A stretch of 55,350 nt of DNA from Streptantibioticus parmotrematis (GTDB lineage Bacteria > Actinomycetota > Actinomycetes > Streptomycetales > Streptomycetaceae). The stretch lies in assembly GCF_019890615.1 (NCBI RefSeq), contig NZ_JAINVZ010000033.1, forward strand, positions 1-55,350, read 5' to 3'. Under the pieces are notes generated by a model. It saw nothing but the letters and a program-made list of their open reading frames with translations. It was not told the origin of the DNA and made no database searches. Position 1 is the stretch's first letter, and each line of letters begins with the position of its first letter. Position numbers and translations under genes: made by a program. Below are positions 1 through 55,350 of this stretch, piece by piece.

Positions 1-28
1 ACGGGACAGGCGGGACATGACCGCGAGG

Positions 29-53
29 CGTGGTGGCGCGTCGCGCCACCACG
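29..53. repeat. Perfect 12-bp-arm palindrome
   Basis: Arms 29-40 (CGTGGTGGCGCG) and 42-53 are exact reverse complements around a single T. It lies in the first 204 bases, where I recognise no gene. It could be an operator, a site-specific recombination half, or a hairpin. The sequence alone does not say which. Confidence 0.6.
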
Positions 54-204
54 AGCCGGAGCAGTCCGCTCGGGGACGACGCGTCCTCGAACCGACTTCC
101 TCTACGCCCGTGTCCTGTACGCCTGGGGGCGGGCGCCCCGGCGCGGCCACACCGGGCGGAGCCTCAGTCGCGCGGCGGGTCCTGGGCGTCGTCGGGCTCC
201 GCGG

Positions 205-819
205 GCCGCCCGCGACCCCGTCGTCCACCTCGGGGACACCCTCGACGACGCCGGGGAGTGCTTCGACAAGGTCGCCCGCGTGCTCGGCCTGCCCTATCCG
301 GGCGGCCCCGCGATCGACCGGGCCGCACGCGAGGGCGATCCGGACGCCGTCCGCTTCCCACGGCCCCTGACCGGATCGCGCGACGACCGCTACGCCTTCT
401 CCTTCTCCGGCCTGAAGACGGCCGCCGCCCGCTGGGCCGAGTCCGGTGCCGCGAAGGGGCGGGTCGCCGACGCGGCCGCCTCGTTGCAGGAGGCGGTCGC
501 CGACGTCCTCACCCGCAAGGCGGTCACCGCCTGCCGGGACCACGACGTGAAGACCCTGGTGGTGGTCGGCGGAGTGGCCGCCAACTCCCGCGTACGGTCA
601 CTGGCCCAGGAGCGCTGCGCGGCCGCCGGCATCGAACTGCGCGTCCCGCCCCTGAAGTTGTGCACCGACAACGGCGCCATGATCGCCGCCGTCGGCGACC
701 TGCTCGTACGCGCCGGAACCGAACCCGCCCCGCTGGACGTCTCGATCGACCCCTCCGCGCCCTTGGAGCACGCCGCCCTGCACCCCGTCGCCGTCCCGGT
801 CGCCCCGCGAGTCGCGTGA
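205..819 (+). pseudogene. tsaD: tsaD fragment (C-terminal two thirds of a t6A synthase subunit)
   Basis: TsaD is the Kae1-type ATPase subunit that makes the threonylcarbamoyl modification on tRNA A37. Recognisable TsaD sequence begins near 205 with [14 protein letters not shown] and runs to the stop: [15 protein letters not shown], the FSFSGLKT motif, [13 protein letters not shown] and the C-terminal motif [13 protein letters not shown]. The N-terminal lobe, with its HxxxH metal ligands and SGGH loop, cannot be found in any frame of 1-204, although the frame stays open to base 1. In addition the normally invariant DDAAGE reads DDAGE, a clean loss of one Ala codon. Both defects suggest a displaced, non-functional copy; a full tsaD would have to be elsewhere. 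A frame-1 fusion with an unrecognised upstream domain is the alternative. Confidence 0.7.
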
Positions 820-846
820 TCACGCCCGCCTCCCGCTCCGCTGACG

Positions 847-2277
847 TCAGGGTGCGTACGGCGTGAGCTCCGGCCGTCGGTCGCGGACCGGGCTGACCGA
901 TTCGAGGGCCGCGCCCAGCCGCAGCAGGGTGGGTTCGTCGTACCAGCGCGAGACGAGCTGGACGCCGATCGGCAGGCCGTCGGCGGTGGCACCGAACGGC
1001 AGCGAGAGGGCCGGCAGTCCCGTGAGGTTGAACGGGACGGTCGCCCGCATGATCCCGCGCGCCGGCACCTCCACCCCGCCGACCTCGAACCTCGGGCGGG
1101 CGAACGGCGGCGCGGGGATCGGGCACACCGGACACACCAGCACGTCGTACCGCTCGAAGCAGCCCGCGAACAACGAGCTGAGCGCGTCGACCCGTCGCTG
1201 CGCGTCGAGGTAGTCGGCCTGCGGCACGTCCGGCGCCTCCAGGGCCCGCCGGATCACCCGGTGCAGTTCGTCCTCGCGGCCCGCCGCGATCCGCCGGAAG
1301 TACGGCACCACCTCCGCGGTGAACAGCACCGCGCTCAACTCCGTGGCGTCCACCGCCTCCAGTCCGGCCAGCGGAGCCGGTTCGACGGTGCAGCCCAGCT
1401 CCCGCAGTGCCTCCGCGGCCGCGACGACGGTCGCCGCCACCTCGCGGTCCACCGGCCCGAACGCGGGCTCGCAGGCCCACCCCACCCGCACACCGGCCGG
1501 GGCCGGAACGCCGTCGGCGGCCGGATCCAGCGGCGGCGAGTGCCGTACGTGGCCATCGACGCCGTCCGGCCCGGAGAGCGCCCGAAGGGCCGTGGCGATG
1601 TCCCTGACGCTGCGGGCCATCGGCCCGACATGCCAGTAGCGGCTGGGCACTTCGGGCCAGTGGCCGGTGACGGGGATCCGCCCGCGGGTCGCCTTCAGGG
1701 CGACGATGCCGGTGTCGTGGGCGGGTCCGCGTACCGAGATGGCCACGTCGCTGCCCAGCCCGAGCGGCGACATCCCGGCGGCGACGGCCGCCGCCTCGCC
1801 GCCGCTCGACCCGCCGGGAGTCCGCTCGCCGTCCCAGGGGTTGCGGGTGAGGCCGAAGAGCGCGTTGTCGGTCTCGGTCCAGTAGGAGAACTCCGGGAGG
1901 TTCGTCTTGGCCATCGGTATCCCACCGGCCGCCCGCAGCCTGGCGACTGACGTGGCGTCAGCATCGGGGACCCGATCGCGGAAGAGGACCGAGCCCCGGG
2001 TGGTCACGGCCCCCGCCACGTCCAGTGAGTCCTTCACCGTGAACGGCACACCGTGCAGCGGTCCGACCGCCTCACCGGCCGCCACGGTCGCGTCCGCGGC
2101 CCGCGCCGCGGCGAGACCCCGTTCGGCGAGTACGGTCACCACGGCGTTGAGTCGCGGGTCGACCGCCTCGATCCGCTCCAGGTGCGCGCGCATCACCTCC
2201 ACCGCGGACACCCGTCGTGCGGCGACGAGCGCCGCCAACGCGGTCGCGTCCAAGTGGCTGAGCTCGTCCCCACCCAT
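847..2277 (-). CDS. Amidase (amidase-signature family)
   Basis: A 476-aa cytoplasmic hydrolase of the GatA-like amidase-signature family, cleaving a carboxamide of unknown structure. The Ser-cisSer-Lys triad is visible: Lys82 (VKDS), cis-Ser157 in GGSSGG and Ser181 in DVAISVRG. The 24-residue spacing between the two serines is the usual one. The nucleophile loop reads AISVR where GGSIR is typical, so the oxyanion pocket may differ. The ATG at 2277 is preceded by GGAAGGGG; an ATG further upstream adds 30 unlikely residues. It is the last gene of the minus-strand operon running from 4245. Not GatA itself: gatB and gatC are absent nearby. Its substrate is unknown. Confidence 0.88.
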
Positions 2278-2386
2278 CGCACACGCCCCTTCCGTCCCGT
2301 GGATCCCCCATCCTGCGGCCCACGCGCCACGCGCGGCAAACGACCCCGTCCTCCCGGCAGGACCCACCGCGTCGACGCCCGCCCGC

Positions 2387-3022
2387 CTAGCCGGGGATCC
2401 GGCGTATCTCCGTCACGTACGTGGCGATGTCGGGAATGCCGTCCAGGACGGCGAGTTCGACGATCACCGTCCACGGCGTGCGCCCGCGCAGCCGTTCGGC
2501 GAACGGGTACCCCGCGATCGTCTGGAACGTCCGCGTTCCGCGCACGGGCGCGTTGGGGTAGAGCGTCGCTCCCGAGTTGATCGCGGACAGCCGGATCCGG
2601 TCCCCGTGGGCGGCGACCAGGCCGGCGGTGTCGAGTACGAGGACGTCGTGCGGGCGGCCGCGATTGCGCCGGGCCTTGAGCAACTGGTCGAGGCGCTGGG
2701 GGTGGAGCCACAGGAACACCCGCTCGTTGAGCGCGGCCAGCCACTCCTGGGCGGACATGTCGAGGAGGACCCGGTCCAGGATGTGCGGTCGCAGCGGGGT
2801 CTGGTCGCGCAGGGCGACGTCGCCGAGCACCGGGTGCGGGACGGTCAGCCTCCGCGGGCGCGGACTGCCCAGGACCGCGGCTTGCTCGTCGGCGGTCAGC
2901 GCGGACGTCGAAACGATGCGCTCGGCCGTCAGCAGGCCGTGCGCGGTGATGGAACGGGCCGCGCCCGCCTCGGCCAGGTGGTACAGCCGTGGGTAGCGCC
3001 CGACGAGCTCGTCGATGTCCAT
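2387..3022 (-). CDS. DUF7002-like conserved protein
   Basis: A 211-aa soluble protein without signal peptide or membrane segment. The N-terminus [24 protein letters not shown] resembles DUF7002-type proteins. More loosely it resembles the start of ADP-ribosyltransferase-like folds (H near a beta strand, then I-x-x-x-G-L), but I cannot identify an NAD-binding triad with certainty. Further conserved-looking blocks are [28 protein letters not shown] and a C-terminal strand pair around [18 protein letters not shown]. The start lies 9 bases after the stop of the upstream lyase gene, so the two are very likely co-transcribed. The function is not known, and the family name is a recollection rather than a search result. 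Confidence 0.7.
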
Positions 3023-3031
3023 GACGACTCC

Positions 3032-3832
3032 TCAGGGACGCGGGCGCTCGGCCGGATCACGCGTCCCCTGCTCGCGGTCGTAGCGGACCAGGCGGTCCTG
3101 CATGACGGCGTAAGAAGTGGCCGACGGAGGACTCCCACCGTCGCGGAGGCCCGTGGCGGTCCGCACGGCCGCGTCGACGGCGGCCCGGTAGGGAAGGGAC
3201 CCGGTGCTGACGCGGCGCACTCCGAGGTCGGCCAGCTCGGCGAGGGTGAGGGTGGGGTGGGCCAGGACGTTGACGGGGGCCGTGACGGCATCGGTCAGCT
3301 GCCGCAGCACGACGGGGTCCGCGGCGCCGGGCACGAACACGCCGTCGGCACCGGCCGCCACGTAGGAGCGGGCGCGTTCCACGGTCTCCTCGACGGTGGC
3401 CCGCTGGCCGAGCCAGTAGGTGTCGACGCGGGCGTTGACGAACAGGTGCGGCTCCCGGTCCTTGACGGCCGCGATCTTCGCCGCGTGGGCGGCGGGGTCG
3501 ATGAGCTCCTCCGCGGAACTGTCCTCGATGTTGACACCCGCGGCGCCGAGGCTCGCGGCGTAGGCGGCGACCTGTTCGGGGTCGTCGCTGTAGCCGTCCT
3601 CGATGTCCACGGAGACGTACGCCGGGAGCGCTCGCAGCTTGTGCGCGAGGGCGAGGGTGGCGTCCTTGGAGGCGCGGCCCCCGTCCGGGCTGCCCGACGC
3701 CGCGGCGACGCCGAAGCTCGTGGTGCCGATGGCGGGGAAGCCTGCTTCGGCGAAGGCGAGTGCGGAGGCGACGTCCCAGGCGTTGGGGAGCAGAAGCGGG
3801 GAGTCCTGCTGGTGGAGGTCGGTGAACGTCAT
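3032..3832 (-). CDS. Isocitrate lyase / PEP mutase family enzyme
   Basis: A 266-aa TIM-barrel C-C or P-C lyase of the ICL/PEPM superfamily. Visible are the N-terminal LLPNAWDVASA, the metal-binding strand VSVDIEDG (Asp76, Glu78, Asp79), GVNIEDS, and FVNARVDT with Arg135. The catalytic KKCGH loop of true isocitrate lyases is missing, so it is a PEPM / 2-methylisocitrate-lyase-like member with an unknown 2-oxoacid-type substrate. The ATG at 3832 has AAAGG upstream; the 14 extra residues of a longer frame are low-complexity. It is the second gene of the operon, after the ABM protein and before the DUF7002-like gene, and is probably controlled by the divergent TetR. Confidence 0.88.
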   Translation of the reverse strand: MTFTDLHQQDSPLLLPNAWDVASALAFAEAGFPAIGTTSFGVAAASGSPDGGRASKDATLALAHKLRALPAYVSVDIEDGYSDDPEQVAAYAASLGAAGVNIEDSSAEELIDPAAHAAKIAAVKDREPHLFVNARVDTYWLGQRATVEETVERARSYVAAGADGVFVPGAADPVVLRQLTDAVTAPVNVLAHPTLTLAELADLGVRRVSTGSLPYRAAVDAAVRTATGLRDGGSPPSATSYAVMQDRLVRYDREQGTRDPAERPRP

Positions 3833-3951
3833 GGCGGTGGCGCCTTTCTGCGGGGGCCGGCCCTGGGGCGGCACGTTCCCGAACGCGGTGCCGGGGGGCG
3901 TTGGCGGGTGGTGCGTTGCCGGTGGTGCGTTCCCGGGCCGGGTGGCGGGGC

Positions 3952-4245
3952 CTATTCGGTGGCGTCGTACAGCTCCACGGTGCGGCTGTCGAGGAGGGGC
4001 ACGATCTGTTCGAGCACGAGTCGCGTGAAGTGCGCGCTCTGCCGGTGTTCGGCGAAGGCCTCGCGCGAGGCATAGCGTTCGAGCAGGACCACACCGCGCG
4101 GGTCGCCGAGTTCACGGTAGACGTCGAAGGCGAGGTTGCCGGGCTCGCGACGGCTGGCTTCGGCCAGTTGCGGAAGGAGTGCGAGGAGCTGCGGTTCCCT
4201 GCCTTCCGCGACGGTGTAGCGGGCGATGACCTGGAGTTCGGTCAT
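3952..4245 (-). CDS. ABM-domain putative quinol monooxygenase
   Basis: A 97-aa protein of the antibiotic-biosynthesis-monooxygenase fold (YgiN/LsrG-like), which acts as a ferredoxin-like dimer on quinols or small aldehydes without cofactors. It shows VIARYTVAEGREPQLLALLPQLAEASRREPGNLAFDVY in separate blocks, then GVVLLERYASREAFAEH and SAHFTRLVLEQIVPLL. The start is fixed by AAGGAG seven to eight bases upstream of the ATG at 4245; a second ATG fifteen bases upstream lacks a ribosome site. It is first in the operon and closest to the TetR operators. The family often accompanies lyases or oxidoreductases that handle reactive small molecules. Confidence 0.85.
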   Translation of the reverse strand: MTELQVIARYTVAEGREPQLLALLPQLAEASRREPGNLAFDVYRELGDPRGVVLLERYASREAFAEHRQSAHFTRLVLEQIVPLLDSRTVELYDATE

Positions 4246-4393
4246 GGTGCTCTCCTTCATGGCTCACGGCTGCTCAGGGGCTCATGGTTCAAGGCCGCTC
4301 AGGGGCTCGGTCGCCGACGAGACGCGGCCGTCTTCGCCCGTCTCGCCAGGTCACCGCACCACGCCTTCTTCGTGGTGATCCCTTCCCACCCGC

Positions 4394-4421
4394 AAAAACT
4401 GGGCTGAGCAACCCTCTTTTC
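4394..4421. promoter_or_regulatory. Upstream TetR operator-like inverted repeat (imperfect copy)
   Basis: The left arm AAAAACTGGGCT and right arm AACCCTCTTTTC are separated by four bases. It matches the repeat at 4445-4472 at 10 of 12 bases in each arm and has the same spacer length. The two starts are 51 bp apart, close to five helical turns. It lies between the divergent ABM operon and the tetR gene, where an operator is expected. Confidence 0.65.
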
Positions 4422-4444
4422 ATCATGAGCCCATGCAACACCCG

Positions 4445-4472
4445 AAAAAGAGGGCTGTCAAGCCCTCTTTTT
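4445..4472. promoter_or_regulatory. TetR operator-like perfect inverted repeat
   Basis: The arms 4445-4456 (AAAAAGAGGGCT) and 4461-4472 are exact reverse complements around a 4-base spacer, ending 15 bases before the tetR ATG. Position, symmetry and a second degenerate copy 51 bp upstream fit an autoregulatory operator. As a hairpin with an A-run and a T-run it could also act as a terminator, but no gene ends just upstream of it on either strand. Confidence 0.7.
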
Positions 4473-4487
4473 GCTACGCTGGACACC

Positions 4488-5147
4488 ATGACCACGACCG
4501 AGGCGCGCCCGTCGAAGCTGACCCCCCGGGGCCGGGCGACGCGGGAGCGGATCATCCAGGCAGCCGCCGAGCTGATCTACGAGCACGGGGTGCAGAACAC
4601 CAACAACGAGCGGATACGGCTGGCGGCGGGCGTCAGCGGCTCGCAGCTCACCCGGCACTTCCCCACCAAGGAAAGCCTCGTACGGGCCGTGATCGCCTGG
4701 CGCGCCGACACCGTGATCGCCCTCCACAAGATCCCGCAGCTCGGCCACCTGGACACCTTCGCGTCGCTGCGTCTGTGGGCCGATTCCTACATCGAACGCG
4801 AGGAGCTGTGCCGCGGAGGGTGTTCCTACGGCTCGCTCGCCGGTGAAGCCCTCAAGGCCGCCCCTTCGCTGCGTCCCGACGTCGCCGACGGATTCGAACG
4901 CTGGGAGGACCTCTTCCGGGCCGGGCTGACCGCGATGCGCGAGCGGGGCGACCTGCGCCCGCAGGCCGACCCCGACCAGCTCACCCACCTGCTCATGGCG
5001 GCCTTCCAAGGCGGCATGCTGCTGAACCAGGCGGCCGACGACGTGGCCCCCCTGCGCGACGCCCTCGACGCCGCGCTCGCCCACGTCGAATCCTTCGCCA
5101 CGCACCCCGTCCCGCACGACGACGCCACGGGCGGTGAGGCCCCATGA
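4488..5147 (+). CDS. TetR family transcriptional regulator
   Basis: A 219-aa repressor. The N-terminal helix-turn-helix (about residues 15-60: GRATRERIIQAAAELI, then GVSGSQLTRHFPTKESLV) is followed by a TetR_C-type ligand-binding domain with a conserved-looking CRGGCSYGSLAGE segment; the two cysteines of that segment could sense a ligand. Two inverted repeats in the divergent promoter region suggest that it represses itself and the ABM-lyase-DUF7002-amidase operon. The start at 4488 follows the perfect repeat; longer frames would run through the operators. Its last codons overlap the next gene as ATGA, so repressor and glycosylase are translationally coupled. Confidence 0.9.
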   Translation: MTTTEARPSKLTPRGRATRERIIQAAAELIYEHGVQNTNNERIRLAAGVSGSQLTRHFPTKESLVRAVIAWRADTVIALHKIPQLGHLDTFASLRLWADSYIEREELCRGGCSYGSLAGEALKAAPSLRPDVADGFERWEDLFRAGLTAMRERGDLRPQADPDQLTHLLMAAFQGGMLLNQAADDVAPLRDALDAALAHVESFATHPVPHDDATGGEAP

Positions 5148-5827
5148 AAGCGGCTTCCGGACAACACGAACGTCATCACCACTACCTGGCGGCCGAGGAC
5201 CCCGTCTTCGCCCGCATCATCGCCGCCTACGGCATCCAGGACCCGTTCGCGTGGCACGACGGCGGGCGCACCGGCACCGCCCGGTTCCCCGCGCTGTTCC
5301 TGCACGTCCTCAGCCAACGCACCAGCGCCGTCGCGGCGTTCACCCTCTACGACCGCACGGCCGAGGCCCTCGGCGGGCCCGTCACCGCGCGGGGCCTGGC
5401 CCGCCTGGGACCGTCCGGACTGCGTTCCATCGGCCTGAACGACGCCAAGGCCGCCTGTGCGACCGATCTGGCCCGCGCCCAGCTCGCCGGACGCATCGAC
5501 GTCGAACACCTGGAGACCCAGGACGACGAGGAGGTCGTCGCGACCCTCACCGCGTTCAAGGGCCTGGGCACCTGGACCGCGCAGGCGTTCCTGATGCGGC
5601 AGCTCCAGCGGCCCGACGTCCTGCCCGCCGGCGACACCGCGCTGCACACCGCCATCCAGAAGAACTGGAACCTGCCGGAACCTCCCACCCCGGGCCGGAC
5701 CCGGCACCTGGCCGCCCCCTGGGCACCGTCCCGCAGCTACGCCGCCGCCCTCCTGTGGCGCAGCCTCGTCCCTCCCGGCGAGCCCTACGACCCCAAGGAA
5801 CGCGCGCTGCGAGCGGCCCGCCACTGA
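5144..5827 (+). CDS. AlkA-type DNA-3-methyladenine glycosylase
   Basis: A 227-aa helix-hairpin-helix glycosylase (HhH-GPD superfamily) that would remove alkylated purines from DNA. The helix-hairpin-helix is AFKGLGTWTAQAFL (about 137-150), followed by the catalytic Asp164 in LPAGDTALHTA. The N-terminal FLHVLSQRTSAVAAF corresponds to the GQQVS-like segment of AlkA, here LSQRTS. It overlaps the tetR stop by four bases (ATGA), so it shares that regulator's expression. The pairing with a TetR that seems to control a small catabolic operon is unusual. A second AlkA domain occurs at 52.5-54.0 kb, so the genome carries at least two. Confidence 0.85.
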   Translation: MKAASGQHERHHHYLAAEDPVFARIIAAYGIQDPFAWHDGGRTGTARFPALFLHVLSQRTSAVAAFTLYDRTAEALGGPVTARGLARLGPSGLRSIGLNDAKAACATDLARAQLAGRIDVEHLETQDDEEVVATLTAFKGLGTWTAQAFLMRQLQRPDVLPAGDTALHTAIQKNWNLPEPPTPGRTRHLAAPWAPSRSYAAALLWRSLVPPGEPYDPKERALRAARH

Positions 5828-5904
5828 GGCGGGCGCGGGCGTGAGGGCACCCGTTCGGGCCGCTCCGGGGTGCGCGGCGCCGGGATCCGGCCAGACTCGG
5901 TGCC

Positions 5905-6216
5905 ATGGCAGAGCGATCACGCGGTTCCGCTTCGTCCACGGCGACGAGGAAGCGTCGTCCCGACAAGGGACCGGAGGACGCCGCGCAGGTCGCGCGCGAG
6001 AAGCTGCGGCAGCTCATCAGTCACGGGATCGAGGGCGTGTCCGCGGTCGAACGGACCGATGACGGGTGGCTCGTCTCCGTCGACGTGCTCGAAGTGCCCC
6101 GCATCCCCGACACCACCAGCCTCCTCGCGACCTACGAGGTGCACCTGGAGCCGGGCGGCGCGCTGCTGGACTACCGCAGGTCCCGCCGGTACCGGCGGGG
6201 CGCGGCGGACGAGTGA
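5905..6216 (+). CDS. gvpO: Gas vesicle protein GvpO
   Basis: A 103-aa protein with a basic, disordered N-terminus (about 1-28) followed by the GvpO domain: AREKLRQLISHGIEGVSAVER, DGWLVSVDVLEVPRIPDTTSLLATYEVHLE and a C-terminal YRRSRRYRRG. GvpO is an accessory or regulatory factor for gas-vesicle genes. It is the first gene of the ten-gene plus-strand cluster, ordered O-A-F-G-Y-Z-J-L-S-K as is typical of Streptomyces. No strong ribosome site precedes the ATG at 5905, so the start is the least certain part of the call. Confidence 0.9.
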   Translation: MAERSRGSASSTATRKRRPDKGPEDAAQVAREKLRQLISHGIEGVSAVERTDDGWLVSVDVLEVPRIPDTTSLLATYEVHLEPGGALLDYRRSRRYRRGAADE

Positions 6217-6253
6217 CAGGACCCGTCACCACCGTCGAAAGGACGGACACCCC

Positions 6254-6694
6254 ATGACCACGATCACGTATCCGGGCGAGGTGGCGTGCGTGCCGCGCGC
6301 GGGCACGCTCTACGACGTCCTGGAGCTCATCCTGGACCGAGGCATGGTGATCGACGTCTTCCTGCGGGTCTCGCTGGTCGGCATCGAGATCCTCAAGGTC
6401 GACGCGCGCGTCGTGGTGGCCAGCGTCGACACGTACCTGCGGTTCGCCGAGGCGTGCAACCGGCTCGACCTGGAGAACGACGCCAGCAGCCGGACCGTTC
6501 CCGAGCTGTTCGGCGGCGGCGGAGCCGCGAAGTCCATGGGCAAGCGGAAGGCCAAGAAGGCGGTCGCCTCGGCGGGCGACGCCGTCCGCAAGGCGGTCGG
6601 CCGCGACGGGGACGACGAGGAGGAGCGCCCGCGCCGCGGGAAGTCCACCGGGTCGGGCTCCGGCAGCGCCCGCCGCAAGCGCGCCGAGGCGTAA
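6254..6694 (+). CDS. gvpA: Gas vesicle structural protein GvpA with long basic C-terminal tail
   Basis: A 146-aa protein. Residues about 16-75 form the amphipathic GvpA fold that builds the gas-permeable shell: TLYDVLELILDRGMVID, RVSLVGIEILKVDARVVVASVDTYLRF. Canonical GvpA proteins are about 70-75 residues; here some 70 further residues follow, including a GGGGAAKSMG linker and a Lys/Arg-rich tail (KRKAKK ... RRGKSTG ... RRKRAEA). Such tails are common in Streptomyces GvpA-like proteins. AAAGGA lies upstream of the ATG at 6254. Whether true vesicles form in Streptomyces is unsettled, so the structural role is inferred from the family. Confidence 0.92.
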   Translation: MTTITYPGEVACVPRAGTLYDVLELILDRGMVIDVFLRVSLVGIEILKVDARVVVASVDTYLRFAEACNRLDLENDASSRTVPELFGGGGAAKSMGKRKAKKAVASAGDAVRKAVGRDGDDEEERPRRGKSTGSGSGSARRKRAEA

Positions 6695-6697
6695 GCG

Positions 6698-7501
6698 GTG
6701 GTCACGCGTACCGGCCGCGGGGACGGCGCCCGCGGTCAGGCCCCGGCGACACCGGTGCGGGAGGGGCACCGCGTCTGTGTGTACGCGATCATCCGTTCCG
6801 ACCACCGCCTTCCGGTGGAGGCGCGAGGCGTGGGGAACCCGCCCGTGCGGGTGCGGAAGGTCGACGGGAACGGTGTGGCGGCTGTCGTCAGCGACGCGCC
6901 CGGCGACCTGCGGGCCCGGCGCCGTGACCTGCTCGCGCACCAGGACCTGCTGCTGGGGCTGGCGGAGACCGGAAGCGTCCTGCCGATGCGGTTCGGGTCG
7001 GTCGCCGGCGGGGACGAGGCGGTGCTGAAGCAGCTGCGCGACGGCGAGCAGCGGTACGCGGCGACGCTGCGGAGGCTGGACGGACGCGTCGAGTTCAACC
7101 TCAAGGCGTCGCCGGATCCGGACGCCCTGGCCGCCGTCGTCCGCGAGGACCGTGAGGTCCGGCAACTGAGCGCGGCGGCACGGCGGCGTCCCGGTTACGA
7201 GGCGAACATCCGGCTCGGCCAGGCCGTCGCCGCCGCGCTCGACCGCCGCGCCGCCCAGGCCGCCAGAGATACCCTGGAAACGCTCGTGCCCCTGGCCGAC
7301 GCGACGGCGGCGGGCCCTGACGTGCCCGGTTGCGTGCTGAACGCGTCCTTCCTGGTCGAGCGGGGGCTGCGGGAGGCCTTCCGGGACGCGGTGGCCGCGA
7401 TGACCGATCGCCACCGGGACCGCGCCGTGCTGAAGCTGGCCGGGCCCCTGCCCTGCTACAGCTTCGCCGCATCCGGCGCCGGCGAGCCCGTGGAGGCCTG
7501 A
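6698..7501 (+). CDS. gvpF: Gas vesicle protein GvpF (GvpF/L family)
   Basis: A 267-aa GvpF/L protein. GvpF is a minor shell-assembly factor that binds GvpA and lies on the gas-facing side in cyanobacterial homologues. Landmarks are CVYAIIRSDHRLP, GNGVAAVVSDAP, the LLAHQDLLLGLAETGSVLPMRFG region, GRVEFNLKA, NASFLVERG and the C-terminal KLAGPLPCYSF. The start is GTG at 6698, three bases after the gvpA stop. A second family member, gvpL, lies at 9916. The order A-F-G supports the F assignment. Confidence 0.92.
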   Translation: MVTRTGRGDGARGQAPATPVREGHRVCVYAIIRSDHRLPVEARGVGNPPVRVRKVDGNGVAAVVSDAPGDLRARRRDLLAHQDLLLGLAETGSVLPMRFGSVAGGDEAVLKQLRDGEQRYAATLRRLDGRVEFNLKASPDPDALAAVVREDREVRQLSAAARRRPGYEANIRLGQAVAAALDRRAAQAARDTLETLVPLADATAAGPDVPGCVLNASFLVERGLREAFRDAVAAMTDRHRDRAVLKLAGPLPCYSFAASGAGEPVEA

Positions 7502-7502
7502 C

Positions 7503-7739
7503 GTGGGGCTGATCACCGGGCTGCTCACCCTCCCGCTGGCCCCGGTGCGCGGGGTCGTGTGGATTTCGGAGCGCGTCGTGGAGACCGCGGAACGCGAACT
7601 GTACGACCCGGCCGTCCTGCGCTCCCGGCTGGCGGCACTCAATCAGGAGCTGGAGGCTGGAGAGATCAGCCAGGAGATGTTCGAAGCGGAAGAAGAACGG
7701 CTACTCGACGCACTGGAGGGACACATTCCGCCGCGATAA
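7503..7739 (+). CDS. gvpG: Gas vesicle protein GvpG
   Basis: A 78-aa small assembly protein. The hydrophobic N-terminus GLITGLLTLPLAPVRGVVWISERV is followed by a charged helix with ELYDPAVLRSRLAALNQELEAGEISQEMFEAEEERLL in successive blocks, the standard GvpG layout. The start is GTG at 7503, one base after the gvpF stop, so translation is coupled. In other bacteria GvpG works with GvpF and GvpL in shell nucleation. Confidence 0.92.
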   Translation: MGLITGLLTLPLAPVRGVVWISERVVETAERELYDPAVLRSRLAALNQELEAGEISQEMFEAEEERLLDALEGHIPPR

Positions 7740-7756
7740 CCCGAGAGGCGAGCCCC

Positions 7757-8572
7757 ATGGATCAACCGACGAAGATCGCTATCGCCGCTGCCGTAGCGGC
7801 CGGATATCTGCTCGGCCGGACCAAGAAGGGGCGACTCGCTCTCACGGCGGCTTCGCTGGCCGCGGGCCGAGGACTCGTGCCGGAACCCCGGGAAATCGCC
7901 TCGGAGGGGCTCCGCAGGCTCGCGGAAGTCCCCCAGATCGCCGAATTGGGCGATCAACTGCGCGGTGAGGTGTTCGAGGCCGGTAAACGCGCCGCCGCCG
8001 CCGTGATGGACCGCCACCTCGGCTCTCTGTCCGGTGCCCTGCGCGACCGCACGCTCGGGGCCGCGGACGAGGACGAGGACGAGGAAGCGTACGAGGACGA
8101 GGACGTCGGCGACTACGCGGACGAGGCGGAGGCGCCTGAGGACGAGGACTACGAGGAGAACGAGGAATACGAGGAGAACGAGGAGGAGGAAGAGCCGGAG
8201 GAGCCGCCGCGACGCGAACGGGAACGCGGGAGGCGCAAGGGAACACGCGAGCGCGAGCGATCCGAGGGCTCGAGGAGCGACGCCGACCGCCGGCAGCGGC
8301 GCCGTGGAACGCGGAAGAACGAGAAGGAGACCGCCGCCGAACGCGACGCCTCCCCCGCCAGGAAGTCCCCGGCAAAGAAGACTCCTGCCAAGAAGACCGC
8401 GGCCAAGAAGACGGCGGCCAAGAAGAGCCCCGCCAAGAAGACCGCCGCGAAGAAGACTCCCGCCAAGAAGACGGCTCCGGCGAAGAAGACCACCACGCGG
8501 GCGAAGAAGACGAGCAGCACCAAGCGGACCGCTTCCCGGCGCGATTCCTCGCGGTCCGGACGAGGCAGGTGA
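7757..8572 (+). CDS. gvpY: GvpY-like protein with acidic middle and histone-H1-like tail
   Basis: A 271-aa protein at the gvpY position of the Streptomyces cluster. Residues 6-40 are hydrophobic or basic (IAIAAAVAAGYLLGRTKKGR) and about 40-100 helical (EIASEGLRRLAEVPQIAELGDQL). Then come a very acidic stretch (about 100-150, runs of E, D and Y) and a basic tail (about 155-271) with at least eight KKT/KKS-type units of the pattern PAKKTAAKK. That tail resembles histone H1 and the C-terminus of RNase E/G in this window. The ATG at 7757 replaces a longer frame that overlaps gvpG. The biochemical role is unknown; DNA or polyanion binding by the tail is an inference. Confidence 0.8.
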   Translation: MDQPTKIAIAAAVAAGYLLGRTKKGRLALTAASLAAGRGLVPEPREIASEGLRRLAEVPQIAELGDQLRGEVFEAGKRAAAAVMDRHLGSLSGALRDRTLGAADEDEDEEAYEDEDVGDYADEAEAPEDEDYEENEEYEENEEEEEPEEPPRRERERGRRKGTRERERSEGSRSDADRRQRRRGTRKNEKETAAERDASPARKSPAKKTPAKKTAAKKTAAKKSPAKKTAAKKTPAKKTAPAKKTTTRAKKTSSTKRTASRRDSSRSGRGR

Positions 8573-8578
8573 TCGAAC

Positions 8579-9562
8579 GTGGCGCAGCGGAATCAGGACA
8601 GCGGATCCACGGCGATGGATCAGCTCAGTGGGGCCGTCGGCGAATTCCTCAGTTCCAAGGTCGGTGACCTCGCGGAGAAGGCCGGCGGAAAGCTGACCGG
8701 CCTGACCGACAGGTTCACCGATATCGCGGAGAACGGCGGGGAGATCCCGAAGATCGGCTCACGCGTCCTGCAAGGCGATTCCCCGGTCAAGGCGGCCGTC
8801 AAGGAAAAGGCCAAGGGCGCGATGGACAGCGTGGTGGAAAAGGCGAAGGACGCGTTCGGCGGAGGAAGCGACCGCCGGGCGGGCAGCCCCAAGGTGACCA
8901 ACATCGTGGAGATCCGCGACGTCGGAGTGCCCCTGCGGTGGGCGTACGACCACTGGACGGAGTACGAGAAGTTCAGCGGCTTCACCAAGGGCGTCAGCAG
9001 TGTGTCCACGGCGGACGAGACCACCACCGACTGGAAGGCCAAGGTCGGCCCGTCCACGCGCGGGTGGAAGGCGACGGTCCAGGAACAGGTTCCGGACCAG
9101 CGCATCGTCTGGACGTCCGACGGCGCCAAGGGCACCACGCGGGGCGCCGTCAGTTTCCACGAGCTGGGCCCGCATCTGACGCGCATCGTGTTGGTGGTCG
9201 AGTACTACCCGTCGGGCTTCTTCGAGAAGACGGCGAATCTGTGGCGTGCTCAGGGCCGCCGTCTGCGGCTGGACTTCAAGCACTTCCAGCGCTACGTCAC
9301 CCTCACGGACGAGGAGGCCGAGGGCTGGCGTGGTGAAATCCGCGACGGTGAGGTCGTACGCACCCACGAAGAGGCAATGGAGGACGAGGAGGCCGCGGAC
9401 CAGGACGAGCCCGAGGACGAAGAAGAGGACGGGGCGGAGGACTGGGACGAGGAGGACGAGCCGGAGGAGGACGAAGAGGAGGACGGCGGCTACGACGAGG
9501 ACGACGACGTAGACGACGAGTACGACGAAGACGAAGACGAAGAAGACGTGGACGAAGACTGA
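8579..9562 (+). CDS. gvpZ: GvpZ-like SRPBCC protein with acidic tail
   Basis: A 327-aa protein. Residues about 1-100 are a helical region rich in Lys, Gly and Ala. Residues about 105-250 form an SRPBCC (START/polyketide-cyclase-like) domain: VTNIVEIRDVGVPLRWAYDHWTEYEKFSGF, VSFHELGPHLTRIVLVVEYYPSGF, then LWRAQGRRLRLDFKHF. From about 265 the chain is nearly all Glu and Asp to its end (EDVDED). The start is GTG at 8579, six bases after gvpY. SRPBCC domains bind hydrophobic ligands, so a chaperone-like role with hydrophobic shell proteins is conceivable but not shown. Confidence 0.85.
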   Translation: MAQRNQDSGSTAMDQLSGAVGEFLSSKVGDLAEKAGGKLTGLTDRFTDIAENGGEIPKIGSRVLQGDSPVKAAVKEKAKGAMDSVVEKAKDAFGGGSDRRAGSPKVTNIVEIRDVGVPLRWAYDHWTEYEKFSGFTKGVSSVSTADETTTDWKAKVGPSTRGWKATVQEQVPDQRIVWTSDGAKGTTRGAVSFHELGPHLTRIVLVVEYYPSGFFEKTANLWRAQGRRLRLDFKHFQRYVTLTDEEAEGWRGEIRDGEVVRTHEEAMEDEEAADQDEPEDEEEDGAEDWDEEDEPEEDEEEDGGYDEDDDVDDEYDEDEDEEDVDED

Positions 9563-9571
9563 GGTGGTCAG

Positions 9572-9919
9572 GTGTCGGACGTGGACTACAGGCAGGGCGT
9601 CGCGACCGCGCCCGGCCCCGGCACCGCCAACCTGGCCGACATCCTCGAACGCGTCCTGGACAAGGGCATCGTCATCGCCGGGGACATCAAGATCGATCTC
9701 CTCGACATCGAACTGCTCACCATCAGGCTGCGGTTGTTCGTCTCTTCCGTCGACACCGCGCGGAAGGCGGGCATCGACTGGTGGGAGACGGACCCGGCGC
9801 TGAGTTCGCGTGCCGCCCAGTGCGCCCTGCGCGAAGAGAACGCCCAGCTGCGGCACCGCGTGGCCGCCCTGGAGGCGGGCGACGCGGAATCCGGCACCGC
9901 GGCGGAGCGTGAAGCGTGA
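9572..9919 (+). CDS. gvpJ: Gas vesicle protein GvpJ
   Basis: A 115-aa minor shell protein with the GvpA fold at about residues 18-65: NLADILERVLDKGIVIAGD, IDLLDIELLTIRLRLFVSSVDTA. GvpJ has Asp/Leu-rich beta strands where GvpA has VSLVGIEIL, as seen here. The C-terminal half is a charged coiled-coil-like helix (CALREENAQLRHRVAALEA). The start is GTG at 9572. Its end overlaps gvpL by four bases (GTGA). GvpJ is thought to form the conical tips or nucleate vesicles. Confidence 0.9.
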   Translation: MSDVDYRQGVATAPGPGTANLADILERVLDKGIVIAGDIKIDLLDIELLTIRLRLFVSSVDTARKAGIDWWETDPALSSRAAQCALREENAQLRHRVAALEAGDAESGTAAEREA

Positions 9920-10761
9920 CCGGCTTCGCGGACCGCGGCGCCGCGCCGGACTCGACCGTGACCTACGCCTTCGCCGTCTGCCGCGGTGAGGACGCCTCGG
10001 GAGCGCCGCTACCGCCGGGCCTGTCGGCGGGGGCGCCGGTGCGCGCCCTGCGCTTCGGCGCGTTGACCGCGATCGTGCAGGAGGTGCCCGCAGCCGACTT
10101 CACCGAGGAGGTGTGGCGGCGGCGCCTGTCCGACCGCGCGGAGGTCGAGCGCTGTGCCCGCGCGCACCATGCCGTCGTCACCGCCGTCGCCCGCTTCCGT
10201 CCGACGGTTCCCCTCGCGTTGTGCACGTTGTACCGGGACGACTGGCGGGCCATTGAGGCGCTGGGGAGGGACGAGGCCCGCTTCGCGGAGGTGCTGGACC
10301 GTGTCGCGGGGCACGTCGAATGGGGTGTGAAGGTCTACGTCCGGCCCGAGGAGCACGCGAGCGGGCCGGACGGTGCGACGGGTGCGACGCCACGGCCGGC
10401 GCCGGGCGCGGCCGCCCGTGGTTCCGCGGGGGGCCCGGCCCCCGGGGCGGGCCGCGCGTACCTCGCCGAGCGGCGTGAGCGGCAGAGGTCCCGGGTGCGG
10501 CGGCACGAGGAGACGTTGCGGGACGCGGACGTCGTGGACACCACGTTGCGCGGTCTCGCCTCGGCCGCCCGCAGGCTCCAGCCGCAGCATCAGGAGCTGA
10601 CCGGCGATCCGCGCCCCCAGATCCTCAACGCCGCCTACCTCGTGGCGCAGGAGAGGACCGCCGAGCTGTCCGCCGCCGTCACCGCCCTGCGCCGCCGGGT
10701 CGGCGCGCACATCGAGGTGACCGGGCCGTGGGTGCCGTACTCCTTCGCCGGTGAGGTGTGA
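9916..10761 (+). CDS. gvpL: Gas vesicle protein GvpL (GvpF/L family)
   Basis: A 281-aa GvpF/L paralogue of the gene at 6698. Visible blocks are VTYAFAVCRG, ALTAIVQEVPAADF, RAHHAVVTAVARFRPTVPLALCTLY, HVEWGVKVYV and the C-terminal ILNAAYLVAQE and VTGPWVPYSF. An insertion of about 35 Gly/Ala/Pro-rich residues (near 150-180) sits between the two domains. The GTG start at 9916 overlaps the gvpJ stop, indicating coupling. Its role is in vesicle assembly, as for gvpF. Confidence 0.9.
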   Translation: MTGFADRGAAPDSTVTYAFAVCRGEDASGAPLPPGLSAGAPVRALRFGALTAIVQEVPAADFTEEVWRRRLSDRAEVERCARAHHAVVTAVARFRPTVPLALCTLYRDDWRAIEALGRDEARFAEVLDRVAGHVEWGVKVYVRPEEHASGPDGATGATPRPAPGAAARGSAGGPAPGAGRAYLAERRERQRSRVRRHEETLRDADVVDTTLRGLASAARRLQPQHQELTGDPRPQILNAAYLVAQERTAELSAAVTALRRRVGAHIEVTGPWVPYSFAGEV

Positions 10762-10765
10762 GGCG

Positions 10766-11053
10766 ATGACGTCCCACGGTCCGGACCCCGCGCACGGCAC
10801 CGTCGTGGGCGGCATGGGCGGCGCGGCCGAACGCAGGCCGGTGCCCTGGGACGACCCCGAGCCGCTGAGCGGGCCGATCGGGGTGCCGCTGGTGGACCTG
10901 CTGGACCGGGTGCTGTCGACCGGGGTCGTGGTCAGCGGGGACCTGGTCATCGCCATCGCGGACGTCCCGCTGGTCCGGCTGTCGCTGCACGCCCTGCTGT
11001 CGTCGGTCAGCGCGCGCATGCCCGCGCCGTGGCGGGACGGAGGGCCGCTGTGA
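10766..11053 (+). CDS. gvpS: Gas vesicle protein GvpS (GvpJ-like)
   Basis: A 95-aa third GvpA-fold protein: VPLVDLLDRVLSTGVVVSGDLVIAIADVPLVRLSLHALLSSVSAR in successive blocks (about 45-88), after a disordered Pro/Gly-rich N-terminus. The ATG at 10766 has a GTGAGG-like ribosome site; a GTG fifteen bases earlier is in frame but overlaps gvpL. The last bases overlap gvpK (GTGA). It is a minor shell component by family. Confidence 0.87.
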   Translation: MTSHGPDPAHGTVVGGMGGAAERRPVPWDDPEPLSGPIGVPLVDLLDRVLSTGVVVSGDLVIAIADVPLVRLSLHALLSSVSARMPAPWRDGGPL

Positions 11054-11328
11054 CCGAGGCCCGGCTGGACGTGGACCGTGAGCGGATGGGGCAGGACCTG
11101 GTGAAGCTCGTGCTCACCGTGGTGGAACTGCTGCGGCAGCTCATGGAACGGCAGGCCATCCGCCGCGTCGACGAGGGCGACCTCACCGACGACCAGGTGG
11201 ACCGCGTCGGATCGACGCTGATGATGCTGGAGGAACGCATGGCCGAGCTGTGCGAGCAGCACGGCCTGCGCCTCGACGACCTCAACCTCAACCTGGGCCC
11301 GCTCGGCTCCTTGCTGCCCCGGGACTGA
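11050..11328 (+). CDS. gvpK: Gas vesicle protein GvpK
   Basis: A 92-aa helical protein with the GvpK signature: LVKLVLTVVELLRQLMERQAIRRVDEG, LTDDQVDRVGSTLMMLEERM and the C-terminal LDDLNLNLGPLGSLL. The start is GTG at 11050, overlapping the gvpS stop; GGAGGG lies five bases before it. It is the last gene of the cluster, which runs for 5.4 kb with gaps no larger than 37 bases and is therefore probably one operon. The next gene is convergent, 22 bases away. Confidence 0.92.
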   Translation: MTEARLDVDRERMGQDLVKLVLTVVELLRQLMERQAIRRVDEGDLTDDQVDRVGSTLMMLEERMAELCEQHGLRLDDLNLNLGPLGSLLPRD

Positions 11329-11350
11329 CCGGCCGCCCCGAGCCCGCGCT

Positions 11351-12526
11351 TCAGGTGTTCGTGAGGGGGCCGGTGTGCTCGTGCTCGCAGACTCCGGCGG
11401 GCGACGTGTCCCACGCCGGGAAGGGATCCTCCGCCGGGGCGGTTTCGTCGGCGCGCAGCAGGCAGGCGGTGAGCTCGGTGCGCAGCGCGGGGGCGTCGAG
11501 GCCGGTTCCGATGAAGACCAGTTCCTGTTCCTGTGACTCCTGCGCCGCGTCGCCGTGCGTCCCGGACGGTTCGAAACGGGCGACGGAGCCCGCCTGGGAC
11601 CAGATGCCGGTGACTCCGTCGCGCCCGGCGAGGGTGAAGAATCCCTTGCTGCGCAGGATTCGGCCGAAGTCGCCGCTGTCGAGCCGCTCGGTGACGAACC
11701 GCCACAGCCGACCGGGGTGGAAGGGCGCGGTGGCGCGGAAGACGGTGGAGGAGATGCCGTACTCCTCCGTCTCCGGAACGTGGTCGCCGTTGAGCTCCAT
11801 CACCCAGCCCGGGGCCTGCTGGGCGCGTTCGACGTCGAAGAGCCGGGTGCCGAGGACGTCGCCGACGCGGACTCGGCCGCGGACGACCGGCACGATCCGG
11901 GCCGTGGGATTGAGCCGGGTCAGCACCGTGCGCATCCGGTCGGCGGCCCGTTCGTCGACGAGGTCCAGCTTGTTCAGCACGATCACGTCCGCGAACTCCA
12001 CCTGGTCGATCAGCAGATCGCTGACGGTGCGTTCGTCGTCCTCGTACGGGGCCAGGCCGCGCGCGGCGAGTTCGTCGCCGGTGCCCAGTTCCGGCAGGAA
12101 GTTGGCGGCGTCCACCACCGTGACCATGGTGTCGAGACGGGTGACGTCCCCGAGCGTGGCGCCGTCGTCGCGTTCGAAGGCGAACGTGGCGGCCACCGGC
12201 ATGGGTTCGGAGATGCCACTGGACTCGATGAGCAGGTAGTCGAAGCGGCCTTCCCGGGCGAGCTTGCCGACCTCCTCCAGGAGGTCGTCGCGCAGGGTGC
12301 AGCAGATGCAGCCGTTGGTCATCTCGACCAGCCGCTCCCGGGTGCGGGAGAGCGCGGCCTGGCCGCCGCGGACGAGGGCGGCGTCGATGTTGACCTCGCT
12401 CATGTCGTTGACGATGACCGCGACGCGCAACTGGTCGCGGTTGGCCAGGACATGGTTGAGCAAAGTGGTCTTGCCCGCTCCCAGGAACCCCGAGAGCACG
12501 GTCACCGGCAGGCGGTCGTACGGCAT
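11351..12526 (-). CDS. CobW/COG0523 family GTP-dependent zinc metallochaperone
   Basis: A 391-aa P-loop GTPase. Walker A is GFLGAGKTT (13-21), the metal-binding GCICC motif lies at 72-76, ESSGISEP at 101-108, the guanine-specificity motif is LNKLDL, and a CobW C-terminal domain follows. The C-terminus carries an extra possible metal site (CEHEHT). Such proteins insert Zn into client enzymes when zinc is scarce. Seven bases separate it from the cysteine-free L32 gene, and a Zur-box-like site lies in the divergent region at 12772, so zinc-responsive expression is likely. Confidence 0.9.
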
Positions 12527-12532
12527 ACGCGC

Positions 12533-12703
12533 TCAGCCCTCCGGGTGCAGGAGACCGCGCTCGTAGGCCTTCTTCAGGCGCTGCGGAACGAGGTACGTGC
12601 TGCCGTCGACCGTGACGGGGACGAGCGAGGGCGTCGACGCCTTCCACTGGGCGCGGCGGTGACGGGTGTTGCTGCGCGAGGTCTTGCGCTTCGGGACTGC
12701 CAT
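12533..12703 (-). CDS. rpmF: 50S ribosomal protein L32, zinc-independent paralogue
   Basis: A 56-aa protein: it starts [20 protein letters not shown] and ends ERGLLHPEG. There is no cysteine, whereas the zinc-ribbon L32 has four. Cysteine-free (C-minus) paralogues replace the zinc form during zinc starvation and so free the metal. The frame is short but unmistakable. It lies just upstream of the CobW gene on the same strand, and its promoter faces L31 type B across the Zur-box-like site. Confidence 0.93.
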
Positions 12704-12771
12704 CGGGGGCCTCTCAGGGGGTGGGAACGGTGGCGGTGGTTCGCCGGCGGGCCCTCACCGTAGCAGCTTAA

Positions 12772-12786
12772 TGAAAATGACAACCA
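12772..12786. promoter_or_regulatory. Zur-box-like operator
   Basis: TGAAAATGACAACCA lies in a conspicuously AT-rich stretch within GC-rich DNA, between the divergent L32/CobW and L31B genes. The TGAAAATGA core matches the Streptomyces Zur half-site pattern, with a degenerate second half. Zur would repress both sides when zinc is sufficient. The exact limits are approximate. Confidence 0.65.
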
Positions 12787-12850
12787 CTTCCCTGTAGGGT
12801 GGGGGCACACGCTCATCCACCCCCGAGATCCCCGCAGGAGAGTCGATCCC

Positions 12851-13102
12851 ATGAAGCCCGGCATCCACCCCGAGTACCGGCCGGTCGTCTTCCGCGACCG
12901 GACCGCCGACTTCGCCTTCCTCACCCGCTCCACGGCGACCAGCGACCACACCGTCGAGTGGGAGGACGGCCGCACCTACCCGGTCATCGACGTCGAGATC
13001 TCCTCCGCCAGCCACCCCTTCTACACCGGCACCCAACGCGTCCTCGACACGGCCGGCCGAGTCGAACGCTTCGAACGCCGCTATGGGCGCGGGTCGCGGT
13101 GA
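12851..13102 (+). CDS. rpmE2: 50S ribosomal protein L31 type B (zinc-independent)
   Basis: An 83-aa type B L31: [16 protein letters not shown], then [35 protein letters not shown] and [10 protein letters not shown]. The CxxC pairs of the zinc-binding form are missing. AGGAGAG precedes the ATG by about nine bases. It is expressed divergently from cysteine-free L32 and CobW. Its 3' end overlaps the convergent gene at 13081 by 22 bases. Confidence 0.95.
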
Positions 13103-13464
13103 CGGAGGAGGTCGATTCCTCCGTTCCAGGGCAGTTCGCCCTCGAAGTCGCAGGCGCAGACGGCACGATCGCCGGACTCCCACAGCGCGCGGAGGATCAT
13201 GCCGACCGTCGCGACCATGACGTCGCGGTCCTGGTCCTCCTCGGCGTCGGCCTCCACGAGGACCGGCCACCGCACGAAGTCGTCTCCGGCCGGGAGGCCG
13301 AGGTGTGCGTCGGGGTTCCGGCGCACCTCCACGACCAGACCGCCCACGGTCATACCGTGCCGGCTGAAGGCCCCCTTCAGTACGGCGGCGAGTGTCGCCA
13401 TCACGGAGGCGGCCGTGCCCTGTTCGACGAACATCTTGCAGTAGAGGTACTGGTTGTCAGTCAC
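13081..13464 (-). CDS. Conserved-looking small protein of unknown function
   Basis: A 127-aa soluble protein I do not recognise. It has an alternating strand/helix layout: [91 protein letters not shown]. The pattern (a beta strand, a long helix, then an acidic strand WPVLVEAD) is reminiscent of small immunity or contact-dependent-inhibition-like folds, but this is only an impression and no toxin gene is adjacent. Its coding pattern is normal for the window. It converges on rpmE2 with a 22-base overlap. Confidence 0.6.
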
Positions 13465-13717
13465 GAGCGGGGACTCCGGTGAGTGTCCGATGGTCGAGCG
13501 GGGGCCCAGGAAGCCGGGTCATGGTCCGGCGACGCGCGCGTCGTCCGGCGCCGCTTGCCGAGGGTGGAGGAGCAGCGGTCACGTCCGGCCCTCGCTGGGC
13601 GACGGCCGGGCCGTCAGGAGGCCAAGCACGTCGCCGGGTTCGCGCGTCGCGTGGCGCGGACCCGCGAGCAGTTGCGTGTCGCGGATGCGCCCACGCGGGC
13701 GCGGTGCGGCGGTCGGC

Positions 13718-14104
13718 TCAGCCCTGGTTGCCCAGAGGCCAGCCCGCGTCGCTGACCACCGTCCAGTCCCCGGACTGGACCGTGGGGACATAAGCGTCGC
13801 CCTCGGCAGTGACAGTGGTGCTCTGGCAGTCGTTCCCCGAGTAGGCGATCACGTTGACCGTCCCGGCCCACCAGTACCCGTACTCCTTGTTCTCGTGGAC
13901 CGGGGTGGCGAAGCACCGGCTGACGTACGAGCCGCTCTGGTTGTAGCCGTTGACGCGGATGGTGTTCGCCACCCCCAGCGAGTCGACGAAGTCGATCTGC
14001 TGGCCGCCGCTGCCGGCGAAGGCCGGGCCGGCCGATACGGCCAGGCCCGCGAATACGAGCGCGGAAGCGGTGATCCCCGACGCGATACGGCGGTTGACGG
14101 ACAA
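13718..14104 (-). CDS. Small secreted protein, unknown function
   Basis: A 128-aa precursor with a classic Sec signal: basic N-region (NRRIAS), hydrophobic core (about 10-26) and cleavage after AFA near residue 30. The mature part (about 98 aa) has two cysteines (SRCFATP and GNDCQST), probably one disulfide, and many aromatic and Gly residues (EYGYWWAGTVNVIAY). The best start is TTG at 14104, because GGAGG lies five bases upstream; an earlier in-frame TTG at 14116 lies across that ribosome site. The neighbours do not reveal a job. I do not recognise the family. Confidence 0.7.
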   Translation of the reverse strand: MSVNRRIASGITASALVFAGLAVSAGPAFAGSGGQQIDFVDSLGVANTIRVNGYNQSGSYVSRCFATPVHENKEYGYWWAGTVNVIAYSGNDCQSTTVTAEGDAYVPTVQSGDWTVVSDAGWPLGNQG

Positions 14105-14259
14105 GGCATCCTCCAATAGGTGTGATCTTGATACTGGTCCCGCAGGTCGGCCGGGTGAGGTTCAGCGGACAAAAGCGCGTGGCCGGTCGGCCCGCGGCGC
14201 GACTCCCCGCCTCCCGTCACGGCCGCCGCACCCGATGCGACTCCCGCGAAGGGGCCCGC

Positions 14260-15783
<1,524 letters not shown>

Positions 15784-15791
15784 GGTCGGCC

Positions 15792-16532
15792 TCAGACCTT
15801 CAGGCCGTTGCGGGTGACGTACCAGTTGTGGAAGCCGATCAGGCCGCCGAGCATGGCCAGCCAGAGCAGGGTGCTGGTCAGCGGGAAGGCGTCCACCGGG
15901 ATCGTGTACACGAGCACGACCCGCAGCACGGCGTCGAGCAGGAAGACCACGCCCCACACCGCGGTGAGCGCGCGAAGGTGGTGGCGGAACGTCGGCTCGG
16001 TGTCCCAGCGCGCCTCCCACTCGGCCAGGCCGGCCTCGCCGATCTTGGCGATGACGATGCCGCGCGAGGAGGTCATGATGAACGGCCGCCGCGTGAACAA
16101 GGTGCCCAGCACCCAGCAGCCGATCGCGGCGGTGATCCAGCTGTCCCGCAGGTTCAGCACCCGCGGGCTGCCGGTGACCATGGACAGCAGGGTGGCGACG
16201 ACCACCAGACTCAGCGAGAACAGGGCCATCGCGTTCACGCGCCGCTGCCGCACGATGCCGTAGACGATCCACGGCACCAGCATCAGGCCGCTCGCGACCA
16301 GCGCGAGCCACTGGCCTGTGCCGGCGGCGCGCAGTCCGTAGTACGAGCCGATCGGCAGGACGAGTTCGAAGAACAGCTGGGAGCCGATCTGCCGGCGCAG
16401 CGCGGTGGTGCCGCGCCGGGCCTCGGCGGCCGCGGCGGCCTGGGTCTGTGCGGTGGCGGACTCGGTGCCCGGGTTCGGGTCGGTCTGCGCGCGCGGGTTC
16501 GGGTCGGTCTGCGGTGCCTGGCTGGTGGCCAT
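15792..16532 (-). CDS. VC0807-like polytopic membrane protein
   Basis: A 246-aa inner-membrane protein. The N-terminal 40 residues are disordered with a repeated TDPNP motif. Then come about six hydrophobic segments: LFFELVLPIGSYYGL, WLALVASGLMLVPWIVYG, ALFSLSLVVVATLLSM, DSWITAAIGCWVLGTLF, LTAVWGVVFLLDAVLRVVLVY and TSTLLWLAMLGGLIGFH. The GSPRVLNLRDSW loop and RRPFIMTSS resemble VC0807/DUF3159-type proteins of unknown function. The ATG at 16532 follows a G-run ribosome site. It is co-directional with the upstream TetR gene and the downstream monooxygenase gene. Confidence 0.75.
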   Translation of the reverse strand: MATSQAPQTDPNPRAQTDPNPGTESATAQTQAAAAAEARRGTTALRRQIGSQLFFELVLPIGSYYGLRAAGTGQWLALVASGLMLVPWIVYGIVRQRRVNAMALFSLSLVVVATLLSMVTGSPRVLNLRDSWITAAIGCWVLGTLFTRRPFIMTSSRGIVIAKIGEAGLAEWEARWDTEPTFRHHLRALTAVWGVVFLLDAVLRVVLVYTIPVDAFPLTSTLLWLAMLGGLIGFHNWYVTRNGLKV

Positions 16533-16600
16533 GGTGTGTGTCCCCCCGTGAGTCGTGTCGATGGTCGTGCTGTCGTCCCCCGTGCGTGTCGCGTGGGGGG

Positions 16601-17242
16601 TCAGGGCGTCTTCCTGGTGGCGCGGTCGAACAGGTCCGCGAGCTCGCGGCCGGTGGCGCAGGCGTCGAGGCCGGGCTCGTCGCGGGCGCGGCGCACCACG
16701 TCGTCGATCGCGGCCCGGATCGCCCGCAGCATCACCCACGGGTCGAAGTCGCAGAACTCGCCCGCCGCCTGCCCTTTGCGGACCTGCTCGACCTGGAAGG
16801 CGAGGATCGCCTCCATCCCTTCCGTGAACGCGACCATGCCGGGGTCGCCGCCGCGCAGGTTGCCCAGGACCTCGCCGATCGCGGCGAGGTGGTTCGGGTA
16901 CTCGGCGAGCAGGTCGAGGTTGCCCTCGATGGAGGCGCGCAGCCGGGCCGCGTAGCTCTCGTGGGCCTCGATCCGGGGCCGCAGGTAGCCGTCCGCGACC
17001 CGCATCGCCTCGGCGACGACCTCGCGCATCAGGTCGTCCCGCCCGTCGAAGTGGTAGGAGATCATCCCCGTGCTGCTCAGCCCCGCGCGCTGCGCGATCT
17101 TCGCGAACGAGGCCCGCTGGTAGCCGACTTCGGCGATCACGTCGATCGCCGAGGCGACGATCTGGGCGCGGCGGCCCGTCTCCGTGAAGGACCTCGCCCG
17201 CCCTTCAGCCTGTTGCTTGCTCGCGCTGTTTCTTGCTCGCAT
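16601..17242 (-). CDS. TetR family transcriptional regulator
   Basis: A 213-aa repressor. The HTH is at about 25-70: RRAQIVASAIDVIAEVGYQRASFAKIAQRAGLSSTGMISYHFDGRDDLM. The C-terminal domain shows NLDLLAEYPNHLAAIGEVLGNLRGG and ends RATRKTP. The start ATG at 17242 lies 20 bases from a palindrome (17262-17277) that is a likely operator. It is the first of three co-directional genes (TetR, membrane protein, monooxygenase) and may be autoregulated together with them. Confidence 0.88.
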   Translation of the reverse strand: MRARNSASKQQAEGRARSFTETGRRAQIVASAIDVIAEVGYQRASFAKIAQRAGLSSTGMISYHFDGRDDLMREVVAEAMRVADGYLRPRIEAHESYAARLRASIEGNLDLLAEYPNHLAAIGEVLGNLRGGDPGMVAFTEGMEAILAFQVEQVRKGQAAGEFCDFDPWVMLRAIRAAIDDVVRRARDEPGLDACATGRELADLFDRATRKTP

Positions 17243-17261
17243 AAGCAAACCGTAGCGGTGT

Positions 17262-17277
17262 TTGCTCGCCCGAGCAA
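17262..17277. promoter_or_regulatory. Palindromic operator upstream of tetR
   Basis: Arms TTGCTCG and CGAGCAA around a CC centre. Additional TTGCTCG half-sites occur inside the start of the tetR gene (near 17213 and 17232). The position just upstream of the start codon suggests autorepression. Confidence 0.6.
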
Positions 17278-17312
17278 GAGGGGTGGTGGTGTCACGCGTT
17301 CGGGTGCCCACG

Positions 17313-18140
17313 TCAGACCTCGCTCCGGCCCCAGGCGGTGACGGTCACCTTGTCGCCGACGCGGATCCGGCCGGGGCGCAGCACCGCGTACTTCACTCCG
17401 AACGCGACCCCGCCCGCCGCTGCCCGTCGGTAGCCGGCCAGTGTGCGCAGCGGCTCGGGGCCGTCGCGCAAGCCGCTGCGCTGGTCGACCATGACGACGG
17501 CGCAGCGGATCGCCGGTTTGGCGTAGCCGAGTTCGGCGTCGGCGATCGTGATTCGGTGGGCGCGGTCCTCGGTGTGGGGTTCGTCCCAGCCGTCGACGAC
17601 CAGGTTGGCCCGGAAGCGGTCCTCCGGCACGGCGGGGGCACCGTTGTCGGCGAGCTTCTTGCCGAGCAGGTCGAGGGTGGCGCGGGACAGGACATGCAGC
17701 GCGCAACTGTCGGCGTAGCCGGAGGTGCCGGGCACGCGGCCGTCCGTGACCCGGTCGTGCTCGGGTGGCACCCGGACCAGGCGGCTCGGCGCTCGCAGGC
17801 ACTCGGACAGCCACCGGGCGGCGGCCTCCCCTTGGTCGATGCCGTGGAAGGGCTGCCCGAACAGGTCCACCGGGCGACGGGGGCCCGTGGTGTCCACGGC
17901 TATGTCGAGTGGCGGCAGGCCGTCGGCTCGGAGGGTCAGGAGTTCGCCACCGGGGGCGACGGCGGGTCGCACGAGGGCCAGACGGGGGTCGCGGCGCTGG
18001 GTGCGGAAGACGCCCTCGGGGCTGGTGACCATGAAGCTGCGGTCGTGTGCGAGCCCGGCCGCGGTCAGCACGGCCTGGTCGGGGTGTGCAGCGGCTGCTC
18101 CCTTGACGGGGAAGTACGAGAGCGAGGCCACGTGAGGCAT
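17313..18140 (-). CDS. MOSC domain protein (mARC-like)
   Basis: A 275-aa protein with an N-terminal MOSC beta-barrel (MPHVASLSYFPVKG, DRSFMVTSPEG, TQRRDPRLALVRP) and a C-terminal MOSC domain. The candidate molybdenum-cofactor cysteine is Cys213 in AIRCAVVMVDQRSG, followed by LRTLAGYRR and FGVKYAVLRPGRIRVGD. Family members reduce N-hydroxylated compounds or carry sulfur; no redox partner domain is fused here. The ATG at 18140 overlaps an ATG on the other strand, so the divergent AraC gene probably starts further in. Confidence 0.87.
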   Translation of the reverse strand: MPHVASLSYFPVKGAAAAHPDQAVLTAAGLAHDRSFMVTSPEGVFRTQRRDPRLALVRPAVAPGGELLTLRADGLPPLDIAVDTTGPRRPVDLFGQPFHGIDQGEAAARWLSECLRAPSRLVRVPPEHDRVTDGRVPGTSGYADSCALHVLSRATLDLLGKKLADNGAPAVPEDRFRANLVVDGWDEPHTEDRAHRITIADAELGYAKPAIRCAVVMVDQRSGLRDGPEPLRTLAGYRRAAAGGVAFGVKYAVLRPGRIRVGDKVTVTAWGRSEV

Positions 18141-18252
18141 GCGGACCATCCAGGGCAGTAGGTGCATCGGTCTCGGCGTCTCCGAAGATCTCTCGAACGG
18201 AGGCGGGCCGGGGCCGAGCCGCCGTCCCGCGGCGACAGTAGAGTTGGCGCCC

Positions 18253-19044
18253 GTGATCGGTCGGGGGCGCATCAGCATCAGTTACGAGGCGCGGGTGAGC
18301 ATCGTGATCCCGCTCGCGGCCGGGACCGGTCTGCCGTCGCACAGCCATCCGCAGCACCAGTTGGCCTGGGCGCCGACCGGCTTGCTGACGCTGGAGGTGG
18401 GCGGGTTCCGCTGGGTCGTGCAGCGATCGCGTGCGCTGTGGATTCCGGGGGGTGTCGATCACGCGGTCCTTCCGGGGTCGTCGAGCTCGATGCTCTCGGT
18501 GTACTTCGAACCGGACGACTGCCCGCGGGGCTGGGATTCCCCGACCGTGCTCGACGCCTCCGGACTGGTGGGGCCGCTGCTGTCCCACCTCGCGGATCTC
18601 GGCGACGCCCCGGATGCCGCGAACCGCCACGCCCGGGCCACGGCCGTGCTGTGGGACCTGATGAGGCCGGTGCCGGTCGCCACACTCGCGGTCATCCTTC
18701 CCACCGACCCGCTGGCGCTGCGGATCGCGCTGGCGCTGCGTCAGGATCCGGCCGACTCCCGGGACCTGGAGGACTGGGGCCGCGAGGTCGGTGCCTCGCC
18801 CCGCACCCTCTCGCGCCGGTTCCGCGCCGAGACCGGGGTGGGTTTCGCGAGTTGGCGGACCTTGCAGCGGCTCGACGCGGCGCTGCCCCTGCTGGGCAGC
18901 GGGCAACCCGTCGCGCGGGTCGCCCGCGCGGTCGGGTACAGGACCGCGAGCGCCTTCATCGCGGCGTTCCGCCGGGAGATCGGCACCACTCCCGCCGCGT
19001 ACTTCGCCGCGAGCGGTGCCGAGCCCGACGTCACACCCCCGTGA
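18253..19044 (+). CDS. AraC family transcriptional regulator (cupin + HTH)
   Basis: A 263-aa protein when started at the GTG at 18253; starting at the ATG at 18139 adds 38 non-conserved residues and would leave no promoter between it and the MOSC gene. The N-terminal cupin shows GLPSHSHPQHQLAWAPTG and RALWIPGGVDHAV; the C-terminal AraC HTH shows RTLSRRFRAETGVGFASW and VARAVGYRTASAFIAAFRREIGTTPAAYF. The architecture resembles NimR-type regulators, which control a neighbouring exporter. The convergent 14-TM exporter 34 bases downstream is the obvious candidate target. Confidence 0.87.
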   Translation: MIGRGRISISYEARVSIVIPLAAGTGLPSHSHPQHQLAWAPTGLLTLEVGGFRWVVQRSRALWIPGGVDHAVLPGSSSSMLSVYFEPDDCPRGWDSPTVLDASGLVGPLLSHLADLGDAPDAANRHARATAVLWDLMRPVPVATLAVILPTDPLALRIALALRQDPADSRDLEDWGREVGASPRTLSRRFRAETGVGFASWRTLQRLDAALPLLGSGQPVARVARAVGYRTASAFIAAFRREIGTTPAAYFAASGAEPDVTPP

Positions 19045-19078
19045 GTCGCCGCTCGGCCGCCCGCCGCCCGGGCACCCG

Positions 19079-20662
19079 TCATTTCGTACGGCCCCGGTCG
19101 AGCGTGAAGGCGATCACCGCGAGGAGCACGGAGACCACCGCGACGACCGTGGCCAGGGTCGTCACGGAGTTCAGCGCGTCGATCGACGCGTGGTCGGCGA
19201 CGCGGGTGAGGGCGGGCACGCTGTCGCGGAACCGCGGCGGCACCGCCGCGACCACCTGGTGACCGGAGGCGGCCCCGAGTTGACGAACGAACTCCTGCTT
19301 CAGGTCCTGGGGCAGTGAACCGGCCCCGGGGAGGGTGGCGAGCCCGGAGGCGGCGTCGCGCCGGGCGACGTGGCTGAAGACCGAGCCGAGTCCCGCGATG
19401 CCGACGGCCATGCCGACCTGCCGGAGCGTGCCGAAGGTGGCGCTGGCCATGCCGGCGTTCTCCTGGGAGGCGAAGGTCAGCGATGCGGCCTGGTTGGCCG
19501 CGGTGATCGCGCCGAGACCGACGCCGCCGACGATCTCACCGGGCAGGAAGTAGGTCCAGCTGTCATGGTCGGCGAACCCGCCGAGCAGGAACATGCCCAC
19601 GGCGACCAGTCCCATGGTGGCCGTGAGCGAGACCGGGACCGGCAGCCTCTTGGCGAGGATCGCGGTCAGCGGTGCGGCGATCATCGCGCCGATGCTGATC
19701 GGGATCACCCGCAGGCCCATCTGCAGCGGGGTGTAGCCGAGCGTGCCGATCAGGAACAGGGAGAGGTAGGTGGTCGCGGCCATCAGCGTGGCCATGTGCC
19801 CGGCCGACACGATCGCGGTGCCGACGAAGCCGGGCTTGCGCGCCATGGCGATGTCGAGCAAGGGGTGCTCGGCCCCTCGCACCTGCCAGGCCAGAAATCC
19901 GGCCAGCAGCACGGCCGCGGTGACCAGCAGGGCGATCACGGACGACGACGTCCAGCCGAGCGCGCTGCTGCGGGTCACCGCGAACACCCCGGCCACCAGG
20001 CCGCCGGTGAGCAGCAGTGAGCCGAGCCCGTCCGCCCGGCGGCCGCGGGCCCGCGGTGGCTCGGGCATCCTCAGCGCGGCCAGGACCAGGACCGCGGCGC
20101 CGATCGGCACGTTGACGGTGAAGATCGAGCGCCAGCCGAACGCGGTGACGAGCGCGCCGCCGACGACCGGGCCGAGGACGGTCGCCCCCGCCATCACCGC
20201 GCCGTAGACGCCGATCGTCTTCGCCCGCGGACCGGGCTCGGGAAACGCGACCGACAGCAGCGGCAACGCGGTGGCGAAGAGCATGGCGGCACCGACACCC
20301 TGGACCGCCCGCAGGACGTCGAGTTCCACGACGGTGCCGACCAGCGTCAGCGCCAGTGACGCGCCGGTGAAGACCGCCATGCCGGTCAGGAACATCCGCT
20401 TGCGCCCGAACCGGTCCCCGAGCGTGGCGAAGGTGAGCATGAAGCCGGCCAGCGGGATCGAGTAGGCGTCGACGACCCACTGCAGCGCGTCGATGGAGGC
20501 GTTGAAGTGCGCGCGGATACCGGCGAGCGCGGCGGTGACGACGGTCGCGTCGAGCATCAGCATGAAGATCGCGACGCAGACCAGGAACAGCACGGTCCGG
20601 GGTCTGCCGGGTGGCGCGTCCGCGGGTGGCGTCCCACGCGTGGTCGTCTCGGTCAGGGACAT
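19079..20662 (-). CDS. MFS multidrug exporter, DHA2 (14-TM) family
   Basis: A 527-aa membrane antiporter. Motif A is LGDRFGRKRMFLTG, the motif C-like segment is GATVLGPVVGGALVTAFGWR, followed by SIFTVNVPIGA. About fourteen hydrophobic segments run through the chain. The motif near TM1, IFMLMLDATVVTAAL, is typical of DHA2 proton/drug antiporters. AAGGGGG lies upstream of the ATG at 20662. It is probably controlled by the convergent AraC regulator and may export a compound related to the nearby monooxygenase, though nothing shows this directly. Confidence 0.92.
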   Translation of the reverse strand: MSLTETTTRGTPPADAPPGRPRTVLFLVCVAIFMLMLDATVVTAALAGIRAHFNASIDALQWVVDAYSIPLAGFMLTFATLGDRFGRKRMFLTGMAVFTGASLALTLVGTVVELDVLRAVQGVGAAMLFATALPLLSVAFPEPGPRAKTIGVYGAVMAGATVLGPVVGGALVTAFGWRSIFTVNVPIGAAVLVLAALRMPEPPRARGRRADGLGSLLLTGGLVAGVFAVTRSSALGWTSSSVIALLVTAAVLLAGFLAWQVRGAEHPLLDIAMARKPGFVGTAIVSAGHMATLMAATTYLSLFLIGTLGYTPLQMGLRVIPISIGAMIAAPLTAILAKRLPVPVSLTATMGLVAVGMFLLGGFADHDSWTYFLPGEIVGGVGLGAITAANQAASLTFASQENAGMASATFGTLRQVGMAVGIAGLGSVFSHVARRDAASGLATLPGAGSLPQDLKQEFVRQLGAASGHQVVAAVPPRFRDSVPALTRVADHASIDALNSVTTLATVVAVVSVLLAVIAFTLDRGRTK

Positions 20663-20890
20663 GGATCCCCCTTTGAGGAAAGGGCGTTGAGGTGGATGCG
20701 GAGAGACCGCGAAGAGCGGCCGGCGCCGCATCAGCCACGCTAGGGACCGACCGGGCTGACGGGAACGGCTTACCTGGACAGCCGATATCGCACAGCGGAC
20801 AACCTTGCCCGCCCCGCGGTTCCGAAGGTCCGGCGGGCGGACACGACGAGGGTGTGCCGGGCGGTGGCGTCACCACGCGCCCGTCGGGTC
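20663..20890. other. Intergenic region upstream of the exporter
   Basis: This is the first part of a gene-free stretch of about 340 bases between the exporter and tRNA-Ala. It must carry the exporter promoter on the minus strand. I see no convincing gene or strong hairpin here; the remainder holds the decamer repeats and the tRNA terminator, listed separately. Confidence 0.5.
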
Positions 20891-20950
20891 GTGACAACGC
20901 CAATAAACGCCAACAAGCGCTGACAACCGCCGACAACTACTGACAAACAC
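20891..20950. repeat. Six degenerate 10-bp direct repeats
   Basis: Six consecutive decamers follow the pattern y-r-A-c/t-A-A-n-C/A-G/A-C, the best being TGACAACCGC. They are in exact 10-base register and much richer in A than the surroundings. They end just before the terminator of the tRNA-Ala gene. Possible roles are protein-binding sites on one helix face, integrase arm-type sites left at a tRNA, or the exporter's upstream control region. Confidence 0.6.
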
Positions 20951-20996
20951 AGAGAGGCCCTCCGAACCACGTTTCCGCAGTTCGGAGGGCCTCTCT
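20951..20996 (-). terminator. Terminator of tRNA-Ala
   Basis: 17-bp perfect arms (20951-20967 and 20980-20996) with a 12-base loop lie six bases beyond the tRNA 3' end, followed on the minus strand by a short T-rich run. Confidence 0.85.
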
Positions 20997-21001
20997 CGAT
21001 G

Positions 21002-21074
21002 TGGAGCTAAGGGGATTTGAACCCCTGACCCCTTGCATGCCATGCAAGTGCTCTACCAGCTGAGCTATAGCCCC
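21002..21074 (-). tRNA. tRNA-Ala (GGC)
   Basis: A 73-base gene whose 7-bp acceptor stem includes the alanine identity pair G3-U70. The anticodon loop ATGGCAT lies within the stem CTTGC/GCAAG, giving anticodon GGC, and the T-loop is GTTCAAATC. The discriminator base is A; CCA is not encoded. A second copy with the same anticodon lies at 22818. Confidence 0.95.
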
Positions 21075-21266
21075 AGGTCTCCGTCGGCCGGAGCAAGGCC
21101 CGGCGACTGGGTAAACATTACACGGACCCGGGGGCGTTTCGCCAAATCCATTGGGGGGAGAGGCAGCCGCCCGGAAGCCGTCGGGGGCGGTCGGGACGGA
21201 CTGCTGTGACGGGGTGGGTCGGGGTACTGTCAGGAGGCTGTGTCCGTCCACCCAGGAGCCGCCGCC

Positions 21267-22622
21267 GTGACCGCGTCGCAACCCATCGCCGAAGGCAGAC
21301 CGAGGGGCGGGATACGGGGACCGGTGGCACGGCGGTCGACCGCGCTGGCGGCGGTCGTGTGCCTGGTGTCGTTCACCGGCTTCTGGATCGCGCAGCGGGC
21401 CGCCAACGTCTCCATGATCGACCTGATGGTCTACCGCGCCGAGGGCTGGACCATCAGGACCGGCGGTGACCTGTACACGATGGTGGCCACCCAGGCCAAG
21501 CTGCCGACCACCTACCCGCCCTTCGGCGCCATGATCTTCACGCCGCTCACCTGGCTCGGCGTCCCCGCGATGCGCACCGTGGCCACCGCCGCCAACCTGG
21601 TCCTGCTGCTCGTCGTCGTCCACCTGTCGCTGCGGCTGGTCGGCCGGCCGCACCGGATACCGCACGCGGCGGCCACCTTCGCCGTCTCCGCGGGCGCCGT
21701 GTGGTGCGAACCGGTGTGGACGACCCTGCGGTACGGGCAGATCAACCTGCTGCTCGCGGTCCTGGTGCTGTGGGACCTGACCCGGCGCTCCGGGCACCGC
21801 TGGGCGGGCATCGGCATCGGCGTGGCCGCCGGGATCAAGCTGACCCCGGCGCTGTTCGCGGTGTTCCTGGCGCTGGTCGGTCTCGTCCAGGGCTGGCGCG
21901 GGCTGCGCGCCGGGCGGCGGGTGTGGAACCCGGCGCTGCGCCGGGCCTGCGTGGCGGCCGCCGCGTTCGCCGTCACCGCGGGCACGGCCGCGCTCGTGCT
22001 GCCGCGCGACTCGCACAACTTCTGGACCCGGATGATCTTCGAGGCCAACCGTGTCGGCCACGTCGAGGACACCGCCAACCAGTCGGTGCGCGGCGTCGTC
22101 GCCCGCGTCCTGCACTCCACCGACCCGGGCCGCTCCTGGCTGCTGTCGGCCGCCGCGATCGGGCTGCTCGGGCTCGCCGTGGCCGTCGCGGCGGCACTGG
22201 CGGGCGACCGGCTCCCGTCCGGGTCGGCCTGGGCGGCCTGCGCCTGCGCCGCGACCGCGCTGCTGGTGAGCCCGATCTCCTGGTCGCACCACTGGGTGTG
22301 GTGCGTGCCGATGGTGCTGCTGCTGGCGTCGGAGGCGCTGCGGCGCGGGCAGTTGCGGTGGCGGATCGGCGCCGGGGCGGCCGGGCTGGTGTTCTGCAGC
22401 TACGTGATCTGGGCGGTGCCGCACGGCCTCGGCCGCCCCGAACTGCGCCAGAACGCGGGGCAGATGCTGCTGTCGGCCGCCTACCCGGCGGTCGGGCTGG
22501 CCTTCCTGGCGCTGACCGGGGTACAGGCGGTACGGGCACTGCGCAGGCCCCCGAGCCGCCCGCTCGGCGGCGCGAACCGCACCCCCCGCACCGGCGACTA
22601 CGTGTACGCGGCGGACCGCTAG
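21267..22622 (+). CDS. GT87 (DUF2029) polyprenol-phosphate mannosyltransferase-like membrane protein
   Basis: A 451-aa polytopic protein of the GT-C type family GT87 (PimE-like alpha-1,2-mannosyltransferases), which uses polyprenyl-phosphate mannose outside the membrane. Features are the first TM STALAAVVCLVSFTGFW, then VSMIDLMVYRAEGW with the Asp expected after TM1, TYPPFGAMIFTPLTWLG, QINLLLAVLVLWDL and AGIGIGVAAGIKLTPALF, and a SWSHHWVW motif. GTG at 21267 is chosen because AGGAG lies eight bases upstream; an earlier GTG at 21240 is only two bases from its GGAGG. It lies between the two tRNA-Ala genes. Confidence 0.85.
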   Translation: MTASQPIAEGRPRGGIRGPVARRSTALAAVVCLVSFTGFWIAQRAANVSMIDLMVYRAEGWTIRTGGDLYTMVATQAKLPTTYPPFGAMIFTPLTWLGVPAMRTVATAANLVLLLVVVHLSLRLVGRPHRIPHAAATFAVSAGAVWCEPVWTTLRYGQINLLLAVLVLWDLTRRSGHRWAGIGIGVAAGIKLTPALFAVFLALVGLVQGWRGLRAGRRVWNPALRRACVAAAAFAVTAGTAALVLPRDSHNFWTRMIFEANRVGHVEDTANQSVRGVVARVLHSTDPGRSWLLSAAAIGLLGLAVAVAAALAGDRLPSGSAWAACACAATALLVSPISWSHHWVWCVPMVLLLASEALRRGQLRWRIGAGAAGLVFCSYVIWAVPHGLGRPELRQNAGQMLLSAAYPAVGLAFLALTGVQAVRALRRPPSRPLGGANRTPRTGDYVYAADR

Positions 22623-22764
22623 CGCCTCCCGGCCGGGCCTCTACGGAGACTGAACGGCGGCGCGACGGCCCGAAGGGAACCGCCCCGGCCCACCCCGACC
22701 GCCCGGAAGGGGGGTGCGGGTGGCGAAGCCTCCGCCGCCCGCGGACGAAGTCCGCGGAAGAACG

Positions 22765-22818
22765 ACAAAGGCGAGGGGTCCGCGTTGTCCGCGGACACAC
22801 CTCGCCTCTCGCCTTTGT
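22765..22818 (-). terminator. Terminator of the second tRNA-Ala
   Basis: 11-bp perfect arms ACAAAGGCGAG (22765-22775) and its complement (22808-22818), with an inner pairing AGGCGAGG/CCTCGCCT. The outer arm touches the tRNA discriminator base, so the hairpin begins immediately at the mature 3' end. Confidence 0.75.
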
Positions 22819-22890
22819 GGAGCTAAGGAGAATTGAACTCCTGACCTCCTGCATGCCATGCAGGCGCTCTACCAACTGAGCTATAGCCCC
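22818..22890 (-). tRNA. tRNA-Ala (GGC), second copy
   Basis: Same length, acceptor stem with G3-U70 and anticodon GGC as the gene at 21002. It differs by compensated changes in the anticodon stem (CCTGC/GCAGG) and T-stem (CAGGAG-side pairs), so it is a diverged isoacceptor copy and not a recent duplicate. Confidence 0.95.
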
Positions 22891-22984
22891 GCTGTTCCCG
22901 CTCGCGCACTCGCCGCTCGCTCGGAACACCTGAAGCTTAGCGTGTGACCTGCCCGGATACGAAATCCGCTCCTGAGGGGGCTCC

Positions 22985-23662
22985 TCAGGTGTCGTCGCCG
23001 AGCACCGGTTCCGGCAGGGTGCCCGCGTTGTGCTCCAGCAGACGCCAGCCGCGCACGCCCTCGCCCAGCACGGACCAGCAGCAGTTCGACAGCCCGCCGA
23101 GCGATTCCCAGGACGCCGGGGCGAGACCCAGGATGCGGCCGATCGTGGTGCGGATCGCGCCGCCGTGACTGACGACGACCAGCGTGCCGTCCTCCGGCAG
23201 CTTCTCGACCTCACGCAGCACGATGGGGGCCGCACGGTCGGCGACCTCGGTCTCCAGCTCGCCGCCTCCGCGCCGGACCGGCTCGCCGCGCTTCCAGGCC
23301 GCGTACTGCTCGCCGTAGCGGGCCATGATCTCGTCGTTGGTCAGGCCCTGCCAGACGCCCGCGTAGGTCTCTCGCAGGCCCTCGTAGTACGTGGGCTCCA
23401 GACCCGTGACGGCGGTCAGCTCGGCGGCGGTGTGGCGGGCCCGCTCCAGGTCGGAGCAGACGAGCGCGTCCGGGCCGAGCGCGGCCAGCAGCCGGGCGGC
23501 GCGCCGCGCCTGGGCCACGCCGGTCTCGGTGAGCGGGATGTCCGTGGTGCCCTGGAAGCGGCGCTCCAGGTTCCAGGCGGTCTGGCCGTGCCGCCACAGG
23601 ACGATGCGGCGTCCCCGTCCGGCCGCGGGCGCGCCGCCGCCGGACGCGGCCGGGGCGCTCAG
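22985..23662 (-). CDS. Histidine phosphatase family protein (possible CTG start)
   Basis: A 225-aa phosphoglycerate-mutase-like phosphatase. The phosphohistidine motif is LWRHGQTAWN, the second motif RFQGTTDIPLTETG, then SDLERARHTA, and the second catalytic His is in VVSHGGAIR. The substrate is unknown; in Streptomyces this gene regularly follows rsfS. In frame, no ATG or GTG lies between the rsfS stop and the RHG motif. CTG at 23662 overlaps the rsfS stop as CTGA and has GGGGAG six bases upstream, so a CTG start by translational coupling is the best reading. It yields the N-terminus SAPAASGGG. Confidence 0.85.
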   Translation of the reverse strand: MSAPAASGGGAPAAGRGRRIVLWRHGQTAWNLERRFQGTTDIPLTETGVAQARRAARLLAALGPDALVCSDLERARHTAAELTAVTGLEPTYYEGLRETYAGVWQGLTNDEIMARYGEQYAAWKRGEPVRRGGGELETEVADRAAPIVLREVEKLPEDGTLVVVSHGGAIRTTIGRILGLAPASWESLGGLSNCCWSVLGEGVRGWRLLEHNAGTLPEPVLGDDT

Positions 23663-24093
23663 TTCGTCTCCCCGTCCGGTCCGCCGTCCCGCTCGCGGGC
23701 GTACTCGGCCGCCTTGCCCCGGGTCTCCACCGCGTCCTTGGGCAGCTCGATCTCCGGGCAGTCCTTCCACAGCCGCTCCAGCGCGTAGAAGACGCGCTCC
23801 TCGGCGTGCTGGACGTGGACGACGATGTCGACGTAGTCCAGCAGGACCCAGCGGCCGTCGCGCTCGCCCTCGCGGCGCACCGGCTTGGCGCCGAGTTCCT
23901 TGTTCAGCCGCTCCTCGACCTCGTCGACGATGGCCTTGACCTGCCGGTCGTTGGGCGCGGAGGCCAGCAGGAACGCGTCCGTGATCGACAGCACGTCGCT
24001 GACGTCGTACGCGATGATGTCGTGCGCGAGCTTGTCGGCCGCTGCCTGGGCGGCGGTGCTGATCAGCTCGATGGAGCGGTCCGTGGCGGTCAC
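23659..24093 (-). CDS. rsfS: Ribosome silencing factor RsfS
   Basis: A 144-aa protein of the RsfS/Iojap family, which binds L14 and blocks 30S-50S joining on starvation. Characteristic blocks are DIIAYDVSDVLSITDAFLLASAPNDRQVKAIVDEVEE, GRWVLLDYVDIVVHV and ERVFYALERLW. The start is GTG at 24093. The stop overlaps the following phosphatase gene. It sits in the conserved order nadD, LCP-LytR_C, rsfS, phosphatase. Confidence 0.96.
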   Translation of the reverse strand: MTATDRSIELISTAAQAAADKLAHDIIAYDVSDVLSITDAFLLASAPNDRQVKAIVDEVEERLNKELGAKPVRREGERDGRWVLLDYVDIVVHVQHAEERVFYALERLWKDCPEIELPKDAVETRGKAAEYARERDGGPDGETN

Positions 24094-24242
24094 AGGGAGT
24101 GCTTTCCGGTCGGGTACGGGTACCCCACCAGGATCTCATGCCCCGGTGACATGTCCGCCGCCGTTTTTCGCGGCGGACATGTCACCGGGGCTCGCCGGGG
24201 CCGCGCCGCGCGGAATCCCGCCGAGCCCCCGCGCCGCGCCCG

Positions 24243-26054
24243 CTACGAGCCGGCCGCCGGGTGGTAGTCCCGGCCCAGCACCACCGTGATCTGCGCGTTC
24301 GCCGCGCCCTGGCCCTGGCGGACCGCGGAGGCGGGCAGCCCCAGCGTCTTGGCCAGCTCGCCCGCCGTCTCCTTCTGCGCGGCGGAGGAGTAGAGCACCT
24401 GGGAGGCGGCTCGCGGCGCGGCGGTGCCGCCGCTGACGTAGGTGTAACCGGAGTTGACGACCTGCACCTGCGCGGCGTCCCCCGACTTGGCGCTGCCGGT
24501 GGCGTTCTGTACCGCGATCGTGGGGATGCCGCTGGGGTCGGCGTTCTTCACGGCGCCGCCCAGCACGTTCTTCACGACGTCGTCGGTGGCCTGCTCGCTG
24601 AGGGTGCCGTTGGTCTGCACGGGCAGCGTGGTGGTGCGGTAGTGCCCGCCCTGTGCCTGCTGCGCCAACTGGGCCAGGGTCGCGCCGAGTTGGGCGTTGG
24701 ACAGCGACGGGTCGGGAATCGCGCCCAGGGTGTTGACGATCTTGGTGGCCGCGGAGGCGGTGGCCGGCATCTTCGTCAGCACCGCCTGCATGACCTGCCC
24801 GAACCGGGCTAGTTGCTTCGCCTGCGGCTCGCCGGCCGCCCGGTAGGTGGCGTAGGCGACCGCGCCCTGACCGTCGAGCTGCTGGCCCTTGCCCGCGGTG
24901 ACCAGGGTCTTGCCGCCGGAGGCGACGGTGGCGTCGGCGTCCAGCGTGATGCCGCCGACGGCGTCCACCAGGATCTCCAGGTACGGCGTGTCCAGCCGCC
25001 AGGTGCCCTGGATGTCGGCGCCCAGCAGGGTGTTGAGCCCGTCACGGGTGGGCGCCGCGCCGTCGTCCACCACGGACTTGGCCAGCGTGGTGGTCCCCGA
25101 ATCGGGGCTGAGCGTCAGCGAGTTGGGCAGCAGCACGGTGGTGCCCTCGCCGGTCGTCTCGTTGCCCACCAGCAACGCGGTGGAGCTGTCGTCGCTGTCG
25201 ACCTCGCGCAGGTGCACCACGATCACGTCGCGCTTCTGGGCGCCCGCGGCGGCCGCCGCTCCCTGGCCCGCGCTCAGCCCCGGAAGCCTGCCCGACTGCC
25301 ACAGGTAGCCGACACCGCCCGCCAGGGCCAGCGCGACCACCACGACCAGCAGCACGACCCGCTGACGTCCGCGGCGCTTGCGTTCGTCGCGCCGCTCGGT
25401 GCGGGACTCGGAGAACTTCAGCCAGTCGATGACGTCCTCGGCCTGCTCGTCCTCCTCCTCCACGAAGGCGAACTCCTCGGTGTGGAAGTCCCCTTCGGCC
25501 CCCGGCGCGCCGGACGGCGGCCCGGATTCCGCTTCCGCTTCCACGGGCTCCGCCCCCGGCGAGCGCTGCTGGGGCACGGTGGCGGAGGGCTGCGCGGCGG
25601 CCGGGTACTCCTGAGCGGGGTACTCCTGAGCGGGGTAGCCCTGCTGCGGCCCGTACCCCTGGGCGGGATGCGGCTGCTCGGGATGCTGCTGCTCCGCGTA
25701 CCCCTGCTCCGGGTAGCCCTGGCCCGCGTAGCCCTGCCCGTCATAGCCCTGGCCCGGGTACGCGGCGTGGTCGTGGACGCCGTAGCCCTGACCCTGCTCC
25801 GGGTAGCCCTGGGGCGCCTGGCCGGGGTAGGGCTGACCGCCGTATTGCTGGTGTTGTGCGTACTGCTGCTGCGGGGCGTGCTGGGCGTACGGGTCGTAGG
25901 CTTCGTAGCCCTCCCGGCCTTCGTAGCCCTCTTGACCTTGATGGCCCTCCTGGCCTTCGCCCTGCGGCTCGGGCTGCGGGTAGCCGGGCGAGTACGGGGC
26001 GTACGGGTCACGGCCCTGGTAGGGCTCCTGGCCGTACTGCTCCTGATCACTCAC
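24243..26054 (-). CDS. LCP-like / LytR C-terminal domain membrane protein with Tyr-Gln-Gly repeats
   Basis: A 603-aa type II membrane protein. Residues 1-155 are a low-complexity cytoplasmic region of G-Y-x-Q/E-Q repeats; 165-210 is acidic; the TM helix is at about 233-252; an extracytoplasmic LCP-like domain follows (about 275-460), then a LytR_C domain (about 510-600, TIAVQNATGSAKSGDAAQV and ASQVLYS). LCP enzymes attach glycopolymers to peptidoglycan, but the catalytic S-I/L-P-R-D motif reads LLPNSL here, and neighbouring Asp/Arg residues are not obvious. The protein may therefore be a non-catalytic scaffold. It lies between nadD and rsfS. Confidence 0.87.
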   Translation of the reverse strand: MSDQEQYGQEPYQGRDPYAPYSPGYPQPEPQGEGQEGHQGQEGYEGREGYEAYDPYAQHAPQQQYAQHQQYGGQPYPGQAPQGYPEQGQGYGVHDHAAYPGQGYDGQGYAGQGYPEQGYAEQQHPEQPHPAQGYGPQQGYPAQEYPAQEYPAAAQPSATVPQQRSPGAEPVEAEAESGPPSGAPGAEGDFHTEEFAFVEEEDEQAEDVIDWLKFSESRTERRDERKRRGRQRVVLLVVVVALALAGGVGYLWQSGRLPGLSAGQGAAAAAGAQKRDVIVVHLREVDSDDSSTALLVGNETTGEGTTVLLPNSLTLSPDSGTTTLAKSVVDDGAAPTRDGLNTLLGADIQGTWRLDTPYLEILVDAVGGITLDADATVASGGKTLVTAGKGQQLDGQGAVAYATYRAAGEPQAKQLARFGQVMQAVLTKMPATASAATKIVNTLGAIPDPSLSNAQLGATLAQLAQQAQGGHYRTTTLPVQTNGTLSEQATDDVVKNVLGGAVKNADPSGIPTIAVQNATGSAKSGDAAQVQVVNSGYTYVSGGTAAPRAASQVLYSSAAQKETAGELAKTLGLPASAVRQGQGAANAQITVVLGRDYHPAAGS

Positions 26055-26090
26055 CAGTGCCCCTCCGATCGCACGACTACCAGCCGCAGG

Positions 26091-26750
26091 CTATCCGGCG
26101 TCCCGGTACAGCTTCCGTTTGTTGATGTAGCGCACCACGCCGTCCGGCACCAGGTACCAGACCGGTTCGCCCCGGGCCACCCGGTGCCGGCAGTCGGACG
26201 AGGAGATGGCCAGGGCCGGGATCTCGACGAGCGACACTCCGCCGTCCGGGATCCCGGGGTCCGACAGAGTGTGCCCCGGGCGGGTCACTCCGATGAAATG
26301 CGCCATCGAGAAGAGTTCCTCGGCGTCCCGCCAGGAGAAGATCTGGGAGAGCGCGTCGGCGCCGGTGATGAAGAAGAGGTCCACGTCGCCGTACTGGTCG
26401 CGCAGGTCCCGCAGCGTGTCGAGGGTGTAGGTGCGGCCGCCGCGGTCGATGTCGGTACGGCTGACCGAGAACTGCGGGTTGGACGCGGTCGCGATGACCG
26501 TCATCAGGTAGCGGTCCTCCGCCGGCGAGACCTGCTGGTGTTCCTTCTGCCAGGGCTGGCCGGTGGGGACGAAGACCACCTCGTCCAGGTGGAAGAGGCT
26601 CGCGACCTCGCTCGCGGCCACCAGGTGCCCGTGGTGGACCGGGTCGAAGGTGCCGCCCATCACACCGAGTCGTCTCTTCACCGGCCCGGCCCCTCCGTCG
26701 TCGACCTCGATCAGTCCGGAGGGGCGCCCGGACGCTGCCTGCTCTTCCAT
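26091..26750 (-). CDS. nadD: Nicotinate-nucleotide adenylyltransferase NadD
   Basis: A 219-aa enzyme that joins nicotinate mononucleotide and ATP to deamido-NAD. The nucleotidyltransferase motif is [11 protein letters not shown] (32-42), with [32 protein letters not shown] and the C-terminal [10 protein letters not shown] (ISST-like). The ATG at 26750 gives a variable N-terminus; GTG at 26681 has GGAGGGG eight bases upstream and may be the true start, giving about 196 residues. Confidence 0.96.
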
Positions 26751-26799
26751 GCGAGCACACCCTACTTGGCGTCCGGCGCGGGCCGGGAGCGACCCGGGG

Positions 26800-26946
26800 T
26801 CAGCGGTCGCGGTTGAACCGGGAGACGATCCACAGCAGGAACAGGAGCGCGAACAGCGCGCCGCCACCGGTGAGGATCGGGTTCAGGCTGTCGTGCTGGC
26901 CACCCTCGGCGAGCGCTGCCACAGCTGCTGGGATGTGTGCGGTCAT
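26800..26946 (-). CDS. Small single-TM protein
   Basis: A 48-aa protein with a helix [29 protein letters not shown] that is clearly a membrane segment followed by a basic cytoplasmic end. The ATG at 26946 has AAGGGG about twelve bases upstream. Its place just upstream of nadD, and its similarity in layout to the small TM protein at 27149, suggest a conserved small membrane protein of unknown function. Confidence 0.75.
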
Positions 26947-27148
26947 GGTCGGCTGGACCCCTTGCGGTCGGAAGACTCGTCCATCTGGAACTCGTGCCAC
27001 ATGGTACGTCCGTGGGCACGCGGAACCCTACGCAGGTCCCGCGCGTCCTGACTGTGTACGTCCAGTACGAGCAGTACGAGATCGAGCGTCAACGAGAACG
27101 GACCGGGAGCGGTTCGTCCAGGTGACCGCCCGTCAGTCCGCGTCCGGT

Positions 27149-27307
27149 TCAGTCCTTGTCGCCGTAGCCGCGCAGGAGGAACCAGGCGAGGAAGACGGCA
27201 CCGAGCACCGACACGACGATCACGGTGCGCAGCAGCCAGCCGGGGCCCGCCGAGTCGGAGGCCACGGCCAGCAGTGTGGTGGGGTCGTGCGTCACAGGGT
27301 TGTGCAT
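27149..27307 (-). CDS. Small single-TM protein
   Basis: A 52-aa protein with the start MHNPVTHDPTTLLAVASD, then a membrane segment WLLRTVIVVSVLGAVFLAWFLL and the tail RGYGDKD. The ribosome site is weak (GAACGGC), and it is divergent from the M48 protease gene. The function is unknown. Together with the 48-aa protein it forms a pair of tiny membrane proteins beside nadD. Confidence 0.65.
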   Translation of the reverse strand: MHNPVTHDPTTLLAVASDSAGPGWLLRTVIVVSVLGAVFLAWFLLRGYGDKD

Positions 27308-27397
27308 GCCGTTCAGCGTAGCCCTGTCGGTGCCGGGCCCTAAGGTGGGGTGGTCCGGGGGACGAGCACGCACCGGCTATCAAGGGATTGAGGCCCA

Positions 27398-28516
27398 ATG
27401 ACCGTGCCGAACGAATCAGGTGGCGCCGGCGAGTCCGGCACCGGGACGCCCGGCGGGACCGTGCCCAGCCGCAGCCGCAGGCGCTTCCCGGGCATCTCCT
27501 CCCGCGCCTACGAGCATCCGGCGGACCGCTCGGCGCTGGTGGCGCTGCGCAAGCTCAGCGGCTTCGACACCGTGTTCAAGGCGCTCAGCGGACTGCTGCC
27601 GGAGCGTTCGCTGCGGCTGCTGTTCCTGTCGGACTCGGTGCGGGTCAGCGAGGGGCAGTTCCCGCATCTGCACGACATGCTGCGCGACGCCTGCTACATC
27701 CTGGACCTGGAGAAGGTCCCGCCGATGTACGTCAACCAGGATCCGCAGCCCAACGCGATGTGCATCGGACTGGACGAGCCGATCATCGTGGTCACCACGG
27801 GTCTGGTGGAGCTGCTGGACGAGGAGGAGATGCGCGCGGTCGTCGGCCACGAGGTGGGCCACGCCCTGTCCGGCCACTCGGTCTACCGCACGGTCCTGCT
27901 CTTCCTGACCAGCCTGGCGCTGCGAGTGGCGTGGATCCCGCTGGGCAACGTCGCGATCATGGCGATCGTCACCGCGCTGCGCGAGTGGTTCCGCAAGTCG
28001 GAGCTGTCCGCCGACCGGGCCGGGCTGCTGGTCGGCCAGGACCTCGAGGCGTCCATGCGCGGCCTGATGAAGCTGGCGGGCGGCAACCACCTGCACGAGA
28101 TGAACGTGGACGAGTTCCTCAAGCAGGCCGACGAGTACGAGGCGGGCGGCGACCTGCGCGACTCGGTACTGAAGATCCTCAACGTGCTGCCGCGCACCCA
28201 CCCCTTCACCACGGTCCGCGCCGCCGAGCTGCGCAAGTGGGCGACCAGCCGGGACTACCAGCGGATCATGGACGGCCACTACGCGCAGCGCGAGGAGGAC
28301 AAGGACACCTCGGTGTACGAGTCCTTCAAGGAGTCGGCCAACCACTACGCCGACTCGGTCAAGAGCAGCAAGGACCCGCTGATGGGCCTGATCCGGGACA
28401 TATCGACCGGCGCCGGGGACATCGGCGGCAAGCTGCGCGACCGGTTCACCGGCTCGGGGACGCGCTCCGGCCAGGGCTCCGGTCCGGGCCCGGAGCCGGA
28501 CCCGGACCAGGGCTGA
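27398..28516 (+). CDS. M48 family zinc metalloprotease
   Basis: A 372-aa peptidase with the zinc motif HEVGH (151-155) and a third ligand Glu202 in SELSADRAG. A membrane-associated stretch lies between them (VLLFLTSLALRVAWIPLGNVAIMAIV). The N-terminal PADRSALVALRKLSGFD and the C-terminal RTHPFTTVRAAELRKWA are typical of this M48 group. It is probably a membrane-bound quality-control protease. The last 71 bases overlap the convergent gene at 28446. Confidence 0.92.
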   Translation: MTVPNESGGAGESGTGTPGGTVPSRSRRRFPGISSRAYEHPADRSALVALRKLSGFDTVFKALSGLLPERSLRLLFLSDSVRVSEGQFPHLHDMLRDACYILDLEKVPPMYVNQDPQPNAMCIGLDEPIIVVTTGLVELLDEEEMRAVVGHEVGHALSGHSVYRTVLLFLTSLALRVAWIPLGNVAIMAIVTALREWFRKSELSADRAGLLVGQDLEASMRGLMKLAGGNHLHEMNVDEFLKQADEYEAGGDLRDSVLKILNVLPRTHPFTTVRAAELRKWATSRDYQRIMDGHYAQREEDKDTSVYESFKESANHYADSVKSSKDPLMGLIRDISTGAGDIGGKLRDRFTGSGTRSGQGSGPGPEPDPDQG

Positions 28517-29555
28517 GCGCTCCGCACGCCGCCGCCATCGGCTCCGCACGGTCGTACGGATCGGTCCCGGAGCCGGTGGCGGCGCGCTGTCCGGCCAGCA
28601 GCGGCCGGAAGTAGCCGGACGGGTCGCCCGCGCAGGCCAGCGGCCCGGCCTCGACGGCGGCCTGGCGCAGCTGGAGCTGATGGGCCGCCAGGTCGTCCCG
28701 GTCGAAGTACAGGCTCAGTCTGCGTCGCACGGTGAACAACGATGCCGGGTGGTCGGACGGGGCGCCCGCGGCGCGGATCCGGTAGACCAGCGTGTGGTCG
28801 GTGTCGACCTCCAGGCCCGCGCCGCCGTCCCGCTCGGCGTAGGTGACCGTGCCGCGCACCCGGATGCCGGGGTCGGCCAGTTGGTAGCGGGCGGGGTCGA
28901 AGCGCACCAGCCAGCCGGTCGCCGCGTGCCGCCCGTCGTCGGCGGGGCTGGCGAGGCTGTGGTCGAACTGGGTGAGCTGGCCCTGGTCGAGCAGGTCGCG
29001 CACCTCGCGCACGTCGCCACCGGTCAGCGCGGCCTCGTCCAGCGAGGAGGCGACCAGGTACTCCTGGGTGATGTCGAGCGCCTCGCCGACCTGCCCGTCC
29101 GTGAAGTGCGCGGTGCGGTGGGCCGCCGGGAGGGTGACGCCCTGCAGGCCGATCGGGTAGTGGGCCACGCCGTCGGCGGCGTACAGCGGGTCGGCACTCG
29201 CGGCGGGCACCGGCCCGGAGGGGACGAGCGGCACCAGGGTCATGCGCAGCGGGACGGCGGCGGGCGGCCCTTCGGGGCGGTAGTGGTGACGCACCCCCAG
29301 GTAGATCGCGCTGCCGAAGGCGAGGGCGATCAGCAGGACCAGGACGTACGCCTGCGGGCGGGCGCCGCCGGTGCCCCAGGGGTGGCGGGGGCGGGTCGCC
29401 CGGGTGGCGCCGGCCAGCCGCTCGCGGGCGGAGAACTCCCGTATCCGGGCAGCACGAACGAACGACTCGTCGAACACGATGGCTCCGTACTCGTCGTCAC
29501 CGCCTCCCGGAAGGCCCTGGGGCGTCCCCTCCGGGGGGTCTCCACGCCCGGTCAT
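28446..29555 (-). CDS. Single-TM protein of unknown function (paralogue of the gene at 29673)
   Basis: A 369-aa protein. The cytoplasmic N-terminus contains YGAIVFDESFVRAARIREFSARERLAG, then comes a TM helix YVLVLLIALAFGSAIYLGV (about 70-88). A long extracytoplasmic domain follows (about 100-330) with VAHYPIGLQGVTLPAAHRTAHFTDGQVGEALDITQEYLVASSLDEAAL in successive blocks and GWLVRFDP and ASLFTVRRRLSLYFDRDDL. The C-terminus is Pro/Ser/Gly-rich. The N-terminal motif V-x-D-E-x-F-V-x-A-A recurs in the next gene. I do not recognise a family with a known job. Confidence 0.75.
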   Translation of the reverse strand: MTGRGDPPEGTPQGLPGGGDDEYGAIVFDESFVRAARIREFSARERLAGATRATRPRHPWGTGGARPQAYVLVLLIALAFGSAIYLGVRHHYRPEGPPAAVPLRMTLVPLVPSGPVPAASADPLYAADGVAHYPIGLQGVTLPAAHRTAHFTDGQVGEALDITQEYLVASSLDEAALTGGDVREVRDLLDQGQLTQFDHSLASPADDGRHAATGWLVRFDPARYQLADPGIRVRGTVTYAERDGGAGLEVDTDHTLVYRIRAAGAPSDHPASLFTVRRRLSLYFDRDDLAAHQLQLRQAAVEAGPLACAGDPSGYFRPLLAGQRAATGSGTDPYDRAEPMAAACGALSPGPGPAPGPDRSPGRSASPSR

Positions 29556-29672
29556 ACGACAAGAGTAGGTCTCCGCGGCGCGAGCTGAACGCCCCGTACC
29601 GCAAGTCGTCCTGAAAGACGGTCACCGGAGCGCGGTGGACGGTCACTCGGGCCACTCGGGTCGCCCGGTCGC

Positions 29673-30275
29673 TCAGCGGGTCACTTCGGTGGCCGCTCCG
29701 GTCGACAGGGCGCCGCCGCGCGAGCCGGTGCCGGTGGGGGCGCCGCCGCCGGTCAGCAGCGGGCCGGCGGTGGTCGCGGCGGTCGGGCGGGTGGTGGCCC
29801 GGGGCAGGTCCGCGCGGCCGGTGGCGGGCGGCGGGGCGGGCTGGCGGCCCTGGCCCCCGGTGCGGTAGACCGCCGCGAAGGCCAGCGAGACGACGCCGAC
29901 GCCCATCACCAGCGCCAGCACCCAGGCGACGGTGCGGTGCCAGCGGGCGGGCGTGCCGTAGATGTGGCGCTGGCGGTAGACGCCGAAGCGGCCGTGCTCG
30001 GCGGCGAAGGCGTCGTACTCCCCCGGCCCGTACGCGTCGTAGTACCGGGGGTCGTCGTCCGGGCCGTCGTCGTCGGCGGCGCCGACCCTCGCCGGGGTGG
30101 CCTCCGCCTCGGCCCTCGCCTGGGCGGCGGCGAGCATGCGCTCGCGCGCGCTGGGTTCGTGGAAGACCGCGGCCTCCACGAAGGCCTCGTCAAGGACCAC
30201 GGATGCGAACGCGTCGTCCGCGTCTCCGTGGTCGTCACCGTCCGGGAACGGCTTACCGCCCACATCCTCAGACAC
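29673..30275 (-). CDS. Single-TM protein of unknown function sharing the N-terminal motif
   Basis: A 200-aa protein with an acidic N-terminus, then FASVVLDEAFVEAAVFHEPSARERMLAAAQAR, which matches the motif of the preceding protein. Next come a Tyr/Asp-rich segment, WHRTVAWVLALVMGVGVVSLAFAAVY (TM about 125-150) and a Pro/Thr/Gly-rich extracytoplasmic tail without a folded domain. The GTG start at 30275 gives the N-terminus SEDVGGKPFP; a GGACGG ribosome site lies upstream. The two proteins probably descend from one ancestor and may interact. Confidence 0.72.
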   Translation of the reverse strand: MSEDVGGKPFPDGDDHGDADDAFASVVLDEAFVEAAVFHEPSARERMLAAAQARAEAEATPARVGAADDDGPDDDPRYYDAYGPGEYDAFAAEHGRFGVYRQRHIYGTPARWHRTVAWVLALVMGVGVVSLAFAAVYRTGGQGRQPAPPPATGRADLPRATTRPTAATTAGPLLTGGGAPTGTGSRGGALSTGAATEVTR

Positions 30276-30364
30276 CCGTCCAGGGTAAGCCCGCGGACGG
30301 TGCCTTGGGCAGGGAGTGCCGGAATGTGGGACGGCCCGATCGGCGGACCGGATCGACGGCCCGG

Positions 30365-31636
30365 TCAGCGGATGTGACCGTCGCCGGTGACCACGTACTT
30401 GGTGGAGGTCAGCTCCGGCAGTCCCATCGGGCCGCGGGCGTGGAGCTTCTGGGTGGAGATGCCGATCTCGGCGCCGAAGCCGAAGGCGCCGCCGTCGGTG
30501 AAGCGGGTGGAGGCGTTGACCATGACCGCGGTGGAGTCCACCAGGGAGGTGAAGCGGCGGGCGGCGCTCTGGTCGCGGGTGACGATCGCCTCGGTGTGGC
30601 CGGAGGACCAGCGGCGGATGTGCTCGACCGCGGCGTCCAGCGAGGGCACGACGGCTGCCGCGATGTCGTACGAGAGGTATTCGGCGGCCCAGTCGTCGTC
30701 GGTGGCCGGCACGACCGGGCGGCCCGCCTGCTCTCCGGCCCGCTGCCACGCCTCGTCGCCGTGCACGGTGACGCCGGCCTCGGCCAGGGCGGACAGCGCG
30801 CGGGGCAGGAAGGCGTCGGCCACGGCCGCGTGCACCAGGACGGTCTCGGTGGCGTTGCAGACGCTGGGGCGGGAGGCCTTGGCGTTGACCAGGATGCGCG
30901 CCGCCATCTCCAGGTCGGCGTGCTCGTCGACGTAGACGTGGCAGTTGCCGACGCCGGTCTCGATGACGGGGACGGTGGACTCCTCGACGACCGTGCGGAT
31001 CAGCGAGGCGCCGCCGCGCGGGATGAGCACGTCGACCAGGCCGCGTGCCCGCATCAGCTCCTTGACCGACTCCCGGCTCTCCCCCGGCACCAGCTGCACG
31101 ACGTCGGCCGGCAGGCCCGCGGACTCCACGGCGTCCCGCAGGACGGCCACCAGCGCGGTGTTGGAGGCGTACGCGGAGGAGGAGCCGCGCAGCAGGACCG
31201 CGTTGCCGGACTTCAGGCACAGGGCGGCGGCGTCCACGGTGACGTTGGGCCGGGCCTCGTAGATGATGCCGACCACGCCGAGCGGCACCCGGATCTGGCG
31301 CAGCTCCAGTCCGTTGGGCAGCGTCGAGCCGCGCACCACCTCGCCGACCGGGTCGGGCAGCGCCACCACGTCGCGCACGTCGGCGGCGATGGCCGCGACA
31401 CGTTCGGCCGTCAGGGTGAGGCGGTCGACGACGGAGTCGCTGATGCCCGCCGCGCGGGCCGCCTCGACGTCCTCGGCGTTGGCGGCGACGATCTCGGCGG
31501 TGCGGGCTTCGAGGGCGTCGGCGATGGCCAGCAACGCGCCGTCCCGCGCGGTCCGCGGCTGCGGCGCGAGCACGGCGGCGGCCGCCTTCGCGCGGCGTGC
31601 GGTGTCGATGACGGGGGACGATGCGGTGGTGGTCAT
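30365..31636 (-). CDS. proA: Gamma-glutamyl phosphate reductase ProA
   Basis: A 423-aa NADPH-dependent enzyme of proline synthesis, reducing glutamyl 5-phosphate to the semialdehyde. It shows [34 protein letters not shown] in blocks, [10 protein letters not shown], the catalytic Cys in [10 protein letters not shown], and the C-terminal [22 protein letters not shown]. The ATG at 31636 matches the family N-terminus. The proB gene lies 1.5 kb upstream on the same strand, separated by a TetR gene and an unknown gene, the usual Streptomyces arrangement. Confidence 0.97.
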
Positions 31637-31681
31637 GCCCGAAGGGTACTGACCCGCGTCCCGCGCTCCGCGGCGCATCCC

Positions 31682-31699
31682 ACATACCGGGACGAATCC
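31682..31699. promoter_or_regulatory. ARE-like half-site between tetR and proA
   Basis: ACATACCGGGACGAATCC: the left half ACATACCGG matches the binding pattern of gamma-butyrolactone receptors, while the right half is degenerate. It lies between the stop of the GBL-receptor-like gene and the start of proA. The functional claim is tentative. Confidence 0.3.
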
Positions 31700-31724
31700 C
31701 CGGGCACGCGCACCGGCGGCCGCC

Positions 31725-32354
31725 TCAGGGCGACAGCAGTCCGAGCAGCTTCCCGCCGCGGTCCGGGTCGATGTCGATCTCTGGCAGCAGACGAGGACGG
31801 ACGATGGACGGCAGCATCATCCGCCACATCCCCGAGATCCGCTGCGGCAGGTCCGCCCGCCCGTTGGCGGCCTGGGAGAGGATCTGGCTGCCGGTGAAGA
31901 CGCCCTGGAGCAGGAACGCCAGCTCGTCCGGGTCGACGGTCGGCAGCAGCTCGCCGCGCTCCAGCGCCTGGGAGAGCAGAGTCGAGGCGGCGACCATGGC
32001 GCCCCGGTAGTTCGCGCCGGTCTGGTACGAGCCGCGCTCCACGGTCAGCCGGACCACCGCGCGCAGCACGACGTCGCTGCGCAGCCGCTCCGCGTACATC
32101 ATGGTGAGGTCCACCAGAGCCTGGAGCCGCACCGGGTGGTCCGGCAGGACCAGCGCCTCCTCCTGCAACTGCACCAGCGCGTCGGCGATGGCCCGCTTGC
32201 CGGAGAAGTGGTGGTAGAGAGCACCCCTGGTCAGACCGCTGCGCGTGAGGATCTCCGTGGTGGAGGTGCCCTCGTAGCCCAGTTCCTCGAAGACCGACGC
32301 GGCGGCTTCGAGGATGCTGCGCCGGGTCCTGACTGCCCGCGCCTGCTGCGTCAT
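31725..32354 (-). CDS. TetR regulator, gamma-butyrolactone-receptor-like (ArpA/ScbR group)
   Basis: A 209-aa protein. The N-terminal HTH reads [55 protein letters not shown] in blocks, very like ArpA/ScbR receptors. The ligand domain shows [32 protein letters not shown] and [19 protein letters not shown]. No AfsA-like butyrolactone synthase is in the window, so it could be an orphan or pseudo-receptor. GGAGGG sits four bases before the ATG at 32354. It lies between proA and an unknown gene of the proB-proA locus. Confidence 0.85.
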
Positions 32355-32464
32355 GCTCCCTCCGTCCCGGTGCCCGACGGCCCGCCCTGTGAATTCTAGT
32401 GAGGGTGTGCCGACGGCCCGCGGCCGGAGCGCCCCAGGCCCCGCGACGCGCCCGCGGGGAGCGC

Positions 32465-32866
32465 TCAGTACGGGTGCACGCCCACCGGGGTCGCCGGGGG
32501 TGGGCCGTAGCCCTCGGAGACGCGCAGGTGGTAGGTCTCGCGGTCGATGACCTCCAGGCCGACGATCTCCCACGGCGGCAGCTTGGCGGTGGCCTTGTGC
32601 TCGCCCCACAGGCGCAGCGCTATCGCCGCCGCGTCGTGCAGGTCGCGCGCCTCCTCCCAGTAGCGGATCTCCGCGTGGTCGGCGGCGTACCGGCTGGTGA
32701 GCAGGAACGGGTGGTCGTGGGCCAGCTGTTCGAGCGCCCTTCTGACCTCGGGCAGCGGCGCCTCGGCACCGGAGAGGTTCAAGGTGACGTGCCAGAGCCG
32801 GGAGGCCTCGCGCTCGTCGGCCCCCGGCTGCGGCCCGCGATCCGGTACGGACCGGCCCACGGGCAT
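32465..32866 (-). CDS. Conserved protein of unknown function
   Basis: A 133-aa protein. The core blocks are EASRLWHVTLNLSGAEAPLPEVRRALEQLAHDHPFLLTSRYAADHAEIRYWEEARDLHDAAAIALRLWGEHK, read in successive pieces, then PPWEIVGLEVIDRETYHLRV and a Pro-rich end. It looks like a ferredoxin-like alpha/beta fold with one surface helix (LHDAAAIALRLW). The ATG at 32866 is chosen because residues upstream of it are low-complexity. It is found beside proB in Streptomyces in my recollection. The role is unknown. Confidence 0.7.
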   Translation of the reverse strand: MPVGRSVPDRGPQPGADEREASRLWHVTLNLSGAEAPLPEVRRALEQLAHDHPFLLTSRYAADHAEIRYWEEARDLHDAAAIALRLWGEHKATAKLPPWEIVGLEVIDRETYHLRVSEGYGPPPATPVGVHPY

Positions 32867-33170
32867 GTCCCCGACGCTGGTCAGGGTCCGCCCGGCCGTT
32901 CCTCGGGGCAGCGCCCCTGGGCGCCCTCGTCTCACCGGCGGCCTCCTGTATGCGGTCCCCGCTCGCCGTGGAAGCGGGTCGTGGTGCGGTGCCGCGGATT
33001 CCGGGCACCGCTGTCGGTTCTCTCTCCCCGCATCAAAGTTGACCAGTCCTGGACGGGCCGCGGGGCGGTTTTCACCAAGAAGCCCCCGGATCACCGACGC
33101 CTCCCCTCCCCCGGGCCCCGGCCGTCACCCCTGTACGACGCGGGGGCGCGCGGGACCGCGGACGGGCCGG

Positions 33171-34319
33171 TCAGCGCAGTACTACCAGGTCGTCACGGTG
33201 CACGACCTCGCGCTCGTAGGCGGGGCCCAACTCGGCGGCCAGCTCACGAGTTGAACGCCCGAGCAGCCGGGGTAGTTCCCGCGCGTCGAAGTTGACCAGC
33301 CCCCGCGCGACGGTGACACCGTCCTCGTCGACCAGGTCCACCGGGTCGCCCGCGGCGAAGTGGCCCTCGACGCCGGTGAGCCCGGCCGGCAGCAGCGAGG
33401 TGCGGCGTTCGACGACCGCCCGCACCGCGCCCGCGTCCAGCCGCAGCGCGCCGCGCGGGGTCGAGGCGTGCGCCAGCCACAGCAGCCGGTCCGCCGAGCG
33501 CTTGCCGGTGCGGTGGAAGAGGGTGCCGGTGACCCGCCCGGCGAGCGCGTCGGCCGCGTGCGTGGCGGAGGTCAGCACCACGGGGATGCCGGCGGCGGTG
33601 GCGATGCCCGCCGCCTCCACCTTCGTCACCATGCCGCCGGTGCCGACCCCCGCCCGGCCCGCGCTGCCGATCTCCACGCCCTCCAGGTCGGCGGGCCCGG
33701 CGACCTCCTCGATCCGCCGGGTGCCGGGCTTGCGCGGATCGCCGTCGTAGAGCCCGTCGACGTCCGAGAGGAGCACCAGCAGGTCGGCGTGGACCAGGTG
33801 GGCGACCAGGGCCGCCAGCCGGTCGTTGTCGCCGAAGCGGATCTCGTCGGTGGCCACCGTGTCGTTCTCGTTGACGACCGGCAGCGCGCCCATCGCCAGC
33901 AGCTTGTCCAGCGTGCGGTAGGCGTTGCGGTAGTGGGCGCGGCGGCTGACGTCGTCGGTGGTGAGCAGCACCTGCCCGACCCGCACCCCGTGCCGGGCGA
34001 ACGAGGCGGTGTAGCGGGCGACCAGCAGGCCCTGGCCGACGCTGGCGGCGGCCTGCTGCCGGGCCAGGTCGCGCGGGCGGCGCTCCAGGCCCAGCGGGGC
34101 CAGCCCGGCCGCGATGGCACCGGAGGAGACGAGGACGACCTCCTTGGCCTCGCGGGCCGTGACCAGCACGTCCACCAGGGCGTCCACCCGGTCGGCGTCC
34201 AGGCCGCCGGACGCGGTCGTCAGCGACGACGACCCGATCTTGACGACGACCCGGCGGGCGGCCGTGACCTCGTCGCGCACCGCCCGCTCGTCACCGTGCT
34301 GCCCTGCCACCGCGTCCAC
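33171..34319 (-). CDS. proB: Glutamate 5-kinase ProB
   Basis: A 382-aa enzyme for the first step of proline synthesis. The amino-acid-kinase domain shows RVVVKIGSSSLTT, EVVLVSSGAIAAGLAPLGL, LPVVNENDTVATDEIRFGDND and GTGGMVTKVEAAGIA. A C-terminal PUA domain follows (about 285-382, GALRLDAGAVRAV, GDPVDLVDEDGVTVARGLVNFDA). The start is GTG at 34319. It lies between obgE and the unknown gene, on the same strand as proA. Confidence 0.97.
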   Translation of the reverse strand: MDAVAGQHGDERAVRDEVTAARRVVVKIGSSSLTTASGGLDADRVDALVDVLVTAREAKEVVLVSSGAIAAGLAPLGLERRPRDLARQQAAASVGQGLLVARYTASFARHGVRVGQVLLTTDDVSRRAHYRNAYRTLDKLLAMGALPVVNENDTVATDEIRFGDNDRLAALVAHLVHADLLVLLSDVDGLYDGDPRKPGTRRIEEVAGPADLEGVEIGSAGRAGVGTGGMVTKVEAAGIATAAGIPVVLTSATHAADALAGRVTGTLFHRTGKRSADRLLWLAHASTPRGALRLDAGAVRAVVERRTSLLPAGLTGVEGHFAAGDPVDLVDEDGVTVARGLVNFDARELPRLLGRSTRELAAELGPAYEREVVHRDDLVVLR

Positions 34320-34427
34320 CCCACAAGTCCTCGTGCCGTACTCCCGCGCAATCTACGGGAACCGGGCCGCGGTCCGCCCGCGCGTACCGTCAGGCGGACC
34401 AGCGGCGGGCCGGGCCCGTCCGGCGCC

Positions 34428-35864
34428 TCAGAACGGGCCGAACTCGTCGAACTCGCGCTGCGCGTCGTCCCGTTCGGCCTGCCGGTCCTTGCGGCGCTGG
34501 GCGGACGGGCGGGGTGCCTCGAAGCGGTGGTCCTCGCCGCGCCGGCCCAGCATCTCGGCGCCGGCCGCCATCGTCGGCTCCCAGTCGAAGACGACCGCGT
34601 CGTCCTCGGCGCCGATGACGACCTCGTCACCGGCGCGGGCACCGGCCTTGACCAGCTGCTCCTCGACGCCGAGGCGGTTGAGGCGGTCGGCGAGGTAGCC
34701 GACGGCCTCGTCGTTGGCGAAGTCGGTCTGGCGGACCCAGCGTTCCGGCTTCTCGCCGCGTACCCGGTACAGACCGTCCTCGTGGGTGACGGTGAAGCCC
34801 GCGTCGTCGACTGCCTTCGGGCGGATGACGATCCGGGTGGCCTCCGGCTCGGGCTGGGCGGCGCGGGCCTCGGCGACGATGCCGGCGAGGGCGTACGACA
34901 GCTCCTTGAGGCCCTGGTGGGCGACGGCGGAGACCTCGAAGACGCGGTAGCCGCGGGCCTCCAGGTCGGGGCGTACGAGGTCGGCGAGGTCCTGGCCGTC
35001 CGGCACGTCCACCTTGTTGAGCACGACGACGCGCGGGCGGTCGGCGAGGCCCGCGCCGTACTCGCGCAGCTCGGCCTCGATGACCTCCAGGTCGGTGGCC
35101 GGGTCGCGGTCGGACTCCAGGGTGGCGGTGTCCAGCACGTGCACCAGCACCTGGCAGCGCTCGACGTGCCGCAGGAACTCCAGGCCCAGGCCCTTGCCCT
35201 GGCTGGCGCCGGGGATCAGGCCGGGCACGTCGGCGATGGTGTAGACGGTCGAACCGGCGGTCACCACGCCGAGGTTGGGCACCAGCGTGGTGAACGGGTA
35301 GTCCGCGATCTTCGGCTTGGCGGCGGACAGCACCGAGATCAGCGAGGACTTGCCCGCGCTCGGGTAGCCGACCAGCGCCACGTCGGCGACGGTCTTCAGT
35401 TCCAGCACGATGTCGTCGCTCTGGCCGGGCTCGCCCAGCAGCGCGAAGCCGGGGGCCTTGCGGCGGGCGGAGGCGAGCGCCGCGTTGCCCAGGCCGCCGC
35501 GGCCGCCCTGGGCGGCGACGAAGGAGGTGCCGTGGCCGACGAGGTCGGCGAGCACGTTGCCCCGGCGGTCCTGGACGACGGTGCCGTCGGGAACGGGCAG
35601 GATCAGGTCGCGGCCGTCGGCGCCGGAGCGGTGGCCGCCCTCACCGGGCTTGCCGTTGGTGGCCTTGCGGTGCGGCGAGTGGTGGTAGTCGAGCAGCGTG
35701 GTGACGCCGACGTCGACGACGAGGATCACGTCGCCGCCGCGGCCGCCGTTGCCGCCGTCCGGGCCGCCGAGCGGCTTGAACTTCTCCCGGTGCACGGAGG
35801 CGCAGCCGTGGCCTCCGTTACCCGCGGCGACGTGCAGTTCGACGCGGTCCACGAAGGTGGTCAT
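34428..35864 (-). CDS. obgE: Obg family GTPase
   Basis: A 478-aa ribosome-associated GTPase that in Streptomyces influences growth and aerial mycelium formation. Layout: a Gly-rich Obg fold (1-160, [14 protein letters not shown]), a G domain (G1 GYPSAGKSS at 166-174, switch [10 protein letters not shown]3 DVPGLI, G4 NKVD), an OCT domain (about 345-425) and an acidic/Arg C-terminus. The ATG follows a 140-base gap after rpmA that contains a stable hairpin, so its expression relative to the ribosomal genes may be attenuated. Confidence 0.97.
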
Positions 35865-35926
35865 GACGGATGCCTCCAGATGCGTGCAGGGTGGTTCGTC
35901 GTGCGGGTCTCCCCGTACAACGTGCT

Positions 35927-35972
35927 GAGGGCGGACCCGCTTCCCGGGCTACGGGAAACGGCGTCCGCCCTC
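35927..35972 (-). terminator. Hairpin between rpmA and obgE (attenuator-like)
   Basis: The outer arms GAGGGCGGAC (35927-35936) and its complement (35963-35972) enclose an inner stem TTCCCG/CGGGAA. It lies downstream of rpmA and upstream of obgE without a T-run, so partial termination or mRNA processing is possible. Confidence 0.5.
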
Positions 35973-36006
35973 GGCGTGGTGCTGTGTGTCGTTCCGCTGG
36001 GGCCGG

Positions 36007-36264
36007 TCAGCCGGCGACGGGAACGATGTTCACGACCTTGCGGCCGCGCGCGGTGCCGAACTCGACCGCACCGGCGGCGAGAGCGAACAGCGTGTCGTCC
36101 TTGCCACGGCCGACGTTGACGCCGGGGTGGAAGTGGGTGCCGCGCTGGCGGACCAGGATCTCACCGGCGTTGACGGCCTGGCCGCCGAAGCGCTTGACGC
36201 CGAGCCGCTGAGCGTTGGAGTCGCGACCGTTCCGGGTGGACGATGCGCCCTTCTTGTGTGCCAT
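36007..36264 (-). CDS. rpmA: 50S ribosomal protein L27
   Basis: An 85-aa protein near the peptidyl-transferase centre: [28 protein letters not shown] in blocks, [30 protein letters not shown]. The N-terminus begins directly MAHKK, without the cleavable leader found in Firmicutes. It is 14 bases downstream of rplU in the classic rplU-rpmA-obg operon. Confidence 0.98.
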
Positions 36265-36278
36265 CTCTTCTCAGTCCC

Positions 36279-36599
36279 TTACTTCGCAGCCGTGGGGATA
36301 CCGGTGATCTTCAGCGCCGTGTACTGCTGGCGGTGGCCCTGACGGCGGCGGTAACCGGTCTTGTTCTTGTACCGCAGGATGTCGATCTTGGCACCCTTGT
36401 GGTGGTCCACGACCTCGGCCTGGACCTTCACGCCGGCCAGGACCCACGGGTCGCTGGTGACCGCGTCGCCATCGACCACGAGCAGGGTCGAGAGCTCGAC
36501 CGTGTCGCCCACCTTGTTGGTGGAAAGCTTGTCAACCTCAACGATGTCACCGACAGCGACCTTGTGCTGGCGGCCACCGCTGCGCACGATTGCGTACAC
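36279..36599 (-). CDS. rplU: 50S ribosomal protein L21
   Basis: A 106-aa 23S rRNA-binding protein: [56 protein letters not shown]. The GTG start at 36599 gives the usual length; a longer in-frame reading to 36647 adds 16 unlikely residues. It is first in the operon with rpmA and obgE. Confidence 0.97.
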
Positions 36600-36953
36600 G
36601 CGGATCTCACTCTCTTCGCTCGAAATGGCACCCCTGATGCCAGCCACTCGTGCGGCACGGGCCGCGAAGGGTGAGGGGCCTCTCCCGGCGGGCCGGGAGG
36701 GATTCGCTCAGGAGCGGGCGCAGAAACGCCGAAGGTCAAGGTTACGGGGCCGCCCCGGATGGGTCAAACCGGCTCCGCGGGCCCACGGGGGGTACAGGGA
36801 GGCGGAGTCGGGGCGGGCGGCGCGACCCGCGATCCGGCGTGGAGGCACCGCCGGGCGCGGCGGGCGCACACGTGACCGGAGCAGTCGCCTTCCGGCTCCG
36901 CCGGTCGGCTCGCCGTACGGGCCATCCGTCGCCCTGGTGGTCCCCCGGACGCC
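36600..36953 (-). promoter_or_regulatory. rplU leader and promoter region
   Basis: A gene-free stretch between rne and rplU. On the minus strand it must hold the rplU promoter and 5' leader. A compact hairpin with arms CTCCCGGC/GCCGGGAG (36682-36699) lies about 80 bases upstream of the start and could be part of a ribosomal-protein leader; TTGACC near 36733 is a possible -35 element. I see no gene here. Confidence 0.45.
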
Positions 36954-36995
36954 GAAGGACCGCGGCGTTCCCGAGGGGGAGCACCGCGGTCCTTC
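36954..36995 (-). terminator. Terminator of the RNase E/G gene
   Basis: Perfect 12-bp arms (36954-36965, 36984-36995; GAAGGACCGCGG) with an 18-base loop lie 12 bases beyond the rne stop on the minus strand. Confidence 0.8.
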
Positions 36996-37007
36996 AGCGT
37001 GTGGCGA

Positions 37008-40000
37008 CTACTCGTCGGACGACTCGGGGGCGGTCGCCGTCTTCTTGGTGGCGGCCTTCTTCGTCGTCTTCTTCGCGGTCGTCTTCTTGGCCGCGGTCTT
37101 CTTGGCGGCGGTCGTGGTCTTCTTCGCCGCCGTCTTGCGCGGCGCCCGCTTCTTGGGGGCCTCCGCCTCCGGCTGCGCCTCCTCCGCGGCGGTCGCGGCC
37201 ACCACGACCACCGCGGCGTCGCCTTCGGCGGCGGGCGGCGGGCCGGCGGGCGCCGACGCCTTACGGGTGGCACGGCGGCGCGGACGCACCGGCTCGGGCT
37301 CCGGCGCGGGCTCGGCCTGCGGCTCCGGCTCGGCGACCGGCTCGGCCTGGGCGGCCGGTTCCGGCGTCGAGGGCGCCACCACGATCTCCGCCTCCGCGGC
37401 CTGCGGCGGCGTGCCCGCGGGCGAGCTGGCCTTGCGGGTGGCACGGCGACGCGGGCGCGCCGGGGCGGGCTCGGGCGCGGGCTCCGGCTGGGCCTCCGCG
37501 ACCGGTTCCGCCACCGGGACGGCCTGCGGCTCGGCGGGCGGTGCCACGACGATCTCCGGCTCGACGTCCGAGCCGGCCGGCGGCCCGGCGGGCGCGCTGG
37601 CGGCCCGGGTCGCGCGACGGCGACGGCCGCGCCGCGACGCGGAGGCCGCGGCCTCCGCCTCGGCGGCGCTGCCGAACCACTCCTCGGCGGCCTCCTCGGC
37701 CTCCTCGGCGACCGCTTCCGGTGCCTGCGGCTCGTCGAACGCCTCCAGGGTGTCGGTGACGTCCTTGACCGCGATCGCGCTCTCCTCCACCGGCTGCTCC
37801 GGTGCGGACTCGGCGCCGCCGCGGCCCTTCTTCTTGCGCTTGCCGCCACCACCGCCGCCGTTGGTGCCCGCCTGGTCCATGTGGACGATGACGCCGCGGC
37901 CGTTGCAGTGCACGCAGGTCTCGGAGAAGGACTCCAGCAGGCCCTGGCCGACCCGCTTGCGGGTCATCTGCACCAGGCCCAGCGAGGTCACCTCGGCGAC
38001 CTGGTGCTTGGTGCGGTCCCGGCCCAGGCACTCCAGCAGACGCCGCATCACCAGATCGCGGTTGGACTCCAGGACCATGTCGATGAAGTCGACGACGATG
38101 ATGCCGCCGAGGTCGCGCAGCCGCAGCTGGCGCACGATCTCCTCGGCCGCCTCCAGGTTGTTCCTGGTGACCGTCTCCTCCAGGTTGCCGCCCTGGCCGG
38201 TGAACTTGCCGGTGTTGACGTCGACCACGACCATCGCCTCGGTGCGGTCGATCACCAGCGAACCGCCGGACGGCAGCCACACCTTGCGGTCCAGCGCCTT
38301 CAGCAGCTGCTCGTCGATCCGGTACGTGGCGAAGACGTCGACGTCGGACGTCCACTTCTGCAGGCGGTCGGTCAGGTCGGGCGCGACGTGCGAGACGTAG
38401 CCGTGGACGGTCTCCCACGCGGTGTCGCCGCTGACGATGACCTTGGAGAAGTCCTCGTTGAAGATGTCGCGCACCACGCGGACGGTCATGTCCGGCTCGC
38501 CGTACAGCAGGGTCGGCGCGTTGCCGGTCTTGGCCTTCTTCTGGATGTCCTCCCACTGCGCCTGGAGCCGCTGGACGTCGCGGGCCAGCTCCTCCTCGCT
38601 CGCGCCCTCGGCGGCGGTGCGCACGATGACACCGGCGTCCTCGGGGACGATCTTCTTGAGGATCTGCTTCAGGCGGGCCCGCTCGGTGTCGGGCAGCTTG
38701 CGGCTGATGCCGGTCATCGAGCCCTCGGGCACGTAGACCAGGTAGCGGCCGGGCAGCGACACCTGGCTGGTCAGGCGGGCGCCCTTGTGGCCGATCGGGT
38801 CCTTGGTGACCTGGACCAGCACGGACTGGCCGGACTTCAGCGCGGTCTCGATGCGGCGCGGGCCGCCCGAGAGGCCCAGCGCCTCGAAGTTGACCTCGCC
38901 CGCGTAGAGCACGGCGTTGCGGCCCTTGCCGATGTCGACGAAGGCGGCCTCCATCGACGGCAGGACGTTCTGCACCTTGCCCAGGTAGACGTTGCCGACG
39001 TAGGAGGTGGCCTGCTCCTTGTTGACGAAGTGCTCGACCAGGACGCCGTCCTCCAGGACGCCGATCTGGGTGCGCTCGCCGTTCTCGCGGACCACCATGA
39101 CGCGCTCGACGGCCTCACGGCGGGCCAGGAACTCGGCCTCGGTGATGATCGGCACGCGGCGGCGGCCCTGCTCGCGGCCCTCGCGGCGGCGCTGCTTCTT
39201 CGCCTCCAGGCGGGTGGAGCCCTTGATGGACTGCACCTCGTCGGACGGCTCGGTCTTCTTGCGCGGCTCGCGGATCTTGACGACCGTGCGCTCCGGGTCG
39301 TCGCCGCCGTTCTCGCCGCCCGCGTCGGCCGAGGACTCACCGCTGCGACGGCGACGGCGACGACGGCGCCGGCTGCTGCTGGAGCCGCCCTCGTCGGCGT
39401 GCTCGTCGCCGTCGCCGTCCTCGGCGCCTTCGGCGTGCTCCGCCTCGTCGTCCTCGTGGTCCTGCTCGTCGTGCTCGTCCTCGGCGCCCTGGGCGTCGTC
39501 GCCCTCGCCGGGCTCGCCCCGGCGGCGGCGACGGCCGCCCCGGCGACGACGACGAGACGGGCGGTCCCCGTGCTCGTCGTGGTCCTCATGCTCGTCGTGC
39601 TGGTCCTGCTCGTCGGCGCTCTCGGCGCTCTCGGCGCTTTCGACGTGCTCGGCGCTCTCGCCGGACGCCTCGGCGCGCGTCTCCTCGGCGGGGGTGGTCT
39701 CCTCGGCCGGGGCGTTGCGGCGACGGCGGCGACGACGGCCGGCGCCCTCGGCTTCGGCCTCGTCGTTCTGGTCCCGGTCCTGGTCCCGGTCGCGCTCGGG
39801 CGCGGCGGAGCGCTCCTCGGGGGCGACGAAGACGGGGGCCTGGAAGACCGCGGTCGGCGGGCGGACCGCGCGACGGCGGCCGCGGGTGGGGGCGGGCTCG
39901 GCCTCCGGCTCCGGCTCGGCGGCCGGTTCCGGCGCGGCCTCGGCCTTGGGCTCCGGCTCGGTCTTGGGCTCCGCCTTCGCCTTGGGCTCCGCCTTGGCCC

Positions 40001-40781
40001 TGGTCCTGCGCCCGGCCTTCGCCTTGGGCTCGGGCTCGGCGGCGGGGGCCTCGGCAGTACGCGCGGTCTCCTCGTCCTCTTCGGCCTCAGTGCGGGGTTC
40101 GTCCTGCGCGGCGGCGTGGTCGTCCTTGGGCGCCAGCGCGCCGGGCTTGAGGCGACGCGAGTCGTCCTGGACCGGCGCGGCGGCGGCCTTCTTCCGGGTA
40201 CGGCGGGCGCGCTGCGGCTTCTCCTCCGGCGCGGGCGCGGCGGCCTCGGCGGCGGGGGCCTGCTCGGCGGGTGCCTGGGGTGCCGTCCGCTCGGCCGCTT
40301 CCTCGGCGGGCGCGGGCGAGGCGGACTTGCGGGTCGCCCGGCGGCGGGCGCGCGGCGCGGGGGCGTCGGCGGCGGGCGCGGCCTCGGCGGATTCGGTCCC
40401 GGCGGGCTCGGCGGTCTTCGCCGGTTCGGCGGGCGCGGCCTGCTTCTCGGAGGCGGCGGCCTCGGCGGCCGTGGGGGACCCGGCGGGCGCGGTGGCCTTG
40501 CGGGTGGCGCGGCGCCGCGTCGTCCTGGGCGCCGGGGCGGTCTCCTCGGCCGGAGCGGCGGCTGCGGCCGGGGTCTCGGCCGCGGGCTCGGCGGGGGTCT
40601 TCGCGGCGGGCACGTCCTGCGCCGTCGCGTCCTGCTTCCCCTCGGCCTTGGTGGGCGGGCCCGCCGGACGCGAGGCGGCTCGCCGCCTGCGCCGCTGCGG
40701 GGTGCCGCCGCTGGTCGCGGCGGTGGTGTCTTCGCTGGTGGGCGCCTCGGGCGCCTCGTTGCCTGGCTCGTTGTCGAGCAT
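37008..40781 (-). CDS. rne: Ribonuclease E/G with long disordered arms
   Basis: A 1257-aa endoribonuclease that organises mRNA decay and rRNA processing. Residues 1-550 are Ala/Pro/Glu-rich with Arg clusters. The catalytic core follows: S1 domain about 590-665 (YVGNVYLGKVQNVLPSMEAAFVDIG), RNase H-like and DNase-like parts, catalytic Asp near 899 in VVDFIDM, and the Zn-link CVHCNG near 957. The C-terminal 250 residues contain repeated RRRATRKAS-x-PAG units and end in an AKKTTAKK tail. The ATG at 40781 has GGGAGA upstream. Arms on both sides of the core are typical for actinobacterial RNase E. They probably bind degradosome partners or RNA. Confidence 0.95.
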   Translation of the reverse strand: MLDNEPGNEAPEAPTSEDTTAATSGGTPQRRRRRAASRPAGPPTKAEGKQDATAQDVPAAKTPAEPAAETPAAAAAPAEETAPAPRTTRRRATRKATAPAGSPTAAEAAASEKQAAPAEPAKTAEPAGTESAEAAPAADAPAPRARRRATRKSASPAPAEEAAERTAPQAPAEQAPAAEAAAPAPEEKPQRARRTRKKAAAAPVQDDSRRLKPGALAPKDDHAAAQDEPRTEAEEDEETARTAEAPAAEPEPKAKAGRRTRAKAEPKAKAEPKTEPEPKAEAAPEPAAEPEPEAEPAPTRGRRRAVRPPTAVFQAPVFVAPEERSAAPERDRDQDRDQNDEAEAEGAGRRRRRRRNAPAEETTPAEETRAEASGESAEHVESAESAESADEQDQHDEHEDHDEHGDRPSRRRRRGGRRRRRGEPGEGDDAQGAEDEHDEQDHEDDEAEHAEGAEDGDGDEHADEGGSSSSRRRRRRRRRSGESSADAGGENGGDDPERTVVKIREPRKKTEPSDEVQSIKGSTRLEAKKQRRREGREQGRRRVPIITEAEFLARREAVERVMVVRENGERTQIGVLEDGVLVEHFVNKEQATSYVGNVYLGKVQNVLPSMEAAFVDIGKGRNAVLYAGEVNFEALGLSGGPRRIETALKSGQSVLVQVTKDPIGHKGARLTSQVSLPGRYLVYVPEGSMTGISRKLPDTERARLKQILKKIVPEDAGVIVRTAAEGASEEELARDVQRLQAQWEDIQKKAKTGNAPTLLYGEPDMTVRVVRDIFNEDFSKVIVSGDTAWETVHGYVSHVAPDLTDRLQKWTSDVDVFATYRIDEQLLKALDRKVWLPSGGSLVIDRTEAMVVVDVNTGKFTGQGGNLEETVTRNNLEAAEEIVRQLRLRDLGGIIVVDFIDMVLESNRDLVMRRLLECLGRDRTKHQVAEVTSLGLVQMTRKRVGQGLLESFSETCVHCNGRGVIVHMDQAGTNGGGGGGKRKKKGRGGAESAPEQPVEESAIAVKDVTDTLEAFDEPQAPEAVAEEAEEAAEEWFGSAAEAEAAASASRRGRRRRATRAASAPAGPPAGSDVEPEIVVAPPAEPQAVPVAEPVAEAQPEPAPEPAPARPRRRATRKASSPAGTPPQAAEAEIVVAPSTPEPAAQAEPVAEPEPQAEPAPEPEPVRPRRRATRKASAPAGPPPAAEGDAAVVVVAATAAEEAQPEAEAPKKRAPRKTAAKKTTTAAKKTAAKKTTAKKTTKKAATKKTATAPESSDE

Positions 40782-40998
40782 GCGGGCATGTCTCCCGTCA
40801 CGCTCCCGGGCGCCGCGCTCGGTTCCGGTGGCGGTCCCGCTGCTTCGCGGTTCCGCCGCCCGGGGCGCGGGCGCCACACGGGAGCTGTCGTCTCGCTCGC
40901 CGGGCCCGCTGATGTCCGGGCCAGGCGAAAGTCTCCTGGTCAGCGCGTCCCCGGACCCGGGTGGCTCCCGGTCGTCGGTGACGCGTCGACGACGTGTC

Positions 40999-41820
40999 CT
41001 ACGCGGAACCGGCCGGCACCGTCGCGACGGGCAGCCCGGCGGCCGTGGGTGAGGCGGCCAAGGCAGCGTCGCGGTCTGGCGACAACGGATCGGTCACCGT
41101 GCCGGACTCCTCGTCGAGCGGCCCCTGCGCCAGCCTGGTCACCGCTGCGGGGACCGGCGGCGCGAGGTCGGCCGTCGCACGGAGGCCGGACAGGACGTCG
41201 TCGGGTCGTACGGCGGGTGTCAGATGCCGAACAACCAGCCGCAGTATCGCACAGGCCGCCTGCCCGGGCCCATCGGCACCGTCCGGCGACACCTCAGTGA
41301 GGCTGACCACGGCGCCGCGCGCGTCGAAGACGCGGACGCCGTTCTTGGTCGTGCGGCGGACCTCCACCGTCTCGGCGGCGAGGAACGCGTCGGCCGCGCG
41401 GCGGGCCTCGGCCGGGTCGACCCCGTCGAGCCGCAGCTGCCACACCGAGGCTTCCAGCCGCTCGGCCAGGCCGGAGGTGTGCGCCTCCACGGCGTCCGTG
41501 ACGTCGAGGCCGTCGGGCAGCGACTCGTCGAGCAGGGCCCGCAGCCGTTCCGGGTCGCGGGACTCGGTCAGCGCGATCTCCAGGTACTCGGCCTCGCTGC
41601 CCACGCCGGTGGGTGCGGCGTTGGCGTAGGAGACCTTGGGGTGCGGGGTGAAGCCGGCCGAGTAGGCCATCGGCACCTCGGCGCGGCGCAGTGCCCGCTC
41701 GAAAGCGCGCTGGAAGTCGCGGTGGCTGGTGAACCGAAGGCGTCCCCGTTTGGTGTAGCGCAGTCGGATGCGCTGCACCGCCGGCGCGGGAGGCGGCCCT
41801 TCGGGCTGTCGCTTGCCCAG
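40999..41820 (-). CDS. DUF2344 / TIGR03936 family radical-SAM-associated protein (possible CTG start)
   Basis: A 273-aa protein with the core RIRLRYTKRGRLRFTSHRDFQRAFERALRRAEVPMAYSAGFTPHPKVSYANAAP in blocks, the DUF2344 hallmark. It is normally encoded beside, or fused to, a B12-binding radical-SAM protein; none is present here. The conserved N-terminus GKRQPEGPPPAPAVQ is encoded upstream of the GTG at 41778, and the only start-like codon before it is CTG at 41820, with AAAGGGA ten bases upstream. The GTG has no ribosome site. The function is unknown, possibly tRNA- or rRNA-related. Confidence 0.85.
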   Translation of the reverse strand: MGKRQPEGPPPAPAVQRIRLRYTKRGRLRFTSHRDFQRAFERALRRAEVPMAYSAGFTPHPKVSYANAAPTGVGSEAEYLEIALTESRDPERLRALLDESLPDGLDVTDAVEAHTSGLAERLEASVWQLRLDGVDPAEARRAADAFLAAETVEVRRTTKNGVRVFDARGAVVSLTEVSPDGADGPGQAACAILRLVVRHLTPAVRPDDVLSGLRATADLAPPVPAAVTRLAQGPLDEESGTVTDPLSPDRDAALAASPTAAGLPVATVPAGSA

Positions 41821-42028
41821 TGTCGTTCAGTCCCTTTGTACGTGTCGTGGGCCCTGACGCGGGCCCCTCACTGCGTACTCCAGGTTACGCGGTCCGGCGG
41901 CGGGCCCACCAGGCGCGGCGTCGGGGGTGGGGAAAGGGCCCGCCCCCGGCTGCCGGGGGAACAGCGCGGGGGCGGGAGCTGGTGGCCGGGTCAGGCGGCC
42001 GGGGCGCCGGTCGCGGCGGCGCCTGCGG

Positions 42029-43879
42029 TCAGTCCTCGACGGTGACCTGGTAGCGGTCGAGCCAGGCGTTCACCCACAGCGGGACCTCGAGGTCGATGCG
42101 GGTGATCTGGGTGCTGTTCTCGCTGACCGGGCTCTCCAGGCGGCGGCGCACCTTGGCCATGTCGAGGAGCGGGCGGACGGGCGCGTCGGGGTTGGCGGCG
42201 AGTTCGGCGAGGCGGGCGTGGAGGTTCTTCTCGTAGCCGGAGTCCTGGGTGCTGGGGTAGGGCGCCTTGACGCGTTCCGCGATCGAGGTGGGCAGCAGGT
42301 CGCGGGTCGCGGCGCGCAGCAGGCTCTTCTCCCGGCCGTCGAAGGTCTTCATCGCCCAGGGGGTGTTGAAGACGTACTCGACGAGCCGGTGGTCGCAGAA
42401 CGGCACCCGCACCTCCAGGCCGACGGCCATGCTCATGCGGTCCTTGCGGTCGAGCAGGGTGTTGAGGAAGCGGGTGAGGTTGAGGTAGCCGATCTCCCGC
42501 ATCCGCTTCTCCAGGCCGCTCTCCCCCGGCAGCACCGGCACCTCGGCGATGGCCTCGTGGTAGCGGGCCCGGCGGGTGCCGGGGATGTCGAGGGTCCGCA
42601 GCAGGCCGTCGTCGAAGAGCGGCGTGCCGTCGTAGAACGGGCCGGGGGTGGTCGTCAGCCACGGGAAGGTCTCGGCGGTGAGCACTTCCGGGTCGTGGAA
42701 CCAGCTGTAGCCGCCGAACAGTTCGTCGGCCGACTCTCCGGACAGCGCGACCGTGGAGTGGGCGCGTACGGCCTGGAAGAGCAGGTAGAGCGAGGGCCAC
42801 AGGTCGCCGTACCAGACCGGCGGCAGGTCGGTCGCGCCGAGGACGGCGGCGCGCACCATCGGGTCGCTCAGGTCGTCGCTGTCGAGCAGGATCTCGTGGT
42901 GGTCGGCGGCGACGTGCTGGGCGAGGTCGCGGACGAAGGGCGCGTCGGGGGTGGCGCGCAGCGGGTCGGGCACGAAGTTGTCGGCGGCGCCCACGAAGTC
43001 CACGGAGAACGACCGCACCGGTCCGGCTCCCCGGGACGCCAGCGCCTTGGCGGCCAGCGCGGTGACGGCGGAGGAGTCCAGGCCGCCGGAGAGCAGGCTG
43101 CACAGCGGGACGTCGGAGATGAGCTGGCGCGAGACGGTGTCCTCCAGCAGCTCGCGCACGGTGCGCACGGTGACGTCCAGGCTGTCGGTGTGCTCCCGGG
43201 CCTCCAGGGCCCAGTAGCGGCGCTTGGCCAGGCCCTCGCGGCGGACGGTGACCAGGTGTCCCGGGCGCACCTCCTTCATGCCGGTGAACAGGGCGTGCTC
43301 CGGGGTCTTGGTCATGTCGAGCAGCTCGCGCAGGCCGTCGAGGCCGATGCGGCGCGGGACCTCGCGGTTGGCGAGGATCGCCTTGGGCTCGGAGCCGAAC
43401 AGGACGCCGTGCGGGGTGGGGTAGTAGTAGAGCGGCTTGACGCCCATGCGGTCACGGACCAGCAGCAGCTGTTCGCGGCGCGCGTCCCACAGGCCGAAGG
43501 CGAACATCCCGTTGAGCCGGTCGACGAAGGACTCGCCCCACTCCAGGTACGCGCGCAGCACCACCTCGGTGTCGCTGCGGGTACGGAAGGTCTGGCCGCG
43601 CGTGATCAACTCGGCGCGCAGCTCCCGGTAGTTGTAGATCTCACCGCTGAAGGTGAGGACGACTAACAGACGGCCGTCCTCCTCCGCCTTCATGGGCTGG
43701 CGGCCGCCCTCCAGGTCGATGACGGAGAGCCTGCGGTGGCCGACCGCGGCGTGCCGGCCGGTCCAGGTGCCCTCGTCGTCCGGGCCGCGGCAGGCCATGG
43801 TGTCGGTCATGGCCCGTATGACGTCGGCCTCCAGGCCGAGGTCGCGGTCGAAGTCCACCCACCCGACGATTCCGCACAT
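42029..43879 (-). CDS. asnB: Asparagine synthase (glutamine-hydrolysing), AsnB family
   Basis: A 616-aa amidotransferase. The N-terminal glutaminase has Cys2 as nucleophile (MCGIVGW), RRLSVIDL and SGEIYNYREL. The synthetase domain carries the PP-loop SGGLDSS (near 264) and LSGESADELFGGY. Glutamine ammonia would be moved to an Asp or to another acyl substrate. The oxyanion-hole Asn (NGE in E. coli AsnB) is Ser78 here, a feature I associate with an actinobacterial subgroup that includes amide-forming enzymes of polyketide clusters. AAGGAGG lies seven bases before the ATG. Its neighbours (exporter, P450, thioesterase) make a role in specialised metabolism possible. Confidence 0.93.
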   Translation of the reverse strand: MCGIVGWVDFDRDLGLEADVIRAMTDTMACRGPDDEGTWTGRHAAVGHRRLSVIDLEGGRQPMKAEEDGRLLVVLTFSGEIYNYRELRAELITRGQTFRTRSDTEVVLRAYLEWGESFVDRLNGMFAFGLWDARREQLLLVRDRMGVKPLYYYPTPHGVLFGSEPKAILANREVPRRIGLDGLRELLDMTKTPEHALFTGMKEVRPGHLVTVRREGLAKRRYWALEAREHTDSLDVTVRTVRELLEDTVSRQLISDVPLCSLLSGGLDSSAVTALAAKALASRGAGPVRSFSVDFVGAADNFVPDPLRATPDAPFVRDLAQHVAADHHEILLDSDDLSDPMVRAAVLGATDLPPVWYGDLWPSLYLLFQAVRAHSTVALSGESADELFGGYSWFHDPEVLTAETFPWLTTTPGPFYDGTPLFDDGLLRTLDIPGTRRARYHEAIAEVPVLPGESGLEKRMREIGYLNLTRFLNTLLDRKDRMSMAVGLEVRVPFCDHRLVEYVFNTPWAMKTFDGREKSLLRAATRDLLPTSIAERVKAPYPSTQDSGYEKNLHARLAELAANPDAPVRPLLDMAKVRRRLESPVSENSTQITRIDLEVPLWVNAWLDRYQVTVED

Positions 43880-43963
43880 GTCATGTCCTCCTTGAGAGCT
43901 GTGTCCTTGAGAACGGTGTCCTTGAGGTCCGCGGCCGGAGTACGGGCCCGGTCGGCCCCGTGG

Positions 43964-45181
43964 TCACTCCTGGCCGGGGAAGGCGTGGCGGCGGGCGAGG
44001 TGCGCCCAGGCCGCGGCGACCATCAGCAGGGCGACGACGCCGCCGAGCTCCAGCACGGTGGACGGCGAGGTGCGGTCGACGATGACGCCGCCGACCAGGG
44101 CGCCGATCGAGATGGTCGCCTGGAACGAGGCGGTGAACAGCACGGACGCCGCCTCGGGGTGTTCGGGGGCGGACTTGACGAACCAGGTCTGCGAGCAGAC
44201 CGGGACCGCGCCGTAGGCCATGCCCCACACGATCAGCAGCGCGATGGCGCCCGCGTCCCAGCGGCCGAGCACCGGCAGCAGCAGGGTGGCGGCCGCCAGC
44301 ATGGCCGCCGCGGTGGCGAAGACCAGGTGCGGGCGGCGGGCGACGACCGCGCCGCCGACGAAGTTGCCCGCGATGCCGGCCGCGCCGTAGACGAGCAGGA
44401 ACACGGTGATCATGCCGGGGCTGACGTGGGTGACCTGCTGGAGGAAGGGGCTGACGTAGGTGTACGTGCCGAAGTGGGCGATGACGATGAGGAAGGTGAG
44501 CAGCAGCGCGAAGCGGGTGTTGACGCTGCGCAGCATCCCGCGCAGCACGCTGAGGCGGGTGGTCTGCTGCGGCGGCAGCGCGGGGACGACGGCGAGGATC
44601 GCGGCGAGCACGGCGACCGTGAAGACGCCCATGACCAGGAAGGCGGTGCGCCAGCCCGCCACGTTGCCGATGAGCGTGCCGACGGGGACGCCGAGGACCG
44701 AGCCGAGCGGCACCGCGGAGAAGATCACGGAGGTGGCGCGGGGAACGGACTCGGCGGGCACGAACCGTTCGGCGAGCCCGGCGCCGATCGACCAGAAGCC
44801 GCCGATGGTGATGCCGACCATGACCCGGGAGACCAGCACGAGCCAGTAGCCGGGTGCCATCGCGGCCAGGAAGTTGGCCAGGGCCAGCAGGCCCATGAAG
44901 GCGCAGAGCATCAGGCGGCGGTCGACCCGGGCGGTGGCCACGGTGAGCGTGGGTGCGGAGACGGCGGCCAGGAATCCCGGCATGGTCATCATCAGGCCGG
45001 CGGTGCCGTCGGAGATGCGGAAGCTGGCGCCGACCGAGGTCAGCAGTCCGATCGGCAGGATCTCGGTGGTGACGATGGCGAAGATGCCCATCATCACGGA
45101 GACCACGGCGAGCCAGCCGGTCAGGGGCGAACGTGTGGTGCGCGTCGTACCGCCGACGACAGGTTTGGTGGCTGTGGACAT
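43964..45181 (-). CDS. MFS exporter, DHA1 (AraJ/sugar-efflux-like)
   Basis: A 405-aa 12-TM transporter. The TM1 motif FAIVTTEILPIGLL resembles AraJ/YdhP-type exporters, followed by ATARVDRRLMLCAFMGLL, SRVMVGITIGGFWSIGAGLAERFVP and GSVLGVPVGTLIG. The ATG at 45181 has a GGACGGGAAATC ribosome site. It lies upstream of asnB on the same strand with an 84-base gap, so both are probably co-transcribed. The substrate is unknown. Confidence 0.9.
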   Translation of the reverse strand: MSTATKPVVGGTTRTTRSPLTGWLAVVSVMMGIFAIVTTEILPIGLLTSVGASFRISDGTAGLMMTMPGFLAAVSAPTLTVATARVDRRLMLCAFMGLLALANFLAAMAPGYWLVLVSRVMVGITIGGFWSIGAGLAERFVPAESVPRATSVIFSAVPLGSVLGVPVGTLIGNVAGWRTAFLVMGVFTVAVLAAILAVVPALPPQQTTRLSVLRGMLRSVNTRFALLLTFLIVIAHFGTYTYVSPFLQQVTHVSPGMITVFLLVYGAAGIAGNFVGGAVVARRPHLVFATAAAMLAAATLLLPVLGRWDAGAIALLIVWGMAYGAVPVCSQTWFVKSAPEHPEAASVLFTASFQATISIGALVGGVIVDRTSPSTVLELGGVVALLMVAAAWAHLARRHAFPGQE

Positions 45182-45472
45182 GATTTCCCGTCCTGTGCTG
45201 GGCACTCGGTGACTGTGGGATCAGTCCAGCAGCACACGGGGGTGGGAGTCCGGCAGGAATCCGACGTCTGTCTGGCGAGGATGACGTCGCGAACCTGCCA
45301 GTGACCTCGTCGCACGGGCCCAGGATCGGGGCGACACGCCGCGTTGCGGTCGGATGGTCGGACGGGCATGTTGTCGGACATACCACCTGGCCGCCGGGGA
45401 GACCGTCAGCCTGGCCGCCCGTCGGGCCGTCCGTCAGCCGTCCGTCGGGCCACCGGTCAGCCGTTCAGCCGT

Positions 45473-46324
45473 TCAGCCGGACAACTGGTCCCAGTACTCG
45501 GCGGCCATCACGATGAGCCCGCGGGCGGTCGCGCCGTAGGCCGCGCAGACGGCGACGGCATGGAAGGCACGGTGGTACTCGGCGACCTGACGCGGGTCCA
45601 CCACCCGCTGGCGCTCGCCGGTCAGGGCGTCGACGCGTACGTGCGTCTCGTGCAGCCAGAAGCTCGCGGAGGGCCACACGGCCGGTTCCGCGTCGGACGG
45701 CACGACGCCGAGTTCGACGTTGGGCAGGGTGGCCACGTACTCCAGGTGGGCGAGTTGTGCGGCCATATCGCCGGTGGCGCAGACCTTGGTGTAGAGCGCG
45801 AGTTCGTCGACGAGAAAGGTGTATCGCCGCCAGTTTTCCCGCAACTGCCGCTGGAGTGACTCCAGTTCACTGATCGCGGTTTCGAAGGAGCCCATCGCGC
45901 CGCGCCAGCTGAGGATCTTTGTCAAATGCGCACGGGCATATGCGTCGGTCTGCAGCAGGGACGGGATGAACTTGTGCTCGTAGACCCGCAGATGACCGCT
46001 TTCCTCGTTCCGCATGGGGAAGCCTCCCTCCGAGACGGGCGCGTCCGGACAAGTCACGGGCGAAGGCGCCCGGTCGAGGCGGGCGACCGCCGCGATCAGG
46101 CTCTCCGCCTGCTGCTCGGCCCGGGTCCACGAGCACCAGGCGGCGATCTCCCGATGGGTGGGCGCGCGATAACCCGCTTCGATCTGGCTGATTTCCATCG
46201 CGCTCATTCCCGAAGCTACGGCCAAAGCTTCGACGCTGAGATCGGCGCGATCCCGTAGTTCTCTCATGCGTATGCCCAGTCGGTGCCTGGCACCGTCCGT
46301 GGGCCGTGGGGACGGTGAACTCAT
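45473..46324 (-). CDS. HTH (XRE) regulator with DUF5753
   Basis: A 283-aa protein. The N-terminal XRE helix-turn-helix is at about 15-60: RLGIRMRELRDRADLSVEALAVASGMSAMEISQIEAGYRAP. The C-terminal DUF5753 domain shows VYEHKFIPSLLQTDAYARAHL, LQRQLRENWRRYTFLVDELALYTKV and HVRVDALTGERQRVVDPRQVAEYHRAF. In Streptomyces such proteins usually pair with a small DUF397 protein; I find none on either side. It lies between two exporter genes. Its regulatory target is unknown. Confidence 0.88.
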   Translation of the reverse strand: MSSPSPRPTDGARHRLGIRMRELRDRADLSVEALAVASGMSAMEISQIEAGYRAPTHREIAAWCSWTRAEQQAESLIAAVARLDRAPSPVTCPDAPVSEGGFPMRNEESGHLRVYEHKFIPSLLQTDAYARAHLTKILSWRGAMGSFETAISELESLQRQLRENWRRYTFLVDELALYTKVCATGDMAAQLAHLEYVATLPNVELGVVPSDAEPAVWPSASFWLHETHVRVDALTGERQRVVDPRQVAEYHRAFHAVAVCAAYGATARGLIVMAAEYWDQLSG

Positions 46325-46554
46325 GGAGATACCTCATCCGGTTGTTCCGCACCAACTGACCGCGGGAAAGGGGAAGGCGTCCGGGACACCCAACAACATG
46401 GCGGCCGAGCTTGGCAATAACGATCCTGCACTCGGTCGGCCTCCGGTCACGCAACCGTCCCGCCCGGCTCCCGCGGGTGCGAGGGGCCTGCCCGAAACTG
46501 CACGCATGTTGTCGTTTCCGACACTCGTGATCGCCCTCCGCGTGACGGACGATC

Positions 46555-47841
46555 GTGACCGTGAACGAGAACACACGCATTGCGACCAGCCCGGTGACCC
46601 CCCGGGCCGAGCGGGGGCCGGCCGTCCCCGCGGCGGCCCCCCGCCCGGGCCGCGCCTGGCTGCGAGCCGCCGTACCGGTGGTGGCGATCGGCTGGGGCGC
46701 CCAGCAGTTCACCCCGCTGCTGCTGCTCTACCAGGCCCGGCTCCACCTGTCCGCCACCACCGTGCAGGCGACCTTCGTGCCGTACGTGATCGGCCTGATC
46801 CCCGGGCTGATGTTCGGCGGGCCCTGCTCCGACCGCTTCGGCCGCCGCAAGGTCATGCTGCCGACCGTCGTGCTGTCGGTGCTGGGCACCGTGCTGCTGA
46901 TCGTCGGCGCGAACGGGCTCGGCTTCACGCTCGCCGGACGCCTGGTGTCCGGCATGGCGAGCGGCGCGGGCTTCAGTTGCGGCGGCGCCTGGATCAAGGA
47001 GCTGTCGGCCTCCTCCGGCGACACCGACCACGGACCCCGGCGGCTGACGGTCTCGATGGGCATCGGCTTCGGCCTCGGCCCGCTCGTCGCGGGCGTGCTG
47101 GCCCAGTGGGCGCCCGACCCCACCCTGATCGCGTACCTGCCGCATCTGCTGATCTGCGCCGCCGCGTTCGCCTGCCTGCTCACCGTGCCGGAGACCCTCA
47201 CCCCCTCCCCCGGCACCAGCTTCCTGCGCAACCTGCGCATCCACGAGGTACGCGAGCGGCGCTTCGTCACCGTCGTCCTGCCGCTCGCGCCCTGGGTGTT
47301 CATCGCCGTCGCGGTGGCCGTGGGCTACCTGCCGGGGCTGGTGGCCCATCAGATCTCCGGCGATCCGCTGATGTTCAGCGCCCTGGTCGTCGTCGCCAAC
47401 GCGGGAGCGGGCATCTTCGTCCAGCCACTCGCCCGCAGGCTGCACACCCCGCCGACCCCTCGGCTGCTCGGCTGGGCGCTGGCGATCGTGGTGGGCGGCA
47501 TGCTGGTGGCCGCGCTCGCCGCCTGGCTCCACCAGCCCGCGCTGGTGCTGGTGGCCTCCCTCGTGCTGGGAGCGGGGTACGGCTGCTGCCAGTTCTACGG
47601 GCTCACCCAGGTCCAGCAGCTGGCCTCCCCCGAGCACCTGGCCGGGCTCACCGCGACCTATCAGGCCGTCACCTACGTGGGCATGATGGCGTCCTACCCG
47701 CTGGCCGCCATCGGCTCGGTGGTCCCGGCGCCCGCGGTGCTGCTGGGGGTCGCCGTGCTGGCGGCGCTGACGCTGGCCTGGACGACCCGGGCCGCGGCGG
47801 TCCGCACCACGTCGCCGTCCGGGGCGTCGCTCCCCGCGTGA
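46555..47841 (+). CDS. MFS exporter, second copy (DHA1-like)
   Basis: A 428-aa, roughly 12-TM transporter with an Ala/Pro-rich cytoplasmic N-terminus of about 35 residues. TM1 is VAIGWGAQQFTPLLLLYQ, motif A is FGGPCSDRFGRRKVMLP, then RLVSGMASGAGFSCGGAWIKEL and VSMGIGFGLGPLVAGVLA. The GTG at 46555 starts the chain; another GTG two codons on is possible. It belongs to a different subfamily from the exporter at 43964. It ends 12 bases before a strong bidirectional terminator. Confidence 0.88.
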   Translation: MTVNENTRIATSPVTPRAERGPAVPAAAPRPGRAWLRAAVPVVAIGWGAQQFTPLLLLYQARLHLSATTVQATFVPYVIGLIPGLMFGGPCSDRFGRRKVMLPTVVLSVLGTVLLIVGANGLGFTLAGRLVSGMASGAGFSCGGAWIKELSASSGDTDHGPRRLTVSMGIGFGLGPLVAGVLAQWAPDPTLIAYLPHLLICAAAFACLLTVPETLTPSPGTSFLRNLRIHEVRERRFVTVVLPLAPWVFIAVAVAVGYLPGLVAHQISGDPLMFSALVVVANAGAGIFVQPLARRLHTPPTPRLLGWALAIVVGGMLVAALAAWLHQPALVLVASLVLGAGYGCCQFYGLTQVQQLASPEHLAGLTATYQAVTYVGMMASYPLAAIGSVVPAPAVLLGVAVLAALTLAWTTRAAAVRTTSPSGASLPA

Positions 47842-47852
47842 ACGGCCCTCGC

Positions 47853-47892
47853 ACGCGTCGCCGCACCGGTCCCGGCCGGTGCGGCGACGCGT
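47853..47892. terminator. Bidirectional terminator
   Basis: A perfect 17-bp inverted repeat (arms 47853-47869 and 47876-47892) with a 6-base loop, between the convergent exporter and GlxA-type regulator genes. Confidence 0.88.
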
Positions 47893-47933
47893 CGCGGGTG
47901 ACACGGCGGGGCCGCCGCCCGAGGGGCCGCCGG

Positions 47934-49010
47934 TCAGTGGCAGATCAGTTCCAGCGGACGCCGCCGGGCCAACAGCTCGGCGCGACCGGCCGGGCGCCGG
48001 GCGAACTCCGCCTCGCCGTCGGCCGGTTCGTCCTCCACCTCCGGCACCAGGGGCTCGGCCCTGAAGGTGCGCCGGTAGGTGTCGGGCGAGACGCCCACCA
48101 TCCGGTTGAAGTGGCGCCGCAGCGTGCCCGCGGTGCCCATCCCGGTCTGCGCGGCGATCTGCTCGATGCTCTGGTCAGTGGTCTCCAGCAGTTCCTGGGC
48201 CTGGTTGATCCGCTGCGACAGCAGCCACTGCAACGGGGTCTTGCCGGTCACGGCGTTGAAGTGGCGGCTGAGGGTGCGGGTGCTCATGTTGGCCTGCCGC
48301 GCCAGGTCCACCACCGTCATCGGCTCGTCCAGCCGGGCCGTCACCCACGGCAGCAGGTCGGCCAGCGGGTGGTCCTGGCCGCTGACCGCGGGCGGCGCCA
48401 CGAACTGCGCCTGCCCGCCGTCCCGGTGCGGTGGCATCACCAGGCGTCTCGCGAGCGCGTTGGCGACCGCGGCGCCGTGGTCGAGGCGCACCAGGTGCAG
48501 GCACAGGTCGATGCCGGCCGACTTGCCCGCGGAGGTCAGGACGTCGCCCTCGTCCACGTAGAGCACGTCGGCGTCGACGGTGACGCCCGGGTAGCGGGCG
48601 GCCAGCAGGTCGGCGTGGATCCAGTGCGTGGTGGCCCGGCGCCCGTCCAGCAGCCCGGCGGCGGCCAGCACGAACGAGCCGGTGCAGATCGACACGATGC
48701 GCGCCCCCGCGTCGTGCGCCGCGCGCACCGCCTCGACCAGCTCGGCCGGCGGCTCCTCGGCGACGTCACGGCAGGCGGGGATGATCACGGTGTGCGCGGT
48801 GGCGAGTTCGTCCAGGGAACGCGCCCCCTCGGGACGGAACCAGCCGCCGAACCGGGCGGAGTCGGAACCGCACACCATGAAGTCGTACCAGGGATCCGAC
48901 AGATCGACACGATTGACACCGAATACCTCACACGGCGCGGCCACCTCCAAGATCGGAATTCCGTCCGAGATCGCGACGGCGACGGTTCGGGGCATGTCCG
49001 TTTCGGGCAT
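47934..49010 (-). CDS. GlxA family regulator (DJ-1/PfpI-like + AraC HTH)
   Basis: A 358-aa protein. The N-terminal GATase1-like domain (about 5-180) includes the cysteine elbow VSICTGSFVLAAAGLL and the AraC domain lies at about 225-320: VVDLARQANMSTRTLSRHFNAVTGKTPLQWLLSQRINQAQELLE and IAAQTGMGTAGTLRRHFNRMVGVSPDTYRRTF, in blocks. The ATG at 49010 has AGGA eight bases upstream; GTG at 49046 would add twelve residues. It is divergent from the thioesterase gene, with a 114-base shared promoter region, so that gene is a likely target. Confidence 0.9.
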   Translation of the reverse strand: MPETDMPRTVAVAISDGIPILEVAAPCEVFGVNRVDLSDPWYDFMVCGSDSARFGGWFRPEGARSLDELATAHTVIIPACRDVAEEPPAELVEAVRAAHDAGARIVSICTGSFVLAAAGLLDGRRATTHWIHADLLAARYPGVTVDADVLYVDEGDVLTSAGKSAGIDLCLHLVRLDHGAAVANALARRLVMPPHRDGGQAQFVAPPAVSGQDHPLADLLPWVTARLDEPMTVVDLARQANMSTRTLSRHFNAVTGKTPLQWLLSQRINQAQELLETTDQSIEQIAAQTGMGTAGTLRRHFNRMVGVSPDTYRRTFRAEPLVPEVEDEPADGEAEFARRPAGRAELLARRRPLELICH

Positions 49011-49124
49011 GACTACATCCTGTCCCTGAGAGGCGGACACGGTCAACGGTGATGCTTTTTAGGAATCGCGGCGCAGTGCCGACGAGTTACCCCCATCCCA
49101 ATTGATACGGCGAGGACGGCGGCC

Positions 49125-49937
49125 ATGACAAACAATTCCGCGGGCCCGGATTCCGCTTCGGATTTCTTCTACCGGGATCTGGGCGGCGGACGCTATGAGA
49201 GTACCGCCGCGACGGCGGGACCGTGGAGCCCGAAGGCCCAGCACGCCGGTCCGCCCTCGGCGCTGCTGGGCCGGGCGCTGGAGCGGCACGAGCCCCGGGA
49301 CGGATTCCGGATCGCGCGGGTCACGCTGGAGCTGCCGCGGCCGGTGCCGGTCGGCGAGGTGGAGGTGGCGGTGCGGACCGTGCGTTCCGGCGGGCGGGCC
49401 GAACTGCTGGAGGGCGAACTGAGCGCGGACGGGCGGCCGGTGATGTACGCGCGGGCCTGGCGGATCGCGGCCGCCCCCGGTGACACCCCGGCGCTGCGCC
49501 CGTTGCCGCCGCCGCCGGCGCTGCCGGAGCCGCAGCCGCTGCACACCATGGCCGGGGCGCACCTGGACGGCTACGTCTCCGCGATGGAGTGGCGCTTCGG
49601 GCCCGGCGGGGGGTTCGACGTGCTGGGGCCCGGCTCGGCGTGGGTGCGCCAGCGCGTCCCGCTGGTGGCCGGTGAGGACGACACGCCGCTGACCCGCGCG
49701 CTGACGGTGGCGGACAGCACGTGGGCGGTCGCCTTCGAACTCGACCACCACCGCCGCCTGGTGATCAACACCGACGTCACGCTGGCGCTGCACCGCGAGC
49801 CGGTCGGCGAGTGGTTCTGCCTGCGCGCGGCGACCGCGGCGAGTCCGGACGGCTCGGGCCTGGCCTCGGGCACGCTGGACGACGCGGCCGGTGACTGCGG
49901 GCGGGTGGTGCAGACGCTGCTGGTCGCCGAACGCTGA
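49125..49937 (+). CDS. TesB-like (hotdog) thioesterase family protein
   Basis: A 270-aa double-hotdog acyl-CoA thioesterase-like protein: FFYRDLGGGRYESTAATAGPWSPKAQHAGPPSALLGRALE in blocks, RIARVTLELPRPVPVGEVEVAVRTVRSGGRAELLEGEL, YARAWRI, VADSTWAVAFELDH and LVINTDVTLALHREPVGEWF with the usual Asp/Thr. It would hydrolyse an acyl thioester, perhaps an acyl-CoA formed or used by the neighbouring P450 pathway. The ATG at 49125 follows GAGGACGG. It ends near a 19-bp terminator that separates it from the convergent P450 gene. Confidence 0.85.
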   Translation: MTNNSAGPDSASDFFYRDLGGGRYESTAATAGPWSPKAQHAGPPSALLGRALERHEPRDGFRIARVTLELPRPVPVGEVEVAVRTVRSGGRAELLEGELSADGRPVMYARAWRIAAAPGDTPALRPLPPPPALPEPQPLHTMAGAHLDGYVSAMEWRFGPGGGFDVLGPGSAWVRQRVPLVAGEDDTPLTRALTVADSTWAVAFELDHHRRLVINTDVTLALHREPVGEWFCLRAATAASPDGSGLASGTLDDAAGDCGRVVQTLLVAER

Positions 49938-49977
49938 ACGGCGGTGCGCGGCAAGCGGGTTGACGGTGCGGGCGCGC

Positions 49978-50022
49978 GCCGGTGCGCCGTCCTCCGTGTG
50001 CGGCGGAGGACGGCGCACCGGC
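49978..50022. terminator. Bidirectional terminator
   Basis: A perfect 19-bp inverted repeat (arms 49978-49996 and 50004-50022) with a 7-base loop, between the convergent thioesterase and P450 genes. Confidence 0.88.
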
Positions 50023-50036
50023 CACGCGCGCGGCGG

Positions 50037-51278
50037 CTACGGCCAGTCGACGAGCAGGTGCCTGGGGCCGCGGAAGGAGACGTTGGCCGGGAAGGTCAGC
50101 TCCTGGTCCTCCACCAGCCGCATGCCGGGCGCCCGTTGGGCCAGCAGGTCGAGGGCGATGCGGGCCTCCATGCGGGCCAGGGCGGCGCCGATGCAGTAGT
50201 GGATGCCCTTGCCGAACGCCAGGTGGGCGCGGACGTCGCCGCGCATGATGTCGTAGTCCTCGGGCGCGGAGAAGTACTTGGGGTCGCGGTTGGCGGCGCC
50301 GAGCAGCAGCAGGATCTTGGCGTCCGCGGGGATCTCCACGCCGCCGACGGTGACCGGGCGGGTGGTGATGCGCCGCCAGGCGATGATGCTGCTGTCGTAG
50401 CGCAGGGTCTCCTCGACGGCGGCCGGGACCAGCGTGCGGTCGGCGCACAGGGCGTCCCACTGCTCGCGGTGGCTCAGCAGCTGGCGGATGGCGTTGCCGG
50501 TGAAGTTGGTGGTCGTCTCGTGGCCGGCGAAGCTGAGCCCGTAGGCGACGTTGGTGATCTCCTCCAGGCTGATCGCCTCGGGGTCCTCGCGGTGGATGCG
50601 GATCAGGTCGCTGGTGAAGTCGTCCACCGGGTCGGCGGCCCGCTTGGCGACGAACTCCTCGCAGTAGCGCCAGTAGTGGACCATGTTGGTCGCGATCTCG
50701 CGCTGCTCCTCGGGGCTCGGGCGGCCCCAGCTGAAGGCGATGCGGTTGCCGCACCAGCTCTTGAGCATGTCCATGTCCTCATCGGGGAAGCCGATGAAGG
50801 TGAAGATCATGTAGGCGGGCAGCGGGTAGGTCAGGGCGGGGACCAGGTCCACCCGGCCCGGACGGATGTCGTCCACCAGCTCGGTGGCCTTCGCCCACAC
50901 CTTGGGCTCCAGCACGGAGACCCGGCGGGCGGAGAACCCCTTGAGGTTGTGCCGCCGGATGCGGGTGTGCTTGGGCGGGTCGCAGTCCGACATCACCGGG
51001 CTGGCGTGGAATCCCCCGGCGATGATCGCGCGGGCCTCGTCGCTGAGCGGGAAGACCGGGCGCTGGCCGACCGCCGCGGAAAAGGTGCCCGGGTCCTTGA
51101 AGGCCGATTCGATATCGTCATAGCGGGTGATCACCCACATGTCGATCGAGGGCGCGTAGAACGCGGGCACTTCTTCGCGTACGGCGGTCAAGTCCGGATA
51201 CGGGTCCGCGAGATAGGGCTCCGCGAGCGGATCGAAAGACTGATGGACCGGGCACGATGTCATGTCGGTCATCGCCAT
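50037..51278 (-). CDS. Cytochrome P450
   Basis: A 413-aa soluble bacterial P450. The I-helix oxygen-binding motif is AGHETTT, the K-helix E-x-x-R is EETLR, and the heme loop is FGKGIHYCIGAALARMEA with the axial Cys near residue 361. The N-terminal CDPPKHTRIRRHNLKGFSARRV is typical of class I enzymes needing ferredoxin partners, which are not encoded here. GAGGAGG lies seven bases before the ATG. The divergent LysR gene begins 92 bases away and probably controls it. The substrate is unknown. Confidence 0.96.
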   Translation of the reverse strand: MAMTDMTSCPVHQSFDPLAEPYLADPYPDLTAVREEVPAFYAPSIDMWVITRYDDIESAFKDPGTFSAAVGQRPVFPLSDEARAIIAGGFHASPVMSDCDPPKHTRIRRHNLKGFSARRVSVLEPKVWAKATELVDDIRPGRVDLVPALTYPLPAYMIFTFIGFPDEDMDMLKSWCGNRIAFSWGRPSPEEQREIATNMVHYWRYCEEFVAKRAADPVDDFTSDLIRIHREDPEAISLEEITNVAYGLSFAGHETTTNFTGNAIRQLLSHREQWDALCADRTLVPAAVEETLRYDSSIIAWRRITTRPVTVGGVEIPADAKILLLLGAANRDPKYFSAPEDYDIMRGDVRAHLAFGKGIHYCIGAALARMEARIALDLLAQRAPGMRLVEDQELTFPANVSFRGPRHLLVDWP

Positions 51279-51337
51279 GACGCAACCTCCTCGTCTCGGT
51301 CCTCCAAGTCTCTTTCTCCTGGCCGGTTTTGGAAATG

Positions 51338-51347
51338 ATATTAATAT
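51338..51347. promoter_or_regulatory. AT-rich palindrome in the P450-lysR promoter region
   Basis: ATATTAATAT, a perfect 10-bp palindrome in a markedly AT-rich 25-base patch within the 92-base divergent intergenic region. It fits a LysR operator (T-N11-A-like surroundings) or overlapping -10 elements. Confidence 0.5.
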
Positions 51348-51370
51348 GATCCGCGTTATAAAGTGAGCTC

Positions 51371-52288
51371 ATGACCGACCGGATCAGCCTGCGCCAGCTG
51401 GACTACTTCGTGGTCGCCGCGCAGACCGGCACGATGACCGGGGCCGCGCGCCAGCTGTTCGTCTCGCAGGCCGCGGTCTCCCTCGGCATCGCCGAACTGG
51501 AGCGGCAGCTGGGCGTCCAGCTGCTGCTGCGCTCGAAGTCCAAGGGCCTCACCCTCACCGAGGCGGGACGCGTCCTGCTCCCCCAGGCCCGCACCCTGCT
51601 GTCACGCACCGACGAGTTGCAGGCGGGGCTGCGCGACGTCGGGCAGACCCCGGCCGGCGACCTGCTGGTCGGCTGCTTCACCACCATCGCGCCGTTCCTG
51701 CTGCCGGGGCTGCTGGAGGAGTTCCAGCGCGCCCACCCCCGGGTCCGGGTCGACTTCGTCGAGGGCTCGCTCGTCGACCTCCAGCACCAACTCCTCGACG
51801 GACGCTGCGAGATGGCCGTCCTGTACGGCGTCGACATCCAGCCCGGCATCGCCCACGAGGTGCTCTACGCGACCGAACCGCACGTCCTGCTCCCCCGCGG
51901 CCACGCGCTGGCCCGGCGCTCCACGGTCCGGCTGTGCGACCTCGCCGACCAGGACATGATCATGCTCGACGTGCCGCCCAGCATGCGCTACTTCACCGAG
52001 GTCCTGGCCGGCGCCGGGGTCTCGCCGCGGATCCGGCACCGCACCCGCAGCTTCGAGATGGTGCGCAGCCTCGTCGCCCGGGGCTTCGGCTACTCGCTGC
52101 TCATCCAGCGCCCGGCCCTCGACTACAGCTACGAGGGCCGCGAGGTCACCGTCCGCCCCATCAGCGACGAGGTCGTACCGCTGCCCGTGGTGCTGGCCCG
52201 GCCCGCCGGATCCCTGCCGACCCGGCGCGCCGCCGCCTTCGCGGCCTTCTGCCACGACTGCGTCGCCCGCGACCCGGGCCTGGGCTGA
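51371..52288 (+). CDS. LysR family transcriptional regulator
   Basis: A 305-aa regulator. The N-terminal winged HTH reads LRQLDYFVVAAQTGTMTGAARQLFVSQAAVSLGIAELERQLGVQLLLRSKSKGLTLTEAG in blocks. The substrate-binding domain follows from about 90 (GDLLVGCFTTIAPFLLPGLLEEFQRAHP). A TATAAA-like element precedes the ATG by about 15 bases, so the leader is very short. It is divergent from the P450 gene, the standard LysR target arrangement. Confidence 0.92.
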   Translation: MTDRISLRQLDYFVVAAQTGTMTGAARQLFVSQAAVSLGIAELERQLGVQLLLRSKSKGLTLTEAGRVLLPQARTLLSRTDELQAGLRDVGQTPAGDLLVGCFTTIAPFLLPGLLEEFQRAHPRVRVDFVEGSLVDLQHQLLDGRCEMAVLYGVDIQPGIAHEVLYATEPHVLLPRGHALARRSTVRLCDLADQDMIMLDVPPSMRYFTEVLAGAGVSPRIRHRTRSFEMVRSLVARGFGYSLLIQRPALDYSYEGREVTVRPISDEVVPLPVVLARPAGSLPTRRAAAFAAFCHDCVARDPGLG

Positions 52289-52324
52289 CGGCGCGGTCTG
52301 CGGCCCGTGCGGTCCGGGGGGGGG

Positions 52325-52391
52325 AGGCGGTCCGTGCGGCCCGGGGGGAGGCGGTCCGTGCGGCCCGGGGGGAGGCGGTCCGTGCGGCCCG
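52325..52391. repeat. 24-bp tandem repeat, nearly three copies
   Basis: Two full 24-bp units and about 19 bases of a third, beginning AGGCGGTCCGTGCGGCCC, plus a degenerate partial copy just upstream. It lies in the 200-base gap between lysR and the ada-alkA gene. No coding sense is apparent. Confidence 0.85.
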
Positions 52392-52490
52392 TGGGAAGAC
52401 GGCCGGCAAGGGCTCCGGGGGAAGTGGGCCCGTAAGGGTGATGTCGGAATTCCGCCAGCCGACCGGGCTCCGGGGCCGCATCCTGGAGAC

Positions 52491-54014
52491 ATGTACGAAG
52501 ACACCGAGCGATGTGTGCGGGCCGTGCAGTCCAAGGACGCCCGGTTCGACGGGTGGTTCTTCACCGCGGTCCTGACCACCAGGATCTACTGCCGCCCCAG
52601 CTGCCCGGTCGTGCCTCCCAAGCCGCGCAACATGAGCTTCTACCCGAGCGCCGCGGCGGCCCAGCAGGCCGGATTCCGGGCCTGCAAGCGCTGCCGCCCG
52701 GACGCGACGCCCGGCTCCCCCGAGTGGAACGAGCGCGCCGACCTGGTCGCCCGGGCGATGCGGCTGATCAAGGACGGTGTCATCGACCGGGACGGCGTGC
52801 CGGGCCTGGCCGCCCGCCTCGGCTACAGCACCCGGCAGGTCGAGCGCCAGCTGCGCGCCGAGCTGGGCGCCGGACCGCTCGCCCTGGCCAGGGCCCAGCG
52901 GGCGCAGGCCGCGCGGCTGCTGATCGAGACCAGCACGCTGTCGATGGCCGAGGTGGCCTTCGCCGCCGGGTTCTCCTCGATCCGCTCGTTCAACGACACC
53001 GTGCTCATGGTCTTCGGGCTGCCCCCGACCGAGCTGCGCCGCCGCAGCCAGCCCCAGGCAGCCGCCGGAAGCCTGGCGCTGCGCCTCCCGTACCGCCAGC
53101 CGCTGTGCCCGGACAACCTCTTCGGCCACCTGGTCGCCACCTCGGTGCCCGGCGTCGAGGAGTGGCGTTCCGGCGCCTTCCGGCGCACCCTGCGACTGCC
53201 GCACGGCCACGGCATCGTGGAGCTGCGGCCCACCCCGGCCGCGTACATCGACTGCCGGATGACCGTCTCCGACCTGCGCGACCTGACCACGGCCATCAAC
53301 CGCTGCCGCTGGATGCTGGACCTGGACGCCGACCCGGACGCGGTGGACGAGCAGCTGGGCGCCGACCCGGTGCTGGAACCGCTGGTCCGCAAGAACCCGG
53401 GCCGCCGCGTCCCGCACACCGTGGACGGTGCCGAGTTCGCCGTGCGCGCCATGCTCGGCCAGCAGGTCTCCACCGCCGCCGCCCGCACCCATGCCGCCCG
53501 CCTGGTCACCGCGCACGGCACGCCCGTCAGCGACCCCGGCGGCGGTCTGACGCACCTGTTCCCCGAGCCCGCCGACCTGGCCGAGCTGGATCCGGCGACC
53601 GTCGCGTTCCCCAAGAAGCGGCAGGCCGCGCTGAACGGCCTGATCGGCGCGCTGGCCCGCGGCGACCTCGACCTGAGCCCGGGATCCGACTGGCAGAAGA
53701 CCCGCGCCGACCTGGCCGCGCTGCCCGGGATCGGCCCGTGGACGGTGGAGACCATCGCGATGCGCGCGCTGGCCGACCCCGACGCGTTCACCGCCACGGA
53801 CCTCGGCGTCAAGCTCGCCGCCGGCGCGCTGGGCCTGCCCACCACGCCCATGGCGCTGACCCGGCACAGCGCCTCCTGGCGCCCGTGGCGCGCGTACGCC
53901 GTGCAGCACCTGTGGGCCACCGGCGACCACCCCATCAACCACATGCCGACCGCCGACGTCGTCGCCGCGCCGCCCGCCCCCGCCCGGGCCGCCGCGGTCG
54001 CCACCGCGACCTGA
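52491..54014 (+). CDS. Ada-AlkA fusion: methylation sensor/activator with DNA-3-methyladenine glycosylase
   Basis: A 507-aa protein. Ada zinc domain: Cys34, Cys38, Cys65, Cys68, with spacing 4-27-3 exactly as in E. coli Ada; Cys34 is the expected methylphosphotriester acceptor. AraC-type HTH at about 95-195 (GVPGLAARLGYSTRQVERQLRAELGAGPLALARAQR, then MAEVAFAAGFSSIRSFNDTV). AlkA domain from about 205, with HhH LAALPGIGPWTVETIAMRAL and catalytic Asp437 in TATDLGVKLA. It senses alkylated DNA, activates repair genes and excises alkylpurines. The ogt gene starts 50 bases downstream. Confidence 0.95.
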   Translation: MYEDTERCVRAVQSKDARFDGWFFTAVLTTRIYCRPSCPVVPPKPRNMSFYPSAAAAQQAGFRACKRCRPDATPGSPEWNERADLVARAMRLIKDGVIDRDGVPGLAARLGYSTRQVERQLRAELGAGPLALARAQRAQAARLLIETSTLSMAEVAFAAGFSSIRSFNDTVLMVFGLPPTELRRRSQPQAAAGSLALRLPYRQPLCPDNLFGHLVATSVPGVEEWRSGAFRRTLRLPHGHGIVELRPTPAAYIDCRMTVSDLRDLTTAINRCRWMLDLDADPDAVDEQLGADPVLEPLVRKNPGRRVPHTVDGAEFAVRAMLGQQVSTAAARTHAARLVTAHGTPVSDPGGGLTHLFPEPADLAELDPATVAFPKKRQAALNGLIGALARGDLDLSPGSDWQKTRADLAALPGIGPWTVETIAMRALADPDAFTATDLGVKLAAGALGLPTTPMALTRHSASWRPWRAYAVQHLWATGDHPINHMPTADVVAAPPAPARAAAVATAT

Positions 54015-54064
54015 GGCGCACCGGCGGACACACCCTCGCGAACACGGCAGGCAAGGAGAACCCC

Positions 54065-54607
54065 ATGAGCGCCGCTGGCGCCGGTGAGCGCGTGCACACC
54101 GTCATCGACAGTCCCTACGACCCCCTCACCCTCGTGGCGCAGGGCGAGCACCTGGTCGGCCTGTACATGGTCGACCAGCGGCACCGCCCCGAGCAGTCGA
54201 CCTTCGGCCCGCGCGCCGACGCCGACGACCACCCGGTCTTCGCCGTCACCCGCGACCAGCTCCAGGAGTACTTCGCGGGCCACCGCGACACCTTCGACCT
54301 GCCGCTGATGCTGCGCGGCACCGCGTTCCAGCAACGCGTGTGGGCGGCGCTGCGCGAGATCCCGTACGGCGAGACCTGGACGTACGGCGAACTCGCCCAC
54401 CACATCGGCCAGCCGTCGGCGTCCCGTGCGGTGGGTCTGGCGAACGGCAAGAACCCGGTGGGCGTCATCGTCCCCTGCCACCGCGTCGTCGGCTCCGACG
54501 GCAGCCTGACCGGCTACGGCGGCGGCCTGGAGCGCAAGCGCGCGCTGCTGGAACACGAACGCGCCCTCGCGCCGTCGGGGGCGGAGCAGCAGACGCTGGT
54601 CTTCTGA
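54065..54607 (+). CDS. ogt: Methylated-DNA-[protein]-cysteine S-methyltransferase
   Basis: A 180-aa suicide repair protein for O6-methylguanine. The acceptor is Cys138 in VIVPCHRV, the helix-turn-helix segment is GTAFQQRVWAALREIPYGETWTYGELA, and RAVGLANGKNP and GGLERKRALLEHE are also present. AAGGAG lies upstream of the ATG. It follows the Ada-AlkA gene by 50 bases, so both are probably one adaptive-response operon. Confidence 0.96.
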   Translation: MSAAGAGERVHTVIDSPYDPLTLVAQGEHLVGLYMVDQRHRPEQSTFGPRADADDHPVFAVTRDQLQEYFAGHRDTFDLPLMLRGTAFQQRVWAALREIPYGETWTYGELAHHIGQPSASRAVGLANGKNPVGVIVPCHRVVGSDGSLTGYGGGLERKRALLEHERALAPSGAEQQTLVF

Positions 54608-54704
54608 ATCTTCTGGCCGACGGCTCTCTGACCGATGGTCTCCTGACCGATGGTCTTCCGAGGGCCGGGCTCCCCGGGCGCGTGCGTGCGCCCTTCCCGA
54701 AGCG

Positions 54705-54752
54705 GCCGGGGCCGCGGTGCGTTGACGTCTCCCGTCACACCGCGGCCCCGGC
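54705..54752. terminator. Terminator between ogt and serA
   Basis: Perfect 15-bp arms (54705-54719, 54738-54752; GCCGGGGCCGCGGTG) with an 18-base loop, between convergent genes. Upstream, 54626-54660 also holds two copies of a 15-base direct repeat of unknown meaning. Confidence 0.8.
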
Positions 54753-54795
54753 TCTGTCTCCGCCCATGCCTCTCAGCCCGAGGTGACGCCCGCTC

Positions 54796-55350
54796 TCAGG
54801 CCAGGCTGACGAAACGGGCCGAGGTGGCACCGATCTCCCCGGCGATCTCCGCGATCAGGTGCGGGGCGACCTCACTGTCGATGGTCAGCGCCACCAGCGC
54901 CTCGCCGCCCTCGGTGGCCCTGGCCACCTGCATGCCCGCGATGTTGACGCCCGCCTCGCCCAGGACCCGGCCGACGGTGCCGATGACACCGGGCATGTCC
55001 TCGTAGCGCAGGAACGCCATGTGATCGGTGATGTCGAGGTCCACGTCGTAGTCACCGATGGCGACGATCTTCGGGCGGTTGCGGTTGCCGGCCAGCGTCC
55101 CGGAGACGGAGACCTCCTCACCGGACGCCAGTGTGCCGCGTACGGTCACCAGGTTGCGATGGTCGGGGGACTCGCTGCTCGTCATGAAGCGCACCTCGAC
55201 GTCCCGGGCACGGGCGAACAGGGGTGCGTTGACGTAGGAGACGGTCTCGGCGACGACGTCCTCGAACACGCCCTTGAGCGTGGACAGTTCGAGCACCTTC
55301 ACATCATGCTGCGTGATCTCACCACGCACCTCGACATCCAGACGCACCGC
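54796..55350 (-). CDS. serA: D-3-phosphoglycerate dehydrogenase, C-terminal part (runs off the window)
   Basis: About 184 C-terminal residues of SerA, the first enzyme of serine synthesis; the NAD and catalytic domains lie beyond 55350. The allosteric substrate-binding domain (LDVEVRGEI, TLKGVFEDVVAETVSYVNAPLFARARDVEV) is followed by the ACT domain (HMAFLRYEDMPGVIGTVGRVLGEAGVNIAGMQVAR), which binds serine as feedback inhibitor. This long-form architecture is typical of actinobacteria. Confidence 0.95.
   Translation of the reverse strand, partial: AVRLDVEVRGEITQHDVKVLELSTLKGVFEDVVAETVSYVNAPLFARARDVEVRFMTSSESPDHRNLVTVRGTLASGEEVSVSGTLAGNRNRPKIVAIGDYDVDLDITDHMAFLRYEDMPGVIGTVGRVLGEAGVNIAGMQVARATEGGEALVALTIDSEVAPHLIAEIAGEIGATSARFVSLA

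Follow-up and report, generated by a model that had tools for sequence, protein, structure and literature searches.

Where the conserved block around a tRNA-Ala gene gives way to accessory genes, the genome of Streptantibioticus parmotrematis carries a short run of 10-bp repeats, and the locus raises the question of whether these repeats record the integration of an element at the tRNA, serve as an operator for the neighboring exporter gene, or have a more ordinary origin. The stretch of DNA analyzed, referred to here as the window, is 55,350 nucleotides long, and its relevant features are collected in Table 1. The last of these answers was favored: with a probability of roughly 0.7, the decamers form, at a hotspot edge, an imperfect tandem repeat that is young and confined to this genome, grew by slippage, and lacks a specific function.

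Table 1. Features of the window discussed in the text.
Feature	Coordinates	Strand	Remarks
Ribosomal protein L31 gene (PF01197)	12851..13102	+	Sole called left-side gene common to the ICBB 8177 interval
Private segment of ~7.85 kb, from the L31 gene to the tRNA terminator	13106..20957		~375 bp instead in ICBB 8177
MFS exporter gene (PF07690)	19079..20662	-	Rare in the family
Tandem array of about six imperfect 10-bp units (TTGTCRGYRG on the minus strand)	20891..20950	-	Period-10 scoring, shuffles
Array units in order: GTGACAACGC CAATAAACGC CAACAAGCGC TGACAACCGC CGACAACTAC TGACAAACAC		+	
Perfectly paired hairpin, the presumed intrinsic terminator of the tRNA-Ala gene	20951..20996	-	17-nt fully complementary arms
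tRNA-Ala(GGC) gene, where the conserved core block begins	21001..21074	-	

The tandem array beside the tRNA-Ala terminator

The sequence-only reading had described six A-rich decamers abutting the tRNA-Ala terminator and keeping an exact 10-base register. The repeats are real and begin immediately past the terminator hairpin (-43.2 kcal/mol), which they abut directly; the part of the originally proposed range that spans 20951-20996 is the hairpin itself. The terminator ends in a T-rich tail, GTGTTTGTC, that extends into the first unit, and on the minus strand, past the hairpin and this short tail, the units read TTGTCAGTAG TTGTCGGCGG TTGTCAGCGC TTGTTGGCGT TTATTGGCGT. The six units match their own consensus at 5, 8, 8, 8, 7, and 8 of 10 positions, in order. 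Five of them keep the register, but a one-base shift displaces the core of the first plus-strand unit (the last on the minus strand), which makes "exact" a generous word; the richness in A holds, with 24 of the 60 plus-strand bases. Nowhere else in the window does period 10 score as high as at the array (37/50, the top among 55,291 positions), and the observed value of 34 was reached in none of 2,000 shuffles of 20663-20950 and in none of 5,000 shuffles of the array itself. Tandem Repeats Finder (TRF) also detected it, with low scores of 41 and 34. The decamers are thus non-random, degenerate head-to-tail units, repeated beyond chance as in a short tandem repeat.

A scan for sigma-70-type promoters found none, and in Rfam (E ≤ 1) the tRNA alone scored above its gathering threshold, the other five listed matches falling below theirs. 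Phage records, judged from the 20 listed out of 60, matched around the tRNA only. To the right, at 21001-22890, a GT87 glycosyltransferase gene sits between two tRNA-Ala(GGC) genes that are 89% identical, and an MFS gene also lies between paired tRNA-Ala genes in many GT87-related loci.

The variable interval between leuS and tRNA-Ala

Synteny with the nearest relative, ICBB 8177, changes abruptly at the tRNA: all 24 called genes to its right are syntenic (82-100% identity), vs. one of 24 to its left (the L31 gene), with 22 lacking a match, in gene models that are our own GC3-based calls and therefore approximate, the left set having the wrong strand at 14518-16263 and missing an AraC gene. 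A separate search of the ICBB 8177 stretch with the FAD monooxygenase and AraC proteins gave no match, and the exporter found only a 32% paralogue in the syntenic stretch. DNA similarity to ICBB 8177, followed from the right, ends at 20958, within the terminator hairpin. The tRNA-Ala gene is therefore a sharp edge between a syntenic core and variable genes, which bears out the accessory/core junction proposed from the letters of the window.

The wider pattern was assessed in the 80 best GT87 matches of the genome collection, a non-random sample in which 68 loci have a tRNA-Ala to the left of the gene; the other 12 were excluded from the leuS and flank counts. A common left-hand gene was present in 56 of the 68 loci by looser clustering, and its relative on contig C11 of the source genome matches leucyl-tRNA synthetase families. 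By a stricter motif test, leuS was found in 48 of the 68 loci, <700 bp from the tRNA in 21 and 2.4-5.4 kb away in 27; it went undetected by this test in the other 20, and some loci span <2.3 kb leftward. In ICBB 8177 the distance is 18 kb. In the source genome leuS lies on C11, 12.6 kb from the contig start, and since it is oriented as expected if C11 continues the left end of the window, the interval would measure at least 33.5 kb there, with an assembly gap between the two contigs. Taken across these loci, leuS is the usual left neighbor of tRNA-Ala, with a variable interval between them.

The two large intervals share the cobW promoter region, the L31 gene, a GH64 glucanase gene, and the genes adjacent to leuS, and differ in several separate blocks, which makes the interval a mosaic zone rather than one island. 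The private 7.85-kb segment holds FAD monooxygenase, TetR, MOSC, AraC, and MFS genes at a G+C content like that of its surroundings, and a C11-specific block of ~3.5 kb carries TetR, polyketide-cyclase-like, LysR, and dehydrogenase genes. ICBB 8177 has blocks of its own in ~1.2 kb beside L31, where an L28 gene and a frame of 139 residues lie, and in ~6.8 kb carrying genes for COX1, cytochrome b, MarR, and a chloride channel. In the same relative (L107 7443-9320), cobW is reduced to its start, and L32 and L28 genes lie nearby, beside L31; a search of that genome for left-side genes, which covered cobW and the exporter, gave for cobW, apart from a 39-residue start, matches of 36% and 49% along part of its length. 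The empty site suggested as a check thus has a counterpart in the compact loci of other species (21 of 48), while the nearest relative carries a different mosaic rather than a compact site. Among the papers listed by a literature search, no title dealt with a leuS-tRNA genomic island in Streptomyces.

The MFS exporter gene next to the array is itself rare. It was found at E ≤ 1e-110 in two of 394 family genomes, its own included (the other protein is 45% identical), and in one of 394 class genomes (138 genera), its own; plasmids held no exporter match at E ≤ 1e-100 and no match to 20660-20960 at E ≤ 0.01. Its matches in ICBB 8177 reach at most 39% among those listed, and in the 80 GT87 loci none exceeds 38%, the single left-side one (L071) having 31%. 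Conservation of the left-hand genes and repeats across Streptomyces, named beforehand as the outcome that would count against a boundary, is therefore not what these loci display, as none of the 68 flanks carries the array either. Gene exchange between leuS and tRNA-Ala in Streptomycetaceae is real, and distinct from it is a small repeat on the border of the zone, for which no mobile element has to be invoked.

Distribution of the repeat in other DNA

Where the window carries the array, ICBB 8177 has a single TTTGTCAG past the terminator. The pattern TTGTC-N5-TTGTC was absent from all 68 tRNA 3' flanks, from a 132-kb stretch of ICBB 8177, and from the first 20 kb of C11; judged from these flanks and from ICBB 8177, the array is a lineage-specific gain. 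A scan of the source genome (≤2 mismatches) returned one other array, of four copies, at C23:32085-32119 (L051 1499-1539), alike to the window array at 23 of 25 bases. This second array sits directly past the 3' end of priA, with no terminator tail ahead of it, and faces the 3' end of a convergent frame without a family match. The priA flank was readable in four of six relatives tried, and none of the four has the array; the flank of ICBB 8177 aligns, with the array missing. An array in another genus (G030) is alike to that of the window at 22 of 25 bases.

Among 200 family genomes, TTGTC-N5 triplets gave 28 hits at 21 sites in 19 genomes, vs. 27 hits in 20 genomes for the reversed control, and TTGTC arrays are thus no commoner than the control. 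The strict unit gave 12 hits in five genomes vs. none for its control, using a pattern derived from the arrays of the source genome, which itself supplied 3 of the 12; at ≤3 mismatches the figures were 40 hits vs. 20 for the control in 61 genomes. Period 10 is not special either. Each period between 7 and 16 is represented by short arrays in 228 kb of family DNA from which coding sequence was roughly masked: four arrays have period 10 (the window included), four each have periods 9 and 14, two each have periods 7, 11, 13, and 16, and one has period 8, whereas periods 12 and 15 gave 12 and 8 arrays, possibly from unmasked coding DNA; these counts exclude runs of N, which were seen as such for periods 9, 10, and 11 and, for the others, put at 5 from the shuffled counts.

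The individual arrays have mixed settings. Perfect TTGTCGGCGG arrays of seven and four TTGTC units (L057 1501-1565 and L058 1501-1535) occupy one orthologous site in two species, between a HAD-IB hydrolase gene and an Ssd gene. Repeats of GACA(A/G) type lie upstream of DrrA-type ABC exporter genes (L060 near 1500 and L234 near 1548), and the L230 array lies within an open frame. A scan of viral_contigs for the array returned 19 raw stretches.

Origin of the array and competing explanations

Under the favored reading, replication slippage would have expanded the T-rich terminator tail, TTTGTCAG, into the array on the spot, the units would then have diverged, and the array probably does nothing specific; the neighboring accessory genes would have come and gone through several separate insertions and deletions, not through one tRNA-targeted integration. 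Slippage is suggested by the copy number, which varies between species at the orthologous L057/L058 site, and by the mixed neighbors and unremarkable period, which resemble those of repeats born by slippage. The array is also like short intergenic, minisatellite-like tandem repeats in its imperfect, head-to-tail, non-coding, and lineage-specific units, and in the variable copy number at a comparable site; it is unlike them in lying exactly at a tRNA terminator and in having a near-identical unit at a second site of the genome. That near-identical priA array and the strict-unit excess of 12 vs. 0 hint at a favored sequence instead, although the former objection is weakened because the G030 array is about as alike, and the latter because the pattern is self-derived, a quarter of its hits come from the source genome, and the ratio drops to 40 vs. 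20. Better folding of the minus-strand array RNA than of its shuffles was likewise counted against the favored reading.

It is highly unlikely that the array is what an element integrated at the tRNA left behind, be it integrase arm sites (the earlier proposal) or another remnant, even though the tRNA position, the sharp synteny edge, and the compact leuS-tRNA sites of other species would suit such an event. AICEs are tRNA-targeted integrative elements of Streptomyces, and the locus is like them in that accessory genes adjoin the 3' side of the tRNA gene; unlike AICEs, it yielded no integrase and no duplicated tRNA end, and it differs from its relative piecemeal. Pfam integrase families were absent from the 27 left-side frames of the window (two of them alternative readings) and from the 10 C11 genes called ahead of leuS, the gap between window and C11 lying outside this search, and also from seven genes scanned from the ICBB 8177 interval; a PHROGs search with 10 proteins gave a single match to a DNA invertase, found in a TetR protein at E = 3e-4. 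A tRNA-derived direct repeat at the other end was likewise not found: tRNA matches reached at most 10 bp in the window's left 20.9 kb and at most 9 bp on C11 1-12750 (the gap again outside both), and the two ends of the 7.85-kb segment have only 8 bp in common. Several separate blocks, not one, distinguish the interval from that of ICBB 8177, and the arm-site reading is further weakened because a like array follows priA with no tRNA in the 3 kb of sequence covered there. Also doubtful is a transcription factor that binds the units head to tail on one helix face and controls the MFS exporter ~230 bp downstream. The 10-bp phasing, the A-rich units, the strand shared with the exporter, a candidate exporter -10 (TAGCGT at 20742), and the two similar arrays preceding DrrA-type exporter genes all fit such a regulator, for which BldC is the closest known model. 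BldC binds AT-rich direct repeats in varying numbers under a loose rule, an AT-rich tetramer followed at four or five bases by C or G, and its sites are not predictable from sequence (PMC6428758; PMC5859096); the consensus AATT(N3-4)(C/G) is not strictly needed (PMC6428758). The array is like the BldC operators of whiI and smeA in having AT-rich direct repeats, variable in number and spaced by about one helical turn, but its unit is TTGTCRGYRG, and the array contains neither AATT nor direct repeats of AATT(N3-4)(C/G). Moreover, the other array of the source genome precedes no exporter but follows the 3' end of priA and faces a convergent frame; the exporter is too rare for a conservation test; no such array was seen in the 551 bases adjoining the gene of the 45% relative (L206 2950-3500); and no fact in the analysis connects the array to the exporter.

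The RecA-NDp/PafBC half-site is TTGTCRGTG, within a promoter of the form TTGTCRGTG-N8-TANNNT, and the unit resembles it enough for the array to be read as tandem DNA-damage boxes, which is extremely unlikely. Five boxes of this type lie on the minus strand of the array, and in another genome (G049, L232 near 1508) a UvrB gene is closely preceded by three TTGTCRG-type boxes at 10-bp spacing, and TAATCT stands 8 bases past the last of them, as in a RecA-NDp promoter with tandem boxes. The likeness to such promoters ends with the half-site sequence TTGTCRG, because none of the five boxes in the array has TANNNT 8 bases on. As a RecA-NDp promoter, then, the array failed on spacing; promoter matches with ≤2 mismatches numbered 10 in the window, vs. 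3.2 expected, with none inside the array (for background, see PMC5087735; PMC6789036; PMC12340889; PMC2897130). There is also very little to commend an RNA element, a second hairpin backing up the tRNA terminator in read-through RNA: the minus-strand array RNA (20890-20950) does fold at -20.2 kcal/mol (z -3.7, 0 of 200 shuffles), but its pairing is rich in G-U with no equivalent fold as DNA, no T-run follows it, the priA array has no fold (z 0.38), and the first hairpin is very strong by itself. A common binding protein for such arrays is conceivable. Quite improbable is the specific version in which the tRNA-Ala and priA arrays are sites for one lineage-specific protein polymerizing head to tail on 10-bp TTGTCRGYRG units just beyond essential genes, where it might serve, for example, as a roadblock or chromosome-organizing site at transcript ends. 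Should the repeat bind a protein, the priA array would provide a ready control site.
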